Assembly (NCBI RefSeq): GCF_017654485.1
Contig: NZ_CP061092.1
Span: 62,001 to 126,000 of the forward strand
Direction: 5' to 3'
Length of the DNA stretch: 64,000 nt
From: Roseomonas marmotae
GTDB lineage: Bacteria; Pseudomonadota; Alphaproteobacteria; Acetobacterales; Acetobacteraceae
The notes beneath the pieces are model-generated. The model searched no databases, was not told the DNA's origin, and saw nothing but the letters and a program-made list of their open reading frames with translations. A program made the translations under genes and the position numbers. Shown here one piece after another: positions 1-64,000 of the stretch. Within the stretch, counting starts at the first letter, position 1, and each line of letters opens with the position of its first letter.

Positions 1-195
1 ATTTTTATGAAGATATTCGAGCTGGAGCATCAGCGGCTCTGGCAGTTTGGCGTTCAGTTGCAGGCGTAGGTCGGGACGTACCTTGGGGTCGAGCCAGGGC
101 AGATCCGGCCGCTGCGGTGACGACGGAGCCGCGGAAGCATCGGCAATGAAGTCCTCAGGCCGCTGGGGACGGCGGCTAGGCATCCTGATAGCCAT
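1..195 (-). CDS. small partition protein, likely ribbon-helix-helix (partial, runs off left edge)
   Basis: Sixty-five codons are visible from an ATG at 195, and the frame is still open at base 1. The start lies 3 bases after the parA stop codon, so the two genes are almost certainly co-transcribed. The first 40 residues are Pro/Arg-rich and look disordered. The following stretch (DLRLQLNAKLPEPLMLQLEY) has the strand-then-helix pattern expected at the start of a ribbon-helix-helix fold. In type Ib partition systems a small RHH protein encoded after ParA binds the centromere repeats and represses its own operon. The RHH assignment is inferred from position and pattern because the fold is cut by the window edge. 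Confidence 0.6.
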   Translation of the reverse strand, partial: MAIRMPSRRPQRPEDFIADASAAPSSPQRPDLPWLDPKVRPDLRLQLNAKLPEPLMLQLEYLHKN

Positions 196-198
196 GAC

Positions 199-846
199 TC
201 AGGCCTTTCCGAACAGCTCGTCATGCAGGAAGGCGATCTCGCTGCAGGCCTTGGGATCGCGGCGCGCCATTTCATCGACGGTAAGCCCCTCACCTGCAGA
301 ATGGTTAAAGGCCGCCCGGAACACGGTCATGGTGTTCAACAGCCGGAAGCGCGGCATTTCCGCCAATACCTCCTGCGCCTCGCGCCGAGCCCGGTCGGCC
401 GCTGTCGGCGGAACCTGGGACAGGACGACAACGGCTCGCAGGTTGTCGTTGAAGCCCTCGGCCAGGGCCACGACTTCCTGCATCTTCAGCAGCGTCCAGA
501 AATCGAAGGAACCCGGCCGCAAGGGCATCAGAAGAGTGTCGGCTGCCAGCATGGCGGCACGGAATTCCTGACTGTCGGCGCCACCTGTATCAACCACGAC
601 GTCATTATAATGGCGAGCCAACTCTTTCAGCTCGACATGCACCTTCCCCCCACGCAGAGAGACGCATGGTACCTGCGGTACTTCGGGATGCTCCTTTCGG
701 GCATCACTCCAGGTCGAGGAAGTGCCTTGGCTATCAGCATCCACCAGGACCGCGCTCCGGCCGAGCGCCTTGCGAGCGACGACCAGATGCGTCGCCAGCG
801 TCGTCTTGCCGACACCACCCTTTTCTCCGCCAACCATTAAAATCAC
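199..846 (-). CDS. parA: ParA-family partition ATPase
   Basis: This 215-residue protein starts with a deviant Walker A motif (GGEKGGVGKTTLA, residues 7-19), followed by VLVDADSQG and a VVVDTGG Walker B-like segment near residue 85. These mark the ParA/MinD family of dimerising ATPases that segregate low-copy replicons over the nucleoid. There is no N-terminal helix-turn-helix extension, and the length fits the short type Ib class, in which DNA binding is left to the small downstream partner. The ATG at 846 is followed upstream by a repeat array (874-889) that may overlap the promoter. A small DNA-binding gene follows directly. Nothing indicates inactivation. Confidence 0.9.
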   Translation of the reverse strand: MILMVGGEKGGVGKTTLATHLVVARKALGRSAVLVDADSQGTSSTWSDARKEHPEVPQVPCVSLRGGKVHVELKELARHYNDVVVDTGGADSQEFRAAMLAADTLLMPLRPGSFDFWTLLKMQEVVALAEGFNDNLRAVVVLSQVPPTAADRARREAQEVLAEMPRFRLLNTMTVFRAAFNHSAGEGLTVDEMARRDPKACSEIAFLHDELFGKA

Positions 847-873
847 GTGGCGACTCCTTCACCCCGACATTAG

Positions 874-889
874 CTAGCTATCTAGCTTT
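874..889 (-). repeat. partition octamer array A (2 units)
   Basis: Read on the minus strand, two adjacent octamers AAAGCTAG and ATAGCTAG occur, with further partial CTA sequence beside them. They share the GCTAG core of the larger arrays at 986-1023 and 1620-1651 but lie in the opposite orientation, 28-43 bases upstream of parA. This fits an operator for autoregulation of the partition operon. Confidence 0.65.
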
Positions 890-908
890 CTTTCTTCGCA
901 TTTTGCAA
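879..908 (-). promoter_or_regulatory. possible parA promoter overlapped by repeats
   Basis: On the minus strand, TTGCAA (903-908) and TAGATA (879-884) are 18 bp apart, a weak sigma70-like pair 33 bases before the parA ATG. The -10 lies inside the octamer pair at 874-889, so a protein binding the octamers would block transcription. This is a motif match by eye only. Confidence 0.35.
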
Positions 909-985
909 GAACCACCTCAGATTCTGTCGGCGCATGTGGGGCAGGATGCCTATCCTTCTTGCTGCACATGGAAGCTCATCCAGTC

Positions 986-1023
986 AAAGCTAGAAAGCTA
1001 GAAAGCTAGAAAGCTAGAAAGCT
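986..1023 (+). repeat. partition octamer array B (4 units plus 6 bases)
   Basis: Four perfect head-to-tail copies of AAAGCTAG occupy 986-1017, followed by AAAGCT. Short tandem direct repeats of 7-8 bp next to a parA/RHH operon are the known architecture of centromeres bound by RHH partition proteins, such as the heptads bound by the omega protein of pSM19035. The centromere role is inferred from this arrangement. Confidence 0.75.
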
Positions 1024-1619
1024 CTTCAACAGCTGGATTCTACAAAAGCTTCTAAGGTCCCGAGGGATGGACAAGAATGATATGTCCCGGCATCGGAGGC
1101 TCCGATGCCGTAGTTCGTGTCCTGCGGCCGTCTCCTGCACAGGGTGCTGCCTGAATCTGAGCGCATAGCGAGCGTATCATCCCGGTTATCGCAATGGCGT
1201 TCGCTGGCACGAAGCTGCTGCCGGATGTAGCCCGCACAAGACACGCCACCACCGCTTCATTTGCTGGGGTGGTAGGGGTGTCTTCAACCACATCGTTGCG
1301 GGTCGACCGGCCGTAAGGGAATGAGCCAGATCGGATCTGGTCGATGATCAATGTCATGATCGCATATGGTCGCCCATGGGAAGACCATCCTCGCGCCACG
1401 GGTATGCGGCCGTCATCCTGATGCTGGCCCATCGCCATGCGCCTGCATCCTGATCAGTAGCACGTTTCGACAGCGCCCCTTCCTCCGATGGGATTCTCCG
1501 TATGACAGAGCATTTCTTGCGGCGGCCCCGTATCAAGAACATGTCCTGAGGGCTCAAGGGGCGGCCGACGTGCCCGCCTGTTCGAGTCTGCCGTTTGTCT
1601 CGCCTTCAACATCTTGGAC
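1024..1619. other. gene-poor interval between repeat arrays
   Basis: No ORF here has a recognisable product. Visible items are the hairpin at 1088-1110 and a smaller palindrome CCAGATCGGATCTGG at 1327-1341 in a GATC-rich patch. The interval is bracketed by arrays B and C and may be part of the replicon's control region. No initiator-binding iterons other than the GCTAG octamers were seen. Confidence 0.4.
1088..1110. repeat. 10-bp perfect inverted repeat, 3-nt loop
   Basis: CGGCATCGGA at 1088-1097 is mirrored by TCCGATGCCG at 1101-1110 with GGC between. It lies in the gene-poor stretch between octamer arrays B and C. No T-run follows on either strand, so it is not a typical terminator. It may be a protein-binding palindrome or a structure belonging to the replicon control region. 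Confidence 0.5.
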
Positions 1620-1651
1620 GAAGCTAGGAAGCTAGGAAGCTAGGAAGCTAG
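1620..1651 (+). repeat. partition octamer array C (4 units)
   Basis: Four perfect tandem copies of GAAGCTAG (1620-1651) are followed by CTTTCTC, so the end also reads as the near-palindrome GAAGCTAGCTTTC. The unit differs from array B by one base (G for the first A). The array lies 60 bp left of the IS66 insertion. Confidence 0.75.
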
Positions 1652-1740
1652 CTTTCTCAATTAAACGTTTAAAAACAACAGATTTCTGAAATACTTCAAT
1701 TAGAAATTTCGTATGCATCCGGCGAGCACCGCGGTCCTGC

Positions 1741-1983
1741 CTATTTGGTATCGCCGGGCTGAGGAGGGGCTTTCCCCGCTACCCGTTCATCCTCGATGAT
1801 CTGTTTCAGGTTATCGATGCCGTCCTGGGTGAATGCGGTCACGCCATCCTCGCCGACGCCGTAGACGTGCAGGCAGCCGTCTTCGGGGAACATGTCGATG
1901 GAAAGGTCGTGCAGCCAGTCTTCGTCCTCACCGAGCAGGGCGGCGACATGGCCGATCGTGAATACGGCCGAGATGGCAGCCAC
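1741..1983 (-). CDS. IS66 accessory ORF, acidic 80-residue protein
   Basis: A GTG at 1983 begins one base after the tnpC stop, giving an 80-residue acidic protein containing AALLGEDEDWLHDLSIDMF and GVGEDGVTAFTQDGI. It lies inside the element's inverted repeats, so it is IS cargo or a fourth IS66 gene rather than a host gene. I recall similar small ORFs beside other alphaproteobacterial IS66 copies, but no function is known to me. A longer reading from 2112 would run through tnpC and is unlikely. Confidence 0.6.
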   Translation of the reverse strand: MAAISAVFTIGHVAALLGEDEDWLHDLSIDMFPEDGCLHVYGVGEDGVTAFTQDGIDNLKQIIEDERVAGKAPPQPGDTK

Positions 1984-1984
1984 C

Positions 1985-3634
1985 TCAGGCTGCCTGGTCG
2001 CGCCGCGCCTGGCGGGCCTGCCAGTTCCAGGGCAGCAGCTCGTCGAGCTTGCTGGCCGGGTGCTCTGCGATTCGGTCCAGCACATCGGCCAGCCAGGCCT
2101 GGGGGTCGACATCGTTCAGCTTGGCGGTGACGATCAGCGAGTACATTGCCGCGGCACGCTGTCCCCCGCGGTCCGAACCTGCGAACAGCCATGACTTTCT
2201 GCCCAGGGCGATACCGCGCAGGGCGCGCTCGGCCGCGTTGTTCGACAGGCATATCCGGCCGTCGTCGAGAAAGCGGGTGAATGCCACCCAGCGCTTGAGC
2301 ATGTAGTCCATGGCGCGCGCCAGGTCGTTCGTGCGTGACAGCCTCGCACGCTGTTCGCGCATCCAGAGCTCGAGATCGGCCGCCAGGGGGGCGCTCAACG
2401 TCTGTCTTACGGCACGGCGCCGCTCGGCACTCTCGCCGTTGATGTCACGCTCGATATCGAACAGGGCGTCGATCCGCCGAACCGCCTCCAAAGCGATGGG
2501 CGAGATCACCCCGGGCGACTTGCCCGCGGCAACGCGCCGGGCGTTCTGCGCCAGATCCGCCAGCGCAAAGAACGGCCGCCGTGCATGCACCCAGCAGGCC
2601 GCCTCCAGGATCGGTCCCGGCTGGCGATTGGCCTCGTAGAGCTTGCCATAACCGCTATAGGCGTCGGCCTGAAACAGCCCGGCATAGTTAGCCAGATGCG
2701 CCTGCGGATGCGTGCCGCCGCGATCGCGCGAGTAGTAGAACATGGCCGCCGGCGCCGCCGTGCCGCCAAATGGCCGATCGTCGCGCACATAGACCCAACA
2801 TCGCCCCGTGTCGGTCTTGCCGCTGGCCAGCACCGGCACGGTCGTATCGTCGCCGTGCAGACGCCCAGCGGCCAGGACATGCGCCTCGAGACGCTGCGAC
2901 AGGGGCGACAGCACCGCGCAGCAGGCCCCCACTTGGTCGGCCAGGGTCGAGAGGCTGAGCGGTACGCTCTCCCTGGCGTAGCGCTCGGCCTGGCGGTTCA
3001 GTGGCTGGTGCTGGCCGAACTTCTCGAACAGCACCATCGCCAGCAGGTTGGGGCCGGCCCAGCCGCGCGCAATCACATGGAACGGCGCCGGCGCCTGGCT
3101 CACCTTCTCGCAGGCCCGGCAGGAGAACTTCTCCCGCACGTGCTGGATGACCTTCCAGCTGCGCGGGATCACCTCCAAGGTCTCGGTGATATCCTCGCCC
3201 AGTTTGCGCAGCCGCGCGCTACCGCAGCACAGGCAGGTGGTGGGCGCGGGCTCGACCACGCGCTCGCGCGGCAGATGGGCGGGAAACGGCTGGCGTGCCG
3301 GGCGCCTGCGGGTGAAGGGTGCAACATCCGTGGTCCGCGCGGCCGCTTGCTCGGCAGCCATCTCGTCCGCGGTCGCGGAGCTCTCCAGTTCATCGAACCT
3401 CAGGGCCAACTGATCGAGCAGCCGCGCGCTGCGCTCCGACCGCTGGCCATAGAGTTGATGCCGCAGCTTGGCGATCTGCAGCTGCTGGTGTGCGATCATG
3501 GCCTGGTCATCGGATGCCCGGGCAGTGGCAATCGCCAGATCCGCCTCAATCTGCAGGGCGTGCGCCGTCGCTGACAGCAGCGCCGCCTTTAGCGCATCGA
3601 TATCGTCCGGCAGGGCATCGGAGGGTCTGACCAC
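1985..3634 (-). CDS. tnpC: IS66 transposase TnpC
   Basis: This is the DDE transposase of IS66, which with TnpA and TnpB moves the element. The usual order is visible: an N-terminal helical region with LRHQLYGQRSERS, a zinc-finger-like CLCCGSARLRKLGEDITE with a second Cys pair (CRACEKV), the catalytic core with RLHGDDTTVPVL and FQADAYSGYGKLYE, and the C-terminal NNAAERALRGIALGRKSWLF motif. The GTG at 3634 gives 549 residues, normal for the family. The open frame extends upstream to 3856 but there overlaps tnpB, so the nearer start was chosen. Confidence 0.9.
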   Translation of the reverse strand: MVRPSDALPDDIDALKAALLSATAHALQIEADLAIATARASDDQAMIAHQQLQIAKLRHQLYGQRSERSARLLDQLALRFDELESSATADEMAAEQAAARTTDVAPFTRRRPARQPFPAHLPRERVVEPAPTTCLCCGSARLRKLGEDITETLEVIPRSWKVIQHVREKFSCRACEKVSQAPAPFHVIARGWAGPNLLAMVLFEKFGQHQPLNRQAERYARESVPLSLSTLADQVGACCAVLSPLSQRLEAHVLAAGRLHGDDTTVPVLASGKTDTGRCWVYVRDDRPFGGTAAPAAMFYYSRDRGGTHPQAHLANYAGLFQADAYSGYGKLYEANRQPGPILEAACWVHARRPFFALADLAQNARRVAAGKSPGVISPIALEAVRRIDALFDIERDINGESAERRRAVRQTLSAPLAADLELWMREQRARLSRTNDLARAMDYMLKRWVAFTRFLDDGRICLSNNAAERALRGIALGRKSWLFAGSDRGGQRAAAMYSLIVTAKLNDVDPQAWLADVLDRIAEHPASKLDELLPWNWQARQARRDQAA

Positions 3635-3692
3635 GGCGAGGATGGATTTACAAAATCCCACCGCCTGCCTCTGAAAACTGCGCCGCCAACCA

Positions 3693-4040
3693 TCACCCAG
3701 CGCAAACTGGCCGGAAGGTGTGGCGCGGGTTCCGCCAGTCGATGCCGTCGAGCATGTAGCCCAACTGAGCGGCGGAAATCCCCACCACCCCGTCGGTTGG
3801 CGAGGGCCACAACAAACGACCCTTCTCCAACCGCTTGGCGTAGAGCGACATGCCAATGCCGTCGTGCCAGACGATCTTTATCAGGTCGCCTCGGCGGCCC
3901 CGGAAAACGTAGAGATCGCCGGCATGAGGGTCACGCCCGAGCGCCTGCTGTACCTGCAGCGCCAGGCCGTTCATGCCGCGCCGCATGTCCGTATGGCCCA
4001 CCGCCAGCCAGACCCGGACACCAGAGGAAACCGGGATCAT
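3693..4040 (-). CDS. tnpB: IS66 accessory protein TnpB (Orf2 family)
   Basis: The 115-residue product starts MIPVSSGVRVWLAVGHTDMR and contains GDLYVFRGRRGDLIKIVWHDG, the signature of the IS66 Orf2 (TnpB) family. Its ATG at 4040 overlaps the tnpA stop by four bases (ATGA), the translational coupling typical of IS66. TnpB is needed for IS66 transposition, though its biochemical role is not settled. Length and frame are intact. Confidence 0.92.
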   Translation of the reverse strand: MIPVSSGVRVWLAVGHTDMRRGMNGLALQVQQALGRDPHAGDLYVFRGRRGDLIKIVWHDGIGMSLYAKRLEKGRLLWPSPTDGVVGISAAQLGYMLDGIDWRNPRHTFRPVCAG

Positions 4041-4432
4041 CCGCGCAATGCCGCCATTACGCGCCGCAACGCGGTGGAGCTGATCGCCTCGCTGACGCGG
4101 ATGACCGTGCCGTCCGGCGGGGCTATTTCGATCCGGCCGGCGGCGATTGTGTCGAGCACCGCCGGTGCAGCCGCCGGTACCACATCGACCTTGGAGGACG
4201 GCGCCGGCAGATCCGTCGTGACCTGCAGCGGCATGAACATGGGGGCAGGCTCGGCCACCAGCATTCCCTGGCGCGCCTGCTTGCGCCAAGCCCACAGCAC
4301 GCTGCGGCTGACCTCGTGCTGGCGTGCCACTACGGCAAAGCACGCCCCGGGACGTTCAGCCTCCGCCACGATCCGGAGCTTGTCCTCCACCCGCCATTGC
4401 CGCCGCCGCTCGACGCCGCTGATGATCTCCAT
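4037..4432 (-). CDS. tnpA: IS66 TnpA (helix-turn-helix, Orf1 family)
   Basis: The 131-residue protein has an N-terminal helix-turn-helix (WRVEDKLRIVAEAE...VARQHEVSRSVLWAWRKQ), a Pro/Ala linker, and a C-terminal segment IEIAPPDGTVIRVSEAISSTALRRVMAAL typical of IS66 TnpA. It is the first gene of the element, reading inward from the right inverted repeat, and is coupled to tnpB. Confidence 0.9.
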   Translation of the reverse strand: MEIISGVERRRQWRVEDKLRIVAEAERPGACFAVVARQHEVSRSVLWAWRKQARQGMLVAEPAPMFMPLQVTTDLPAPSSKVDVVPAAAPAVLDTIAAGRIEIAPPDGTVIRVSEAISSTALRRVMAALRG

Positions 4433-4784
4433 GCTCCAAACCGCCCCCGTCCTTAACGACGCTCCTACGAGCGTCGATAAGATCAGAAGACAGATTTGGC
4501 CCCCTGCCAGAAGGCGGCCGTCACCGGAGGGCTACGAAATTTCTGAATGAAAACTTTTGGTCCGGATGATTACCAAGTCCGCGAGCTTCAAGAAAGCTAC
4601 GCACCCGGCGCCACGAGACCCACCGCCACTGCCACATAAATATTGCCGGTGAAGTCATCTCTATCAGTCGAGCAGGAGATGGCGTGATCATGACCACCCA
4701 TCGTTACACGCCGCGGTACCCACTGAGGATGCCAAGGACATCATGCCGCATGGGGCAATCGCCTGGGCTTCGGCCTGGCCTGGC

Positions 4785-5672
4785 CTAATTCGCGTAGCGG
4801 CGGGTCATGCTGGCGCAGAAGGCCGCGAATTCGTCGATGACCTGCGGCGGGCTGGTATGGTGTGGCGCAATGCCGCGATGCTCCGGCGTGAAGCAGAAGG
4901 TTATGGTGACGTCGAAATCCTGCAGAGCCGTCATCTGCCGGTCGAACCAGCCCAGCGCACCAGGGCGGAAGCTGTCGGCCCAGGAGATGCCGGTACGCAG
5001 GTGCCTGACGCCCAGCCGCTTCAGCCAGGCTACGGCATCATCCAGCCGGTGATCGTGGTAATGGAACCACTGGCAGATGCCCATCTCAGGCGTATGTCCG
5101 GCGAACTGCTCCAGCGCTGGCTTAGGCGACCCGTCCTCCCGCAACAGTCCCATATAGAAGTGCCGGTAGTAGGAAGAGCCCTCTGCCTCGCGGTGCCGCG
5201 TTGTCGCCTCCCAGCTGCTCGGCAGGTCATAGAGGCTGTACCAGAGGATACGCGGGGCCAGACCCTTCAGCAGCCTGGACGTCTTGTTAACGCCCCAGGC
5301 TTGCACTTCCTCCGAACCGAAGGAGGAGACGCCGACCTCGGAAACCCAGACCGGCAGATCCGTCACTGCCTTGATCTCGTTCAGCTTGGCCGGCCATTGG
5401 TCGATCGGCCAAAGGTTCCAGTCGAGCGGGAACCCATGCACGGCGACCGCGTCCATCTGCGCCAGCACGCCACGCTGCTCCATCTTCATAATGAAGACAG
5501 GGTCGATAGGGGAGATGCCACCCAGGACCCTGGTGATACGGGAGTTCTCGGCACGGATGGCCTCGCCCGCCAGCCGCGCGGTGTCCGCGAAGATGGACCA
5601 GTCCGGGTCGATCTCCGGGTCCCAGTGCGACTTGTTATTAGGCTCGTTCCAGATCATCGCGGCTTTCATCAT
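4785..5672 (-). CDS. clan-A (GH39-like) glycosidase in apparently circularly permuted order
   Basis: The 295-residue protein begins MMKAAMIWNEPNN, with the acid/base motif NEP at Glu10, and has a second catalytic-type glutamate in VWVSEVG (Glu112). In clan-A TIM barrels these lie at the ends of strands 4 and 7. The parts normally preceding strand 4 are at the C-terminus instead: GICQWFHY (about 198-205), GVRHLRTGISW (221-231), DVTITFCFTPEHRG (254-267) and a helix ending MTRRYAN. The ATG overlaps the last base of the methyltransferase stop, so the gene is complete. No signal peptide is seen, so it is probably cytoplasmic. It is last in a four-gene operon with inositol-phosphate synthase; substrate unknown. 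Confidence 0.75.
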   Translation of the reverse strand: MMKAAMIWNEPNNKSHWDPEIDPDWSIFADTARLAGEAIRAENSRITRVLGGISPIDPVFIMKMEQRGVLAQMDAVAVHGFPLDWNLWPIDQWPAKLNEIKAVTDLPVWVSEVGVSSFGSEEVQAWGVNKTSRLLKGLAPRILWYSLYDLPSSWEATTRHREAEGSSYYRHFYMGLLREDGSPKPALEQFAGHTPEMGICQWFHYHDHRLDDAVAWLKRLGVRHLRTGISWADSFRPGALGWFDRQMTALQDFDVTITFCFTPEHRGIAPHHTSPPQVIDEFAAFCASMTRRYAN

Positions 5673-6433
5673 CAGCCGGGGGTCCTCGCAGGATAAACGG
5701 CGGCGGCACCGCTGGCCGGCATGGCGCGGCGACAGAGATAGACCTCGGGATCGGGGTTCTGGAGGATCTGGAATCCGCTGTTTCGCAGCATCGCCTCGGC
5801 GCAGGCACGGTTCGGCACCCACCAGTTGGTCGAATCCCCGGCGTAGCGATGCTCGATGAACTGCATGCGAGGAAGGTCGGGACGCTCGAACGGCGCAGTG
5901 TCGGTGAAGGCGTAGTTCTCCGCAACGGGCCCCACCTCAGCGCTACCGCGCTGCATGGACTGGAAGAGCAGCAGGTCGCGCGCCACATGCTCGTGGATCA
6001 GGTCCAGCGCCAGCAGCGGATGGCGCAGGTGATAGAGCACGCCCATGAAGATCACGAGGTCGAAGCGCTCCCCCAGCGCGCCAACATCATAGACTTCCAT
6101 CTGCCGGAATTCGATCTCCTGGTTCAGGATGCGGGCGGCGAAGCGAGCCTGTTCCAGATACCGCTCGTCATGATCGATGCCGAGTACTCGCGCCGCGCCG
6201 CGCCGCTTCATCTCCAGCGCATAGAAGCCGCCGTTGCAGCCGATATCGAGCACGCTCAATCCCGTCATGTCCTGCGGCAGGACATGGGAAAACTGTTGCC
6301 AGAACTGCCCGGGGTGATTGCCCAGCGGGTGGTCGGGTGCCGTCCAGACGCCGTTGAGATCGATGTTGTGGAACCATTTGCCCAGCGCGGCCACGCCGGC
6401 GCGCACCGCGTCCTGCGAAGAATGCACGGTCAT
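5672..6433 (-). CDS. CmoB-like SAM-dependent methyltransferase
   Basis: This 253-residue class I methyltransferase has motif I VLDIGCNGGFYALEM (about residues 61-75), the acidic loop GIDHDERYLEQA, and FDLVIFMGVLYHLRHPLLAL, which resembles the tRNA wobble-uridine carboxymethyl/methyl transferases (CmoB, DUF1698). The conserved NWWVPN segment near the C-terminus also fits that group. Because it is embedded in a sugar-nucleotide and glycosyltransferase cluster, a small-molecule or glycan acceptor is more likely than tRNA. The ATG at 6433 overlaps the phosphatase stop and its own stop overlaps the glycosidase start, so translation is coupled. Confidence 0.82.
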   Translation of the reverse strand: MTVHSSQDAVRAGVAALGKWFHNIDLNGVWTAPDHPLGNHPGQFWQQFSHVLPQDMTGLSVLDIGCNGGFYALEMKRRGAARVLGIDHDERYLEQARFAARILNQEIEFRQMEVYDVGALGERFDLVIFMGVLYHLRHPLLALDLIHEHVARDLLLFQSMQRGSAEVGPVAENYAFTDTAPFERPDLPRMQFIEHRYAGDSTNWWVPNRACAEAMLRNSGFQILQNPDPEVYLCRRAMPASGAAAVYPARTPG

Positions 6434-7071
6434 GCCGGCTCTCCCTTTTCCATTGCCACATGGCCATTGGCGGCGAGATGCGCCACATCGTTCAAGCCCA
6501 GAAGCTTGCCGCCTCCTGGCCAGAGCGCCAGGGTGCTGACCGAGGCCGGGCTGACCTCCAGCCGCTCATAAGCCTGCAGCGGCAGGCTCAGGAGATGCAG
6601 AACCGCCGCGCGAATGATCTCGGCATGGCTGATCAGGGCGACGCGCCCCTCCGGGTGCCGCGCCTGAAGGCCTTTCAGCAGCGCGACGACGCGCTGCCGC
6701 ACCGCCGACATCGCCTCACCGCCCGGCGCCACGGCATGGTCGCGGTCGCTGTTCCACGCCCGCCAGCGTGGATCGGTCTCCAGCACCGTGAAGCCCAGCC
6801 CGGTCCATGCGCCGAAATCAACCTCTTCGGCTTCGGGGGCAGGGACCGGCTCCGGTCCGCCCGGTTGCGCGATGGCCGCGGCCGTCTCCCGGCAGCGTTG
6901 CAATGGGCTGGTATAAAGGGCGTCGAGCGTCCCTGGCGGGAAGCGGCCGGCCAGCCGGGCGGCCTGCCAGCGCCCGTGCTGGCCGAGCGGGACTCCGGGC
7001 ATCCTGCCGCAGAGGAGGTCGCCTACGCGGTCATGCGCGGCATGGCGCAGCAGGAACAGGGTCAGAGCCAT
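6430..7071 (-). CDS. histidine phosphatase family protein
   Basis: The 213-residue protein carries the phosphoglycerate-mutase-type motif LLRHAAHDR with His10 as expected nucleophile, an SPLQRCRETA segment, an acid region EEVDFGAWTG, and a second histidine in VALISHAE (His149). The usual RHG triplet is RHA here. The family removes phosphate from small molecules and sugars. Position directly after inositol-3-phosphate synthase suggests dephosphorylation of inositol phosphate or a derivative, which is inference. The start at 7071 lies 10 bases after the synthase stop. Confidence 0.85.
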   Translation of the reverse strand: MALTLFLLRHAAHDRVGDLLCGRMPGVPLGQHGRWQAARLAGRFPPGTLDALYTSPLQRCRETAAAIAQPGGPEPVPAPEAEEVDFGAWTGLGFTVLETDPRWRAWNSDRDHAVAPGGEAMSAVRQRVVALLKGLQARHPEGRVALISHAEIIRAAVLHLLSLPLQAYERLEVSPASVSTLALWPGGGKLLGLNDVAHLAANGHVAMEKGEPA

Positions 7072-7081
7072 CGCCGCGGCG

Positions 7082-8164
7082 TCAGTCCAACCCCTGGATG
7101 AAGCGCATGGTGCGCTCCCGTGCCTCGTTATCGGTGAACTGCTGGGGCGGCGACTTCATGAAATAGCTGGAAGGACCTGTCAGCGCGCCGCCGATGCCAC
7201 GGTCGAGCGCCAGCTTGGCGCAGCGCACCGCGTCGATGACGATGCCGGCGGAATTCGGCGAGTCCCAGACCTCAAGCTTCAGCTCCAGGTTCAGCGGCAT
7301 GCCACCGAAGCTGGTACCCTCGATGCGGATCTGCGCCCATTTCCGGTCGGTCAGCCAGGGCACGAAGTCGCTCGGGCCAACATGGACATTGTCGGCTGGC
7401 AGCGGGGTGTCGAACTGACTGGTCACGGCCTGCGTCTTGGAGATCTTCTTGGACTCCAGGCGTTCGCGCTCCAGCATGTTCTTGAAATCGGCATTGCCGC
7501 CGAAATTCAGTTGGTAGGTGCGGTCGATGCGCACGCCGCGCTCGCGGAAGAGGTTCGCCAGCACGCGGTGCACGATGGTGGCACCGACCTGACTTTTGAT
7601 ATCATCGCCGATGATCGGCAGCCCGCGCTCGGAAAAGCGCCGCTGCCAGGACGGATCGGAAGCGATGAAGACGGGGATGCAGTTGACGAAGGCGCAACCG
7701 GCCTTCAGCGCCTGCTCGGCATAGAACTCCGAGGCATGCTGCGAGCCCACCGGCAGATAGGACACCAGGACATCCGTCCGGCTGCGGCGCAGCACCTCCG
7801 CCACATCGGTCACGGGGTCTTCGGCTTCCTCGATCTCCTGCCGCAGATAGTGGCCCAGGCCATCCAGCGTCGGGCCGCGATGCACCGTCACGCCGCTTCG
7901 CCGCAGTTCGGCGAAAATCTGCGTGTTGTTCGGCGGTGCCGCCAGGGCCTCCGAGAGATCCCGCCCGACCTTGGCCGCCGTGACATCAAAGGCGGAAGCG
8001 ATCTCGATATCGCGCACGCGGTAGCCACCGAGATCGGCATGCATCAGCCCCGGCGGAGGCTCATTCGCTGCGGCATCCCGGTAATAGGTGAGCCCCTGGA
8101 CGAAGGAGGAAGCGCAGTTGCCGACGCCGACCACACCGACGCGAAGTGATGCTGAACCCGACAC
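7082..8164 (-). CDS. ino1: inositol-3-phosphate synthase
   Basis: The 360-residue enzyme belongs to the myo-inositol-1-phosphate synthase family, which converts glucose-6-phosphate to inositol-3-phosphate using NAD. It opens with the dinucleotide-binding segment [17 protein letters not shown], and contains [25 protein letters not shown] and [12 protein letters not shown], characteristic of the actinobacterial/archaeal-type short synthases. It is the first gene of the minus-strand operon and starts at the divergent promoter region 8165-8600. It would supply inositol to the adjacent glycosyltransferases. Confidence 0.92.
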
Positions 8165-8600
8165 GACACCTCCATCCCGACTCTTTGGTATGCTTGCCGT
8201 GCGCCCGATCCTGTGGCGTGATTTCCGCAGTAGCGCGGCCCAGGTGCAGCTTTCAACGACGGCGCGGCATCTAAGTTGATCCTGCCGTTGATAATATTTT
8301 GATTCCCCGTCACGTCTGGTCGTTTCTTGCCTGGAGAAACACGGCCGCTACGCTTCGAGCACAACTTCGTGCCTTCCATTGGTCCGTCGGATCACGACCA
8401 AGTGATCCCATGGGTCCTTATGCTTTCCTGCAACCTGGCGGGAACTGCCTGTGGAATTGCTAACTCCTGCGAAACCATGGCTATGCAGTAACGTTCTGAT
8501 TTGGGATCATCTTCTACTTACCTACTCCGCCGGGTTCCACGTGCGGATGGGATTCATCACCGTGCCCGCTGTAACGGGCGCCTGCCACAAGGGCTAGTGC
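8165..8600. other. divergent regulatory region between ino1 and the SDR operon
   Basis: This 436-bp interval separates the two arms of the cluster and must hold both promoters. The most AT-rich patch is around 8275-8305, with GATAATATT. No ORF with a convincing product is present and I could not place a confident sigma70 or ECF promoter pair. Its length leaves room for regulator sites. Confidence 0.5.
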
Positions 8601-9713
8601 ATGAAAGAAACCATCCTGATCACCGGTGGTGCGGGTTTCATTGGCAGTCATGTGGCACGGGCTCTTCTGGAGCGAGGGTACAAGGTCAGGGTCATCGATA
8701 GTCTGATTGATCAGGTTCATAATGGCCGTGGCCCGACTCTGCTGGCCCCCGAGGTCGAGTTCATCAAGGGTGACGTGCGGGACGAGGGCGCCTTGTCCCA
8801 GGCGCTGGAAGGTGTTGGCAGCGTCATTCACCTCGCCGCCGAAGTCGGTGTCGGGCAGAGCATGTATGCGATCGACCGTTATGTGTCGGTCAATGAACTC
8901 GGCACCGCGACGCTGTTCCAGCAACTGATCCGCCGCCCCGTGCGCCGCGTCGTCGTCGCCTCCTCGATGAGCATCTATGGCGAGGGGCTCTATCGCGACG
9001 CCGATGGCCGCCTCCATGAGGATGTGCTGCGCGCCCCGCGGCGCGATGCCTCGGCGGGGTGGGATCCGCTCGACCCTCTCGGGCGGCCGCTGCTGCCGGT
9101 GCCGACGCCGGAAGGCAAACGACCGCAGCTCGCCTCCGTCTATGCCATCAATAAGTATATGCAGGAGCGGATGACGCTGACCGTGGCGCCCGCCTATGGA
9201 ATGGAAGGCGTCGCCCTGCGGCTCTGGAATGCCTATGGGCCCGGGCAGGCGCTCTCCAACCCCTATACAGGTGTGCTGGCCATCTTCGCCGCCCGGCTGC
9301 AGAACCGGCAGCGGCCGATGGTCTTCGAGGATGGGCAGCAACGGCGCGACTTCGTTCATGTCGGCGATGTGGCGCGAGCCTTCATGCTCGCGCTGGAGCA
9401 TCCCCGCGCGGCAGGGCAGGTCTATAATGTCGCCAGCGGCCAGGACCGCACGGTCGAGGAGGTGGCGCTGGCCCTCGCGGCGGCCATGGGCTGCCCGGAC
9501 CTGACACCCGAGATCACCGGCAAGGCCCGCAGCGGCGATATCCGTCACAACATCCCGGACATCACGCGCATTCAGAGCGAGCTGGGCTTCACCGTCGCGC
9601 GCGATTTCCAGAAGGACCTCGCCGAACTGGCGGAATGGGTGGCTGCGCAGCAGGCCGAGGACCGCGTGCTTCAGGCCCGACGCGAGCTGGAGATGCGGGG
9701 GCTGGTCGCGTGA
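8601..9713 (+). CDS. NAD-dependent epimerase/dehydratase (extended SDR)
   Basis: The 370-residue protein starts MKETILITGGAGFIGSH, the extended-SDR Rossmann motif, and carries the catalytic pair YAINK (YxxxK) with an upstream SSMSIYG serine region. RDFVHVGDVARAF and the C-terminal NVASGQDRTVEEVA match NDP-sugar 4-epimerases and dehydratases. It probably makes a nucleotide sugar for the glycosyltransferases that follow. The precise reaction cannot be read from the sequence. Its stop overlaps the GTG of the next gene (GTGA). Confidence 0.85.
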   Translation: MKETILITGGAGFIGSHVARALLERGYKVRVIDSLIDQVHNGRGPTLLAPEVEFIKGDVRDEGALSQALEGVGSVIHLAAEVGVGQSMYAIDRYVSVNELGTATLFQQLIRRPVRRVVVASSMSIYGEGLYRDADGRLHEDVLRAPRRDASAGWDPLDPLGRPLLPVPTPEGKRPQLASVYAINKYMQERMTLTVAPAYGMEGVALRLWNAYGPGQALSNPYTGVLAIFAARLQNRQRPMVFEDGQQRRDFVHVGDVARAFMLALEHPRAAGQVYNVASGQDRTVEEVALALAAAMGCPDLTPEITGKARSGDIRHNIPDITRIQSELGFTVARDFQKDLAELAEWVAAQQAEDRVLQARRELEMRGLVA

Positions 9714-10807
9714 GCGGGGCCGGCGGCGGCATGGGAAGGCCTGCTCTCACGGGGCGGCGCCCCGTCCTGGTCACAGGCGGCGCCGGCTTCATCGGCTCCA
9801 ACCTCGCCGACCGGCTGGCGCAGCAGGGGCATGACGTGCTGGTCTTCGATGCCCTGGCTCGCCCTGGCGTCGAGGCCAACTTGGCCTGGCTGCAACAGCG
9901 CCATCCCGCCCGCATTTCCACGATGGTCGCCGATATCCGCGATGCCGCCGCCGTGGAGGAGGCGCTGCGCGACGCACAGGTCGTCTTCCATCTGGCGGGT
10001 CAGGTGGCGGTGACCACCAGCCTGGTGGCGCCGCAGGATGATTTCGACATCAACCTGCGCGGCACCTTCATGCTGCTGGAGGGGCTGCGGCGGCGCGGGG
10101 GCGGGGTACCGCTGGTCTTCGCCAGCACCAACAAGGTCTATGGCAATCTCGGCGATGTCGCGCTGGAGCAGGTCGGCGAATGCTATGTGCCGTCCGATCC
10201 GGCGGTCCGAGCTTCCGGCATCGGCGAGGCCCGGCCGCTCGATTTCCACACGCCCTATGGCTGCTCGAAGGGTGCGGCGGACCAGTATGTGCTGGATTTC
10301 GACCGCAGCTTCGGCGTGCCGACGGTCGTGCTGCGGATGAGCTGCATCTACGGCCAGCGCCAGATGGGAACCGAGGACCAGGGTTGGGTCGCGCATTTCC
10401 TGATCCGCGCCCTGAAGGGCGAGCCGATCAGCATCTTCGGCGATGGCCGCCAGGTGCGCGACGTGCTGCAGGTGGATGACGCGGTCAGGGCCTATCTGAA
10501 CGCCTGGGGCCGCATCGGCACGGTGCATGGCCGGGCCTTCAATCTCGGCGGCGGGCCCGGCAATGCCATCAGCCTGCGGCAGCTTGTCGCGGCGATCGAG
10601 GAACTGCTCGGCCGCCGGGTCGAGCTGCAATTTGCCGACTGGCGGGCAGGGGACCAGCGCTACTACGTCTCCGACACCCGCGCCACGCGGCTTGAGCTGG
10701 GGCTGGCGGAGCCGACATCCTGGCGCGCGGGCGTCGCGGCGCTGGCCCAGTGGCTGGAGAGGGAAGGGGGGCTGCAGGCCGCGACCAAGCTGGAGGCCCT
10801 GACGTGA
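9710..10807 (+). CDS. NAD-dependent epimerase, CDP-paratose 2-epimerase-like SDR
   Basis: This extended SDR has VLVTGGAGFIGSNLADRL, STNKVYGN, a catalytic YGCSK motif and VLRMSCIYGQRQMGTEDQGW, which recalls CDP-paratose/tyvelose 2-epimerases (RfbE). The GTG at 9710 overlaps the preceding stop and gives 365 residues. An ATG at 9731 is the alternative. The frame is open upstream to 9635, but that part overlaps the previous gene and is Gly/Arg-rich shadow sequence. The gene is the second of a co-transcribed series and probably makes a second nucleotide sugar. Confidence 0.83.
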   Translation: MSGAGGGMGRPALTGRRPVLVTGGAGFIGSNLADRLAQQGHDVLVFDALARPGVEANLAWLQQRHPARISTMVADIRDAAAVEEALRDAQVVFHLAGQVAVTTSLVAPQDDFDINLRGTFMLLEGLRRRGGGVPLVFASTNKVYGNLGDVALEQVGECYVPSDPAVRASGIGEARPLDFHTPYGCSKGAADQYVLDFDRSFGVPTVVLRMSCIYGQRQMGTEDQGWVAHFLIRALKGEPISIFGDGRQVRDVLQVDDAVRAYLNAWGRIGTVHGRAFNLGGGPGNAISLRQLVAAIEELLGRRVELQFADWRAGDQRYYVSDTRATRLELGLAEPTSWRAGVAALAQWLEREGGLQAATKLEALT

Positions 10808-10858
10808 GGAGGCCTCCGCCCCCCTGCGCCGCCACGCATACTCAACGCCGGGTGCGGT

Positions 10859-11989
10859 ATGTCGGCGCCCTCGACTGAACCCGCCGGACAGCCGCGGATC
10901 TTCCTGACCACCGACGCTGTCGGCGGCGTCTGGACCTATGCCCTGGACCTGGCGCGGGGATCGTCGGCGCGTGGTATGGCCATCACCCTGGCCGTGCTGG
11001 GTCCGCCTGCCAGCCCCGCGCAGATGGCCGAGGCAGGCTCCATTCCCGGCTGCCGTCTGCTGCCGACAGGACTCCCGCTGGACTGGGCGGGCGCCGATGC
11101 CGCCACTCTGCGGGCCGCCGGACGGGCCCTGGCCGCTCTGGCGGCCGAGGAGGGCGCGGAGCTGGTGCATCTGAACAGCCCGGCCCTGGCGGCCCATGCC
11201 GGCTTCGCCGCGCCGCTGGTCATCGGCTGCCATTCCTGCGTCGCCACCTGGTGGCATACCGTGCGCGGTACCGCGCTGCCGCCCGACTTTGCCTGGCAGA
11301 GAGATCTGGTGGCCGCGGGCTATCACGCCGCGAAGCTTCTGGTGGCGCCGAGCGCGTCTTTCGCGCGGATGACAGAGCGGCTTTACGACCTGCCGGTGCC
11401 GCCGCGCGTCGTCCATAACGGCCGCGCTGCCCGTAGTCCCACGCCGGCGGCAGCCTCGCGCGAGGGCATCCTCGCCGCGGGCCGGCTCTGGGACGAGGCG
11501 AAGAACATCGCCCTGCTGGACCGCATCGCGCCCCGCCTCGCCATACCGATCGAGGTGGCGGGGCCGCTGGTCGCCCCGCATGGCGGTACGGCCAGACTGA
11601 CGAAGCTGCGCCATCTCGGCCTGCTGGGCGCCGAGGAGATGGCCCACCGCTTCGCCGCCGCCGGCATCTTCGTCTCGCCCGCCCGCTACGAGCCCTTCGG
11701 CCTGGCGGTGCTGGAGGCGGCGCAGGCCGGCTGCGCCCTGCTGCTCTCGGATATCCCCTCCTTCCGCGAGATCTGGGGCGATGCCGCCGATTACGCGGCC
11801 CCGGATGACGAGGCCGGGTTCCTGGAGGGGCTGCACCGCCTCTCGGCCGATGCGGCCCTGCGCGCCCGGCGTGGCGCCGCGGCGCAGCAGCGCGCCGCCC
11901 GCTACAGCGGGGACGCCATGGTGGAGGGCATGATCGCGCTCTACCGCGACATGCTGCCGCAACGCATTCGCCTGGAGGCCGCCGCGTGA
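10859..11989 (+). CDS. glycosyltransferase family 4
   Basis: The 376-residue GT-B protein begins IFLTTDAVGGVWTYALDLAR, the GT4 N-terminal glycine-rich loop. Its C-terminal domain has GILAAGRLWDEAKN and the retaining EX7E motif region SPARYEPFGLAVLEAAQAG. It transfers a sugar from a nucleotide donor to an unknown acceptor in the cytoplasm. It follows the epimerases after a 51-base gap and overlaps the first CgeB-type gene by a GTGA junction. Confidence 0.87.
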   Translation: MSAPSTEPAGQPRIFLTTDAVGGVWTYALDLARGSSARGMAITLAVLGPPASPAQMAEAGSIPGCRLLPTGLPLDWAGADAATLRAAGRALAALAAEEGAELVHLNSPALAAHAGFAAPLVIGCHSCVATWWHTVRGTALPPDFAWQRDLVAAGYHAAKLLVAPSASFARMTERLYDLPVPPRVVHNGRAARSPTPAAASREGILAAGRLWDEAKNIALLDRIAPRLAIPIEVAGPLVAPHGGTARLTKLRHLGLLGAEEMAHRFAAAGIFVSPARYEPFGLAVLEAAQAGCALLLSDIPSFREIWGDAADYAAPDDEAGFLEGLHRLSADAALRARRGAAAQQRAARYSGDAMVEGMIALYRDMLPQRIRLEAAA

Positions 11990-13098
11990 AGCTGGTCTAT
12001 TTTACGCATTCCCTCGGTTCCTGCTGGAACCATGGCAACGCGCATTTCCTGCGCGGGGTGCTGCGCGAATTCATCCATCGCGGTGACGAAGTCCTGGCCA
12101 TGGAGCCAGCCGGCGCCTGGAGCCTGGCGAATCTACTGCAGGACCACGGGCCCGCCGGGTTGGAAGCCTATCATTCCGCCTATCCCGAGTTGAGTTCGCG
12201 GCGCTTCGACAACTTCACGGCCTGCGAGGCCGCGGTCGAGGATGCCGATCTCGTCATCGTGCATGAATGGAACGAGCCGGCGCTGGTCGAGGCCCTGGGC
12301 AGGCTGCGCCGGCAGGGCGGGCGCTTCACGCTCCTGTTCCACGATACCCATCACCGCGCTGTCTCCGACCCCGGTGCCATCCGCGCCTTCGACCTCGATG
12401 GTTATGACGGCGTGCTGGCCTTCGGCGAGGCGCTGGCGGAAGTCTATCGCCGCTGGGGCTGGGGCGGACGTGTCTGGACCTGGCATGAGGCCGCCGATAC
12501 CCGCCATTTCCGCCCGCCGGCCCAGGAAGGCCCGCGCGAGGGATTGGTCTGGATCGGCAACTGGGGCGATGGCGAGCGCAGCGAGGAAATTGAATCCATG
12601 CTGCTGCGCCCGGCGCGGGATGCCGGCCTGCCGCTCGACATTCATGGGGTACGCTATCCCGAGGAAGCGCTGGTCACCCTGCGTGGCTATGGCGTGGCTT
12701 TCAAGGGGTGGTTGCCGAATGCCCGCGCCCCTGAGGTCTTCGCGCGGCATCTGGCCACGGTGCATGTGCCCCGGCGCTTCTATGTGACGATGCTGCCGGG
12801 CATCCCGACCATCCGTGTCTTCGAGGCGCTGGCCTGCGGCATTCCGCTGCTCTCCGCCCCTTGGCGGGACAGCGAGAATCTCTTCCGCCCTGGCGAGGAC
12901 TTCCTCTTCGCCGCCGACGATGCAGAAATGACTGCGCATCTGCGGGCCCTCCGGCACGATCCGGCGCTGCGCGCCTCGCTGGCCAGGAAGGGGCTGGAAA
13001 CCATCCGCAGCCGCCATAGCTGCGCGCACCGGATGCGGGAACTGCTGAACATTCTGGCCCAGCTGCGGCCCGGGGCCCTGGTGGAGACTGCCGCATGA
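11986..13098 (+). CDS. CgeB-family glycosyltransferase 1
   Basis: The 370-residue protein opens MKLVYFTHSLGSCWNHGNAHFLRG and ends with GIPTIRVFEALACGIPLLSAPW and LFRPGEDFL, the C-terminal GT-B donor-site pattern of CgeB-type proteins (glycosyltransferase family 1-like). CgeB was first known from Bacillus spore-coat maturation, but homologues occur widely in glycan clusters. The GTG start at 11986 overlaps the previous stop. It is the first of three adjacent paralogous genes. Confidence 0.82.
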   Translation: MKLVYFTHSLGSCWNHGNAHFLRGVLREFIHRGDEVLAMEPAGAWSLANLLQDHGPAGLEAYHSAYPELSSRRFDNFTACEAAVEDADLVIVHEWNEPALVEALGRLRRQGGRFTLLFHDTHHRAVSDPGAIRAFDLDGYDGVLAFGEALAEVYRRWGWGGRVWTWHEAADTRHFRPPAQEGPREGLVWIGNWGDGERSEEIESMLLRPARDAGLPLDIHGVRYPEEALVTLRGYGVAFKGWLPNARAPEVFARHLATVHVPRRFYVTMLPGIPTIRVFEALACGIPLLSAPWRDSENLFRPGEDFLFAADDAEMTAHLRALRHDPALRASLARKGLETIRSRHSCAHRMRELLNILAQLRPGALVETAA

Positions 13099-14198
13099 AG
13101 ATTGCCTTCTTTGGTTCCAGCCTGCTGTCCTCCTACTGGAACGGCGCGGCGACCTATTATCGCGGCCTGTTGCGGGATCTCGCCGGCCGTGGCTACGACA
13201 TCACCTTCTTCGAGCCCGATGCCTTCGACCGGCAGAAGCACCGCGATATCGAACCGCCGGACTGGGCACGCGTCGTCGTCTATGACGCGACGGAAGCGGC
13301 GCTGCGCGAGGTCATCTCTCGCGCGGCTGAAGCCGATGTGGTGGTGAAGGCGAGCGGCGTCGGCGTCTTCGATGAGGAATTGCTGGAAGGCGTGGTGCGC
13401 GCGGCGCGGCCCGGCGCCATCCGCATCTTCTGGGATGTCGATGCGCCGGCGACGCTGGCCGAGATCGCCGGTTCGCCCGAGCATGTATTGCGCCGCGTGC
13501 TGCCGAAGCTTGATTTCGTGCTGACCTATGGCGGCGGCCCGCCGGTGGTCGAGGCCTATACCGGCTTCGGCGCGCGGCGCTGCCTGCCCATCTACAATGC
13601 GCTGGACGCGGAGACGCATCACCCCGTCCCACGCGACCGCCGCTTCGCCGCCGACCTCGCTTTCCTGGGCAACCGGCTGCCGGACCGCGAGCAGCGTGTC
13701 GAGACCTTCTTCCTGGATGCCGCCGACCGGCTGCCGGGGCGGGACTTCCTGATCGGCGGCAATGGCTGGGAGAGCAAGCCGATGCCGCCGAATGTGCGGC
13801 ATATCGGCCATGTCTATACACGCGACCACAACGCCTTCAACTGCTCGCCCCTCGCGGTGCTGAACATCGCCCGCGACAGCATGGCCTCCACCGGCTACTC
13901 GCCGGCCACCCGCGTCTTCGAGGCCTGCGGCGCGGGCGCCTGCCTGATGACCGATGCCTGGGTCGGTCTGGAGATGTTCCTGAAGGAAGGCGAGGAAGTG
14001 CTGGTGGCGCGCGACGGGCAGGACGTCGCCGAGCAGCTTGCGGCGCTGACCCCCATGCGCGCGCGTGCCATCGGCGAGGCCGGGCGCAGGCGCATCCTGG
14101 CGGGGCATACCTACGCCATTCGTGGCGCCGAGGTGGATGCGCTGCTGCGGCGCCAGGCCGAAGCCCTGCGCGATGGCGTGGCCGAGAGCGTCATGTGA
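13095..14198 (+). CDS. CgeB-family glycosyltransferase 2
   Basis: The 367-residue protein begins MKIAFFGSSLLSSYWNGAATYYRG, carries RIFWDVDAPATLAEI and LTYGGGPPVVEAY in the middle, and ends with GYSPATRVFEACGAGACLMTD and FLKEGEEVLVARD. The last two are the diagnostic CgeB C-terminal segments. ATGA coupling joins it to both neighbours. Its middle motifs are shared with the next gene (DIDTPVTLAKL, LSFTGGPTLDLL), so those two are closer to each other than to the first CgeB. Confidence 0.85.
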   Translation: MKIAFFGSSLLSSYWNGAATYYRGLLRDLAGRGYDITFFEPDAFDRQKHRDIEPPDWARVVVYDATEAALREVISRAAEADVVVKASGVGVFDEELLEGVVRAARPGAIRIFWDVDAPATLAEIAGSPEHVLRRVLPKLDFVLTYGGGPPVVEAYTGFGARRCLPIYNALDAETHHPVPRDRRFAADLAFLGNRLPDREQRVETFFLDAADRLPGRDFLIGGNGWESKPMPPNVRHIGHVYTRDHNAFNCSPLAVLNIARDSMASTGYSPATRVFEACGAGACLMTDAWVGLEMFLKEGEEVLVARDGQDVAEQLAALTPMRARAIGEAGRRRILAGHTYAIRGAEVDALLRRQAEALRDGVAESVM

Positions 14199-15364
14199 TG
14201 AAGGATGCGCCGCTCGACATCGTCGTACTCGGCCTTAGCCTCTCCTCCTCCTGGGGGAATGGCCATGCGACGACCTACCGCGCATTGCTGCGCTCGCTCG
14301 CGGCGCGCGGCCACCGCATCCTCTTCCTGGAACGCGACGTGCCTTGGTATGCCGCGCATCGCGACCTGCCGGAGCCGGATTTCTGCCGCCTCGCGCTCTA
14401 CCCGGATCTGGCCGCGCTGCGTGGCTGGTCCGATGCCGTCGCCCGGGCCGACGCGGTCATCGTCGGTTCCTATGTGCCGGAGGGTGTGGCCGTCGGCCGC
14501 TTCGTGCAGGAGACGGCGAGGGGCGTCACCGCCTTCTACGACATCGATACGCCCGTCACTCTGGCCAAGCTGCGGAACGGGGATACCGAATACCTCTCGC
14601 CGGAGCTGATCCCGGGCTACGACGTCTATCTCTCCTTCACCGGCGGGCCGACGCTCGACCTGCTGATGGAGTGTTATGGCTCGCCCGCCGCGCGGCCGCT
14701 CTACTGCTCGGTGGATGCCGGAGCTTACCGGCCCCGCGATGTCGGCTTCCGCTGGGATCTCAGCTATCTCGGCACCTATAGCTCCGACCGGCAACCGGTG
14801 CTGGAGCGGCTGCTGCTGGAGCCGGCGCGCCGCGCGCCGGAGCTGCGCTTCGTCGTCGCCGGCCCGCAATATCCGGCCGATATCGTCTGGCCCGCCAATG
14901 TGGAACGGCTGGAGCATGTGTCCCCGTCGGACCACCCGGCCTTCTACAGCGCCAGCCGATACACCCTGAACGTTACGCGCGCCGACATGGTGCAGGCCGG
15001 CTACAGCCCGAGCGTGCGGCTCTTCGAGGCCGCCGCCTGCGGCACGCCGGTCATTTCCGATATCTGGGACGGGATCGAGACGGTGCTGAGACCAGGGCGG
15101 GAGATCGTCCTGGCCCGCGACGCCGGGGCGGTGCTGGCAGTACTTCGGGAGCAGGCCCCGACGGACCGCGACTGCATGGCCCGGGCGGCGCGCAGCCGCA
15201 TCCTGGCCGAGCACACCGCCGACCACCGCGCCGTGGAACTCGTGGCGCATCTGAACGAGGCATCGGCGCGCAGGTCCACGCCTTCTCCGCAGGGGGGCTG
15301 GTCCGTGGCTTCTGCCCGTGGCGTGCTCACAGCAAAGCAGGGGGAGCTCCATGAAGAAGGCTAG
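14198..15364 (+). CDS. CgeB-family glycosyltransferase 3
   Basis: The 388-residue protein shows the same order as its neighbour: a start with LGLSLSSSWGNGHATTYRALL, then FYDIDTPVTLAKL, YLSFTGGPTLDLLME, and the C-terminal GYSPSVRLFEAAACGTPVISDIWDG with LRPGREIVLARD. The ATG at 14198 shares its A with the preceding TGA. The last 30 residues are low-complexity, and the gene overlaps the start of the following SDR by 14 bases. Confidence 0.85.
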   Translation: MKDAPLDIVVLGLSLSSSWGNGHATTYRALLRSLAARGHRILFLERDVPWYAAHRDLPEPDFCRLALYPDLAALRGWSDAVARADAVIVGSYVPEGVAVGRFVQETARGVTAFYDIDTPVTLAKLRNGDTEYLSPELIPGYDVYLSFTGGPTLDLLMECYGSPAARPLYCSVDAGAYRPRDVGFRWDLSYLGTYSSDRQPVLERLLLEPARRAPELRFVVAGPQYPADIVWPANVERLEHVSPSDHPAFYSASRYTLNVTRADMVQAGYSPSVRLFEAAACGTPVISDIWDGIETVLRPGREIVLARDAGAVLAVLREQAPTDRDCMARAARSRILAEHTADHRAVELVAHLNEASARRSTPSPQGGWSVASARGVLTAKQGELHEEG

Positions 15365-16367
15365 GACGAAGCAAGTTCTCGTGGCTGGCGGAGCGGGCTT
15401 CCTGGGGTCGCATCTCTGCGAGGCGCTGCTGGCCGATGGCGCGCAGGTCTGGTGCCTGGACAATCTGCAGACCGGCCAGAGGCGCACGCTGCGGAAGCTG
15501 GAGAACGAGCCCCGCTTTACCTTCATCGAGGGCGATGTCATCGAGCCGGTTCCGGCCCGCCAGCTGCCACGGCAACTCGATCAGGTCTTCAACCTCGCCT
15601 GCGCCGCATCCCCGGTGCAGTATCAGGCGGACCCAGAGCACACGATGCTGACCAGCGTGCTCGGCACCCGCAACCTGCTGCGGCTGGCGGAGAAGCACGG
15701 CGCACGCTTCCTGCTGACCTCCACCAGCGAGGTCTATGGCGACCCGGAGATGCATCCGCAGGCCGAAAGTTACCGCGGCAATGTCAATTGCACCGGCCCC
15801 CGCGCCTGTTACGACGAGGGCAAGCGCGCCGCCGAGGCCCTGGCCTTCGACTTCCACCGTGCCAGCCGCGCCGAGGTGCGGGTGGCCCGCATCTTCAACA
15901 CCTATGGCCCGCGCATGCGGGCCGATGACGGGCGCGTCGTCTCCAATGTCATCACCCAGGCGCTGGATGGGGTGGATATCACCGTCTATGGCGATGGCAG
16001 CCAGACGCGCTCCTTCTGCTATGTCGATGACATGGTCGACGGATTGATGCGGCTGATGGGTTACGACGGCGAGCAACCCGGCCCCGTCAATATCGGCAAT
16101 CCCGTGGAGCTGACGGTCTCCGAACTGGTGCAGCAGGTGCTGGCCCTGACCGGCTCGCGCTCCTCCGTCATGTACATGCCGCTGCCGGAGGATGACCCGC
16201 GACGCCGCCGCCCTGATATCAGCCGCGCGACAAAGCTGCTCGGCTGGTCTCCGCGCACCCCGCTCTCCGCCGGGCTGCGGGCGACGGTGGAGTGGTTCTC
16301 GGTGGTGGAGGCCGAGGTGGAGCCGGTGCGGACCGATGTGCCCGCGGCGCGTGTCCCGGCGGGCTGA
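15351..16367 (+). CDS. UDP-glucuronate decarboxylase-type SDR
   Basis: The ATG at 15351 has a strong Shine-Dalgarno (GGGGGAG) and gives 338 residues starting with VLVAGGAGFLGSHLCEALL. It carries FNLACAASPVQYQ, STSEVYGDPEMHPQ, catalytic YDEGK and ARIFNTYGPRMRADDGRVVSN, close to UDP-xylose synthase (UXS) enzymes that convert UDP-glucuronate to UDP-xylose. The assignment is by motif resemblance. It would be the third nucleotide-sugar enzyme of the operon and points to a pentose in the product. Confidence 0.85.
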   Translation: MKKARTKQVLVAGGAGFLGSHLCEALLADGAQVWCLDNLQTGQRRTLRKLENEPRFTFIEGDVIEPVPARQLPRQLDQVFNLACAASPVQYQADPEHTMLTSVLGTRNLLRLAEKHGARFLLTSTSEVYGDPEMHPQAESYRGNVNCTGPRACYDEGKRAAEALAFDFHRASRAEVRVARIFNTYGPRMRADDGRVVSNVITQALDGVDITVYGDGSQTRSFCYVDDMVDGLMRLMGYDGEQPGPVNIGNPVELTVSELVQQVLALTGSRSSVMYMPLPEDDPRRRRPDISRATKLLGWSPRTPLSAGLRATVEWFSVVEAEVEPVRTDVPAARVPAG

Positions 16368-16436
16368 AGGATCGGTTCCATTGCCCCGCTTCCGGCCACA
16401 GGCTCTACTGCGCGCCGGGTTGAGGGAGGATGAGGC

Positions 16437-17006
16437 TTGGCCGAGATCGTAACGACCGAGGTGACGCATAGCCGCTGGTCGAGGCTGATGGTCGCGACGA
16501 TCCGCCTGCCGGACGGACAGGTGACGAAGCGCGACATCGAGGATCACGGCGAGGCGGCGGTGGTGCTGCCCTATGATCCGGAACGGCGGATGGCCATGCT
16601 GATCCGCCAGTTCCGCACGCCCCCTTTCTATGCCGCCGGCGACGGCATGATGCTGGAGCCCCCCGCCGGAAGGCTGGACGAGGCGGACCCGGAAGCCTGT
16701 GCCCGGCGCGAGGCGATGGAGGAGATCGGGCTGCGGCTGACGCGGCTGGAGCCGGTTGCCCGTGTCTGGACCATGCCGGCTCTCTCGACCGAGCGCGCCT
16801 GGATGTATCTCGCGCCCTATGCCCAAGGCGACCGCGTGGCGAGCGGCGGCGGGCTGGCGGAGGAGCACGAGGAGATCGAGGTGCTGGAGATGCCGCTGGC
16901 TGAACTGGCGGCCATGGCCGATGCCGGGACACTGACGGAGCTGAAGCTGCTTCTGCTGGTGCAGACGCTGCGCCTGCGCCATCCCGGGCTTTTCACGCCC
17001 GCCTGA
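16437..17006 (+). CDS. Nudix hydrolase (ADP-ribose/GDP-sugar pyrophosphatase type)
   Basis: The 189-residue protein starts at a TTG (16437) with GAGGGAGGA upstream. It contains MLIRQFRTPPFYAAGDGMMLEPPAGRLDEAD and RREAMEEIGL, the Nudix box with flanking residues typical of the ADP-ribose pyrophosphatase/NudK group. The box is about one residue shorter than the standard spacing between the first Gly and the RE pair. Such enzymes cleave nucleoside diphosphate sugars, so it may control the pool of donor sugars made by the operon. It is the last gene on this arm. Confidence 0.85.
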   Translation: MAEIVTTEVTHSRWSRLMVATIRLPDGQVTKRDIEDHGEAAVVLPYDPERRMAMLIRQFRTPPFYAAGDGMMLEPPAGRLDEADPEACARREAMEEIGLRLTRLEPVARVWTMPALSTERAWMYLAPYAQGDRVASGGGLAEEHEEIEVLEMPLAELAAMADAGTLTELKLLLLVQTLRLRHPGLFTPA

Positions 17007-17419
17007 CGCCCCGCTCACCCTGCCTCTTCCGGGAAGACTTCCTGCGGGCCTCCCCATACTCTCCTCCTCAGGAGGCAGGGGAACGCGCCCTTCGCCGATC
17101 CTGAGGCTCCGCGCATCCTTGTGCGGGCTCCGCTCCTCGTGAGCGCGCCCTGAAGGCGCTGCCGGGCGGGCCGGGATATCGCTATGGCCCCCGGCGGCAC
17201 CGCTTCTCAAGTCCTTCGGAGAGCCTCTGGCGGTTGTCCGGGCACCTATGCCCCCCTTCATCCGCCTCACTTTCCCAGGGCTTCCACCGCCTTCCAGATC
17301 AAGTCTGTTCCACAAGCACAGAATTTTCAGTTCTAAAAAATAGTAAGATTAGCTGCCTAAATATCGAAAAACTTTACTTTCTCGTGGCGGCAGAACCATA
17401 AGTCGTTGATTTTTATATG
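17007..17419. other. intergenic region before the PEP-CTERM gene
   Basis: After the Nudix gene comes about 300 bp of ordinary GC-rich DNA, then an abrupt AT-rich stretch from about 17305 to 17420 that precedes the sigma54-like promoter. The AT-rich segment would be the natural place for an enhancer-binding activator or bending protein. No gene was recognised. Confidence 0.4.
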
Positions 17420-17434
17420 TGGCACGGAATATGC
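17420..17434 (+). promoter_or_regulatory. sigma54-type -24/-12 promoter
   Basis: TGGCACGGAATATGC matches the RpoN consensus TGGCACG-N4-TTGC at every position but one, with the essential GG and GC exactly 10 bp apart. A start site about 12 bases downstream would leave a 5' leader of roughly 30 bases before the ATG at 17477. PEP-CTERM genes in other proteobacteria are known to be under RpoN with PrsK/PrsR-type regulators, which makes the match more credible. Confidence 0.72.
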
Positions 17435-17476
17435 CTGTGACACCACGCCTCCTGTGTTTATGAGGGTGTTATACTT

Positions 17477-18076
17477 ATGAACTGGAAAGTGGGACTTCTT
17501 TTCGGTGGTATCATGGCAGCCGTTGCGGGTTTCGCGCCCAATGCGGAAGCGGCTCTGGCGCCCTGCCCGGATTCCTGGGTGGCGGACGAAACAACCCCTC
17601 TGGTGCATAATAACTGGCAGAGCGCGGCAAGCGCTTGCCAGTACCTGACTAATCCAGACCAGCATAATGCCGCCAGCATCGACAACATCAATGCCGCTGG
17701 TTTCTTCGGGTTCAGTGACTGGGAAAGCAACGGCCAGACCCAGATGGGCAACTATTCAGGGCTGACCGGCACGTGGTCGATCGCCGACGCGAACTTCGAT
17801 CTTTACGACTACATCATTGTCTTCAAGGACGGCAAGAATACCAATCTGGTCGCCTTCCTCTTCAATGAGGAATTCAGCTCGGGCCACTGGAACACCCCGT
17901 TCCTCAACCCGCCCTTCAACCTGCCTGGTCAGTCCCAGGCGCATAGCGTGAGCCATGCGACCATCGCACGGCGGCCGAGCCTGCCTGTGCCCGAGCCCGC
18001 CAGCTTGGCGGTGTTCAGCGTCGGGCTTGTCGGGCTGGCAGTGGCGCGCCGGCGCAAGGCGATCTCCAAGGCCTAA
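17477..18076 (+). CDS. PEP-CTERM sorting-domain exoprotein
   Basis: The 199-residue protein has an N-terminal signal peptide (MNWKVGLLFGGIMAAVAGFAPNAEA). It ends with the classic exosortase signal: VPEPAS, a hydrophobic helix (LAVFSVGLVGLAVA) and a basic tail (RRRKAISKA). After export it should be cleaved and anchored or released by an exosortase (EpsH/XrtA type), not encoded in this window. The mature region has four cysteines' worth of spacing only near the N-terminus (two visible) and no domain I recognise. It is monocistronic, between a sigma54-like promoter and a strong hairpin. Confidence 0.9.
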   Translation: MNWKVGLLFGGIMAAVAGFAPNAEAALAPCPDSWVADETTPLVHNNWQSAASACQYLTNPDQHNAASIDNINAAGFFGFSDWESNGQTQMGNYSGLTGTWSIADANFDLYDYIIVFKDGKNTNLVAFLFNEEFSSGHWNTPFLNPPFNLPGQSQAHSVSHATIARRPSLPVPEPASLAVFSVGLVGLAVARRRKAISKA

Positions 18077-18085
18077 CCGCATGGA

Positions 18086-18145
18086 TTGCCGGAAGGAGTG
18101 AAGGAGGCGACCTGCCCCGGACATCCGGGGCAGGCCTTCCGGCAA
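18086..18145. terminator. two-part hairpin between convergent genes
   Basis: The inner stem is CCTGCCCCGG / CCGGGGCAGG (18111-18120 and 18125-18134) with an ACAT loop. The outer stem is TTGCCGGAAGG / CCTTCCGGCAA (18086-18096 and 18135-18145), perfect over 11 bp. The stems abut on the 3' side and are separated by 14 bases on the 5' side. It lies between the ends of the PEP-CTERM gene and the convergent doc gene and probably terminates both, although no T-run is present. Confidence 0.7.
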
Positions 18146-18181
18146 CGCCGTGGCGCCCGCCGCTTCCGTGGCGGGCGCTGG

Positions 18182-18586
18182 CTATGAAACCCCGGCAGTC
18201 CGCCGGTGCTGCCGGAGCCAGTGGGAGAATGCGGCTTCATCGATGACGCCATTCACCAGATCCAGCATCCGCTGCACGACATCCGCCGCCGTGACATCCA
18301 GTTCGATGCCATTGACCTTCAGGAACAGCACGCAGCAGGACCAGCCCGTGCGCTTGTTGGCATCGTTGAAGGCGTGGTTGCTGGCGATCCCGAAGGCATA
18401 GGCGGCAGCGAGATCGAAGAGATCGATCTCCCCCGCCCCCGCATAGGCCAGCTTGTTCACGGGCCGTCCCAGCGCGCTCTCCAGCAGGCCCGGGTCCTTC
18501 AGCCCCTGGGCGCCGCCATATTCCCGGAGTGCCTGGTCATGCAGGAAGGCAACCGCATCGGCCTCCAGAAACTCCGGCTCAGTCAC
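18182..18586 (-). CDS. doc: Doc/Fic-type toxin (death-on-curing family)
   Basis: The 134-residue protein carries the Doc/Fic catalytic motif HAFNDANKRTG (HxFx[ND]xNKR type) near residue 70, preceded by YAFGIASN. This matches the Doc family, which phosphorylates EF-Tu and halts translation. N-terminal LREYGGAQGLKDPGLLESALGRP is also typical. Its ATG overlaps the stop of the upstream antitoxin by four bases, the usual coupling of a type II toxin-antitoxin pair. The pair may stabilise the replicon. Confidence 0.9.
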   Translation of the reverse strand: MTEPEFLEADAVAFLHDQALREYGGAQGLKDPGLLESALGRPVNKLAYAGAGEIDLFDLAAAYAFGIASNHAFNDANKRTGWSCCVLFLKVNGIELDVTAADVVQRMLDLVNGVIDEAAFSHWLRQHRRTAGVS

Positions 18587-18810
18587 CGCTTGGCAAGTTC
18601 CTGCAGCGCATCGGCCTGCTCACGCAGCACCTCACGCGCCAGTTGCAACTGGCGCTCCAGCTTGAGGTTACGCTTCACCAGCTTCACGCCATCCGCCAGT
18701 TCGACCAGCGTCAGGTCCTGCCCGACCTCGAAGCCCATGCGGATGCGTGTCTCGGACGGGAAGGTGATCCCGACGGAATTACCTTGCTTGCGGACGGTGA
18801 CGACGCTCAT
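18583..18810 (-). CDS. AbrB/MazE-type antitoxin
   Basis: The 75-residue protein has an N-terminal swapped-hairpin AbrB domain (VVTVRKQGNSVGITFPSETRIRMGFEVGQDLTLVE) and a helical, charged C-terminal tail that would bind and neutralise the toxin. Doc partners are often Phd-type; an AbrB-type partner is a known alternative. It is encoded first, overlapping doc, and lies just downstream of a perfect palindrome that is probably its own operator. Confidence 0.88.
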   Translation of the reverse strand: MSVVTVRKQGNSVGITFPSETRIRMGFEVGQDLTLVELADGVKLVKRNLKLERQLQLAREVLREQADALQELAKR

Positions 18811-18818
18811 GACAGCCT

Positions 18819-18843
18819 CTCGTCTTACATTTCGTAAGACGAG
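18819..18843. promoter_or_regulatory. palindromic operator of the doc module
   Basis: CTCGTCTTAC (18819-18828) is perfectly mirrored by GTAAGACGAG (18834-18843) around ATTTC, starting 9 bases before the antitoxin start codon. Next to it on the minus strand is TATATC, a possible -10. Autorepression by the antitoxin or the toxin-antitoxin complex at such a site is the norm in these modules. Confidence 0.75.
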
Positions 18844-18879
18844 GATATAGCGCTTCTAAGTGGAGAAGGGTAGGGGCCG

Positions 18880-19779
18880 TCAGGCCGTGCCATCCTGCTC
18901 CAGCATGGCCAGGAACAGGTCCCGGGCCGCGCAGGCGGCATGGCCGTACCAGGCCATGCCCAGGCCCCATTCCGGCAGCGTGGTGCCTTCCGGAAGTTCC
19001 AGCGGGCGGAAGACCACGCCCGGCACCCGCATCCGCGCGGCCCATTCCGGCAGCATGGCGATGCCGATCCCGGCGGCGACGAGGTTGACGATGGTCTGCT
19101 TCTCCTCCGCCTCCTGCACCACGCGCGGGGAGAGGCCAAGGCTGGCGAACAGCCGCATCACCCCGTCATGGCTGTGCGGACGGGCGTGGCGCGGCGGAAG
19201 GATCAATGGCAGCCCAGCCAGTTCCGCCAGATGCAGGCGGCGGCGGCCGGCCAGCGGATGCCGGCGCGGCAGCACGGCCACGGGATGTTCCTGCAACAGC
19301 AGCCGGAAGGCCAGGCCCGGCTCGGGCGCCGCCGGGGGACGGATGAAGCCCAGGTCCAGGCGGCCACCGCGCAACTGCGGCAGGATCTCCACGGATTTCG
19401 CCTCGACCAGCCGGATCTCGATCCGGGGGTGCAGGGCCCGGAAGCGGGCCAGCAGTTCCGGCAGCAGCCCGGCGGCCGCGCTGTCGATGGCACCGATCCG
19501 CAGCGTCTCATCCGGCATCTGCGCCAGGCCGCGCACCATCCGGCTGGCGGCGGCGGCGTGTTCCAGGATGGCGCGCGCCTCGGCCGCCAGGGCCGCGCCG
19601 GCTACGGTCAAGGTGACCTGCCGCGTGGTGCGGCGCAGAAGCGCGGTACCCAGTTCCTCCTCCAGCAGCCGCACCTGCCGGCCGAGCGCCGTCGGCAGCA
19701 TGTTCAGCCGGACGGCGGCACGGCCGAAATGCAACTCATCTGCCACCGCCAGGAAGCACCTGAGCTGCTTCAGCTCCAA
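18880..19779 (-). CDS. LysR-family transcriptional regulator
   Basis: The 299-residue protein has the N-terminal winged helix of LysR regulators (MELKQLRCFLAVADELHFGRAAVRLN, then QVRLLEEELGTALLRRTTR) and a periplasmic-binding-like effector domain (LRIGAIDSAAAGLLPELL onward). It is transcribed divergently from the dehydrogenase gene at 19940, the classic LysR arrangement, so it probably controls that gene and the Bug receptor in response to a carboxylic acid substrate. Confidence 0.9.
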   Translation of the reverse strand: MELKQLRCFLAVADELHFGRAAVRLNMLPTALGRQVRLLEEELGTALLRRTTRQVTLTVAGAALAAEARAILEHAAAASRMVRGLAQMPDETLRIGAIDSAAAGLLPELLARFRALHPRIEIRLVEAKSVEILPQLRGGRLDLGFIRPPAAPEPGLAFRLLLQEHPVAVLPRRHPLAGRRRLHLAELAGLPLILPPRHARPHSHDGVMRLFASLGLSPRVVQEAEEKQTIVNLVAAGIGIAMLPEWAARMRVPGVVFRPLELPEGTTLPEWGLGMAWYGHAACAARDLFLAMLEQDGTA

Positions 19780-19848
19780 TCCATCCTCCTGCCGGCCTTC
19801 CGCCTGCAGACTATCCGACCGCCGCCGGGCCGATAGCGCCCTGGAGAG

Positions 19849-19873
19849 AATTATCTCCTATTTTTGCATAATT
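19849..19873. promoter_or_regulatory. candidate LysR binding site
   Basis: AATTAT (19849-19854) and ATAATT (19868-19873) form an inverted repeat with 13 bases between, containing a T-N11-A core. It lies between the divergent lysR-type gene and the dehydrogenase gene, in an AT-rich patch unlike the surrounding DNA. Support is positional and by pattern only. Confidence 0.5.
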
Positions 19874-19939
19874 TTTTGGATGCGGTCTCCGGCGTCACTC
19901 GGTTCTAGCCTGCCTGGTAACCACAGGAGGACGCCCAGC

Positions 19940-21013
19940 ATGCGCGAATACAGCATCGCCGCCATTCCGGCCGATGGCATCGGCCCCGAGGTCGTCGCCG
20001 CCGGCCTGCAGGCCCTTGAGGCGCTGGAGCGGCGCATGGGCAGCTTCAGGCTGAATGTCGAGCAATTCCCCTGGGGTTCCGAATACTACCGCCGGCATGG
20101 CGTGATGATGCCGGCCGACGGGCTGCAGACGCTGAAGAAGTTCGATGCCATCTATTTCGGTGCGGTCGGCGCGCCGGATGTGCCGGATCACGTCACCCTC
20201 TGGGGGCTGCGGCTGCCGATCTGCCAGGGCTTCGACCAATATGCCAATGTGCGCCCCACCAAGATCCTGCCGGGGGTGACGCCGCCGCTGCGCGACTGCG
20301 GCCCGGGAGACCTGGACTGGGTGATCGTGCGCGAGAATTCCGAGGGCGAGTATGCCGGCCATGGCGGCCGCGCGCACAGGGGCCTGCCCGAGGAAGTGGC
20401 GACCGAGGTGGCCATCTTCACCCGCGTCGGCGTCACGCGCATCATGCGCTACGCCTTCCGGCTGGCGCAGGCGCGGCCGCGCAAGCTGCTGACGGTGGTG
20501 ACGAAGTCCAATGCCCAGCGCTTCGGCATGGTGATGTGGGACGAGATCGCCGAGGAGGTCTCGCGCGAGTTCCCCGATGTCACCTGGGACAAGATGCTGG
20601 TGGATGCCATGACCATGCGGATGGTGCTGAAGCCGCAGAGCCTGGACACGATCGTCGCCACCAACCTGCATGCCGACATCCTCTCCGACCTCGCCGCCGC
20701 GCTGGCGGGCTCGCTCGGCGTGGCGCCCACCGGCAATGTGGACCCGGAGCGGCGTTTCCCCTCGATGTTCGAGCCGATCCACGGCTCGGCCTTCGACATC
20801 GCCGGCAAGGGTATCGCCAACCCCGTCGCCACCTTCTGGACCGGCGCGCAGATGCTGGAGCACCTGGGCGAGCCGGAGGCCGCCGCGCGGCTGATGCGCG
20901 CGGTGGAGCGGGTGACGGGCGCGGGCATCCTGACGCCCGATCTCGGCGGCAAGGCCACGACGAAGGAGGTCACGGAGGCGGTCTGCGACGCCATCCACAG
21001 CGCCAATATCTGA
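19940..21013 (+). CDS. ttuC: tartrate/D-malate dehydrogenase (isopropylmalate-dehydrogenase family)
   Basis: The 357-residue enzyme belongs to the beta-decarboxylating dehydrogenases: it has AAIPADGIGPEVV at the N-terminus, VRENSEGEYAGHGG (substrate-binding loop), TKSNAQRFGMVMWDE, and MFEPIHGSAFDIAGKGIANP near the C-terminus. The VRENSEGEYAG loop is typical of tartrate dehydrogenase/decarboxylase and D-malate dehydrogenase rather than isopropylmalate dehydrogenase. A strong CAGGAGG Shine-Dalgarno fixes the ATG at 19940. It would oxidise tartrate or D-malate using NAD and fits the downstream carboxylate receptor. Confidence 0.85.
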   Translation: MREYSIAAIPADGIGPEVVAAGLQALEALERRMGSFRLNVEQFPWGSEYYRRHGVMMPADGLQTLKKFDAIYFGAVGAPDVPDHVTLWGLRLPICQGFDQYANVRPTKILPGVTPPLRDCGPGDLDWVIVRENSEGEYAGHGGRAHRGLPEEVATEVAIFTRVGVTRIMRYAFRLAQARPRKLLTVVTKSNAQRFGMVMWDEIAEEVSREFPDVTWDKMLVDAMTMRMVLKPQSLDTIVATNLHADILSDLAAALAGSLGVAPTGNVDPERRFPSMFEPIHGSAFDIAGKGIANPVATFWTGAQMLEHLGEPEAAARLMRAVERVTGAGILTPDLGGKATTKEVTEAVCDAIHSANI

Positions 21014-21063
21014 GCCGGCCAGCCTGCGGACCTAACTAGAACAAAACAGGAGGAATTCCGTCC

Positions 21064-22044
21064 ATGCTGCAACGACGCACCCTGCTGGCGGCGGGCGCCA
21101 GCCTGCTCGCCACCCCCGCCCTGCGCTCCGCCCGGGCGCAGGGCTTCCCCGACCGCCCCATCACCATCACTGTGCCCTTCACGGCCGGCGGGCCCACCGA
21201 TGTCATCAGCCGGCTGGTGGCCGAGGGGATGTCGAAGGATCTGGGCCAGCCGGTGGTGGTGGAAAATGTCACCGGCGCGGGCGGCACCATCGCCGCCGCC
21301 CGTGTCGCCCAGGCGCGGCCGGACGGCCACACGCTGCTGATGCACCATATCGGCCATGCCAGCACGGCGACGCTCTACCGCAAGCTGCCCTATGACGTGC
21401 AGGAGAGCTTCGCGCCGCTGGGCCTGGTCTCGGATGCGGCGATGACCGTGGTGGCGCGACCGGACTTCCCTGCCAGGGATCTGACGGGCGTTCTGGCCGC
21501 CATCAGGGAGCAGGGCGATGTCCTGACCCTGGCGCATTCCGGCCTGGGCGGGGCCAACCAGCTCTGCGGCATGCTGCTGCAACGCGCCGCTGGACGGGCG
21601 CTGACCAGCGTGGTCTTCCGCGGCAGCGCACCCGCCATCACCGACATGATGGCGGGCCGGATCGATCTCTTCTGCGACCAGGCGACCAATACCGCCCCCT
21701 TCATCCGGGATAACCGGATCAAGGCCTATGCCGTCACCCTGCCGCAGCGGGTGGCAGGGCTGGACCTGCCGACCACTGCCGAGGCCGGGGCGCCGGACCT
21801 GCTGATGAGCACCTGGCACGGCCTGTACGCGCCGCGCGGCACACCGGCGGAGGTCCAGGAGCGGCTCTCCACGGCCATACGTGCCGCGCTGCGCGATGAG
21901 CGGCTACTCGCCCGCTTCAGGGAACTGGTCACGGCCCCGGCCAGCCAGGACCGCGCCACCCCCGCCTATCACACCCGCTACCTGGCGGAGGAGGTGGCAC
22001 GCTGGCGCCCCATCATCCAGGAAGCCGGTCAATACGCCGACTGA
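21064..22044 (+). CDS. Bug-family tripartite tricarboxylate receptor
   Basis: The 326-residue protein has a Tat-like signal peptide (QRRTLLAAGASLLATPALRSARA) and the Bug/TctC hallmarks PDRPITITVPFTAGGPTDVISR and VVENVTGAGGTIAAARVAQARPDGHTLLM. It binds carboxylates in the periplasm and hands them to a TctA/TctB permease. No tctA or tctB gene is in the window, which is common for Bug receptors. It follows the dehydrogenase by 50 bases with a GGAGG ribosome site, so the two probably form one operon for uptake and oxidation of the same acid. Confidence 0.9.
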   Translation: MLQRRTLLAAGASLLATPALRSARAQGFPDRPITITVPFTAGGPTDVISRLVAEGMSKDLGQPVVVENVTGAGGTIAAARVAQARPDGHTLLMHHIGHASTATLYRKLPYDVQESFAPLGLVSDAAMTVVARPDFPARDLTGVLAAIREQGDVLTLAHSGLGGANQLCGMLLQRAAGRALTSVVFRGSAPAITDMMAGRIDLFCDQATNTAPFIRDNRIKAYAVTLPQRVAGLDLPTTAEAGAPDLLMSTWHGLYAPRGTPAEVQERLSTAIRAALRDERLLARFRELVTAPASQDRATPAYHTRYLAEEVARWRPIIQEAGQYAD

Positions 22045-22095
22045 AGGCCGCCTTCCTGCGGAAAGGCGGGATCGCCCCGGACGGTGCCGTTCCGG

Positions 22096-22413
22096 CTATT
22101 CGGCATCGTCCTCCTCGCCTTCCTCGTCCTCCTCCTCGTCGAGCGGCACGAGGAACAGGATGGTCGCGGCATCCTCGTCCTCTTCTTCCTCTTCTTCTTC
22201 CTCGTCCTCTTCGCTCTCCTCGAACTCGGCGATTTCCTCTTCATTCGAGGGGCGCAGGTTGAGCGGGGCCTGGCCGTCCCAGAGAGGGGCGTTGTCCGTC
22301 CGGAGGCGCATGAGGTCGGCCTTGAAGCCTTCGCTCTCGAGGATGGCGCGCGCATCCTCTTCCTCGACATTCATGATGGCCGTCGGCTGGCCGCCGATTT
22401 CGAGCGTGAACAT
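22096..22413 (-). CDS. small, extremely acidic protein with Glu/Asp tract
   Basis: The 105-residue protein begins with an ordered-looking domain (MFTLEIGGQPTAIMNVEEEDARAILES) and then has a long Glu/Asp tract from about residue 58 to 80 and a second one at the C-terminal end, with a short hydrophobic LFLVPL between. I recognise no family. GAA/GAG runs could arise by repeat expansion. The ATG at 22413 has no strong ribosome site, but codon usage in the first half is coding-like. It points against both neighbours and is monocistronic. Confidence 0.6.
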   Translation of the reverse strand: MFTLEIGGQPTAIMNVEEEDARAILESEGFKADLMRLRTDNAPLWDGQAPLNLRPSNEEEIAEFEESEEDEEEEEEEEDEDAATILFLVPLDEEEDEEGEEDDAE

Positions 22414-22876
22414 GGTTCCGATACCTCAGCAGGGATGATGGCCTCTTCAACGCCGCCACGGAGGGATCGTTTGCCGTGCCCCATGTCAGGGGCGCGCCGG
22501 GAACGCCGTGGAGAGCCATCCGCCGGACCCCATACAGGCAGGAGCGGGCATCAGCCAGCGCCCGGGCGGATATGGCGTGGCATTTCATGCTCCCGGAGCA
22601 CGCTGGGGTCGTGCTCGCCGCATGCCAGGCGGGCCTGGATCCGCTCCTGCCGGGTGCCGTGCATCCGGGTGCCGAAGCCGGAATATGGCGGCCCGGCGGG
22701 TTTTCCCCAGATTACGGGGACAGGGCTGTGGATCACCGCGTGGAGAACTTGTGCCGGAGGCCGGATGAACGAGGACCGGGCGATATCACCGGGGCGAGCA
22801 GGGCTCGGGCGGGGCAGAACGGCGGGCTGGCGGCCCGGTGCCGCCCGACGCATGGTGTCTTCGGGAGGAAAAACAC
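22414..22876. other. intergenic region upstream of the SMP-30 gene
   Basis: This 463-bp stretch contains open frames in several phases, but none has a recognisable product. It should hold the promoter of the acidic protein on the minus strand and of the lactonase gene on the plus strand. No clear promoter hexamers or palindromes were seen. Confidence 0.35.
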
Positions 22877-23791
22877 ATGTCCGCTTCCGATTACGAGGTA
22901 CTGGACGAGCGTTTCGCGCGCCTGCCCAACATGACGGCCCATGTTCACCGCCTCTATGACAGGTGCCACTGGGCGGAAGGGCCGGCCTATTTCCCGGCAG
23001 GGCGCTACCTCGTCTGGTCCGATGCGCCAAACGACCGCATGCTCCGCTACGACGAGACCAGCGATGCCGTCAGCGTCTTTCGCCAGCCCGCCCACAACAG
23101 CAACGGCAATACGGTGGACCGCCAGGGCCGGCTCGTGACCTGCGAGCATGGCACACGGCGCGTGACCCGCATCGAGCATGACGGCAGCATCACCGTCATC
23201 GCCGACCGCTACCGGGGTAAGCGGCTGAACAGCCCGAATGACGTGGTGGTGAAATCCGACGGCTCGATCTGGTTCACCGATCCCACCTACGGCATCGATT
23301 CCGACTATGAGGGCAACAAGGCCGAGAGCGAGATCGGCGCCTCCTATGTCTATCGCGTTGATCCGCAGTCGGGCGGGATCACGGTGGTCTGCGATGACTT
23401 CGTGAAGCCCAACGGGCTCGCCTTCTCCCCGGATGAAAGTCTGCTCTATATCGTCGATACCGGCCGCACCCATGGGCCGGAGCATCCGGCGCATATGCGG
23501 GTCTTCCAGGTGGAAGAGGGCGGCAGGCTGAGCGGGGGCAAGGTCTTCGCCGACTGCACCGCCGGGCTGTTCGACGGCTTCCGGCTGGATGACACAGGCC
23601 GGATCTGGACCTCGGCCGGCGACGGCGTGCATGCCTATGACCCTGACGGCACGCTGATCGGCAAGGTGCGCGTGCCGGAGGTGGTGGCCAATCTCTGCTT
23701 CGGCGGGCCCAAGCGGGACCGGATGTTCATCTGCGGAACCACCTCGCTCTACTCGGTCCGGATGTTCGTCAACGGCGCCAGGACCTTCTAG
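22877..23791 (+). CDS. SMP-30/gluconolactonase family protein
   Basis: The ATG at 22877 is preceded by GGGAGG and gives 304 residues. The sequence shows the six-bladed propeller motifs of the SMP-30/gluconolactonase family: HWAEGPAYFPAGRYLVWSD, HNSNGNTVDRQGRLVTCEHG, LNSPNDVVVKSDGSIWFTDPTYG, FVKPNGLAFSPDESLLYIVDTG. The metal-binding Glu (AEGP), Asn (SPND) and Asp (YIVD) are present. It would hydrolyse a sugar lactone or similar ester in the cytoplasm, as no signal peptide is seen. Its partner pathway is not evident from the neighbours. Confidence 0.87.
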   Translation: MSASDYEVLDERFARLPNMTAHVHRLYDRCHWAEGPAYFPAGRYLVWSDAPNDRMLRYDETSDAVSVFRQPAHNSNGNTVDRQGRLVTCEHGTRRVTRIEHDGSITVIADRYRGKRLNSPNDVVVKSDGSIWFTDPTYGIDSDYEGNKAESEIGASYVYRVDPQSGGITVVCDDFVKPNGLAFSPDESLLYIVDTGRTHGPEHPAHMRVFQVEEGGRLSGGKVFADCTAGLFDGFRLDDTGRIWTSAGDGVHAYDPDGTLIGKVRVPEVVANLCFGGPKRDRMFICGTTSLYSVRMFVNGARTF

Positions 23792-23906
23792 CGGGGGCCG
23801 TGGCGCGCCCTCGCGGGATGAACTGCCGTTGCCGGGCCGGTCTTCGTCGGGAAGCCGGTCCGTCGTCCCCCTTGATCTCGTGGCGGAACGGGTCTGACAT
23901 GACAGG

Positions 23907-25724
23907 ATGTCTGACATCTCCACACGCCTCGATAGCCTGCTGGCGGCCCCTGCCGCCGTCGGCCCCTCCTACGCGGCCGATGGGCGGCTGTATTTCCTCT
24001 GCGATGCCGGCGGCTCGGCCCAGGTCTGGGAGCTTCCGGCCGATGGCGGCGCGGCGCGGCCCCGGAGCGCGCACCGGGATGCCGTGGCCTTCGTGGCGGG
24101 CAGCCCCGTGGATGGCGGGGCCGTCTTCGGGCGTGACCAAGCGGGCGATGAGCGTGTGCAGCTCTACCACCTCCCCGCGGAGGGTGAGCCACGGGCCCTG
24201 ACGGCGGACCCCGGGACCATCCATGGCTGGGGCGCCTTCTCCCCGGACGGGACGCGGCTGGCCTGCACCGCCAATGGCCGAGACCCCGCCCATACCGACC
24301 CCTGTGTCATCGATCTGGCGACCGGCCGGATCACGCGCGTGCTGGAGGTGCAGGGGCCGCATGAACTGCCCGCCTGGCACCCCGATGGCCTGGCCATCAT
24401 CCTCTCCACCGCGCCCGAGAGCTTCGAGAGCGATCTGATCAGCGTCGACCTGGGGAGTGGCGCGACCACGCCGCTGACGCCGCACGAGGGCAAGTGGCGG
24501 CATATGAAGCCCCAGTGGCGACAGGACGGCGCCGGCTTCTGGCTATTGACCGACCGCGGGCGGGATTTCCTCGGCCTGGCCTTCCAGGCTCCGGGCGGCA
24601 CGCCTGAATTCCTCTTCACCCCCGATGCGGATGTGGAGCAGCTGGAGGTCTCGCCCGACCAGTCGCGCCTCGCCGTGGTGGTGAACGAGGCCGGCTATTC
24701 CCGCCTGCACATCCTGGATGCCCGCACCGGCGCCGTGCTGGAATCCCCCGCCTCTCCGCCGGGCGTCATCACCAAAATCACCTGGCATCCAGGCGGCACG
24801 ACCCTGGCTTTCGACCTGGCCTGCCCGACGCGCCCCGGCACCATCTGGCAGCACCGCCTGGGCGAAGCCTCGTCCAGCCTGATCTTCGCTGCCAGCGACG
24901 CCCCGGCCGATCTGCGTGACTGGAGCCTCGTGCAGTTCCCCAGCAGCGACGGCCGCCAGCTGCCGGCCTTCCTGGCCTTGCCGGAAGGCGCGCCGCCGGC
25001 CGGTGGCTGGCCGGTGCTGGTCTGGGTGCATGGCGGCCCGGCCGCGCAGGCACTGCCCAACTGGCGGCCGGACCTGCAGATGGTCCTCTCCCTCGGCATC
25101 GCCGTGCTGGTGCCGAATGTCCGCGGCTCCACCGGCTATGGCCGCGACTATGCCGCGCTGGACGACCGCGAGAAGCGCCTGGACAGCGTGCGCGACCTGG
25201 CCAATGCCCATGCCTGGCTTTCGGCCGACGGCCGCTTCGACCATTCCCGCATCGCCATCATGGGCCAGAGCTATGGCGGCTGGATGGTGCTGGCCGCCGT
25301 GACCGAATACCCCGAGATCTGGGCCGCCGGCATCGACTATTACGGCATCGCCCGCTGGAAGACCTTCTTCGAGCGCACGGGGCCCTGGCGCGTTGGCCAT
25401 CGCGCCGCCGAATACGGCGACCCCCTGCGGGACGCCGAGCTGCTGGAGCGCCTCTCGCCGCTGCACCGGGTCGACCGCATCCTCTGCCCGATGCTGGTGG
25501 CGCAGGGCATGACCGACCCGCGCGTGCCGCCCCATGAAAGCGAGCAGATCGTCGAGGCGCTGCGCCGGCGCGGCATCCCCGTGGACTACATCACCTTCCC
25601 CGACGAAGGACACGGCTTCCTCAAGCGCGACAACCGGCGACAGGTCTATCTGGGCGTGCTGCGCTTCCTGGCGCGCTACTTGCTTGGCGAAGCGGTGCCT
25701 TCCACCCAGGAGTCCCCACCATGA
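23907..25724 (+). CDS. S9-family prolyl oligopeptidase-like peptidase
   Basis: The 605-residue protein has an N-terminal beta-propeller (WD-like repeats such as IHGWGAFSPDGTRLACTANG up to about residue 330) and a C-terminal alpha/beta-hydrolase domain. The catalytic triad is visible: Ser455 in GQSYGGW, Asp537 in GMTDPRVPP and His569 in DEGHGF. VWVHGGPAAQ forms the oxyanion region. These place it in the acylaminoacyl-peptidase/dipeptidyl-peptidase group of family S9. No signal peptide is present, so it acts on short peptides in the cytoplasm. It overlaps the following peptide-binding protein gene by ATGA, implying uptake and cleavage of the same peptides. Confidence 0.9.
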   Translation: MSDISTRLDSLLAAPAAVGPSYAADGRLYFLCDAGGSAQVWELPADGGAARPRSAHRDAVAFVAGSPVDGGAVFGRDQAGDERVQLYHLPAEGEPRALTADPGTIHGWGAFSPDGTRLACTANGRDPAHTDPCVIDLATGRITRVLEVQGPHELPAWHPDGLAIILSTAPESFESDLISVDLGSGATTPLTPHEGKWRHMKPQWRQDGAGFWLLTDRGRDFLGLAFQAPGGTPEFLFTPDADVEQLEVSPDQSRLAVVVNEAGYSRLHILDARTGAVLESPASPPGVITKITWHPGGTTLAFDLACPTRPGTIWQHRLGEASSSLIFAASDAPADLRDWSLVQFPSSDGRQLPAFLALPEGAPPAGGWPVLVWVHGGPAAQALPNWRPDLQMVLSLGIAVLVPNVRGSTGYGRDYAALDDREKRLDSVRDLANAHAWLSADGRFDHSRIAIMGQSYGGWMVLAAVTEYPEIWAAGIDYYGIARWKTFFERTGPWRVGHRAAEYGDPLRDAELLERLSPLHRVDRILCPMLVAQGMTDPRVPPHESEQIVEALRRRGIPVDYITFPDEGHGFLKRDNRRQVYLGVLRFLARYLLGEAVPSTQESPP

Positions 25725-27298
25725 AGCGTAGAACCCTGCTGGGCGCCGCTGCCGGCGCCACGACCGCCGCAGTGCTTTCCAGGCCGGCGCTCTCCCAGGG
25801 AAAGGCGCGGGTCCTGCGCTTCGTGCCGGAAGGGAACCTCGCCAATCCCGATCCGGTCTGGACCACGACCACCATCGCCCGCAACCACGGCGCGATGATC
25901 TGGGACACGCTTTATGGCCTGAACAGCAGGTTCGAGCCGCAGCCGCAGATGGTGGCGGGGCACGAGCTTTCCGACGACCGGCTGACCTGGCGCTTCACCC
26001 TGCGCGAGGGCCTGCTTTTCCACGACGGGGAGCCGGTGCGGCCGGTCGACTGCATCACCAGCATCCAGCGCTGGGCGCGGCGCCGTCCTCTCGGGCAGAC
26101 GCTGCTGGCCCGCACGGAGGAGATGCGGGCGCTGGACGATCGGCGCTTCGAGATCCGCCTCAACAAGCCTTACGGCCTGATGACGAATGCCCTTTCCGAC
26201 ACCTGCTTCATGATGCCGGAGCGGATCGCGCGGACCGATCCCTTCCAGCAGATCTCCGAATATGTCGGCAGCGGCCCCTATCGCTTCATCCGCGATGAAT
26301 GGGTCTCCGGTTCCAAGGCCCTCTATACACGCTTCGACGCATACCAGCCGCGGGACGGGGCGCCGGATTTCCTCTCCGGCGGCAAGGTCGCGCATTTCGA
26401 CCGGGTCGAATGGATCGTGATGCCGGATGCCTCGACCGCTGTCGGGGCGCTGCAGAATGGCGAGGTGGACTGGGTCCAGCGGCCGGATTTCGACCTTCTC
26501 CCCATGCTGCGCCGCATGCGGAACGTGCAGGTCGCGGTGAACGACAAGGTCGGCGTGATCGGCATGCTCGCGCTGAACCACCTGCACCCGCCCTTCGATA
26601 ACCCAAAGGTGTCGCACGCCGTCCTGTCCTGCATCAACCAGGAGGATTTCATGGCCGCCGCCGTGGGCGCGGAGCCGGAGTTGTTCCGCATCCCCGCGGG
26701 CGTCTTCACCCCCGGCCTGCCGATGGCGAATGAAGTGGGGATAGAGGTGCTGACCGGGCCGCGCGACATCGCGCGCGGCCGGCAGATGATCCAGGAGAGT
26801 GGCTACAAGGGTGAGCCGGTCGTGCTGATGTCGCCGTCCGACTACCCGATCCAGGCGGCCTTCGCTCAGGTCACGGCGGATCTCTTCAAGCAGCTCGGCC
26901 TGAATGTGGAATATGCCAGCATGGACTGGGGTACTCTGGTGCAGCGGCGCACCAGCAAATCCCCGCCCGACAAGGGTGGCTGGAGCGCTTTCCCCACCAC
27001 CTATGAGGGGCTGACGGTGGCAGATCCCTCCAGCCACGTGCCGCTGCGCGGCAATGGCGAGCAGGGCTGGTTCGGCTGGCCCACCAGCCCGCGCCTGGAG
27101 GCGCTGCGGGAGGAATGGCTCGACGCGCCGGACCGGGCGGAGCAGAGGCGTATCGCGGGCGAGATGCAGCGCATCGCCTTCGAGGAGGTGCCCTTCATCC
27201 CCCTCGGTCAGCTCTTCAATGCCACGGCCTTCCGCACGGATATCGTGGACATCGTGCCGGCGTCCTTCCCTATCTTCTGGAATGTGAAGCGGGCCTGA
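25721..27298 (+). CDS. ABC transporter substrate-binding protein, family 5 (dipeptide type)
   Basis: The 525-residue protein carries a Tat-like signal (KRRTLLGAAAGATTAAVLSRPALS) followed by a family 5 solute-binding domain: VLRFVPEGNLANPDPVW, LTWRFTLREGLLFHDGEPVRPVDC, and GSGPYRF. It should bind peptides or other oligomeric nutrients in the periplasm. No cognate Dpp/Opp permease or ATPase genes are in the window, so it either feeds a transporter encoded elsewhere or has a permease beyond a rearrangement. Its start overlaps the peptidase stop by four bases. Confidence 0.9.
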   Translation: MKRRTLLGAAAGATTAAVLSRPALSQGKARVLRFVPEGNLANPDPVWTTTTIARNHGAMIWDTLYGLNSRFEPQPQMVAGHELSDDRLTWRFTLREGLLFHDGEPVRPVDCITSIQRWARRRPLGQTLLARTEEMRALDDRRFEIRLNKPYGLMTNALSDTCFMMPERIARTDPFQQISEYVGSGPYRFIRDEWVSGSKALYTRFDAYQPRDGAPDFLSGGKVAHFDRVEWIVMPDASTAVGALQNGEVDWVQRPDFDLLPMLRRMRNVQVAVNDKVGVIGMLALNHLHPPFDNPKVSHAVLSCINQEDFMAAAVGAEPELFRIPAGVFTPGLPMANEVGIEVLTGPRDIARGRQMIQESGYKGEPVVLMSPSDYPIQAAFAQVTADLFKQLGLNVEYASMDWGTLVQRRTSKSPPDKGGWSAFPTTYEGLTVADPSSHVPLRGNGEQGWFGWPTSPRLEALREEWLDAPDRAEQRRIAGEMQRIAFEEVPFIPLGQLFNATAFRTDIVDIVPASFPIFWNVKRA

Positions 27299-27309
27299 GA
27301 AGCGGGGAG

Positions 27310-27335
27310 GGGATGACGGGGCGGCCGTTCATCCC
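27310..27335. terminator. weak hairpin between convergent genes
   Basis: GGGATGA (27310-27316) pairs with TCATCCC (27329-27335) across a 12-base loop that is itself GC-rich. It lies in the 30-bp gap between the binding-protein gene and the convergent methyltransferase gene and overlaps the latter's stop codon. There is no T-run, so termination is uncertain. Confidence 0.35.
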
Positions 27336-28768
27336 TTCCGCCCGTAGATGGCATAATCCTGCGGACCGAAGATCAGGTCGTTCAGCAGATTCTCGGCCGG
27401 TCCCTCCGCCCGCAGGCGCATCGCCTGCGGATAAGGATGCAGGCGGACGATCTCGGTCTGCGCGAAGCCGCGTTCCCGCACCAGCAAGGAGAGCACCTCC
27501 GGCATCAATGGCCGCATGTGGGTCGGGTCGAAGTGGAATGTGCGGCCGCCCACCATGAGGCTTTCCGGGTTGGGTGTCTCGAGCAACAGCAGGCCACCCT
27601 CGGCCAGGGCCCGCAGCGCCTCGTCGATCAATGTCACCATCACTTCCAGCGGCAGGTGCTCGACGAGATGGAAGGCGCTGACGCATCCCAGGCTGCCATC
27701 CGGCGCCGCCCGCAGCGCGGCGATCGCATCCTGCACCTGCGCCTGCAGGCCCAGCCCCGTGCAGAGCCCGACATTCACCGCATTGAGGTCGATGCCGCGT
27801 GCCTGCCGGCCCTCGTCGCGCAGCACCTCAAGCCATTCGCCGCGCCCGCAGCCCAGGTCGAGCACCGGCCGCGACGGCGCGCCGGCATCGGTCAGGCGCA
27901 CGATGTCCAGGTGGGCCTGGAGGCGTTGCTTGATGTCTTCCCGCGTGCCGCGGAAGCGGTCCTCGAATTCCAGGAAGAAGGCATCCAGGTCAACCATGGG
28001 GACCGCCGGGGCAGGGGGCGCGGCAGGGGCTGGCGCGGCGACCGCGGCGGCACGCTCCAGCCGCTGCCGCCATAGCGCCATTTCGCTCACAAGCCGGCCG
28101 AGGCGGCGATCGAGCTGCTGGCCCTTGTCGCGTTCCGTCTCCAGGGCCGCCTGAAGCTCGCGGATCCGGTCCTCTATCTGCCGGCCCTGCACGGCCATCT
28201 CGATGCGGGCCAGGCGGGCCGAGGCATTCCCGCGGAGGCATTCGATGGCATCGTTCAGCGCCTTCATGGCACTGTCGGTCGCCTGGCTCTGGTCATGGGC
28301 CTGGGAGCGGATCAGGTCGATCTCCGCCCGCAGCCCCACCAGCACGGCATGGGCATCGCGCAGGGAAACCGCGAGTTCGCGATGCGCGTCTTCCATGGCC
28401 GTGACGCGGCGCCGGAGGGCCGCGATGTCCTGCATGACACGGGTGCTGGCATCGCGCGTGCCCTGCAGCTGCAGCAGGCTGCGGGCCCAGAGGAGACCCT
28501 GCCCCACAAGAGGAATACGGGCCAGGCTTTGCAGTCTGCTCATCGGGGCATTCTCTCCATAGGCACGCGGAAGCGGGATGGGATTGGCGGATAGCGGCAC
28601 CGGGCCTTCTGCCCATACGCCCGCTGGCTGCGGAGCGACCATGCCGCCTGCCGGCGGGGAAGAGGGTGGCATGGCTCGCCTGCAGCGCATGAGATCGCGT
28701 TCCGCCTGCAGCCGGTTGGCCAGAACATCGTTCGGGAGGTCGGGATGTTTGCTGACCGGCCGGTTCAT
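27329..28768 (-). CDS. coiled-coil class I SAM methyltransferase
   Basis: The 479-residue protein has a Pro-rich N-terminal 75 residues, a long heptad-rich coiled-coil region (about 110-240, with MQDIAALRRRVTAMEDAHREL), a short Ala/Pro linker, and a C-terminal methyltransferase domain with VLDLGCGRGEWLEVLRDEG, GIDLN and AFHLVEHLPLEVM. The layout resembles glycan-modifying methyltransferases that cap O-antigen or S-layer glycans using a coiled-coil ruler (as in WbdD); this comparison is architectural only. It is the last gene of the export and glycosylation operon, 39 bases after the large glycosyltransferase. Confidence 0.82.
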   Translation of the reverse strand: MNRPVSKHPDLPNDVLANRLQAERDLMRCRRAMPPSSPPAGGMVAPQPAGVWAEGPVPLSANPIPLPRAYGENAPMSRLQSLARIPLVGQGLLWARSLLQLQGTRDASTRVMQDIAALRRRVTAMEDAHRELAVSLRDAHAVLVGLRAEIDLIRSQAHDQSQATDSAMKALNDAIECLRGNASARLARIEMAVQGRQIEDRIRELQAALETERDKGQQLDRRLGRLVSEMALWRQRLERAAAVAAPAPAAPPAPAVPMVDLDAFFLEFEDRFRGTREDIKQRLQAHLDIVRLTDAGAPSRPVLDLGCGRGEWLEVLRDEGRQARGIDLNAVNVGLCTGLGLQAQVQDAIAALRAAPDGSLGCVSAFHLVEHLPLEVMVTLIDEALRALAEGGLLLLETPNPESLMVGGRTFHFDPTHMRPLMPEVLSLLVRERGFAQTEIVRLHPYPQAMRLRAEGPAENLLNDLIFGPQDYAIYGRKG

Positions 28769-28807
28769 GGGGCTTATCCGTGTCGCGTTGTGAAGGATCG
28801 CGCGGTG

Positions 28808-31800
28808 CTAGCGCGGCGCGCGCATCAGGTCCCAGGCGTGGCGGGAGACCTGCTGCCACCGATGCGCGCCGATCCAGCGGGCCTGTGTCGCGGCGATGGC
28901 ATCGATCTCCTCCCGCCGCTCGCCCCAGGAGGCGAGGAGCCCGGCCGCCAGGCTGTCCGGGTCGGTTCCGGGCAGACGGTAGGTGACGTCCATCACGTCA
29001 TCGAAGATCGACAGGGGCGTCACGGCCACCGGGCGTCCGCTGGCCAGGCCCATGCGTACGGCCGCGCTGCTGGATTCCTGGGTGGACTGGTAGGCATAGA
29101 CAATGCGGTCGGCCATGCCGAGCAGGCGGAGTATCTCCGCCTCCTCCCGGTAATCCGGGAGCAGGGTGATGTCGTCGCACAGGCCCAGTTCGGCGATCAG
29201 TGCCTTGCAGGCTTCATGCTCAGCGGCCGAGACCTCGGCCGGATACAGCGCATTGACCATCAGGAGATGCGGCGCCGGCAGGCCGGCGGCGGCGCATTGC
29301 CGCAGCAATGCCGGCATCGCCTGGATCATCTCCCGCAATCCCTTGTGGGGAAGCAGGTAGCCGAAGGTCGCGATGACCCTTCGCCCTTCCAACCCCGGCC
29401 AGGCCGGCGGCGTGGCGGTGCCCGGTGCCGCCGGGGCCTCCGGCGCGCCATGCGGGAAAAGCTGCACATTCTCCGTCAGCCCGAAGCCGCGCAGCCGCTC
29501 CAGATCCTCGATCCCATGCACCAGGAGCCGCGTGGCGCAGGCCAGGTCTTCCGCGATCTCGGCCAGCGAGATCCTCATGTCCGGGCGAAGGACATCGGCG
29601 GTGCTGTGCAGCACGACATAGCTGCGCTTCTTCTCCAGCGCACGCCGGCGCAGGATGCGGCCGAGCGCATCCAGCCGGAAGAAGCCGAAATTGAACTGGA
29701 AGACCGCCACGTCGTGAGGCGCCATGGCGTCCTCCAGGGCCTGCAGGTCATCCTGCCGGCCGGTGCGCCAGACCCGCTGGACGAACTCCTCGTCGGGGCC
29801 GAGAAGTGTGGCATCCGTATTGGCCAGCACCGTCAGCCGGCTGGCGGGAATGCCCGAGGCGAAGGATTTCGCGTAAGCGGCAATGCCGCAGCGGTTGTTC
29901 CAGCTCGTGGCCATGGCGACGGAGGGCGGCATCAACGACATGCTGTCCTCCGCCTCGACCTCCTCCACCGCCGCCCGTACGCGCTGCGCGACCCGGTCCC
30001 AGGTGAAATCCCGCTTCAGCAGCGCCTCCGCCGCGCCCAGGCGCGGAGCCAGATCCTCTGGCGCTGCGCCGGCGACTTCGCGCATGCAGGCGACCAGATG
30101 CGGCAGGCTGGGCTCGGCCCAGGCCGAATTGAAGACGCCAAGATGGCTTCTGGCCGCGACCAGGCGATAATCTACCAGCCAGGCCGTGGCTGGTGTGCAG
30201 AAGGAAAGCTGCCCGCCCCATCCCGTGGTGATCACCGGTCGTCGGGCCAGCATCGCCTCCGCCAGCGGCAGGCCGAAGCCCTCTGCCCTGGCCGGCGCGA
30301 CGAAGGCGTCGCAGATGGCGAAAAGGCCGCGCAGCGTGGCGGTGGGCAGGTCTTCCTCGATCAGCACCACGGGGCGCAGCGCCGGCTGGCACGCCTGCAA
30401 CTCCTCCAGCTGCTGCCGGATCTGGTGCGGCACGCCGGGCGAGGTCTTGATGACCAGGCTGGCATCGCGGCCCGTCCCGGCCGAGAACTCGGCCCATGCC
30501 TTCAACAGCACATCCACGCCCTTACGGGGCAGGGCCGAGGAGACGTGCAGGAAACGGAACCCGGGCGCCCGCCCGGCCAGCAGCGCCTCCGCCGCGGCGA
30601 GGTCCGGTGCCGCACCCCGCTGCAGATGATCGGTGCCATTGCCGACAACGCGCACCGGCAGATGCACGCCGGCATCTCGCAGCACCTTCGCCACATGCGC
30701 GGAGGTGACGGTGATCAGGTCCAGATTGCGGTTGAAGGCTTCCGCGTGGAAGCGGGGGAAGCCGCTCTCTTCCCAGGCGTAGCAGGCGAGGCCGCGCAGA
30801 CCGGCCGGCCTGATGCCTTCCACATAGGGGGGGTAAAGGTTCCGCAACACGACGGAGGTATCGTCTCCGGCGATGTCAGACGCCTCCACCATGCGCGCGG
30901 CGACATCCGGAAGCGCCACGAGTTCCTCGGGAGCCGGCGGGAAATCGCCGCTGCCGCCCTCGGTGGAGCGGAAGGCCACTGGCTCGCCTGCCCGCGTGAG
31001 CGCCAGGCCGAGTTCCCGGTTGACGATGGCCAGGCTGTAGGAGGAGGTGATGGGCCCTTCGATGCGGTAGCCGGGCCGCGGCACCGGTACGGGTTCCGGT
31101 TCCGGCAGCGCGATGCCATGGCCCAGCTGGCCCAGGAAATCCGCCAGTCCCCGCAGCAGCTGCGGCCGCTCGAAGCGCGCCAGGTTGCGCCATTGCGCTT
31201 CCACAATGCGGCGGCGCAGCAGGGGTTCGTCCAGCACGGCCGAAATCGCCGCGGAAACGGTATCGGGATCCTTGCTCTGCAGTATCAGGCCGCCCTGACC
31301 CAATGTCTCCCGCACAGCGCCCGCATCATAGGCCAATACGGGAATGCGATGCAGGCTGGCTTCCAGGAGCGGGATGCAGAAGCCTTCATGCTCGCTCAGG
31401 CAGACGAAGGCATCTGCCCGCGCATAGATACCGGCCAACGCCTCGTCGCTGATCTTGCCATGAAGATGCACGTGATCGGCGACGCCCGCCTGCCGCGCGG
31501 CCCGTTCCAGCAGGGCGCGGTAGTCCGCATCTCCTCCTCCAACGAGGTCGAGGTGGAGCGGCGCCGCGCGGTAAGCGGTGAGCCGTGTCAGGGCCTCGAT
31601 CAGGTCATGCTGGCATTTGTGCGGAGACAGCCGCCCGACGAAGAGCAGGCGTTGCGGCAGAGGCTCCTGCTTGAGCCCGCGTGCGGGATAGGGGCACGCC
31701 AGGCTTCGGGCACGCTGCCGCAGCATGTCCAGATCCGCCAAAATGGGCAGCACCGCCATCGGCTGCCGCCCGAAGCCGAAACCGGCCTCCCGCAACTCGT

Positions 31801-32236
31801 CCAGACTGAAGGTCGAATTCGCGAAGCAGCCGGAGAACATGCCCTCCTGCACAGCCCAATGACTCAGCTGCTGCCTTCCGAGGTCCAGCACCCGCGCCAG
31901 CTCTGGGCTGCTGGCGAAGAAGCGGCTCGGCGTGATATTATGATAGACCAGCACCCGAGGACATGTGACCGCCCCAAGCCAGGCCAGCACTGCCGGGCTT
32001 ATTCCGATGGAATGATGCACCAGCAGCAGTTCGTCCGGGCCGGCCAGGGCACCAGGGTGACGCAGATAGGGATGCAGCTCGCCCGCCAGCGCGGCATCCG
32101 GATGCTCGACAAAGATCTCGGACTCAAACCCGAGGTCGCGCAGCAACTGCCGGGTCAGCAGCATCCCGTTGGTAATGCCATCCGCCACACTGGACCCGGA
32201 GTGGAACTGATGGACCGCACGCAAGCCTGAAGCCAT
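28808..32236 (-). CDS. three-domain GT4-type glycosyltransferase
   Basis: The 1142-residue protein contains three GT-B units in tandem. The first (1 to about 370) has LLFVGRLSPHKCQHDLIEAL and SEHEGFCIPLLEA. The second (about 400-770) has FLHVSSALPRKGVDVLLKAW and ARAEGFGLPLAEAML. The third (about 790-1142) has VIATFGYLLPHKGLREMIQAM and QESSSAAVRMGLASGRPVAVTP. Each retains the donor-site Glu, although the third motif is less canonical. Such multi-domain enzymes build a repeating oligosaccharide. Within an operon of type I secretion genes it probably glycosylates the exported DUF4214/RTX-like protein or a surface polymer. Confidence 0.85.
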   Translation of the reverse strand: MASGLRAVHQFHSGSSVADGITNGMLLTRQLLRDLGFESEIFVEHPDAALAGELHPYLRHPGALAGPDELLLVHHSIGISPAVLAWLGAVTCPRVLVYHNITPSRFFASSPELARVLDLGRQQLSHWAVQEGMFSGCFANSTFSLDELREAGFGFGRQPMAVLPILADLDMLRQRARSLACPYPARGLKQEPLPQRLLFVGRLSPHKCQHDLIEALTRLTAYRAAPLHLDLVGGGDADYRALLERAARQAGVADHVHLHGKISDEALAGIYARADAFVCLSEHEGFCIPLLEASLHRIPVLAYDAGAVRETLGQGGLILQSKDPDTVSAAISAVLDEPLLRRRIVEAQWRNLARFERPQLLRGLADFLGQLGHGIALPEPEPVPVPRPGYRIEGPITSSYSLAIVNRELGLALTRAGEPVAFRSTEGGSGDFPPAPEELVALPDVAARMVEASDIAGDDTSVVLRNLYPPYVEGIRPAGLRGLACYAWEESGFPRFHAEAFNRNLDLITVTSAHVAKVLRDAGVHLPVRVVGNGTDHLQRGAAPDLAAAEALLAGRAPGFRFLHVSSALPRKGVDVLLKAWAEFSAGTGRDASLVIKTSPGVPHQIRQQLEELQACQPALRPVVLIEEDLPTATLRGLFAICDAFVAPARAEGFGLPLAEAMLARRPVITTGWGGQLSFCTPATAWLVDYRLVAARSHLGVFNSAWAEPSLPHLVACMREVAGAAPEDLAPRLGAAEALLKRDFTWDRVAQRVRAAVEEVEAEDSMSLMPPSVAMATSWNNRCGIAAYAKSFASGIPASRLTVLANTDATLLGPDEEFVQRVWRTGRQDDLQALEDAMAPHDVAVFQFNFGFFRLDALGRILRRRALEKKRSYVVLHSTADVLRPDMRISLAEIAEDLACATRLLVHGIEDLERLRGFGLTENVQLFPHGAPEAPAAPGTATPPAWPGLEGRRVIATFGYLLPHKGLREMIQAMPALLRQCAAAGLPAPHLLMVNALYPAEVSAAEHEACKALIAELGLCDDITLLPDYREEAEILRLLGMADRIVYAYQSTQESSSAAVRMGLASGRPVAVTPLSIFDDVMDVTYRLPGTDPDSLAAGLLASWGERREEIDAIAATQARWIGAHRWQQVSRHAWDLMRAPR

Positions 32237-32283
32237 CTTTGGGCACGAATCCGTCGGTGAGAAGAGCGCTTGGCGCCCTTGAG

Positions 32284-33627
32284 TTAGCGTTCCCGCATGG
32301 AGCGCCCGACAGCGTGAAGCACGGGGTCCATGAAGTAGCGGAGGGCGGTACGTGCCCGGGTCTGGATGATGGCCTCCGCGGGCATCCCTGGGAGCAGACG
32401 ATATGCGTGCAGCGCCCCGGCACTATCCTCATCAAGCATGACGCGCACTTTATAATACGGCGCGCCCGTCCGCTCGTCCAGCAGGCGGTCCGCCGAGATC
32501 TGCCGAACGGTGCCGGTCAGCGTCGGCAGGTCGCGCTGCGGCAGGGCCGAGAAGCGAAGCGTGGCGATCTGGTCCAGCTGAACGCTCTCGATATCCTGGA
32601 CCTGCACGGAGACATCGACCGTGAGGGCGTCATTCTCCGGCACGATCTGCAACAGGGTGCGCCCCGGCGCCACGACCCCACCGACCGTATTGGCGGTCAT
32701 CCCGACGACAACGCCATCGGTTGGCGCACGCAGCTCCAGCCGGTTGACCACGTCCTGGGCACCGACGCTGCGTTCCTGCAACTCGGCCAGCCTGGTCTGC
32801 GCCTCCTGCATCTGGCGCGCCACATCCTCCTGGAAGGTCCGGACCTGCTGCACGATCTGCAACTCGGCCTCGCCGATCGCCTGCCGGGTGCGGGCGACCG
32901 TGGCCAGATGCTCGCCGCGTTCGCCTTCCAGGCGCGCGAGCTCACGCTGCAGTGCCAGCGCCCTGGTACGCGGTGCAAAGCCACCGCGCAGAAGCTCCTC
33001 CACACCACGCAACTCGTCGCTGATCAGGGCGATCTGCCGCGTGCGCGCCTTCTCCTGCGCCATCAGGCCGGTAATCTGCTGATCAAGCTGCGCGATCCGC
33101 TGGCGCAGGATATTGACCTGCCCGGCGAGCGAGGCGCGGCGGGTATCGAAGAGCGACTTCTGCCCATCGATGATGTCACGCAGCCCGGCATCGGTGACAG
33201 CACGCTGCGTGATCCCGGGGTCCAGCTCGATGACCGGCCGGCCGATCTGCTCTGCACGCAGGCGGGAGACCAGAACCGACATGGCATCGATTTGGTTCTT
33301 CAGGACAGCAAGCGCCGATGTCGCCCGGGTCGGATCAAGCCGCATCAGCACGTCTCCGGCCGCCACCCTGCTGCCATCCCGCACCAGGATCTCGTGGATG
33401 ATGCCGCCGTCGAGATGCTGCAGGTCGTGCCGGTTCGTCTCCACCACCACGGCGCCGGACGCGACGACGGCACTGTTGAGCGGCGCCATCGCTGCCCAGC
33501 CACCGAAGCCTCCGAAGGCCAGGGCGATGACGGTGAAGCCGATGAGCGCCGGGCCACGCACGGAAATGGGCGCCGCGGGCAGTGGCGGCATGGAGCCGGG
33601 AAGGGAAGCTGCGACTGACATGTTCAT
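32284..33627 (-). CDS. type I secretion periplasmic adaptor (HlyD family)
   Basis: The 447-residue protein has a cytoplasmic tail, one membrane segment (IGFTVIALAFGGFGGWAAMA, about 29-48), a lipoyl-like half (GGIIHEILVRDGSRVAAGDVLMRLD), a long alpha-helical hairpin (about 140-280) and a C-terminal beta-barrel domain with TVGGVVAPGRTLLQIVPENDAL. This is the HlyD/PrtE membrane-fusion protein that links the ABC exporter to an outer-membrane TolC-type channel. The start overlaps the ABC gene stop by ATGA. No TolC gene is in the window. Confidence 0.92.
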   Translation of the reverse strand: MNMSVAASLPGSMPPLPAAPISVRGPALIGFTVIALAFGGFGGWAAMAPLNSAVVASGAVVVETNRHDLQHLDGGIIHEILVRDGSRVAAGDVLMRLDPTRATSALAVLKNQIDAMSVLVSRLRAEQIGRPVIELDPGITQRAVTDAGLRDIIDGQKSLFDTRRASLAGQVNILRQRIAQLDQQITGLMAQEKARTRQIALISDELRGVEELLRGGFAPRTRALALQRELARLEGERGEHLATVARTRQAIGEAELQIVQQVRTFQEDVARQMQEAQTRLAELQERSVGAQDVVNRLELRAPTDGVVVGMTANTVGGVVAPGRTLLQIVPENDALTVDVSVQVQDIESVQLDQIATLRFSALPQRDLPTLTGTVRQISADRLLDERTGAPYYKVRVMLDEDSAGALHAYRLLPGMPAEAIIQTRARTALRYFMDPVLHAVGRSMRER

Positions 33628-35369
33628 GCCGCTCCTGCAACGGCGTGGTACGGGGCTGCGCGGCTGGCGCGAGAGAACCTGGCGGTTGCCTCCGCCTGGG
33701 TGCCATAGAAGGCCACGGAGCCCGCCTGGAGGATCAGCACGTAATCAACATGCAGGATCAGGTTGGAACGATGGGTGATGGCGACCACCGTCTTGCCGGC
33801 CGCGCGCAGCTGCTGCATGGCGGCGACCAGGGCCGCATCGCCCTGCTCGTCGAGATTGGCGTTGGGTTCATCCAGCACGCACAGGGCGGGGCTGCCGTAG
33901 AGCGCGCGGGCCAGGCCGACCCTCTGCCTCTGCCCACCCGAAAGCCGGCCCCCATTCTCGCCGACCTGCGTGTCATAGCCATCCGGCAGGGCGAGAATCA
34001 TCTCATGCGCCCCCGCGGCCCTGGCGGCCGCGATCACCTTCTCGCTCTCGATCTCGGAGAGCCGCGCGATATTCTCCGCCACGGTCCCTTCGAACAGTTC
34101 GACGCTCTGCGGCAGGTAGCCGATATGCGGGCCGAGATCGGCCGGCTTCCAGTTCCGCAGGTCGGCGCCGTCCAGGCGCACCTCCCCGCTTTCCAGCGGC
34201 CAGACGCCGAGCATGACGCGCGCCAGGGTCGACTTGCCAGCGCCGCTGGCACCCAGGACTGCCAGGGTGCTGCCGGCCGGCAGATCGAAGCTGATCCCCT
34301 TCAGTGTCGGCACCTTGCCGCCCGGCGGCTTGGCGGTGACGCTCCGCAGCGACAGATGACCGGACGGGGCAGGCAGGCGCATGCTCTCGGCCGTCTCCCC
34401 CTGCACCTGCAACAGGGTCTCCAGGCGCTGCCAGGCAAGCCGGAAATTCACCAGATTAGCCCATTGGCCGATCAGCATCTCGATCGGCGCCAGAGCCTTG
34501 GCGCCGATGATGGAGGCGGCGAACATCATGCCCGGAGAGATGCGGCCCTCGATCGCCAGCATGGCGCCGGTGCCGAGCATGGCCGACTGCAGCACGATGC
34601 GGACCGTCTTGCTGACGGAACTCAGGCTGCCGGCCCAATCGCTGGCCGTGCTTTGCAGGGCGAGATACTGCCGGTGACGGAGCAGCCAGCGCCCTCTCAC
34701 GGCCGGCAGCATGCCCATCGCGGCGAGGGATTCGGTGTTACGCAGGCTGGCCTCGGTGAAGCCCATCGCCGCCGCGTTCTCGGCCGACGCCGCTTCCAGC
34801 CGCCGCCGCGAAACCCTTTCGCTCAACAGCGTCAGGCCCACGAGAATAACCCCGCCGCCGACGGTCAGGAAACCCAGCAAGGGGTGAACGAGGAACAGGA
34901 AGATCAGGAAGATCGGCGACCAGGGTGCGTCGAAGAATGCGAAGAGGCCCTGTCCCGCCACGAAGTTCCGCAGCGTGGCGAGGTCGGCCAGCGGGCGGGC
35001 CCGCTGGCCCTGTCCGCCCTGCAGATATTGCGTGAACAGCTTGTCGAAGACGGTCTCGGACAGGATGCCGTCGATGCGTGCGCTGATCCGCACCAGGATC
35101 CGCGACCGCACGGCTTCGAGCAGGCACATTACCAGGAAGGCACCCAGCATGACCACGCTGAGCATCAACAAGGTGGTTTCGCTGCGGCTCGCCAGGACCC
35201 GGTCATAGACCTGCATCATGTAGAGCGGTGATGCCAGCAGAAGGAGGTTGATCACGAGGCTGAAGAACGCCGCCGCGATCAAGGCTTTCCGGCACCGGCG
35301 CAAGGCAAGTTGCAGAAGAGAGGGACCTGACGGCGTGGAAGAAGTGGAGCCGGTAGATTGCATCGTCAC
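33624..35369 (-). CDS. type I secretion ABC transporter permease/ATPase (PrtD type)
   Basis: The 581-residue protein joins an N-terminal six-helix membrane domain (ALIAAAFFSLVINLLLLASPLYMMQVYDRVLASRSETTLLML start) to an ABC ATPase. Walker A is GASGAGKSTLARV, the signature is [15 protein letters not shown], and Walker B is LCVLDEPNANLD. It lacks the N-terminal C39-like domain of HlyB, which places it with PrtD-type exporters of RTX proteins. The likely substrate is the 656-residue protein encoded at 37871-39841. Confidence 0.93.
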   Translation of the reverse strand: MTMQSTGSTSSTPSGPSLLQLALRRCRKALIAAAFFSLVINLLLLASPLYMMQVYDRVLASRSETTLLMLSVVMLGAFLVMCLLEAVRSRILVRISARIDGILSETVFDKLFTQYLQGGQGQRARPLADLATLRNFVAGQGLFAFFDAPWSPIFLIFLFLVHPLLGFLTVGGGVILVGLTLLSERVSRRRLEAASAENAAAMGFTEASLRNTESLAAMGMLPAVRGRWLLRHRQYLALQSTASDWAGSLSSVSKTVRIVLQSAMLGTGAMLAIEGRISPGMMFAASIIGAKALAPIEMLIGQWANLVNFRLAWQRLETLLQVQGETAESMRLPAPSGHLSLRSVTAKPPGGKVPTLKGISFDLPAGSTLAVLGASGAGKSTLARVMLGVWPLESGEVRLDGADLRNWKPADLGPHIGYLPQSVELFEGTVAENIARLSEIESEKVIAAARAAGAHEMILALPDGYDTQVGENGGRLSGGQRQRVGLARALYGSPALCVLDEPNANLDEQGDAALVAAMQQLRAAGKTVVAITHRSNLILHVDYVLILQAGSVAFYGTQAEATARFSRASRAAPYHAVAGAA

Positions 35370-35411
35370 CCAAGATCTCCATCGCCGGCCAGGGCACGAG
35401 GGCCGATGACA

Positions 35412-37274
35412 TCAAACATGATTCAGTTCCAGAACGCCCAGTAGCGTCACGTCGTAATTGTCCGAGACATTCAATGTCACGTCTGTCCCGCTCGCCATGA
35501 CCGAGGAAAACATGGACGCGCTCAGGGAGCTGTCCTCCACCATGGCGACGCCAGGGCCGATCAGAAAGACGGAGGCCTTCGCCTGGGGTGCATCGAAGAA
35601 GAGGACGCGCTGCACGTCCTTGAGAAAGGGATTGCTCTGGAAGGCATCGCGCATCATCGCGAAGTCGGCCGTGCTGAAATGCACCCGGGTATCTTCGGCG
35701 CGCAAGTAGGCTTCCAGGCGGCCGAACAGAACAGACGCCTCGTCATCCGCGCTCCGAATGAGCGACCCTGTCGGTGCCGCCGGGAACGTGCTTCCAGGGG
35801 ATGATTCGGGAAGCTCCGGAGGGGCGGTTCCGCCAGTCCCCGCTGCCGCCCTGGCGATGTCTTCAGCCACGGCTTCCGGGTCGAGAATCCTGGCGTGATC
35901 ATTCGTGATGACGCCGAGGGTGCTTGCCACCTTTTCCTTCGCTGCCCCCCAGTGCTGATAAGCGGGGTTCGCCATGGATGCATCGAAGCTCGCCAGGGCG
36001 TCGAATACCGTGAGCGCGCTGGCGGCCGCGGGCTGGGAGATGCCGGAGGCCGGCGCGCTGACTGCTGGACCCAGCGCCGGGACGTCGCGCGGTTCCATGG
36101 CGTGCGTCGCCACGAAGCCACTGACGGACGCGGCGGCGAACGGTGCGCCACTGCCCTTCAGAACGTCATGCGGGACAACAGCCGGAGGGGAGGCGGAATG
36201 GACCTCGTCCTGTGGCGGAAGGGCTGTTTCGGTCGTCGTGTTCACTTGCGGCCTGTCGTCCAGAAGAGCCACGACGGGCAGGGCTTCCGGCAAGGCCGGC
36301 GCCTGAGGCTGATGGGCCTGCGCCTCCGCCACGGCCGACCCCGAGGCCACTGGCACCCGGAAGGACATGTTCAGCGGCGGCGGTGCCGGGGCTGGTGCCA
36401 TACCTGCTCCCGCGGCCGACGACGTGACGGCATGCTCTGCCGGGGCGGCCGGGGGCGGCAGGATCACCGCCTGCGCCTCCGCCACCAGCGGCGGGTTCAA
36501 CCCCGCGGGCCATGCGGAGGGCACCTGGCCGGACAGTGCGTCCGCCACATGGCCCTCATGCCAGATGAAATCCTGGTCGGACAGGAACCAGACCATGGCG
36601 CTGCCGCCGGCCACCGAGGCCGCGGCCAGCATGGTGGCGACATTCTGCAGCACTGGCGCGACATCCTGCACCGATTGCACGGAACGCGGTGCCCGCGCTG
36701 ACGGGCGCTCCAGATCCATCGCCAGATGGGACGCCCCCCCCTCTGGCACCACCGGCGCCACATGGGCCTGGTGCGGCCCGGCGGCCAGGTCCGTGACATA
36801 GGGATGACTGTCCTGGCCCAGCTCCGCGGCATGGGCCGGGGCGGAGCCTGCCATATCCAGCGCATAGGCTGTGGCGATCAGCGCAGCCAGCGCCGCCAGG
36901 GGATGCAGCAGCACATGCGGGCCCATCCGGCGGCCCGGCAGCATCATCGGCCGCACCTTCAGGACCGCATCGACGACATGGCGCAGCGTCGCGCCGCGCA
37001 TCACCAGGTTATAAGGCTCGCTGGCAACGACATAGACACCCTGTTCCAGCGCGATATGCACAAGCACATCCTGCGTGTCGTTGCGGAGGACCGCCATCCA
37101 GGGGTCGCCCTCGTCGCTATGCCCCGTCTCCAGGGAGGTCGAGAGGCCGGACTGGGCCAGCAGGCCGATGACCCGGTAGCATTCCGCGAGGTCGCTTTGT
37201 GCCCAGTGGCGCAGTCTGGGTTCCGGCTGCGGCGGCAGCTGGCGTGCCCTGAAAGGAAGGATATGCGCTGACAT
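35412..37274 (-). CDS. membrane-anchored protein of unknown function in T1SS operon
   Basis: The 620-residue product has an N-terminal domain of about 105 residues (AQSDLAECYRVIGLLAQSG, then SDEGDPWMAVLRND and LVHIALEQGVYVVASEP), a hydrophobic segment (LLHPLAALAALIATAYAL, about 123-140), and a second one (LQNVATMLAAASVAGGSAMVWFL, about 209-231). A long Ala/Pro-rich variable region follows, then a C-terminal part with DVTLNVSDNYDVTLLGVLELNHV. I do not recognise a named family, though the N-terminal domain recurs in my memory beside alphaproteobacterial secretion genes. It sits 5 bases after the XRE gene and 42 before the ABC gene, so it is part of the operon and may sense or couple to the exoprotein. 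Confidence 0.75.
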   Translation of the reverse strand: MSAHILPFRARQLPPQPEPRLRHWAQSDLAECYRVIGLLAQSGLSTSLETGHSDEGDPWMAVLRNDTQDVLVHIALEQGVYVVASEPYNLVMRGATLRHVVDAVLKVRPMMLPGRRMGPHVLLHPLAALAALIATAYALDMAGSAPAHAAELGQDSHPYVTDLAAGPHQAHVAPVVPEGGASHLAMDLERPSARAPRSVQSVQDVAPVLQNVATMLAAASVAGGSAMVWFLSDQDFIWHEGHVADALSGQVPSAWPAGLNPPLVAEAQAVILPPPAAPAEHAVTSSAAGAGMAPAPAPPPLNMSFRVPVASGSAVAEAQAHQPQAPALPEALPVVALLDDRPQVNTTTETALPPQDEVHSASPPAVVPHDVLKGSGAPFAAASVSGFVATHAMEPRDVPALGPAVSAPASGISQPAAASALTVFDALASFDASMANPAYQHWGAAKEKVASTLGVITNDHARILDPEAVAEDIARAAAGTGGTAPPELPESSPGSTFPAAPTGSLIRSADDEASVLFGRLEAYLRAEDTRVHFSTADFAMMRDAFQSNPFLKDVQRVLFFDAPQAKASVFLIGPGVAMVEDSSLSASMFSSVMASGTDVTLNVSDNYDVTLLGVLELNHV

Positions 37275-37279
37275 AATGG

Positions 37280-37591
37280 TTACGCCTGAGGGGCGTTGTC
37301 TTCAAAAAGGATCTGGTAGGTCACGGGGTCGTAGAAGCGCATCAGTTCCCGCACGAAAACCTTCGGCTCGGCGCCGATGGCGCCGGCCCAGGCGATGTAG
37401 CGGTCCGGTGGAATGCGGCCACGGCCGGATTCCACCTGCGAGATGAAGGTGTAGTAGTCGACGCCGATCATCTGGGCCAACTGGCGCTGCGAGAGACCCG
37501 CGCGTTCCCGCTGCTCACGCAGCCATTCACCCGCCTCACGACGAAGGCGTCGAACGTCGGCATCGCCGCCCTGTTGTGGATGGGTATACAT
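37280..37591 (-). CDS. XRE-family helix-turn-helix regulator
   Basis: The 103-residue protein has a Cro/CI-type HTH: LREQRERAGLSQRQLAQMIGVDYYTFISQVESGRGRIPPDRYIAWAGAIG (about residues 28-78). The C-terminal tail FVRELMRFYDPVTYQILFEDN is not part of the DNA-binding fold. It is the first gene of the six-gene secretion and glycosylation operon and probably regulates it. An inverted repeat at 37662-37687 is a candidate operator. Confidence 0.87.
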   Translation of the reverse strand: MYTHPQQGGDADVRRLRREAGEWLREQRERAGLSQRQLAQMIGVDYYTFISQVESGRGRIPPDRYIAWAGAIGAEPKVFVRELMRFYDPVTYQILFEDNAPQA

Positions 37592-37661
37592 CGGTTTCTC
37601 CGTACTGCCTGATGCGCCGCGTCAGATAAACAACCGCAGGTATAATGCCCGCCCTGGTGCT

Positions 37662-37687
37662 TGTCGCACAAGGAAAGTCTTGCGACA
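37662..37687. promoter_or_regulatory. candidate operator upstream of the XRE gene
   Basis: TGTCGCA (37662-37668) and TGCGACA (37681-37687) form a perfect inverted repeat with 12 bases between. On the minus strand it overlaps a weak -35 (TTGTGC), with ATTATA about 19 bp downstream as a poor -10. The centre is about 80 bases before the XRE start codon. The role is inferred from position. Confidence 0.45.
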
Positions 37688-37841
37688 GCAGAACAGGTTT
37701 TTGGTTTTATGGGCTTTGGCGGATGCCCTGAATGCCCGCCTGTCCACGGTTTTCCGTCCGGGCCGATGGGCGAGACGACCGCAGTTTTTCGTCGCGAAAG
37801 AACCCGCCACGGCCGGAGCCATGGCAGGCCTTTCAGTTGGC

Positions 37842-37864
37842 CGCGGCAGGACGATCCTGCCGCG
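37842..37864 (-). terminator. hairpin after the DUF4214/RTX-like gene
   Basis: CGCGGCAGGA (37842-37851) and TCCTGCCGCG (37855-37864) pair perfectly over 10 bp with a 3-base loop, 6 bases past the stop codon at 37871-37873. It probably terminates the exoprotein transcript and separates it from the secretion operon. No T-run follows. Confidence 0.6.
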
Positions 37865-37870
37865 CCCGGA

Positions 37871-39841
37871 TCAAGCGGTCAGGACGTCGCCGGTGAGGCT
37901 GAAGGTGGTCACGCCGACCAGCTGGACCAGCCCGTCGAGATCATCGAGGCCGTTGCTGAACTCATTGTCGTTCACCAGCACATAGGTGCTATCGCCGAAG
38001 GCAAAGGCAACCGACTTGCCGTCGACGTTGTCGAGGTCCAGAAGGTAGTCCAAGGCAGCCACCAGGTCTTCCGCTGCGGCGGCCCGGGCCTGCTGCGTGC
38101 CGGTCAGCTCCGCGAAGGTCGCGCCGAGGAAAGCCACGGTTTCGCCAGCGGCGAGATCGGTAACCTTCGTGGCAGCTTCCACCAACGCGGCGGCGTCCTC
38201 CAGGTCCACATCCCCCAGCTGCATCCCGGCGATCATGAACTTGTCCGCGCCAGCGCCGCCGCTGATGCTGTGCACGCCATCGCCCATCACCGTGATCACG
38301 TCGTTGCCGGCTCCACCGGACACGGTATGATTGCCGTTGCCATAGACATTCAGGGTATCGTTGCCGTTACCGCCACCGACCGTGTGGTTGCCTTCGCCCA
38401 TGACTGTGATGTCATCAGCGCCGTCACCGCCATCGACCGTCTGGTTGCCGTCGCCCATGACTGTGATGTCGTCAGCGCCGTCACCGCCATTCACCGTGTT
38501 GTTGGCATCGGCATAGACCGACAGCTCGTCGTCGCCAGCGCCGCCGTCGAGCGTGACGGCCTTATCGGAGTACAGCGTGATGTCGTCAGCGCCCGAACCG
38601 CCTGTGACGGTTGCGGCCTTGGTCAGGGTGGCGCCCTCCAGCGTCAGCGCGCCGGTCAGCGTGGAAGCGTCGATTACGGTGACACCGTCGTCACTATTGT
38701 ACAGATTCAGTGCCGCGGAGCCGGAGATGTTCAGCGCCGTGTAGTCGCCCTCGGCAACGTCCACCCAGCTGGTCGTGCCGCTGGTCTTGATGTTCAGCCT
38801 CTCGATACCCTCGGCGGTGAAAATGCCGCCGTCGTTGCTGTCCAGCAGCAGGGTCGCGGCGTCATTCTTGCCAGACACGCCTGTGAAATTCACGGTCAGG
38901 CTGCTGCCCCCGCTGGAGCTCATGCCAACGATCACGCTGGTGTCGATGCCCACCACCTCCACGTCGCGCGAGGAGGTCGTGCGGTTGACGATCTGTTCGA
39001 TGCCGGTGCTGTTGCTGGCGTCGAAGGTCACCGTGCCCCTGCTTGCCCCCGAGGTGATGTTCACCACCTCAACGTTCCGCAGCATGGGGGCCACCGTGCT
39101 GGGAACCAGGAAGGCGCCGCCCACGACGGCGTTCAGGGTGTCACGGCCAGCGCCGCCATCGATCACGTCGCCGTCGCCCAGATGGCCGCCGGACATGGCG
39201 CGGATGGTGTCGTCGCCCGCGGTCGTCCTGGTGCTCGCGGTATCGCCCGCCGGGGACAGGTAGTCATTGCCCGAGGTCAGGGTGAGGATGGCACCCGGGG
39301 TGCCGGTGCCGGCCTTCGCGGCGGCGACCAGTTCGGCGGCCAGGGCCTTGGAGGTGTCCACCGTGGTGGGATCGGCGGTCACGCCGCTCAGCACGGCCGT
39401 GGCGTCGTCACGGTCGCCTTCCAGCGTCCAGGGGGCCTGCTGGGTCACGACCTGGTCGGTGTAGAAGGCGGCGGCCTCGACCTTGTTGGCGACGATCGTC
39501 GCATCGTCGCCCTGGGCGCCGTTGATGATGTCCAGGATCACCTGGCCGACCGAGCGGCCAGAGGCGAGCTGGCCCTGCCAGTAGGTCATGCCCTCGGCAT
39601 CGGGCGCGCGGTTGAACAGGTTCTGGTAGACCTGGGTGATGAAGCCGGCGGACGAAGCGATATTCGGCAGCGCCAGATACGGATAGTTCGTGGTGGCTTC
39701 CGTCTGCACCGCGAAGGAGCGGGCGATGTCAGCCAGCTGCATGCCAGCGTTTTCCTGGCCCACCCAGTAGTTCAGGCCCGCCGGATCAGCAGCGCGGCCA
39801 AAGTATCCGATATAAAGCTGGGTAATCGTCGCGACTGACAT
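37871..39841 (-). CDS. DUF4214-domain, RTX-like exported protein (T1SS substrate)
   Basis: The 656-residue protein starts with two DUF4214-type segments (LYIGYFGRAADPAGLNYWVGQ and QVYQNLFNRAPDAEGMTYWQGQ), a domain common at the N-terminus of alphaproteobacterial S-layer-like and adhesin proteins. A beta-rich middle follows. Then come glycine/aspartate repeats of GGxGxDxI type with a period of 19 residues, and a C-terminal region ending LVQLVGVTTFSLTGDVLTA. There is no N-terminal signal peptide, as expected for type I export with a C-terminal signal. AAGGGGAAC provides a ribosome site. The exporter genes lie just downstream on the same strand. Confidence 0.85.
   Translation of the reverse strand: MSVATITQLYIGYFGRAADPAGLNYWVGQENAGMQLADIARSFAVQTEATTNYPYLALPNIASSAGFITQVYQNLFNRAPDAEGMTYWQGQLASGRSVGQVILDIINGAQGDDATIVANKVEAAAFYTDQVVTQQAPWTLEGDRDDATAVLSGVTADPTTVDTSKALAAELVAAAKAGTGTPGAILTLTSGNDYLSPAGDTASTRTTAGDDTIRAMSGGHLGDGDVIDGGAGRDTLNAVVGGAFLVPSTVAPMLRNVEVVNITSGASRGTVTFDASNSTGIEQIVNRTTSSRDVEVVGIDTSVIVGMSSSGGSSLTVNFTGVSGKNDAATLLLDSNDGGIFTAEGIERLNIKTSGTTSWVDVAEGDYTALNISGSAALNLYNSDDGVTVIDASTLTGALTLEGATLTKAATVTGGSGADDITLYSDKAVTLDGGAGDDELSVYADANNTVNGGDGADDITVMGDGNQTVDGGDGADDITVMGEGNHTVGGGNGNDTLNVYGNGNHTVSGGAGNDVITVMGDGVHSISGGAGADKFMIAGMQLGDVDLEDAAALVEAATKVTDLAAGETVAFLGATFAELTGTQQARAAAAEDLVAALDYLLDLDNVDGKSVAFAFGDSTYVLVNDNEFSNGLDDLDGLVQLVGVTTFSLTGDVLTA
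38240..38560 (-). repeat. tandem 57-bp repeats encoding 19-residue RTX-like units
   Basis: At least five in-frame units follow one another, for example VNGGDGADDITVMGDGNQT and VDGGDGADDITVMGEGNHT. Each has one GGxGxDxI nonapeptide followed by a ten-residue V(M/Y)GxGNxT segment. The unit is 19 residues, not the 9 or 18 of canonical RTX arrays. Adjacent units are nearly identical at the DNA level (about 38400-38510), implying recent duplication. Confidence 0.75.
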
Positions 39842-40042
39842 GGTGTTCCCCTTCTGAAGCCTGAGAAGACTTGGTCACCCAGAACTTCGGTTAACAATAA
39901 AGCACAAGCATACGCAGCCTGAAGCAGGCCCATATCCGCTCAAGGGGGATGGTCCAATTGCCACGATCACGCTGCCGTGCAGTGACCTACATACCCCTCG
40001 CCATTTCGTTGCCGCAAGAGAGTTTTATCGTAAGGAGAGATT
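39842..40042. other. upstream region of the exoprotein gene
   Basis: This holds the 5' side of the exoprotein gene on the minus strand. It contains AT-rich GTTAACAATAAAGC around 39890-39903, which would be the core promoter area, but no clear hexamer pair. No ORF is evident between here and the hydrolase at 40284. Confidence 0.35.
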
Positions 40043-40078
40043 AAATTGAGTCTAACGGCGCAAAAATTGAGTCTAACG
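40043..40078. repeat. two 15-bp direct repeats spaced 21 bp
   Basis: AAATTGAGTCTAACG occurs at 40043-40057 and again, identically, at 40064-40078, exactly 21 bp (two helical turns) apart. The setting is AT-rich intergenic DNA between the exoprotein gene and the alpha/beta hydrolase. The phasing suggests cooperative binding of a regulator to one face of the DNA, for either or both genes. Confidence 0.6.
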
Positions 40079-40283
40079 AATTAACGATGAGTGAAGTTTT
40101 GTGCGGGTGCGAAAAGATGGAACTTAGTACTGCGGGGCAACGGTATGGGGGACCCATCTCCTCGCGGAGTAAGGTGCTGATAAGAAACGACATGGGGTTA
40201 CTTCAGGAAATAGGGATGCCCCGACCGGCTCGACAGGTCCGGGGGTTGCCGGCAAGCTGCTGCCGCGGATTCCGAGAGGCGCC

Positions 40284-41162
40284 ATGACCACCCTGCCGAC
40301 ACAAGCTTTTGCCCTGCCCGGCGGCAGTGCCCCGCGCCGGCGCGGCTATCTGCGGCGCCCGGATTGCCGCGTGTATTACGAGGCGACCGGCAGCGGGCCG
40401 GCACTGGTCTTTGCCCATGGCCTGGGTGGAAACCACATGTCCTGGTGGCAGCAGGTAGCGCATTTCGCCGCGACGCATTGCTGCGTCACCTTCAGCCACC
40501 GTGGCTTCGCGCCCTCCGACACCCCGCCGGGCGGGCCGGAACCGGCCGCCTATGCCGGGGACCTCGAGGCCCTGATCGCGCATCTGGAGCTCAAGGACCC
40601 GGTTGTGATCGGCCAGTCCATGGGAGGATGGACAGGCATCGACCTGGCGCTCTCACGGCCCGGCCTTCTGAAGGCGTTGGTGCTCTCGGCCACCTCCGGC
40701 CCGATCGATCCGCGGCAGACAGGGGCCGCCGGCGCGGCCGCCTTCGCGGCCTGGTCGGAACATGCGGCGGAGGCCCTGCGGGAGGGGGCCATGCGCGGTA
40801 TCCATCCCGCCATCGGCCTGCGCGCCGCCGAGGAGCAGCCGGCGCTGCATTTCCTCTACCGCGCCATCGACGAACTGAGCGCCGAACTCGACAAGGAAAC
40901 ATTGCGCCGCCGCCTGATCGCGGGCCGCACCCGTCCTGCCAGCGATCTTTCCGGCATCACCATTCCGACGCTCTGGATCACGGGCGCCGAGGATGTGGTC
41001 TTCCCGTCGCCCGTCGCGCCCTATATGGCGGCGGCGATGCCCCATGCGCGGCATATCAGCGTCGAGAAGGCTGGCCATTCGCCTTATTTCGAACGCCCGG
41101 CAACCTTCAACACCCAGCTCGCGGCGTTCCTGGCCAGTCTCTCCTATGATCGGGACTCATAA
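40284..41162 (+). CDS. alpha/beta hydrolase, 3' end altered by IS insertion
   Basis: The 292-residue protein shows the alpha/beta-hydrolase pattern: VFAHGLGGNHMSWW (oxyanion loop), VVIGQSMGGWTGIDLAL with the nucleophile Ser in GQSMGG, ITGAEDVVFP (acid region) and EKAGHSPYFERPATF with the catalytic His. It resembles 3-oxoadipate enol-lactonase-like and C-C bond hydrolases, but the substrate is unknown. The last codons (DRDS and TAA) lie in the terminal sequence of an IS5-type element, so the native C-terminus was probably replaced. All catalytic residues are before that point, so activity may be kept. Confidence 0.85.
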   Translation: MTTLPTQAFALPGGSAPRRRGYLRRPDCRVYYEATGSGPALVFAHGLGGNHMSWWQQVAHFAATHCCVTFSHRGFAPSDTPPGGPEPAAYAGDLEALIAHLELKDPVVIGQSMGGWTGIDLALSRPGLLKALVLSATSGPIDPRQTGAAGAAAFAAWSEHAAEALREGAMRGIHPAIGLRAAEEQPALHFLYRAIDELSAELDKETLRRRLIAGRTRPASDLSGITIPTLWITGAEDVVFPSPVAPYMAAAMPHARHISVEKAGHSPYFERPATFNTQLAAFLASLSYDRDS

Positions 41163-41366
41163 CCAGTAGCTGACGATGGCGGCGAGTTGGACGGCGGCCA
41201 GGAAGTTGGTGGCCAGCTTGTCGTATCGGGTGGCGACGCGGCGGAAGTCCTTGAGGCGGCAGAACATGCGCTCAATGGCATTGCGCCCGTGATAGAGGAA
41301 GGGGCTGAAGCAGCACTTCCAGAGCTGGTTCCGCTTCGACGGAATGTTGGGCACCGCGCCCTGGCT
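41157..41366 (-). pseudogene. IS5-family transposase, C-terminal fragment
   Basis: On the minus strand QGAVPNIPSKRNQLWKCCF, then YHGRNAIERMFCRLKDFRRVATRYDKLATNFLAAV and the stop codon form the C-terminal third of an IS5-family transposase with its DDE Glu in the IERMF motif. The fragment is cut at 41366 by the IS701 composite structure. Its missing middle part resumes beyond that structure at 45070. Confidence 0.85.
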
Positions 41367-41435
41367 CTATCACTACCTGGGCATTTTGTTTGCGTATGAT
41401 CTGATGGTGTGCGACGCCTCCTGCTGGAGGCGACG

Positions 41436-42769
41436 ATGATGACGAGCATCCTTGGTGGTGGAGCAGATCTGGATCGCTGGCTAGCGCCGTTCCTGGAGGT
41501 TCTGGGGCGCAAGACCCGCCGCACCTGGGCACCGCTCTACCTGCGGGGTCTGCTCGGACCCGGCGAGCGCAAGAGCCTGCAGCCGATGGCCGCCCGGCTT
41601 GGCTTGGGCGGCCACGACCAGCTGCAGCACTTCATCGCCAGCCCCGCCTGGGATGATGCGCCGCTGTGGTCGGTGCTGGCGCAGCAGGCCGACAAGCTGG
41701 TCGGCGGTCCGCAGGCTTGGCTGGTGATCGATGACACGGCGCTGCCTAAGAAAGGCACGATGTCAGTCGGCGTGCTGCCGCAGTACTGCGGCCAACTCGG
41801 CAAGAAGGCCAATTGCCAATCGCTGGTGTCGCTCACCCTGGCACAGGGCGAGGTGCCTGTTCCGGTCGGTCTACGGCTGTTCCTGCCGGAGAAGTGGACC
41901 GATGACCCTGCACGCTGTGCCCAGGCAGGCGTGCCGGAGGCGGCGATGGCGCCGCGAACCAAGGCCGAAATCGCACTGGACGAACTCGACCGGCTGAGGG
42001 CGGCGGGCGTGCGTTCGGCACTGTGCTGGCCGATGCGGGCTATGGCGCAAGTGCGGCGTTCCGGCAGGGCCTGGATGCTCGGGATCTGCGCTGGGCGGTG
42101 GGCATCCCGCGCAACCAGAAGGTCTACAGCGCCGCCGTGCAGCTGGTGCCGCCGCAGGGACGGGCTCGTAAGCCAGTGCCGAACGAAGAGCCAGCAGAGG
42201 CGGAGAGGGTGTTGGCCTCGCAAACCTGGCGCCGCATCGCCTGGCGGCAGGGTACCAAGGGCGCATTGGCGGCCCGGTTCGCCGCGGCGCGCATCCGGGT
42301 GGGCGACGGCGCGGTTTGGGGCAACAACCGGCATCTGCCGGGTGATGAAGCCTGGCTGGTCGGCGAATGGCGCTCTAGCGGCGAGCGGAAGTACTATCTG
42401 AGCAACCTGTCCGCCGACACACCGCTGCGGGCGCTGGCGGCCACCATCAAAGGACGCTGGATCTGCGAACAGGCGCACCAGCAGCTGAAGCAGGAACTCG
42501 GGCTCGGCCACTTCGAGGGACGGTCCTGGACAGGCCTGCACCGACACGCGTTGATGAGCTGCATCGCCTGTGCCTACCTGCAGCACCTCCGCCTCGCCGC
42601 GCACCGCCGGACGAGGCGGGGGGAAAATGCGGCCCCCAATGCCGGGCCCGCCACCCTCACCAAGCCTGCCCGCCGTGCGACGCGCCATTCTCGACCGCCT
42701 GTTCAGCCATCTCGTCACGCCGATCCGATGTCCGCACTGCCGACGCAGGTTCCTGTCACCTCATCATAA
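41436..42769 (+). pseudogene. IS701-family transposase, copy 1 (frameshifted)
   Basis: This copy is 1422 bp between its terminal repeats, one base shorter than the intact copy at 43647-45069. Near 42013 GCGTTCGG replaces GCGGTTCGG, breaking the frame after AAGVR. The N-terminal part is in one frame (to 42401 with a shifted tail) and the rest, with [16 protein letters not shown] and the C-terminal [12 protein letters not shown], in another. The transposase domains are otherwise unchanged, so the mutation or sequencing error is recent. Confidence 0.9.
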
Positions 42770-42788
42770 AATGCCCAGGTAGTGATAG

Positions 42789-43646
42789 AGGTTGTTATGG
42801 ACCTCTGGGCTGGTAACGACCAGGTTGCGGGGCATGAGTTCCCGCAAGCCGTATCCATCCGATGTATCTGATGAAGAATGGGCGCTGGTCGCGCCCTATC
42901 TGACGCTCTTGCCGGAGCAGGCTGGGCAGCGGGAGCATCCCCTGCGCGAAGTGTTCAACGGCTTGCGCTACGTGGTGAAGACCGGCGCGCCCTGGCGCTG
43001 GATGCCGAATGACCTGCCACCCTGGGCGGCGGTGTACCAGCAGACGCAGCGCTGGCTGACGGCAGGCTGCTTCGAGGCACTGGCCGAGGACCTCCGCACC
43101 GTGCTGCGGCTAGCTGCCGGACGGAAGGCGCAGCCCACCGCTGCCATCCTGGACAGCCGGACCTTGCGCTCCACGCCAGAGAGCGGCGAGCGGGCGGGCT
43201 ACGATGGCGCCAAGCGCAAGAAGGGTTCCAAGCTGCACCTGGCGGTGGACACGCTGGGGCATCTGCTGGCGCTGCACGTTACGCCTGCCAGTGCCGACGA
43301 CCGCGCTGAGGTTGGGCGGCTTGCCCAAGCCGTGCAGGCCTCGACGGGCCAGAGCGTCGATCTGGCCTATGTCGACCAGGGCTATACCGGCCAGAAGGCG
43401 GCCGACGCTGCCAAGGCGCATGGCATCGAGTTGGAGGTGATCAAGCTGCCGGAGGCCAAGCGCGGCTTTGTGCTGCTGCCGCGACGCTGGGTGGTGGAAC
43501 GCTCCTTTGCTTGGGCTACTCGCTTCCGCCGTTTGGTGAAGGACTATGAGCGCTATGCCAGCACCCTTGCCGACCTGCACCTCGTCGCCTTCACGTGCAT
43601 CATGCTCAAGCAGGCTGCTCAACTGGCCGCAGGTCCATAACAACCT
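42789..43646 (+). mobile_element. IS5-family element with 16-bp perfect inverted repeats
   Basis: The element is 858 bp, from AGGTTGTTATGGACCT to AGGTCCATAACAACCT, which are exact inverted repeats. It contains one transposase gene. Its ends abut the inner ends of the two IS701 copies directly, so it is the centre of the composite structure. Confidence 0.88.
42834..43640 (+). CDS. IS5-family transposase
   Basis: The ATG at 42834 gives 268 residues starting MSSRKPYPSDVSDEEWALVAPYL, the N-terminal signature of the DUF4096-containing IS5 subgroup. The DDE core follows: AAILDSRTLRSTPE, KLHLAVDTLGHLLALHVTPAS, LAYVDQGYTG and RRWVVERSFAWATRFRRLVKDYER. The frame is open throughout. An upstream TTG at 42792 lies inside the terminal repeat and was not chosen. 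Confidence 0.92.
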   Translation: MSSRKPYPSDVSDEEWALVAPYLTLLPEQAGQREHPLREVFNGLRYVVKTGAPWRWMPNDLPPWAAVYQQTQRWLTAGCFEALAEDLRTVLRLAAGRKAQPTAAILDSRTLRSTPESGERAGYDGAKRKKGSKLHLAVDTLGHLLALHVTPASADDRAEVGRLAQAVQASTGQSVDLAYVDQGYTGQKAADAAKAHGIELEVIKLPEAKRGFVLLPRRWVVERSFAWATRFRRLVKDYERYASTLADLHLVAFTCIMLKQAAQLAAGP

Positions 43647-43665
43647 CTATCACTACCTGGGCATT

Positions 43666-45000
43666 TTATGATGAGGTGACAGGAACCTGCGTCGGCAGTG
43701 CGGACATCGGATCGGCGTGACGAGATGGCTGAACAGGCGGTCGAGAATGGCGCGTCGCACGGCGGGCAGGCTTGGTGAGGGTGGCGGGCCCGGCATTGGG
43801 GGCCGCATTTTCCCCCCGCCTCGTCCGGCGGTGCGCGGCGAGGCGGAGGTGCTGCAGGTAGGCACAGGCGATGCAGCTCATCAACGCGTGTCGGTGCAGG
43901 CCTGTCCAGGACCGTCCCTCGAAGTGGCCGAGCCCGAGTTCCTGCTTCAGCTGCTGGTGCGCCTGTTCGCAGATCCAGCGTCCTTTGATGGTGGCCGCCA
44001 GCGCCCGCAGCGGTGTGTCGGCGGACAGGTTGCTCAGATAGTACTTCCGCTCGCCGCTAGAGCGCCATTCGCCGACCAGCCAGGCTTCATCACCCGGCAG
44101 ATGCCGGTTGTTGCCCCAAACCGCGCCGTCGCCCACCCGGATGCGCGCCGCGGCGAACCGGGCCGCCAATGCGCCCTTGGTACCCTGCCGCCAGGCGATG
44201 CGGCGCCAGGTTTGCGAGGCCAACACCCTCTCCGCCTCTGCTGGCTCTTCGTTCGGCACTGGCTTACGAGCCCGTCCCTGCGGCGGCACCAGCTGCACGG
44301 CGGCGCTGTAGACCTTCTGGTTGCGCGGGATGCCCACCGCCCAGCGCAGATCCCGAGCATCCAGGCCCTGCCGGAACGCCGCACTTGCGCCATAGCCCGC
44401 ATCGGCCAGCACAGTGCCGAACCGCACGCCCGCCGCCCTCAGCCGGTCGAGTTCGTCCAGTGCGATTTCGGCCTTGGTTCGCGGCGCCATCGCCGCCTCC
44501 GGCACGCCTGCCTGGGCACAGCGTGCAGGGTCATCGGTCCACTTCTCCGGCAGGAACAGCCGTAGACCGACCGGAACAGGCACCTCGCCCTGTGCCAGGG
44601 TGAGCGACACCAGCGATTGGCAATTGGCCTTCTTGCCGAGTTGGCCGCAGTACTGCGGCAGCACGCCGACTGACATCGTGCCTTTCTTAGGCAGCGCCGT
44701 GTCATCGATCACCAGCCAAGCCTGCGGACCGCCGACCAGCTTGTCGGCCTGCTGCGCCAGCACCGACCACAGCGGCGCATCATCCCAGGCGGGGCTGGCG
44801 ATGAAGTGCTGCAGCTGGTCGTGGCCGCCCAAGCCAAGCCGGGCGGCCATCGGCTGCAGGCTCTTGCGCTCGCCGGGTCCGAGCAGACCCCGCAGGTAGA
44901 GCGGTGCCCAGGTGCGGCGGGTCTTGCGCCCCAGAACCTCCAGGAACGGCGCTAGCCAGCGATCCAGATCTGCTCCACCACCAAGGATGCTCGTCATCAT
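43666..45000 (-). CDS. IS701-family transposase, copy 2 (intact)
   Basis: The 444-residue protein starts [20 protein letters not shown] and carries [19 protein letters not shown] (first catalytic Asp), [19 protein letters not shown] (second) and [26 protein letters not shown] (Glu). These are the marks of IS701-family DDE transposases. A GTG at 45027 would add nine residues. It is the only copy of three in the window with a single open frame and could mobilise the others in trans. Confidence 0.92.
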
Positions 45001-45069
45001 CGTCGCCTCCAGCAGGAGGCGTCGCACACCATCAGATCATACGCAAACAAAATGCCCAGGTAGTGATAG

Positions 45070-45330
45070 ATCTGCTGACGGACAGCATTGGTGTCAGAGG
45101 CACGATCGGCCATGACCAGGCTGCTGGTTGGCAGGCTCCGCACCAGAACCTCGGCAGCGCGACAATCGGCAGCTTGTCCTGGCGTCAGCACGAAGGCGAG
45201 CGGACGGCCCAGCTCATCACTCAGGGCGTGGATCTTGGTGGTGCGGCCGCCGCGGCTGATACCAAGCGGAGACCTCGAATTACCCGTCCCTGCGCAGCTT
45301 TCGCGAACAGGATCGTCGTCTCAGGCTGTG
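45070..45330 (-). pseudogene. IS5-family transposase, middle fragment
   Basis: On the minus strand [34 protein letters not shown] and [17 protein letters not shown] form the core of an IS5-type transposase with its first and second catalytic regions. The sequence stops at the IS701 boundary and continues in the fragment at 41157-41366. The N-terminal part is missing upstream of about 45330, so this element had already decayed or been cut. Confidence 0.82.
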
Positions 45331-45403
45331 ACGTGCCCCCTGCTGACCCCGGCTGGGTCACCGGCTTTGGACGACGGGTGCCACTTTCGTGGGCGCCGTC
45401 GGG

Positions 45404-46472
45404 TTATGCGGGCGCAGTTCGGGTGCTGAGCCAGGCGAGGCGGGTGAAGTTGTAGGCCGGGTTGGCCATGCCGATCTTCACCTGCGCCCGGGCCAGGCCG
45501 ACGGTGCGCACGAACAATGCCATACGATGCTTCTGCGCGGCGAAAACATGCTCAATGCCGGAGCGAATTCGGGCACGTGAAGCATTGGCCTTCGCCTGCT
45601 GCTCGGAGAGCCCACGCCTTGGCGTTCGACGGAACTGAATGCGCTCGGCCAGCCCCCGCTGCTCCAGCACCTCCGGATTGCACCCGGTGCGATAGGCCGT
45701 GTCGGCCCAAACGCGGGAGGCGGTGTTCTTGGTATCCAGAAGGGTTGGAAAGCTTCGGCTGTCATGCTGAGCGGCATCGGTGACCATCCAGCGGCGGATC
45801 AACCCGTGCCGTCGGTCGATGCCGATATGGCTCTTGTAGCCGAAGATCGGCACCGCGATCGGGATGGCCTGGCGCGGCGCGCCTTCTGATTTGGGCTTGG
45901 CCCTGCCGCGCTTGAGTGTCCAGCGTGCATCGCAATCCTTCTGCGCCCGCTTGGCGCGAGACCAGCCCGCTGGGATGCTGCCTTCCCGGATGGCGGTCTT
46001 CTCCTCCAGGGGGAGCTTTTTGGGCGGCGATGATCTGCCCGCCCGTGCCCAGATAGTCCTTGCTGGCGAGCACCTCATCGAAGCGGCGGAACAGCCCGTC
46101 CATGGCACCGGCCTGCTTGAGCTGCTCGCGATAGAGCCAGATCGTCTTGGCGTCCGACACCGCCTGGTGCAGCCCGAGGCCGGCAAAGCGCATGAAGGAC
46201 AGACGATCCTGCAGCTGGAATTCGGCCTGCTCCCCGGAGAGGCTGTAGAGAGCCTGCAGCGCCAGGATGCGGAACATCAGCACCGCATCATAGGGCGGAC
46301 ACCCGCCGCGGCTGCGGTCCGACCGCGCCAGCGCCGCATCCAGCACCGGACGGAAGACCTCGAAATCGACCACGGCCGCAAGGCGCTCCAACGGATCGCC
46401 CGCGGCGGAACGTGCCGCATACCGCTCATCAACATCAAAGAAGCCAGGCTGCCCCGCCATTGCCTCTGCCAA
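45404..46472 (-). pseudogene. IS5-group transposase with frameshift
   Basis: The N-terminal part (MAGQPGFFDVDERYAARS, then DRSRGGCPPYDAVLMFRILALQALY and SDAKTIWLYREQL) is in one frame. The C-terminal part (KTAIREGSIPAGWSRAKRAQKD, then FGYKSHIGIDRRHGLIRRW and GIEHVFAAQKHRMALFVRT) is in another. The shift lies near 46010-46025 beside an A-run (CCCAAAAAGC). All DDE regions remain readable, so this is a recently inactivated IS5 copy. A 17-codon start fragment of a close relative lies at 54036-54079. Confidence 0.87.
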
Positions 46473-46486
46473 CCGCGGCCAGTGAA

Positions 46487-46713
46487 TCAGCTCAGCGCCT
46501 CAACCGCGAGGCTTCTAGAGGCGTCCAACTGCTTGAGCCGACTCACCTTGCCCAGCTTCAGACCGCCATACTCCGATCGCCAGCGATAGTAGGTCGCCTC
46601 TGTGACCCCGATCATCAGGGCGCCCTCGGCCACCCTCTTTCCTTGCGCCACCAGAACCTCAACCTGGCGTGGGTGGCTACGATCTCTTCCGGCTTGTGCT
46701 GCCTCTTCGCCAT
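46487..46713 (-). pseudogene. IS3-family orfA remnant
   Basis: MAKRQHKPEEIVAT begins at the ATG at 46713, then the frame shifts to RQVEVLVAQGKRVAEGALMIGVTEATYYRWRSEYGGLKLGKVSRLKQLDA, the helix-turn-helix OrfA of an IS3 element. It is cut at about 46512 by the end of the neighbouring IS5 copy, and OrfB is absent. The sequence CTCAAAAGTGGACCGCCGC upstream looks like the IS end (to about 46777). Confidence 0.82.
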
Positions 46714-46860
46714 CTCCGCCTCCTCTCCGCGTCCCGCTCATCTCACGTCAGCGGCGGTCCACTTTTGAGGCAAGTCAGGCCTTCGCCCGAGACGCCTCCT
46801 CCGGCTGGGGAAAGGGGGAGGCCGGGAGAAGGGCGGCAGCCGGTGCCTGCTCCTCATAGT

Positions 46861-46902
46861 GTGGAAACTTCCACATTATACTCTTTCCATATACTCTTTC
46901 CA
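46861..46902. promoter_or_regulatory. operator/promoter region of the deoR-type gene
   Basis: GTGGAAACTTCCAC (46861-46874) is a 6-bp-arm palindrome with two central bases. It is followed directly by two identical 13-mers TATACTCTTTCCA (46877-46889 and 46890-46902), ending 15 bases before the ATG. The TATACT element is a plausible -10, present twice. CCACATGAAAAGGTGGAA before the HAD gene (about 47733-47751) repeats the CCAC/GTGGAA half-sites and may be a second site of the same regulator. Confidence 0.6.
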
Positions 46903-46917
46903 TGCCATCATGGCGGC

Positions 46918-47703
46918 ATGGCCAGACGTAAGCCCACCGCCCCAGGAAAGGCCGCCCGGCACGCCGCGATCCTGGAGGCGCTTTCCACCGACCCCACTGT
47001 GCGGATCAGCCAGTTGGCGGATGATTTTGACGTCTCCGCCGAGACGGTGCGCCGTGACGTGGAGGAGCTTTCCGCCCGCGGCATGGTGCGGCGGACCTAT
47101 GGCGGCGCCTCCACCGCAGCGAGCCAGCCCGTGCTGGGCGAGCGCGAGCGCATCCAGGTGGCGGAGCGGGCGCGCATCGGCCGCGCCGCCGCCGCCCTTG
47201 TGCCGGAGGAAGCCGTGGTGATGCTGGACGCCGGAAGCACGACCACGCATTTCGCCCGTGCCCTGGCCCGCCGTGAGATCCGCGCCACGCTGCTGACAAA
47301 CAGCCTGGACGCGGCCCTTGCCGCCGGCGCCTGCCCGACATTGCGCGTCGTCATCGCGCCGGGCGAGCTGAGCCTGGCCGAGCGGGGCGTCTATGGCCCG
47401 GAGACGGCGGCCTTTCTGCGGCGCTTCCATGTGGACATGGCGGTGATCGGCGCCTCCGGGCTGACCGAAGAAGGCCCCTGCGAGGCAGAAAGCCGCGCGG
47501 CCTGGGTCAAGCGCGCCATGCTCGAACGCGCCGGGCGCCGACTGTTGCTGGTGGATTCCCGGAAATTCGGCGCCGCATTCCTCGAATGCGTCTCTCCCCT
47601 GCAGGGGCTGACCGACCTGGTCACCGAGGCTGCCCCGGCCGGACCCCTGGCGACGGCGCTGGGGCAGGCGCGGGTCGCGGTGAGGATCGCCGGGGAAGAC
47701 TGA
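46918..47703 (+). CDS. DeoR/GlpR-family transcriptional regulator
   Basis: The 261-residue protein has an N-terminal DeoR helix-turn-helix (RHAAILEALSTDPTVRISQLADDFDVSAETVRRDVEELSARGMVRRTYGG). Its C-terminal sugar-phosphate-sensing domain has VMLDAGSTTTHFARAL and LLVDSRKFG, conserved in DeoR effector domains. With a glycerol-3-phosphate dehydrogenase at the end of the same gene series, a GlpR-like role sensing a glycerol phosphate is likely but inferred. The frame is open upstream to 46669, but the real start is the ATG at 46918 after the operator region. Confidence 0.9.
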   Translation: MARRKPTAPGKAARHAAILEALSTDPTVRISQLADDFDVSAETVRRDVEELSARGMVRRTYGGASTAASQPVLGERERIQVAERARIGRAAAALVPEEAVVMLDAGSTTTHFARALARREIRATLLTNSLDAALAAGACPTLRVVIAPGELSLAERGVYGPETAAFLRRFHVDMAVIGASGLTEEGPCEAESRAAWVKRAMLERAGRRLLLVDSRKFGAAFLECVSPLQGLTDLVTEAAPAGPLATALGQARVAVRIAGED

Positions 47704-47789
47704 GGCTATCCGCCGGATTTGTGTTTGACCCTCCACATGAAAAGGTGGAATGTCGGGCACGCAAAATGAGACAAAACTCTGGAAACGCC

Positions 47790-48611
47790 ATGCCGCAGCC
47801 CTTGGCCGCCGCGCAGGCTTCGCGCCTCGCCACGATTCGCTATGTGCTGACTGATATCGACGACACCCTGACGACCGATGGCCGCCTGCCGGCCCGAGCT
47901 TATGCGGCGCTGGAGGCGCTTGATGCGGCGGGCATCGCCGTCATCCCCGTCACCGGGCGGCCCGCCGGCTGGTGCGATGCCATTGCCCGGCAATGGCCCG
48001 TGGCCGCCGTGGTGGGCGAGAACGGCGCCCTCTGGTACGCCATGGACCGCGGGGCCCGGCGCATGCGGCGCTGGCAGGCACAGCCCGAGGCCGAGCGCCT
48101 CCGTGGCCATGGCCGGCTGATGGCCCTCGCCGGCGAGGTGCTGCGCGCCGTGCCCGGCAGCGCGCTTTCCGCCGACCAGCCCTTCCGGCTTTTCGATGTC
48201 GCCATCGACTTCTGCGAGGATGCGGGGCCGCTCGGCCTCGAGGCGGCGGAACGCATCGCCGCCATTTTCGCTGAGGGGGGCGCGCAGGCCAAGATCTCCT
48301 CCATCCATGTGAATGCCTGGATCGGCGCCTGGGACAAGCGCGCCGGGATCGAGGCCCTCTTCGCCGCCCGTTTCGCGCCATTGGAGGCGCTGGAGGACCA
48401 GGTCGCCTTCATTGGCGACAGCGGCAATGACGCGCCCCTCTTCGCTGCCATAGGCTGCTCCGTGGGCGTGGCCAATGTCGCCCCCTTCCTGGCCGGCATG
48501 GAGACGCCCCCTGCCTTTATGACCCGTGCCGAAGGCGGCGCGGGCTTCGCGGAATTCGCTGACGCGCTGCTCAAGGCGCGCGGCTTTACTCTGGAGGAGA
48601 ACGCCGCATGA
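47790..48611 (+). CDS. HAD-superfamily (Cof/IIB-type) phosphatase
   Basis: Motif I is YVLTDIDDTLTTDG, with a threonine after the DxD. Later motifs are VIPVTGRPAGWCD (motif II) and VAFIGDSGNDAPLFAAIG (motif IV). The cap-containing layout (about 273 residues) resembles class IIB HAD phosphatases such as sucrose- or mannosyl-3-phosphoglycerate phosphatases. An upstream ATG at 47766 would add eight residues; neither start has a strong ribosome site. The stop overlaps the binding-protein gene by ATGA. It may dephosphorylate an imported phospho-compound. Confidence 0.85.
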   Translation: MPQPLAAAQASRLATIRYVLTDIDDTLTTDGRLPARAYAALEALDAAGIAVIPVTGRPAGWCDAIARQWPVAAVVGENGALWYAMDRGARRMRRWQAQPEAERLRGHGRLMALAGEVLRAVPGSALSADQPFRLFDVAIDFCEDAGPLGLEAAERIAAIFAEGGAQAKISSIHVNAWIGAWDKRAGIEALFAARFAPLEALEDQVAFIGDSGNDAPLFAAIGCSVGVANVAPFLAGMETPPAFMTRAEGGAGFAEFADALLKARGFTLEENAA

Positions 48612-49693
48612 AGACCCTTTCGCCCCTCAGCGCCATCCCGGCCCTGACCCTTCCCGCCCTGGCCCTGCTGGCGCTCTCCGCCCTGCCGGCGCCCGCCGCG
48701 GCTCAGGAATCCTGCGCCTTCCGTGGCGCGCTCGATGAAGGCTATTGCGACGCCAACCGGGACATGGTGGCCGATGCGCCGACCGACGCCTCGAAGCTGC
48801 GCGATCCCTCGACCATCGTCTTCACCTATACCCCGGTCGAGGACCCGGCGCTCTATGCCAGCCAGTTCAAGCCCTTCCTCGATCACCTGACGCAGTGCAC
48901 CGGCAAGCGCGCGGTCTATTTCCAGGTGACCTCGAACGCCGCGCAGGTCGAGGCGATGCGCTCCGGGCGCCTCCATGTGGCGGGCTTCTCCACCGGCCCC
49001 ACGGCCTTCGCCGTCAACCTCGCGGGCGCCGTGCCCTTCGCCGTGAAGGGCGATGCCGATGGCTTCGAGAGCTACCGTGTGGCCATGCTGGTCAAGGCGG
49101 ACAGCCCCTACAAGACGCTCGCCGACCTGAAGGGCAAGCGCGTGGCCCATACCTCGGCCACCTCCAATTCCGGCAACCTCGCCCCGCGCGCCTTCTTTCC
49201 TGGCCTGGGGCTGACGCCGGACAAGGACTATCAGGTGGTCTATTCCGGCGGCCATGACCGCAGCGTGATGGGCGTGAATGCCGGCGACTACGATGCCGCG
49301 CCGGTCGCCTCCGATGTCTGGAACCGCATGGTGCAACGCGGCCAGGTGAAGCGCGACGCCTTCCGCGTCATCTGGGAGAGCGAGCCCTTCCCGACCAGCG
49401 GCTTCGCCGTCGCGCACGACCTGAAGCCCGAACTGTCCACCAAGATCCGCGAGTGCTTCCTCTCCTACCGCTTCCCGGAGCAGATGGCGAAGGATCTCGG
49501 CGGCAATGACCGCTTCTGGCCGGCCACCTATGCCGAGCAATGGGCGCCCGTGCGCGCCGTGGCCGATGCGGTGAACGCGCCCTACAACCGCGCCGCCTTC
49601 GACGCGGAAAGCCGCAAGGAGCTGGAGGCCGAGGCCCGCAAGCGCGCCCAGCAGCAGCCCGCTGCCCCCACCCACGTCGCGCCGACAAAGTAA
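48608..49693 (+). CDS. phosphate/phosphonate-type substrate-binding protein (PhnD family)
   Basis: The 361-residue protein has a signal peptide (LSAIPALTLPALALLALSALPAPAAAQ) and the PhnD family pattern: STIVFTYTPVEDPALYASQFKPFLDHL, VTSNAAQVEAMRSGRLHVAGFSTGPT, LADLKGKRVAHTSATSNSGNLAPRAFF and SGGHDRSVMGVNAGDYDAAPVASDV. It binds a phosphonate, phosphite or phosphate ester in the periplasm for the PhnC/PhnE transporter encoded next. The last 30 residues form a Lys/Glu/Gln-rich helix and a Pro tail. The ligand cannot be read from the sequence, but the GlpD neighbour hints at a glycerol-linked compound. Confidence 0.88.
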   Translation: MKTLSPLSAIPALTLPALALLALSALPAPAAAQESCAFRGALDEGYCDANRDMVADAPTDASKLRDPSTIVFTYTPVEDPALYASQFKPFLDHLTQCTGKRAVYFQVTSNAAQVEAMRSGRLHVAGFSTGPTAFAVNLAGAVPFAVKGDADGFESYRVAMLVKADSPYKTLADLKGKRVAHTSATSNSGNLAPRAFFPGLGLTPDKDYQVVYSGGHDRSVMGVNAGDYDAAPVASDVWNRMVQRGQVKRDAFRVIWESEPFPTSGFAVAHDLKPELSTKIRECFLSYRFPEQMAKDLGGNDRFWPATYAEQWAPVRAVADAVNAPYNRAAFDAESRKELEAEARKRAQQQPAAPTHVAPTK

Positions 49694-49708
49694 AAGGCCG
49701 CGAAGACC

Positions 49709-50488
49709 ATGTCCGCCACTCTCGCCGCATCCCCTGGCCCGGCCCTCCAGATCAGGGGGCTGGTCAAGGAATACGCTCCAGGCAAGCCGGTGCTGAAGGG
49801 GATCGACCTTGCGATCGGAGCGGAGGGGATTACCGCCATCATCGGCCCTTCCGGCACCGGCAAGTCGACCCTGATCCGCTGCATCAACCGGCTGGTCGAG
49901 CCGACCCGCGGCAGCGTCACGCTGCACGGCACGGAGCTGACGGGGTTGCGGGGCAGCAGCCTGCGGCTGGCGCGGCGGCGCATTGGCATGGTCTTCCAGG
50001 AGTACAACCTGGTCGAGCGCCTGACGGTGATGGAGAACGTCCTCAGCGGGCGCCTCGGCTACGTCTCCTTCTGGCGCGCCTGGCTGCGCCGCTACCCGCA
50101 GGCGGATATCGAGCGCGCCTTCGCCCTGCTCGATGCCGTCGGCCTGCCGGAGCACGCCACCCGGCGCGCGGATGCGCTCTCGGGTGGTCAGCGCCAGCGC
50201 GTCGGCATCGCCCGCGCCCTGATGCAGCGCCCCGAGATCCTGCTGGCGGACGAACCGACCAGCAGCCTCGACCCGCGCACCGCCATCGAGGTGCTGGAAC
50301 TGCTGACGAAGCTGACGGCAGCGGAGAACGTCCCCGTCATCATCAACATCCACAATGTCGAGCTGGCCAAGCGCTATGCCCGCCGCATCGTCGGCATGTC
50401 CGATGGCAGCGTGATCTTCGACGGCCCGCCGGAGGATCTCCGCACGGACCATCTGCGCGCCATCTATGGCGGGGAGGACTGGCTGTGA
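49709..50488 (+). CDS. phosphonate-type ABC transporter ATP-binding protein (PhnC family)
   Basis: The 259-residue ATPase has Walker [14 protein letters not shown], the PhnC-specific [30 protein letters not shown], signature [15 protein letters not shown] and Walker [14 protein letters not shown]. It energises uptake through the two following permeases. It starts 15 bases after the binding-protein gene and overlaps the first permease by a GTGA junction. Confidence 0.92.
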
Positions 50489-51270
50489 GCGCCACCCTCA
50501 CCGCGCGGCGCGCCTTCGCGCCGAACTGGCCGATGCGCCTCGCGTTGCTGGCGCTGGCCGCCTATGCCATCTGGGCCAGCACGACGCTGGGCCTGACCTG
50601 GGAGCGAGTCGGCCTCGGCATGGGCGAGGGCGCGCGGCTCCTCGGCCGCATGGTGCCGCCCAATTTCGAACGCTGGGGCCTGCTGCTGGAAGGGCTGCTG
50701 GAAAGCCTGCAGATCGCGGTGCTGGCCTCCGCCATCGGCATCGCCATCTCCCTGCCGCTCGGCATCCTCGCGGCGCGCAACCTCTCGCCCTGGTGGATTT
50801 CCGGGCCGGTGCGCGCGGTGATCGCGGTATGCCGCTCGCTGCACTACGTCATTGTCGCCATCCTGTTCGTGAAGGCCATCGGCTTCGGCGCCCTGGCCGG
50901 CGTGGCGGCGCTGGTGGTGGCCTCGATCGGCTTCATTGCGAAGCTCTTCGCCGAGGCCGTGGAGGAAATCTCCATGAAGCAGGTCGAGGCCATCCGGGCC
51001 ACCGGGGCCGGGCCGATGAAGGTGATGAGCTACGCGGTGATGCCGCAGGTGGCCTCGCGCTTCGTCGGCTTCTGCCTCTACCAGCTCGACAGCAACCTGC
51101 GGAACTCGACGCTCGTGGGCATTGTCGGCGCCGGCGGCATCGGCGGCACGCTCTTCGCCGCCTTCAAGCGCTTCGACTATGATTTCGTCTGCGCCATCCT
51201 GCTGTCGATCATCGCCCTGATCTTCCTGGCCGAGCTGATCTCCGGCCGCGTGCGGGCCGCGCTGCAATGA
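50485..51270 (+). CDS. phosphonate-type ABC permease 1 (PhnE family)
   Basis: The GTG at 50485, overlapping the phnC stop, gives 261 residues with about six membrane segments. The binding-protein-dependent permease EAA loop is visible as [30 protein letters not shown], and [16 protein letters not shown] follows, typical of PhnE. The longer open frame upstream runs through phnC in a different phase and was rejected. It pairs with the second permease to form the channel. Confidence 0.9.
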
Positions 51271-52103
51271 ACATCGTCTCCCCTCCCTCCGACGTGCGGG
51301 ACCCGATGGCGCCGCTGCGCCGCGAATGGACCCGCCACACCCCGGCGCAGCGCATCGGCCGCTGGGCGGTCTGGCTGGTCTGCGTCGCCGCCGTGGTCTG
51401 GGCGGTCCGCAGCATCGACATCATCCCGGAGTTCCTCGTGGACGCGCCGGAGCAGATGGCGGACCTGCTGCTGCGGATGTGGCCTCCGGCCTTCTCCCAC
51501 TACTGGCCCGAGGTGCACCACGCGCTGGTCGAGACGTTGCACATCGCGACCCTCGGCACGCTGCTGTGCTTCGTGCTGGCCGTGCCGCTGGCCCTGCTGG
51601 CGGCGCGCAACATCTGCCCTATCCGGCCCCTCAACGTGCTGGCCCAGCTCGGGCTGGTGGCCTCCCGCTCGGTCAATTCGCTGGTCTGGGCGCTGCTCTT
51701 CGTGGCGATCTTCGGACCGGGCCCGGCGGCGGGCGTCTTCGCCATCGCCTTCCGCTCCGTGGGCTTCGTGGGCAAGCTGCTCAGCGAGGCGCTGGAGGAA
51801 ACCGCCCATGGCCCGCGCGAGGCGCTGCGCGCCACGGGCGCGCCCTGGGGGACGGAGGTGCTGAAGGGCGTCTGGCCGCAGGTGCAGCCGGCCTTCTGGG
51901 GCATCGCCCTGTTCCGCTGGGACATCAATGTGCGGGAAAGCGCCGTGCTAGGCCTCGTCGGCGCCGGCGGCATCGGCCTGGTGCTGGATGACGCCATCAA
52001 CTTCTTCCACTGGGACCGCGTGGCGATCATCCTGCTGTCCATCCTGGCGGTGGTCCTGATCGCGGAAGTGGTGGTGACCCGGCTGCGCACAAGGCTGCTG
52101 TGA
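51267..52103 (+). CDS. phosphonate-type ABC permease 2 (PhnE family)
   Basis: The 278-residue permease starts at an ATG overlapping the first permease stop. It carries EETAHGPREALRATGAPWGTEVLKGVWPQV (EAA loop), GLVGAGGIGLVLDDAINFF and about six membrane segments. Two distinct PhnE proteins in series occur in known phosphonate and phosphite importers. Its stop overlaps the glpD start, which couples transport to the dehydrogenase. Confidence 0.9.
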   Translation: MNIVSPPSDVRDPMAPLRREWTRHTPAQRIGRWAVWLVCVAAVVWAVRSIDIIPEFLVDAPEQMADLLLRMWPPAFSHYWPEVHHALVETLHIATLGTLLCFVLAVPLALLAARNICPIRPLNVLAQLGLVASRSVNSLVWALLFVAIFGPGPAAGVFAIAFRSVGFVGKLLSEALEETAHGPREALRATGAPWGTEVLKGVWPQVQPAFWGIALFRWDINVRESAVLGLVGAGGIGLVLDDAINFFHWDRVAIILLSILAVVLIAEVVVTRLRTRLL

Positions 52104-53608
52104 TGGCCGCTGATGTCCTGGACCTCCTGGTCATCGGTGGTGGCGCCAATGGCGCCGGCATCGCGCGGGATGCGGCTGGGCGGGGCCTCTCGGTGCTGCT
52201 GGCCGAACGCGGCGACCTTGCCGGGGCCACCTCCTCCGCCTCCTCCAAGCTGATCCATGGCGGGCTGCGCTACCTGGAGCACCGCGAGTTCCGCCTGGTG
52301 CGCGAGGCCCTGGCCGAGCGTGAGGTGCTGCTGCGCGCGGCGCCCCACATCATCTGGCCCATGCGCTTCGTGCTGCCGCACGAGCCGCAGATGCGGCCTC
52401 GTTGGATGCTGCGGGCAGGGCTTTTCCTCTACGATAACCTCGCCAGGCGCGTGACGCTGCCGGCCAGCCAGTCGCTGGATCTGCGGCGCCACCCCTGGGG
52501 CGCGCCGCTGCGCAAGGGGCTGGCCCATGGCTTCGCCTATTCAGATGCCTGGGTGGAGGATGCGCGGCTCGTCGTGCTGAACGCCCGCGATGCCGCCGCG
52601 CGCGGCGCCGAGATCTGCGTGCGAACCGAGTTCGTCTCGGCGCGGCGCGGTGTGGATTACTGGACCTGCGCGCTGCGTGACACCGGCACCGGCGCCATCC
52701 GCGAGATGCGGGCACGCGCCATCGCCAACGCGGCGGGCCCATGGGTCATGCAGGCGCTGGATGCGACAGGCGTCGCCGCGCCAGACAAGGTGCGGCTGGT
52801 GCGGGGCAGCCATATCGTGCTTCCCGCCCTCTATGAGGGCGAACAGGCCTATATCCTGCAGAACGACGACCGGCGCGTGGTCTTCGTCATCCCCTATGAA
52901 GGCCGCTTCACGCTGGTCGGCACCACCGACGTGCCGCATGACCCGGCCGACGGGCCGCCACGCTGCACCCCCGAGGAAGCGGCCTATCTCTGCCGCGCCG
53001 TCTCCCGCGCCTTCCGCCGCCCGATCGCGCCCGATGAGGTGGTGTGGAGCTATTCCGGCGTTCGCCCCTTGCACGATGACGGCGCCAGCGACCCTTCCGC
53101 TGTGACGCGAGACTACGTGCTGAAGCTGGACCGCAACGGCCCGCCCATGCTTTCGGTCTTCGGCGGCAAGATCACCACCTACCGGCGCCTCGCCGAGGAT
53201 GTGGTGACGCAGTTGGCGGGCGCGCTCGGCAAGGGCGGCAATCCCTGGACGGCGGGCGCCGCCCTGCCCGGGGGCGATCTCGGCGGCCTCAGCGCCGAAG
53301 GCTTCATCGAGGAAGCAGCGCGCCGATATCCCTTCCTGGACGCCGCACTGCTGCGGCGCCTGTTCCGCTGCTACGGCTCGGAGCTGGATCGCGTGCTGGG
53401 CCACGCGTGCTCAGCCGCAGAGCTGGGCCAGCATCTAGGGGGCGGCATCACCGAGCGCGAGCTGGAATGGATGCGGGCCGAGGAATGGGTGAGAGACCCC
53501 GAGGACGCGCTGTGGCGCCGCACCAAGCGCGGGCTGCACATGACGCAGCAGCAGCGTGACAGCTTCGCCGGCTTCTTCGCCCAGAACAGCGCGACCGCCA
53601 TGGGCTGA
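52103..53608 (+). CDS. glpD: glycerol-3-phosphate dehydrogenase (FAD, GlpD family)
   Basis: The 501-residue flavoprotein begins LDLLVIGGGANGAGIARDAAGRGLSVLLAERGDLAGATSSASSKLIHGGLRYLEH, the GlpD FAD-binding signature. It continues with PMRFVLPHEPQMRPRWMLRAGLFLYD, RGSHIVLPALYEG, TLVGTTDVPHD and FGGKITTYRRLAE. It oxidises sn-glycerol-3-phosphate to dihydroxyacetone phosphate at the membrane, passing electrons to quinone. The ATG shares one base with the permease stop, so it is the last gene of the ABC operon. This linkage is the best clue that the transported ligand is, or yields, glycerol-3-phosphate. Confidence 0.93.
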   Translation: MAADVLDLLVIGGGANGAGIARDAAGRGLSVLLAERGDLAGATSSASSKLIHGGLRYLEHREFRLVREALAEREVLLRAAPHIIWPMRFVLPHEPQMRPRWMLRAGLFLYDNLARRVTLPASQSLDLRRHPWGAPLRKGLAHGFAYSDAWVEDARLVVLNARDAAARGAEICVRTEFVSARRGVDYWTCALRDTGTGAIREMRARAIANAAGPWVMQALDATGVAAPDKVRLVRGSHIVLPALYEGEQAYILQNDDRRVVFVIPYEGRFTLVGTTDVPHDPADGPPRCTPEEAAYLCRAVSRAFRRPIAPDEVVWSYSGVRPLHDDGASDPSAVTRDYVLKLDRNGPPMLSVFGGKITTYRRLAEDVVTQLAGALGKGGNPWTAGAALPGGDLGGLSAEGFIEEAARRYPFLDAALLRRLFRCYGSELDRVLGHACSAAELGQHLGGGITERELEWMRAEEWVRDPEDALWRRTKRGLHMTQQQRDSFAGFFAQNSATAMG

Positions 53609-53640
53609 GATGCCGGCCTGAGCCGCCGCCGGCCCTCTGG

Positions 53641-53671
53641 CTGGCCGCACCGCTTCTGGCGTCGCGGCCAG
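53641..53671 (+). terminator. possible terminator after glpD
   Basis: CTGGCCGC (53641-53648) pairs with GCGGCCAG (53664-53671) across a 15-base loop, 33 bases past the glpD stop. It is GC-rich without a T-run, so the assignment is tentative. Confidence 0.35.
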
Positions 53672-53870
53672 GGTAACATCAGGCCTTCTCGATTCCTGCC
53701 CTCCAGCCGCCGTGCGGGAGGGCCGCCCACCTGTCACTGGATGCGGATGTTCCGCTCCGACCAACGACCGTGTGTGGATGAGCGGCCAGGCTGCTCCTGG
53801 TGGCCTGCACATTTCGTCAAACGACCGTTTCGTAGTGTTCACCCCCTCCGACCCATGATCGGGAGCCAGA

Positions 53871-54035
53871 ATGGCCCGCAAAACCCCGCTGAAGCGGCTG
53901 GGGGGCGGGGACGGCGTTCCGGGGTTCATCGCCTGTTACCGCGTCTCGACCGACAAGCAGGGCGCCAGCGGCCTCGGACTAGAGGCCCAGCAGGAGGCGG
54001 TTGAGCGCCATGTGCGCGCCGCCGGCGGCCGCGTC
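53871..54035 (+). pseudogene. serine recombinase/resolvase, N-terminal fragment
   Basis: MARKTPLKRLGGGDGVPGF is followed by IACYRVSTDKQGASGLGLEAQQEAVERHVRAAGGRV, the start of a resolvase/invertase domain with the catalytic serine in YRVSTDKQ. The sequence changes abruptly at about 54036 into an IS5 fragment in the opposite orientation, so only about 55 codons remain. Confidence 0.82.
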
Positions 54036-54079
54036 GCATATCGCTCATCGACATCGAAGAAGCCCGGCTGACCTGCCAT
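54036..54079 (-). pseudogene. IS5 transposase start fragment
   Basis: On the minus strand MAGQPGFFDVDERYAT matches the first residues of the IS5-group transposase at 45404-46472. The flanking non-coding sequence (GGCTCAGCGCCTCAACC near 54116) also matches that copy (near 46491). Only the end of the element survives, fused to the resolvase fragment. Confidence 0.8.
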
Positions 54080-54415
54080 CGCCACTGCCCCCCACTGATT
54101 GACCTCAGTGAACCGGCTCAGCGCCTCAACCACGAGGTTTTCGAAGCGTCCTCCTGGCCGTCGTGCTCGCCGTCCAACTGAGCGAGCGTTGCCGTAATCA
54201 GGTCCGGCGCCGCTTCCGGCCGAGAAGGCGGCGCGCATAGCGGGATGCCCGCTCTCCAACAGAGGGTGGCCCTCGCCGCCAGGCAGCGCCAGTACCGCTC
54301 TTCATGTCTGCGCTTCCTCGGAGCAGAAGCACCATTGCAAGGTGATATTGTTACGTTCTAGTGTCCTGATCGCGAAATTCCTACGATTATGCGGGTGAAC
54401 GTAGGGAGAGCCGCG
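54080..54415. other. IS-derived non-coding DNA
   Basis: The left third is the terminal sequence of the IS5 fragment. The right end, with AT-rich GTGATATTGTTACG, probably contains the left end of the IS630 element whose transposase starts at 54416. No gene was recognised. Confidence 0.4.
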
Positions 54416-54883
54416 ATGGGCAGACCGGCGGTAACGATGAGGTTGAGTGAGGCCGAACGTCGGGAACTGGAATCCCTGGCTCGGGCTCACAAGACCGGAC
54501 AGGCGATGGCGCGCCGGGCCCGCATTGTATTGGCCGCCGCCGCGGGCCTGGAGAACAAGGCGATCGGCGCTGAGGTCGGCGCGGACGCCAACACGGTCTC
54601 GAAGTGGCGGCGCCGCTTCGCCGTGCATCGCCTGGACGGGCTGCTCGATGAGCCCAGACCCGGCACTCCCCGCACGATCGGCGATGATGCGATCGCCGAT
54701 ACCATCCGGCTGACGCTGGAAACAACGCCGCCAGGTGCGACACATTGGTCTCTGCGCTCCATGGCCCGGGCCGTCGGGTATGCGCCATCGACCATCCACC
54801 GCATCTGGCGGGCCTTCAGGCTGCAGCCGCACCGGAGCGAGACCTTCAAGCTCTCCAATGACCCGCTCTTTGTCGAGAAGGTG
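54416..54883 (+). pseudogene. IS630-family transposase, N-terminal half
   Basis: MGRPAVTMRLSEAERRELESLAR, then ARRARIVLAAAAGLENKAIGAEVG and VSKWRRRFAVHRLDGLLDEPRPG are the helix-turn-helix region of an IS630-family transposase. The frame runs to SNDPLFVEKV and is then cut at 54884 by an IS3 element. The catalytic half is not found to the right of the IS3 element, so it has been lost. Confidence 0.87.
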
Positions 54884-54920
54884 TGGACTTGCCCTGGGAA
54901 AGTGGAGAGCGGTTGTTGAA

Positions 54921-55776
54921 CTATGCGACGGCCTCGAAGGCACAAGGGCTCTGATAGGCAAGTGCTGAGTGCCGTCGCCGCGGATTGTAGAAGCTGTCGA
55001 TATAGCGGCCAAGGGCGAGTTCGGCCTGCTGACGTGTGAGGAAGGTGGTTCGCCAGACCATCTCCGCCTTCAGGGTCTTGAAGACGGTCTCGACCATGGA
55101 GTTGTCGAAGCAGTTCCCCCTGCCACTCATCGAGATGGCGATGTCCGCATCGCGAAGCATCTTCTGGTACGCGCCCGAGCAGTATTGGCCACCTCGATCG
55201 GAATGCTGCACCAAGCCCGGTGGCGGTCTGCGCAACAGCAGGGCTCTTCGCAGCGCGGCCATGGGAAGTTCCTTCTTCAAGCGATCACCCACGGCCCAGC
55301 CGACGATCCGGCGCGAGTACAGGTCAACCACAATAGCCAGGTAGAGCCAGCCCTCTGCTGTCCAGATATACGAGATGTCGCTGCCCCACTTCTGGTCCGG
55401 CCCGGTGGTTGTGAAGTCCTGCTCCAGCAGGTTTGGGGCGACCGGATTGGTGTGCTGGCTGTCGGTGGTGCGCTTGAACCGCCGCTTCTGCAGCGCTTTC
55501 AGCCCATTGTCGCGCATCAAGCGGGCTAGCCGATGGCGCCCGATCGAGAGACCCTGGGCCTTCAGCTCGGCATGCATACGCGGACTGCCATAGGTCTCGT
55601 TGGAACAGGTGAAGTGACCGCGAATATGAGCCAGGAGGATCAGGTCCGCCCGCTGCCGCCGGCTGGCCATCCTCCCCTTCCAGGCATAGTACCCCGCTCG
55701 CACTCACGCCCAGAATACTGCACAGACGTGGCACCGGTGCTGTCGCCTTCTCCGCATCGATGAGCCGGAACTTCAT
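54921..55776 (-). pseudogene. IS3-family OrfB transposase with frameshift
   Basis: From the ATG at 55776, MKFRLIDAEKATAPVPRLCSILGVSASG is in one frame. An extra base in a run of four C at 55692-55695 then shifts to YYAWKGRMASRRQRAD and the whole DDE integrase core (QKWGSDISYIWTAEGWLYLAIVVDLYSRRIVGWA, HSDRGGQYCS, NCFDNSMVETVFKTLKAEM). Only this one-base change prevents a complete OrfB. Its OrfA is separated by the IS30 insertion. Confidence 0.87.
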
Positions 55777-55808
55777 CGACTTGTCTCCTTGGCGAAGAAG
55801 GCGGTGGT

Positions 55809-57029
55809 GGTTCAACTGGTCAGCGCAACGGCCTGGGCAAGGGTAGCGGCTGGTGTTTTGTAGCCAAGGGTTTTCCTTGGCCGGGTGTTGAGCCGCAGGG
55901 CGATCGTGTCGAGATCATCCTGGCTGTGAACGGATAGATCCGATCCCCTGGGCAGGTACTGCCGCAAAAGACCGTTGGTGTTCTCGTTGCTGCCCCGCTG
56001 CCAGGGGCTGCGGGGATCACAGAAGTATACCGCAACATCCGCCGCAACAGCGAAACGCTTGTGCTGGGCCAGCTCCATTCCGCGGTCCCAGGTCAGCGAC
56101 GACATCAGCCCCCGCGGAAGTTGCTGGACCTGCCGGACCAGCGCATCAACCACGCTCTCAGTATCTTTGCCATCCACCTGGACGAGCATCAGAAAGCGGG
56201 ATCGGCGCTCCACCAGGGTCGCAACATGCGTGTTCTTGCCACCTGAGAGCAGGTCGCCTTCCCAGTGGCCTGGAACAGCACGGTCCTCAATCTCGGCGGG
56301 GCGTTCGCGGATCGACACGGCGCCGATGATCTGCCCTCTGGGTTGTCCTTCCGTCGTGGAAGTCTTGGCGCGCCGCATCAGACGGCGGCTCCGGAGCGTC
56401 GCCAGCAGCTCTTTCTTCAGGACGCCGCGCGCCTGAATGAACAGGCTCCTGTAGATCGTCTCGTGCGACACCCGCATGGCCTCGTCGTCAGGGTACTCCA
56501 CCTCAAGCCAGCCGGATACCTGCTGTGGCGACCACTGCTGCGCCAGCTTCTCTGCCACCACGGCCTGCAGAGACCGATGGGTGGCCAGCAGGCACGGCTT
56601 GGGGCGGCACGCTTGCTGCCAGCTTCGTCCATCAGCAGCCATAGCACGATACTGCATGCGGCCACCATTGCGGCCGATCTCACGGCTGATGGTCGACGGC
56701 GATCGGCCGAGTTGCGCCGCGATCTGGCGTAAAGATAAGCCAGCCACCAGACCCCGCGATATCTCCTCGCGCTCCTCCAGCGTCAGAGCGCGGGCAGATC
56801 GCTGCCGCAGCGGCGGCGCAATACCGCCTTTGGCTTGCAGCACACCAAAGATCGAGCCCGCGGGCTTGCCGAGAGCCCGTCCGATGTCACTGAGCGACTG
56901 GCCGTCCTTCCATCGGATCCAAAGCTCCCTTTTCTGCTCCGCAGATAAGCCAGGCCGGCCGGTTCGCGCCATCGTGGATCCTCCCGGAACATCATGAAAT
57001 CAATCATGTTGCGCTGACCAGTTGAACCC
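55809..57029 (-). mobile_element. IS30-family element inside IS3
   Basis: The 1221-bp element is bounded by perfect 21-bp inverted repeats beginning GGTTCAACTGGTCAGCGCAA. It lies just after the A7 frameshift run of the host IS3 orfA and before its orfB. It carries one intact transposase gene. A short target duplication could not be identified with confidence. Confidence 0.88.
55812..56972 (-). CDS. IS30-family transposase
   Basis: The 386-residue protein has the IS30 N-terminal HTH domains (LSAEQKRELWIRWKDGQSLSDIGRALGKPAGSIFGVL, then GLSLRQIAAQLGRSPSTISREI). Its integrase core has HWEGDLLSGGKNTHVATLVERRSRF, LTWDRGMELAQHKRF and NENTNGLLRQYLPRGSDLS. All three acidic catalytic positions are present and the frame is intact, so it may be active. 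Confidence 0.93.
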   Translation of the reverse strand: MARTGRPGLSAEQKRELWIRWKDGQSLSDIGRALGKPAGSIFGVLQAKGGIAPPLRQRSARALTLEEREEISRGLVAGLSLRQIAAQLGRSPSTISREIGRNGGRMQYRAMAADGRSWQQACRPKPCLLATHRSLQAVVAEKLAQQWSPQQVSGWLEVEYPDDEAMRVSHETIYRSLFIQARGVLKKELLATLRSRRLMRRAKTSTTEGQPRGQIIGAVSIRERPAEIEDRAVPGHWEGDLLSGGKNTHVATLVERRSRFLMLVQVDGKDTESVVDALVRQVQQLPRGLMSSLTWDRGMELAQHKRFAVAADVAVYFCDPRSPWQRGSNENTNGLLRQYLPRGSDLSVHSQDDLDTIALRLNTRPRKTLGYKTPAATLAQAVALTS

Positions 57030-57292
57030 ACCTTTGCTTTTTTTAGCAGGTCCCGCTCTTGCCGCAGGATCTCGTTCTCCCGCCGGAGCCGCGCCAACTC
57101 CTTCTCCGCATCCGGGTGAGGGCCGGCCAGCAGCTCCGTCTCCTGCAGGCGACGTCTCCAATGGGTCAGCGTCGACTTGCCTACCCCGAGGTCGGCCGCC
57201 ACTTCGCCCACCGGCCGCCCGCTTGTCGACAACAGTCGGACCGCCTCACGCTTGAACTCCTCCGTCCAGCCACGCTGGTGTGGATCTCCCAT
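57030..57292 (-). pseudogene. IS3-family OrfA, 3' end cut by IS30
   Basis: WTEEFKREAVRLLSTSGRPVGEVAADLGVGKSTLTHWRRRL is the HTH, followed by the leucine-zipper region EKELARLRRENEILRQERDLLKKA. The gene reaches an A7-G slippery run (about 57037-57046), the normal site of -1 frameshifting into OrfB, and is then interrupted by the IS30 element. Confidence 0.85.
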
Positions 57293-57611
57293 CGCGCCCT
57301 CCAGGTTCTCATGACCTTACCTGAGCGCTCTCCACTTCTCCCGGGGAAGTCCAGATCGCCAATGGCGCGCCCATCCCGTGCCCTTCACCAGTTCGGAGCA
57401 CACCGAATCACGCCTCTCGCCAGTGCACCTCACACGAATGAGTCAGCAGTTCGTGGGGCGGGTATTCATGGCCGGAGCTGGCCGAGAGCGGCCAGTCCGC
57501 TCTTCGGCATGCCTCTCGGCAAAGCGGTCGTTAGCCTACAGGTCCAGCAGGCCATACCCACCCTACAGCCCATCTTCACCGGCAGCCGCTCCTAGGCAGC
57601 ACCAGTGGTCA

Positions 57612-57740
57612 GGACGAACAAGACGCCGGTCAGCGAGCCCGGTCGGACAGCTGCTCCGAGGCTTCAACGCCGCCTACAACGCCCGCCGCCAGCGCGTCCT
57701 CAACGGCGAGACACCCGACCAAGCCGTCAGGGAACGCCTC
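57612..57740 (+). pseudogene. IS481-type transposase C-terminal fragment, part 1
   Basis: The frame reads VGQLLRGFNAAYNARRQRVLNGETPDQAVRERL, the C-terminal end of an IS481-type integrase-core transposase. It runs into the IS256 element at 57741 and continues in frame on the other side at 59071 once one copy of the 8-bp duplication is removed. The catalytic core is missing upstream. Confidence 0.65.
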
Positions 57741-59062
57741 GGGAGTGTCAGAAATTTCGTGTGCGGCGGAGCGGTTAAACACGCTCAGGCCATGGCGCGG
57801 GTGAAGCGTTCGCCGAACAGGACGGCGAACTGAGCCTTGGCCATGGACCATTCCCGCGGCGGCATGGTCCACTCCTTCTCCGCCCGGTGCAAGACCAGAT
57901 ACAGAAGCTTCAGGGCAGCCTCATCCGTGGGGAAGTGCCCTCGGCCTCGGACCGCCCGGCGCAGCTTTGAGTTCAGCGCCTCGATGGCATTCGTGGTGTA
58001 GAGAAACCGCCGGATCTCGATGCTGAACGCGTAGAACGGCACCACCTCGGTCCAGGCACGGCGCCAGCTCTGGCCAATGGCGGGGTACTTCTGGCCCCAG
58101 AAGCCCGCTTCGAAAGCGGCCAGGGCCGCCTCGGCGGCTGTGGCGTCCACTGCCTGGTAGATGGCCTTCAGCGCCGCGGCCACCGCCTTGCGGTCCTTGT
58201 AGGCGACGAAGTCCAGGCTCTGCCGCAAGAGGTGGACAATGCAGGTCTGCACCACCGCTTCCGGGAACACCGCCACGATCGCTTCGGGAAAGCCCTTCAG
58301 CCCGTCCACCACGGCCAGCAGCAGGTCCTCGACACCCCGGCCGCGCAGCTCGTTCATCACCCGGAGCCAGAACTTCGCGCCCTCATTCTGCTCCAGCCAC
58401 AGGCCCAGGATCTCCTTGCCGCCGTCGGCCCGGACGCCGAGCGCGATGTGCACGGCCTTGTTGCGTACCAGCCCTTCGTCCCGGATCTTCACCCGCAGCG
58501 CATCAAAGAACACCACTGGATAGACGGGCTCCAGCGGCCGGTTCTGCCAGGCGGCAATCTCATCAAGCACGGCATCCGTCACAGCGCTGATCAGGTCCGG
58601 CGAGACGTCGATGCCGTAGAGTTCGCGCAGGTGACCCACGATCTCCCGCGCGCTCATGCCACGGGCGTACATGGAGATGACTTTGTCATCGAAGCCGGGG
58701 AAGCGCCGCTGATACTTGGCGATCAGTTGTGGATCGAAGCTCGCCTGCCGGTCCCGCGGGATCTCCAGCGCCAGCTTGCCGCTGTCGGTCACCACCGACT
58801 TCTGACCATAGCCGTTGCGGCTGTTGCCCTCGCCACCCTCTCCGGCAAGGTGGTGGTCCATCTCGGCGTTCAACGCCCGCTCGGCGAACGCCTTTTTCAG
58901 CTCATCCAGCAGGCCGCCCTGCTCGAAGGCTGATCGGGCATCGGCACCGGCCAACAACTGGTCCAGGATCGCATCCGGAATCCGCGGCTCTTTCCGTCGG
59001 GCCATGGGAGGTCTCCTTTGTCCCCACTATGCCCCGCCGCACACGAAATTTCTGACACTCCC
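57741..59062 (-). mobile_element. complete IS256-family element with 8-bp target duplication
   Basis: The 1322-bp element has long terminal inverted repeats: GGGAGTGTCAGAAATTTCGT and following bases, identical for about 29 bp. AACGCCTC occurs immediately outside both ends (57733-57740 and 59063-59070), the 8-bp duplication expected of IS256. The transposase gene is intact. Confidence 0.95.
57785..59005 (-). CDS. IS256-family mutator-type transposase
   Basis: The 406-residue protein has the mutator signature: FDDKVISMYARGMSAREIVGHLRELYG, PVVFFDALRVKIRDEGLVRNKAVHIALGV (first Asp), EDLLLAVVDGLKGFPEAIVAVFP (second Asp) and FLYTTNAIEALNSKLRRAVRGRGHFPTDEAALKLLYL. Length and frame are those of an active IS256 transposase. 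Confidence 0.95.
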   Translation of the reverse strand: MARRKEPRIPDAILDQLLAGADARSAFEQGGLLDELKKAFAERALNAEMDHHLAGEGGEGNSRNGYGQKSVVTDSGKLALEIPRDRQASFDPQLIAKYQRRFPGFDDKVISMYARGMSAREIVGHLRELYGIDVSPDLISAVTDAVLDEIAAWQNRPLEPVYPVVFFDALRVKIRDEGLVRNKAVHIALGVRADGGKEILGLWLEQNEGAKFWLRVMNELRGRGVEDLLLAVVDGLKGFPEAIVAVFPEAVVQTCIVHLLRQSLDFVAYKDRKAVAAALKAIYQAVDATAAEAALAAFEAGFWGQKYPAIGQSWRRAWTEVVPFYAFSIEIRRFLYTTNAIEALNSKLRRAVRGRGHFPTDEAALKLLYLVLHRAEKEWTMPPREWSMAKAQFAVLFGERFTRAMA

Positions 59063-59200
59063 AACGCCTCCGAGCTCGGCGCAGGCTCGCCCGCCCCAAA
59101 CCCGAAACACCTGAAGGTCGAGCCGGACCAGAGGACATCGCCCGCGCACGCCTCATCGTTGAGGATGCCAAGGAGGTCCCACAACCAGACAAGCTGCCTT
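59063..59200 (+). pseudogene. IS481-type transposase C-terminal fragment, part 2
   Basis: Joined to part 1 across the IS256 insertion, the frame continues RARRRLARPKPETPEGRAGPEDIARARLIVEDAKEVPQPDKLPL, a C-terminal tail I recall from IS481-type transposases. The native stop is not clear; the frame remains open toward the next gene. The perfect reading-frame restoration supports the IS256 boundaries. Confidence 0.65.
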
Positions 59201-59248
59201 TGACTGGGTGCTGGTGCTCCCTGCGCAGGATGATGGTATGGGCCGGGT

Positions 59249-60562
59249 ATGAGCGCGCCAGCTACCGCACCGGACAAGGACCCTGACATGACATCGCTCG
59301 CCGCCGCTGTTGCTGCCACGCGCCCGCTGGTGGAAAGCCTGTTCGACCAGTTGCGGAATGCGACACTGGACGAACCCGGCGTGACCCGCGCGCCCTATGG
59401 CCAGGGAGAGTCCTTCGCGCACCGCCTGCTGGCCGGGGCGGCACGTGACCTGGGGCTGGAGGTCAGCCAGGACGCTGCGCGCAACACCTATCTCACGCTT
59501 CCAGGCCGCGACCGCGCGGCGCCGGTGCTGATGACCGGGTCGCACCTGGATTCCGTGGCACATGGCGGCAATTTCGATGGTGCCGCTGGCGTGGTCGGCG
59601 GACTGGCGGCCGTGATGGCACTGCGTACGATGCGCCCCGTGCCGGAGCGGGATGTCACGGTGATGGCTATCCGGGCCGAGGAAAGCGTCTGGTTCCAGGT
59701 CTCCTATATTGGCAGCCGCGCTGCCTTCGGCGTGCTGCCGCAGGGGGTGCTGGACAGCGCCACGCGCATCGACAGCGGCCGCAGCCTCGCCTGGCACATG
59801 CAGGAGGAGGGCGCAGACCTCGCGGCGCTGCGCACCGGCGCGCGCCACCTGGACCCGGCCCGTGTCGCCGGCTTCGTGGAATTGCATATCGAGCAGGCAC
59901 CGAGCCTGGTGAAGGCCGGCCGGCCCATCGCCATCGGCACCGGCATTCCCGGTAATTTCCGTTACCCCGATATCATCGTCACGGGCGAGCAGGCGCATGT
60001 CGGGCTGCCCCGCCGCTTCCGCCAGGATGCCGCGCTGGCCGGCGCCGATTTCGCCACGGGCCTCGACCGCATCTGGGCGGAGAAGGAGACCGCCGGCATC
60101 CCCATGGCCGCCACCATCGGCCGTTTCCACACCGATGCCGCGCTACACGGCATGACCAGCGTGCCCGGCCGCTTCCTGCTCAGCCTGGATGTACGGGCCT
60201 ATGACGAGGCCGTGCTGGCGGGCCTGGAGAAGCAGGTGCTGGAGCTTGTGGCGGAGATCGAGGCGCGGCGTGGCGTCCGTTTCGCGCTGGGCGCCCGGGC
60301 CTCCGCGCCAGTCGGCCCGGTGGCGCCGGCGATCCGCGATTGCCTGGAGCGGCAGGCGGTCGCGCAGGGGCTGGACTGGCAGCTGCTGGGCAGCCCCGCC
60401 TCGCATGACGCGGCTACCTTCGCCGCCATGGGTGTCCCGATGGGCATGATCTTTGTGCGCAATGTCAATGGTAGCCATAACCCGGACGAAGCCATGGAGA
60501 TCGACGACCTGATGGCCGGCATTGGTGTTCTGGCGGGCTGGATGGTGGAGGCATCAGCCTGA
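59249..60562 (+). CDS. M20-family amidohydrolase (N-carbamoyl-L-amino-acid/allantoate type)
   Basis: The 437-residue metalloenzyme shows the hydantoinase/carbamoylase pattern: TGSHLDSVAHGGNFDGAAGVVGGLAAV (two metal ligands), MAIRAEESVWFQVSYIGSRA (bridging Glu region), FVELHIEQAPSLVKAGRPIAIGTGI and a C-terminal LLGSPASHDAATFAAMGVPMGMIFVRNVNGSHNPDEAM. It releases ammonia and carbon dioxide from N-carbamoyl amino acids or ureido acids. The usual PSGAGHDA reads SPASHDA here, a small divergence. An ATG at 59288 is an alternative start. It stands alone just right of the IS481 remnant. Confidence 0.88.
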   Translation: MSAPATAPDKDPDMTSLAAAVAATRPLVESLFDQLRNATLDEPGVTRAPYGQGESFAHRLLAGAARDLGLEVSQDAARNTYLTLPGRDRAAPVLMTGSHLDSVAHGGNFDGAAGVVGGLAAVMALRTMRPVPERDVTVMAIRAEESVWFQVSYIGSRAAFGVLPQGVLDSATRIDSGRSLAWHMQEEGADLAALRTGARHLDPARVAGFVELHIEQAPSLVKAGRPIAIGTGIPGNFRYPDIIVTGEQAHVGLPRRFRQDAALAGADFATGLDRIWAEKETAGIPMAATIGRFHTDAALHGMTSVPGRFLLSLDVRAYDEAVLAGLEKQVLELVAEIEARRGVRFALGARASAPVGPVAPAIRDCLERQAVAQGLDWQLLGSPASHDAATFAAMGVPMGMIFVRNVNGSHNPDEAMEIDDLMAGIGVLAGWMVEASA

Positions 60563-60844
60563 ACACGCCCGACTGTCCGCTCCGCGACGTGCCGTGGCCG
60601 GTTGAGGCGCTCACCCTCCCCGATGCTGGAGCCGAGCGGGTGCGGCACCGTCGCGCAGGTCACGCTCCCGTCGGGTCATCGGCGGGGGCCGATCCGGCAG
60701 ATGGCTTGCTCGCACCATGTTGAGGGCACCACGACTGGGCGCCGGCCGGGCCCCCATCAGCTCCCCGCCGCCACTGATCGTCCCGGTGGGTTGGCGCCGC
60801 CCGTCGCCTTCGGGCATCACTGGGCGGCACGGAGAAGGCGCAGG

Positions 60845-61417
60845 ATGTCGGAGATGCCGAAGTTGAGATTCCCCGAGGCCAGCCTGCTGGTCGCCATGCT
60901 CAGCGGTCACGCACCCGTGGACGTCCGGCGTGCGGCGCAGCGCCTGCGTGCGGAGGGCGCGTCCGCCGTGGCAATCGGCGATGATATCGTAGGTCTGGCA
61001 CGCGGGCTGGCCCTCTCCGAGGTGTCGCGCTCCCCGGCCGTGCTGGACGTCCTGCCGCCGCTCTTCTGGCTCGAGGCGCGGCGGAACGACGGACCCGGCA
61101 TCCGTGGATGGGTTGTGGAGAAGAAGCGAGGGGCAGTCTCCATCCGAGGCTTCAGCAGCGCCTCCGGTCATGAGACCGCGCCTGAGCCGGAGGGAACCGC
61201 GACGGTGCCATTCGGCGCCGGCGCGCAGGAGGAGGATGAGGGCATTCGCTACGTGAGGGGTCTGGTTACCCTCATCAGCCTGCCCGAGATGTTGTCGCAG
61301 ATGGGAGAGAGTTCTCCCATCATGCTGATGCCGGCCCATGCGTCTGAGCAGGACGCAAGCCTCCTTCGCGGCTTCAGGCTGTCCATGGCAATATCTCCAG
61401 ACGCGGCGCCGGCTTGA
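60845..61417 (+). CDS. hypothetical protein, 190 residues
   Basis: The ATG at 60845 has GGAGAAGG upstream. The product (MSEMPKLRFPEASLLVAMLSG, then APVDVRRAAQRLRAEGASAVAIGDDIVGLARGLALSEVSR) looks like a soluble alpha/beta protein with a charged, probably flexible region around residues 105-130 and a hydrophobic C-terminal part (LVTLISLPEMLSQMG). I recognise no family. Codon usage is like the neighbours. It lies alone between the amidohydrolase and IS remnants, and the 282 bases before it contain no evident gene. Confidence 0.55.
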   Translation: MSEMPKLRFPEASLLVAMLSGHAPVDVRRAAQRLRAEGASAVAIGDDIVGLARGLALSEVSRSPAVLDVLPPLFWLEARRNDGPGIRGWVVEKKRGAVSIRGFSSASGHETAPEPEGTATVPFGAGAQEEDEGIRYVRGLVTLISLPEMLSQMGESSPIMLMPAHASEQDASLLRGFRLSMAISPDAAPA

Positions 61418-61574
61418 GCCTTTATCTTCGTGGCCACCCAGCCTCGGGAACTGAACTGGTGGCCGCCCAGGACGGAGCCAAGTAACTGATCCTGAAGGCG
61501 GTGAAGTCAGTTTGCCAACATCTCGTTTGACCGGCAGTCTCGGTGTGGAACGCATCGGCAGCCTTGATCACTAT

Positions 61575-61917
61575 TTATACCGGGCGGGTGATCAGATCAT
61601 ACGCCTTCAAAAGCCGGTAAACCGTGGCCTCCCAAACGAAGTAGTGCTCTCCTCGGTGAAGCGCCCGACAGGGGGCGCGTGGCGACAGCCTGAACTGCTC
61701 CAGGAGCAGCTCGACGATCCGGTTATCAATGTCGGCCGAAACACGGCTCCGCGCCCAGCTTGGCGCCGAGCACCGATCTTCCAGCGCCTTCGGGCCTCCT
61801 CGGGATAGCGGCCGTACCAGAGGCAGAAGGTTCTGCGCGGAACGCCTGCTTGCTCCAGCACGGTGTTCGGCAATTTGGCAGCGAGGTATGCGGGAGGCTT
61901 GTGTGCGGTCCTCGATC
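61575..61917 (-). pseudogene. IS3-type transposase OrfA remnant with frameshifts
   Basis: Reading the minus strand in two frames gives AAKLPNTVLEQAGVPRRTFCLWYGRYPEEA and then ELLLEQFRLSPRAPCRAL and EHYFVWEATVYRLLKAYDLITRP. These match the usual order of an IS3-type N-terminal transposase region (LSPREL, YFVSEASVYRLLK). Frame breaks and a stop after LITRPV show it is dead, and the catalytic part is missing. Confidence 0.72.
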
Positions 61918-62025
61918 CTGGGCGTCTGACGAGCGGGGCCAGCCTTGCGTGAAGATGATGGCCTGACCAGCACCCCGATCCTTGTAGAAGATCCGGATGG
62001 CGCCAGCGGTGGTGAAACAGGCCAT
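61918..62025 (-). pseudogene. alpha/beta hydrolase (haloperoxidase-like), N-terminal fragment
   Basis: MACFTTAGAIRIFYKDRGAGQAIIFTQGWPRSSDAQ matches the start of non-haem haloperoxidase-like hydrolases (tag-IYYKDwGsGqpvvFsHGWP pattern), with Q in place of the usual His before GWP. After about 36 codons the frame runs into IS3 sequence, so the gene was truncated by that element. Confidence 0.7.
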
Positions 62026-62082
62026 GGATCATCTCCATTTCGCACATGTGCGGATGAGCCCCCGCCGAGGTTTCGCGGCACC

Positions 62083-62718
62083 TCAAGCCAGGATAGGCCA
62101 GATCATTCCAAGACCGAACATGATGAAGAGGGCTCCTGTCAGACGGCGGCCGAGAGCGCCGTTGTCCTGCCCGGAAAACAGACTGCGAAGTTGCCGGGCG
62201 CCGAATGCGAAGCCCGCCAGCACGAAGAGCTTTGTCGCCACGAAGGTGCCCACAAGCACCGCCAACAGGCCGGGGCCGCCGTCTGCCGGAACGAACTGCG
62301 GAAACAGCGCGGCGAAGAAGAGAATTGCCTTGGGGTTGCTGATCCCGATCCCGAAGGACTGAAGCCAGAGGCCGAGGCTGCCGCCGTCCTGGCCGGCTGG
62401 CATGCCATCGCCATCGCCATCCTCCACGACAACCGAAGGCGCGCGGAAATAACGAAGGCCGAGCCAGAGCGGATAGACGGCTCCTCCGAGGCGCAACGCG
62501 GTGAATAGCGTAACGTTGGTTGCCAGCAGCGCTCCGACGCCGGCGGCCGAGAGTGACGCGAGAATGACGATGGCCACTAGATCGCCGCTCAAAACCAGGA
62601 TCGCCCGCCGCGGGCCATACATGATGGCGTTGTTGAGCAAGAAGACTGTCGAAGGGCCGGGGCTGGCGACCTGGGCCGCGCCGATCAGCACGAAGGTCGC
62701 AAATGTCGTGAAACCCAT
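62083..62718 (-). CDS. LysE/RhtB-family amino-acid exporter
   Basis: The 211-residue membrane protein begins MGFTTFATFVLIGAAQVASPGPSTVFLLNNAIMYGPRRAIL, the LysE/RhtB N-terminal signature with the conserved SPGP and the G-R-R loop. It has about six hydrophobic segments (LVAIVILASLSAAGVGALLA, LRLGGAVYPLWLGLRYF, and others). It exports amino acids or similar metabolites. The ATG at 62718 touches the terminal repeat of an IS701 copy at 62719, so the native promoter and ribosome site have been displaced and any expression must start in the IS. Confidence 0.88.
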   Translation of the reverse strand: MGFTTFATFVLIGAAQVASPGPSTVFLLNNAIMYGPRRAILVLSGDLVAIVILASLSAAGVGALLATNVTLFTALRLGGAVYPLWLGLRYFRAPSVVVEDGDGDGMPAGQDGGSLGLWLQSFGIGISNPKAILFFAALFPQFVPADGGPGLLAVLVGTFVATKLFVLAGFAFGARQLRSLFSGQDNGALGRRLTGALFIMFGLGMIWPILA

Positions 62719-64000
62719 CTATCACTACCTGGGCATTTTGTTTGCGTATGATCTGATGGTGTGCGACGCCTCCTGCTGGAGGCGACGATGATGACGAGCA
62801 TCCTTGGTGGTGGAGCAGATCTGGATCGCTGGCTAGCGCCGTTCCTGGAGGTTCTGGGGCGCAAGACCCGCCGCACCTGGGCACCGCTCTACCTGCGGGG
62901 TCTGCTCGGACCCGGCGAGCGCAAGAGCCTGCAGCCGATGGCCGCCCGGCTTGGCTTGGGCGGCCACGACCAGCTGCAGCACTTCATCGCCAGCCCCGCC
63001 TGGGATGATGCGCCGCTGTGGTCGGTGCTGGCGCAGCAGGCCGACAAGCTGGTCGGCGGTCCGCAGGCTTGGCTGGTGATCGATGACACGGCGCTGCCTA
63101 AGAAAGGCACGATGTCAGTCGGCGTGCTGCCGCAGTACTGCGGCCAACTCGGCAAGAAGGCCAATTGCCAATCGCTGGTGTCGCTCACCCTGGCACAGGG
63201 CGAGGTGCCTGTTCCGGTCGGTCTACGGCTGTTCCTGCCGGAGAAGTGGACCGATGACCCTGCACGCTGTGCCAGGCAGGCGTGCCGGAGGCGGCGATGG
63301 CGCCGCGAACCAAGGCCGAAATCGCACTGGACGAACTCGACCGGCTGAGGGCGGCGGGCGTGCGGTTCGGCACTGTGCTGGCCGATGCGGGCTATGGCGC
63401 AAGTGCGGCGTTCCGGCAGGGCCTGGATGCTCGGGATCTGCGCTGGGCGGTGGGCATCCCGCGCAACCAGAAGGTCTACAGCGCCGCCGTGCAGCTGGTG
63501 CCGCCGCAGGGACGGGCTCGTAAGCCAGTGCCGAACGAAGAGCCAGCAGAGGGGAGAGGGTGTTGGCCTCGCAAACCTGGCGCCGCATCGCCTGGCGGCA
63601 GGGTACCAAGGGCGCATTGGCGGCCCGGTTCGCCGCGGCGCGCATCCGGGTGGGCGACGGCGCGGTTTGGGGCAACAACCGGCATCTGCCGGGTGATGAA
63701 GCCTGGCTGGTCGGCGAATGGCGCTCTAGCGGCGAGCGGAAGTACTATCTGAGCAACCTGTCCGCCGACACACCGCTGCGGGCGCTGGCGGCCACCATCA
63801 AAGGACGCTGGATCTGCGAACAGGCGCACCAGCAGCTGAAGCAGGAACTCGGGCTCGGCCACTTCGAGGGACGGTCCTGGACAGGCCTGCACCGACACGC
63901 GTTGATGAGCTGCATCGCCTGTGCCTACCTGCAGCACCTCCGCCTCGCCGCGCACCGCCGGACGAGGCGGGGGGAAAATGCGGCCCCCAATGCCGGGCCC
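62719..64000 (+). mobile_element. IS701-family element, copy 3, frameshifted and cut by window edge
   Basis: The left terminal repeat CTATCACTACCTGGGCATTTT starts at 62719. The transposase frame from 62788 or 62791 matches copies 1 and 2 but has lost one C near 63273 (GTGCCAGG for GTGCCCAGG) and another base near 63551 (GAGGGGAGAG for GAGGCGGAGAG), so it is non-functional unless these are sequence errors. It is in the same orientation as copy 1. The right end lies beyond the window. Confidence 0.9.

Follow-up and report, generated by a model that had tools for sequence, protein, structure and literature searches.

A gene in Roseomonas marmotae raises the question of whether it encodes a glycosidase barrel whose chain is circularly permuted and, if so, how such an enzyme came to stand in its gene cluster. 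The gene, here called GHcp, was analysed within a window of 64,000 nucleotides (contig NZ_CP061092.1, positions 62,001 to 126,000; coordinates below are those of the window). It runs on the minus strand from an ATG at 5672 to a stop codon at 4785-4787 and specifies 295 residues; a genome search with the window protein gave a single match in the source genome. A preliminary description of the sequence had pointed to a NEP motif near the N-terminus and to a C-terminus ending in MTRRYAN. Both are present, the motif as N9-E10-P11. The same description took the overlap with the upstream gene as fixing the start. The overlap, with the stop codon of the methyltransferase gene, is found in the sequence, but it does not fix the start: the open frame extends to 5822 (a 345-aa ORF from a GTG). 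The start is supported instead by the homologues, since the start Met is invariant across the 22 aligned sequences, two of which have extra residues before it. GHcp is very probably a free, permuted and probably cytoplasmic retaining glycosidase, an activity predicted for it, and one that, we infer, replaced a domain fused to the neighbouring epimerase EPI2.

Table 1. Positions of GHcp, its predicted parts and its neighbours in the window; strands (b) and helices (a) are numbered as in the standard barrel, and loci are the best 80 of 520
Feature	Position	Strand	Basis or remark
GHcp, predicted circularly permuted (beta/alpha)8 glycosidase, 295 aa	4785..5672	-	ORF, homologues, rotation, AlphaFold
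GHcp residues 188-295, predicted linker, then strands b1-b3 and helices a1-a3 (first part of standard barrel)	4788..5111	-	profile, model
GHcp residues 1-187, predicted strands b4-b8 and helices a4-a8 (second part of standard barrel)	5112..5672	-	profile, model
Glu112 codon, predicted nucleophile, aligns with PslG Glu276	5337..5339	-	alignment, conservation
Glu10 codon, predicted acid/base, aligns with PslG Glu165	5643..5645	-	alignment, conservation
MT, methyltransferase (Methyltransf_9/DUF1698-like), overlaps GHcp start	5672..6433	-	matched in 76/80 loci
HisP, histidine phosphatase superfamily	6430..7071	-	matched in 75/80 loci
MIPS, myo-inositol-1-phosphate synthase	7082..8164	-	matched in 76/80 loci
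EPI1, NAD-dependent epimerase/dehydratase	8601..9713	+	matched in 58/80 loci
EPI2, NAD-dependent epimerase/dehydratase, stands alone in the window	9635..10807	+	orthologue elsewhere with N-terminal normal-order glycosidase domain
GT4, glycosyltransferase	10859..11989	+	matched in 62/80 loci
CgeB-like glycosyltransferase (PF13524)	11986..13098	+	matched in 64/80 loci

Element order and predicted fold of GHcp

In 11 other genomes, the segment matching query residues ~188-294 was found immediately upstream of the segment matching residues ~6-184, within an ORF of ~670-1100 codons; weak one-block matches (in G277, G317, G425, G527, G615, G618 and G759) were excluded from this count. These relatives have the normal order and consist of a glycosidase domain joined to the front of an epimerase. 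A profile of the normal order was made from 61 domains, of 120, that have a recognised epimerase start and the right domain length. Against this profile, native GHcp aligned as two blocks, residues 6-184 on profile positions 118-294 (100.5 bits) and residues 192-294 on positions 7-111 (45.9 bits). Rotation of the sequence at residue 185, the best of 59 rotations, gave one match over positions 8-294 (162.6 bits); the whole-sequence score was 144.5 bits for native GHcp vs 162.8 bits for the best rotation. Shuffled controls (n=20) gave no match in 16 cases and at most 1.1 bits in the other four. That the element order is swapped relative to the standard barrel, as first proposed from the sequence, is thus borne out by two blocks in swapped positions that rotation converts into one higher-scoring alignment. 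The half-by-half alignment that had been suggested as a check agrees, each part of GHcp fitting a different, swapped part of the normal-order relatives and also of PslG, a GH39 enzyme. The new chain ends would lie in the a3-b4 connection, and the old C-terminus (a8) and old N-terminus (b1) would be joined by a short linker at residues ~185-195.

AlphaFold models were built on 22 sequences for the permuted form and 17 for a normal-order relative. The model of GHcp is one barrel, a single domain in permuted order, with pLDDT below 50 at residues 12-15, 155-167 and 263-275, and the model of the relative has the standard strand order. Structure prediction of the 295-residue protein, which could have disclosed two separate folds, gave a single one; the single-domain model and the collinear conservation described below together rule out the former. 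Foldseek placed PslG first for the normal-order model. Order-dependent structure searches with the permuted model returned only generic TIM barrels among the matches listed, and PslG was absent from the 50 Foldseek matches listed, so that the GHcp family escapes tools of this kind. On sequence and model, GHcp is best described as a clan-GH-A-type (beta/alpha)8 glycosidase with a circularly permuted chain, predicted to run b4-b8 and then b1-b3; there is good support for the permuted order as well as for membership of clan GH-A.

At least 8,000 database proteins match GHcp at E 0.001 or better, counted irrespective of element order. Among the 120 matches listed, coverage of the query is 98-100%, identity 76-100% and length 289-330 residues; those that carry a name are mostly annotated as beta-xylosidase. 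The alignment is collinear over at least 270 residues in 117 of 117 permuted genome loci, which were picked as best matches and hence measure conservation, not prevalence. Homologues therefore share the order of GHcp, in line with what the preliminary description had asked of them. With normal-order relatives fused to another enzyme in a cluster of the same kind, the rearrangement looks real, old and conserved. One could still suspect a frameshift, a misassembly or a fusion of unrelated fragments, given that an IS66 element adjoins GHcp. The chance of such an artefact is practically nil: the collinear loci come from many independent assemblies, the listed database matches concur and the model has a single domain. 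Collinear homologues and the single-domain model likewise rule out that the gene is a fragment.

The best 80 of 520 confirmed genome loci comprise 79 from Alphaproteobacteria and one from a gammaproteobacterium, Peristeroidobacter. In this organism, Peristeroidobacter agariperforans, the permuted gene is found together with most of the cluster (L145), which hints at horizontal transfer.

Catalytic residues and family assignment

No Pfam family was found at its cut-off for GHcp, native or rotated, or for P0049, and no NCBIfam family for GHcp, P0049 or P0089. The best Pfam score was that of PF11790, with 15.7 bits for the native and 17.8 bits for the rotated sequence vs a cut-off of 21. The closest solved relative is the GH39 enzyme PslG. 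In searches of the PDB, PslG was a weak match to the native GHcp profile (24.0 bits, E 1.8e-4), split into two blocks in swapped order; with the rotated profile (37.2 bits, E 1.8e-8) and with the normal-order profile (45.6 bits, E 4.3e-11) it aligned as one piece. Glu165 of PslG is the acid-base and Glu276 the nucleophile, according to PMC11912335; our PslG numbers were obtained by counting along the aligned PslG chain and adding an offset of 26, a single offset that fits both Glu residues.

In the predicted model, Glu10 follows strand 2-8 and Glu112 lies within strand 108-114. As in clan GH-A, the acid/base Glu comes after an Asn at the end of b4 and the nucleophile Glu is at the end of b7, in a (beta/alpha)8 barrel that is itself predicted. 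Glu10 and Glu112 are both invariant across the permuted sequences, 118 of 118 (109 distinct) from the 117 loci and the window. Among 224 normal-order domains, the acid/base Glu is present in 217 and the nucleophile Glu in 223. Six of these domains (P0273, P0279, P0287, P0288, P0294 and P0298) have a Lys at the acid/base position and keep the nucleophile; perhaps they have a different chemistry or form a subfamily. Judging from the catalytic pair and from what is known of the family, GHcp would be a retaining beta-glycosidase or transglycosidase that acts by double displacement.

Gene cluster and distribution of the two forms

GHcp is the last gene of a four-gene run, MIPS, HisP, MT and GHcp, which faces EPI1, EPI2, GT4 and the CgeB-like gene on the other strand. 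The cluster continues at 13095-16367 with two CgeB-like glycosyltransferases (13095-14198 and 14195-15364) and a third NAD-dependent epimerase (15318-16367), after which a NUDIX protein is encoded at 16437-17006. Just past the cluster, at 17477-18076, lies the gene for a PEP-CTERM motif protein (PF07589), which would be consistent with a surface system linked to exopolysaccharide. About 230 bp from the GHcp stop codon is an IS66-family element (1695-4551) with a transposase (1985-3856), an Orf2-like protein (3693-4343) and an HTH protein (4037-4432); its inverted ends (1695-1732 and 4514-4551) are 76% complementary. A ParA/MipZ-like ATPase is encoded at 199-846 on the minus strand. The combination of an inositol phosphate synthase, a phosphatase, a methyltransferase, epimerases and several glycosyltransferases suggests that the cluster makes a glycoconjugate, possibly, as a guess, one with methylated inositol.

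Neighbours were counted in the best 80 of 520 loci at a threshold of E 1e-15, and the counts are lowered by contig-end cuts (Table 1). EPI2 was matched in 68 of the 80. In some loci the EPI1, EPI2 and CgeB matches, at only ~24-34% identity, are probably paralogues. The layout varies (L067-L146): EPI1-EPI2-GT4-CgeB may be divergent from MIPS-HisP-MT-GHcp, or MT-GHcp may lie behind CgeB (e.g. L071, L073, L074 and L076). All 38 genomes examined that carry the permuted gene, and all 13 that carry the normal-order domain, also have EPI2; 15 genomes, missed by or outside the two EPI2 sample searches described below, were added separately to these counts. Twelve regions were fetched. The normal-order domain was found in 11 of them and lay directly before EPI2 in all 11, with EPI1 upstream in 10 (immediately so in nine); the twelfth region, from G246, was without a normal-order gene. 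No separate permuted gene was found in the 12 regions. Likewise, no separate normal-order domain was found in the 80 permuted loci, where the 10 matches reaching beyond the permuted gene all overlap it. EPI2 occurs at 48% identity or more in 53 of these 80 loci, of which 51 were testable and two are cut by the locus edge. A fused domain in frame before EPI2 was seen in none of the 51, and no upstream match was better than E 0.036 in two-sequence comparison.

A search for EPI2 that was independent of the glycosidase gave 36 genomes (13 of 278 in a class sample and 24 of 230 in an order sample, one being shared); 15 further genomes, chosen for carrying a glycosidase, stand outside this tally. 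Of the 36, 22 have the permuted form only, 10 the fused form only, two have both and two have neither. G246, in which a 38-residue match could not be extended to a fused gene, was counted as permuted only. The genomes with neither form are G737 (L233) and G071 (L209); in G071 the contig starts at the gene and its edge cuts the test. The idea that no genome carries both forms was ruled out by a search with the normal-order query, which found both in G205 and G805. In G205, which has the permuted gene, the contig edge truncates the fused copy (L196:3-245), whose visible end keeps the nucleophile. In G805 the permuted gene is intact. The fused copy of this genome (L195:8966-10950) has an open frame, but the alignment lacks its acid/base position, Gln stands at the nucleophile position, and its branch is 3.65 changes per site long.

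The rarity of genomes with both forms gave a Fisher p of 1.5e-5 with the genomes taken as independent. The exclusivity was not significant once kinship was allowed for, as the 36 genomes offer only 2-3 independent pairs, too few to test. On the 36-genome tree, the permuted-only label requires at least three changes. Phylogenetic analysis of 13 permuted sequences, entered in rotated form, together with 44 of normal order grouped all 13 as a single clade (SH-aLRT 95, stem 1.29). The clade lies outside the fused domains of Alphaproteobacteria in this 57-sequence tree, the deep nodes of which are weak. We also built a tree of EPI2 from 180 rows, all chosen through the glycosidase; filtering at 80% identity, from which the fetched fused loci were exempt, left 123 of them. 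On this tree, the domain-less EPI2 associated with the permuted gene requires five changes, three of them forced by supported branches, and two Devosia rows nest with a fused one (support 95).

Origin of the free gene and comparison with known systems

Synteny, the small number of genomes with both forms and the decayed fused copy of G805 lead us to infer, as the most economical reading, that the permuted gene replaced the fused domain. A single permutation event, probably a duplication and then a truncation, would have produced the permuted gene, which as a free gene may have spread and assumed the function of the EPI2-fused normal-order domain; this domain would have been lost more than once. 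GHcp probably works in the cytoplasm, as a barrel strand opens the chain and the corresponding normal-order domain is joined to a sugar epimerase. It would probably trim, or transfer, a sugar on an intermediate supplied by the neighbouring epimerases and glycosyltransferases. It is an even bet, in our judgement, that the untethered copy repeatedly displaced the epimerase-fused one, the permutation having moved the chain ends from the fusion side (b1/a8) to a3-b4 and so freed the enzyme, with G805 caught midway.

Replacement could be illusory if the permuted gene and the fused domain were old paralogues with different substrates, and their near-exclusive distribution a product of lineage history. 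The two forms share only ~26-38% identity, the permuted clade has a long stem, two genomes carry both, and the independent switches are too few for a test. Even so, we regard old paralogy as somewhat unlikely: the partners EPI1, EPI2, GT4 and CgeB are common to both states, EPI2 is present in all 38 and all 13 genomes counted above for the two forms, the fused domain is lacking from all testable permuted loci, and the fused copy of G805 has decayed. This last observation, the loss of both Glu beside an intact permuted copy, also weighs against the view that GHcp, with its barrel kept, binds or regulates the epimerases rather than acting as an enzyme. Such a role would be in keeping with the structural link to EPI2 that the fused form suggests and with the lack of an evident substrate, and a glycosidase lacking a leader would be an unusual member of a sugar-nucleotide cluster. 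With the catalytic pair complete in every permuted sequence and each Glu retained in nearly all normal-order domains, however, a non-enzymatic role appears very improbable.

As to the route, GHcp may have arisen by fission of a normal-order gene, the pieces of which were later fused in the opposite order, rather than by tandem duplication and truncation. A cut between a3 and b4 would fall at a clean boundary, and the sequence cannot separate the two routes. No half-barrel genes were noticed in loci viewed for other purposes, but neither were tandem copies. We consider fission and re-fusion improbable and favour duplication followed by truncation as the source of the permuted gene.

A literature search, with subscription papers mostly outside its reach, found neither a permuted glycosidase of clan GH-A or GH39 nor this cluster; in the literature found, the natural permutation of a glycosidase barrel is confined to GH70. 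Outside the glycosidases, transaldolase B and class I aldolase, both TIM barrels, are a natural permutation pair. This pair is treated in a non-sequential alignment study (PMC2213659). The GH70 glucansucrases and GtfB, of clan GH-H, are circularly permuted with respect to GH13, with the motif order II-III-IV-I, and thus, like GHcp, are glycosidase (beta/alpha)8 barrels with a naturally permuted chain; unlike GHcp, they belong to another clan, act on alpha-glucans and are larger, multidomain enzymes (PMC9732880).

PslG of Pseudomonas aeruginosa, the endoglycosidase of the Psl exopolysaccharide (CAZy family GH39; PDB 4zn2, 5bx9 and 9g17), is the best PDB sequence match to GHcp, and the catalytic Glu residues of the two align. 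According to PMC11912335, PslG comes from a retaining family and acts on a polysaccharide of its own producer; the mature protein is periplasmic and is made with a signal peptide. PslG differs from GHcp in its standard strand order and its length of ~414 residues, and is 16-19% identical to the normal-order relative in structural comparison.

The closest relative seen is the epimerase-fused normal-order glycosidase (e.g. P0122), with 34-38% identity over b4-b8 and 26-30% over b1-b3. These fused proteins are named 'CDP-paratose 2-epimerase' (JGI), 'NAD-dependent epimerase/dehydratase' or 'SDR family' (NCBI). The fused form has the same cluster position as GHcp relative to EPI1, GT4 and CgeB, but it has the standard order and is covalently joined to EPI2, whereas GHcp is a separate gene after the methyltransferase. 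GHcp stands for a large and highly conserved permuted family of ~295-310 residues without a Pfam or NCBIfam family above cut-off. As both forms occur in the same type of cluster in related bacteria, the effect of permutation on function and folding can be asked directly, and the two forms side by side allow one to ask why a free, permuted enzyme would replace a fused domain.
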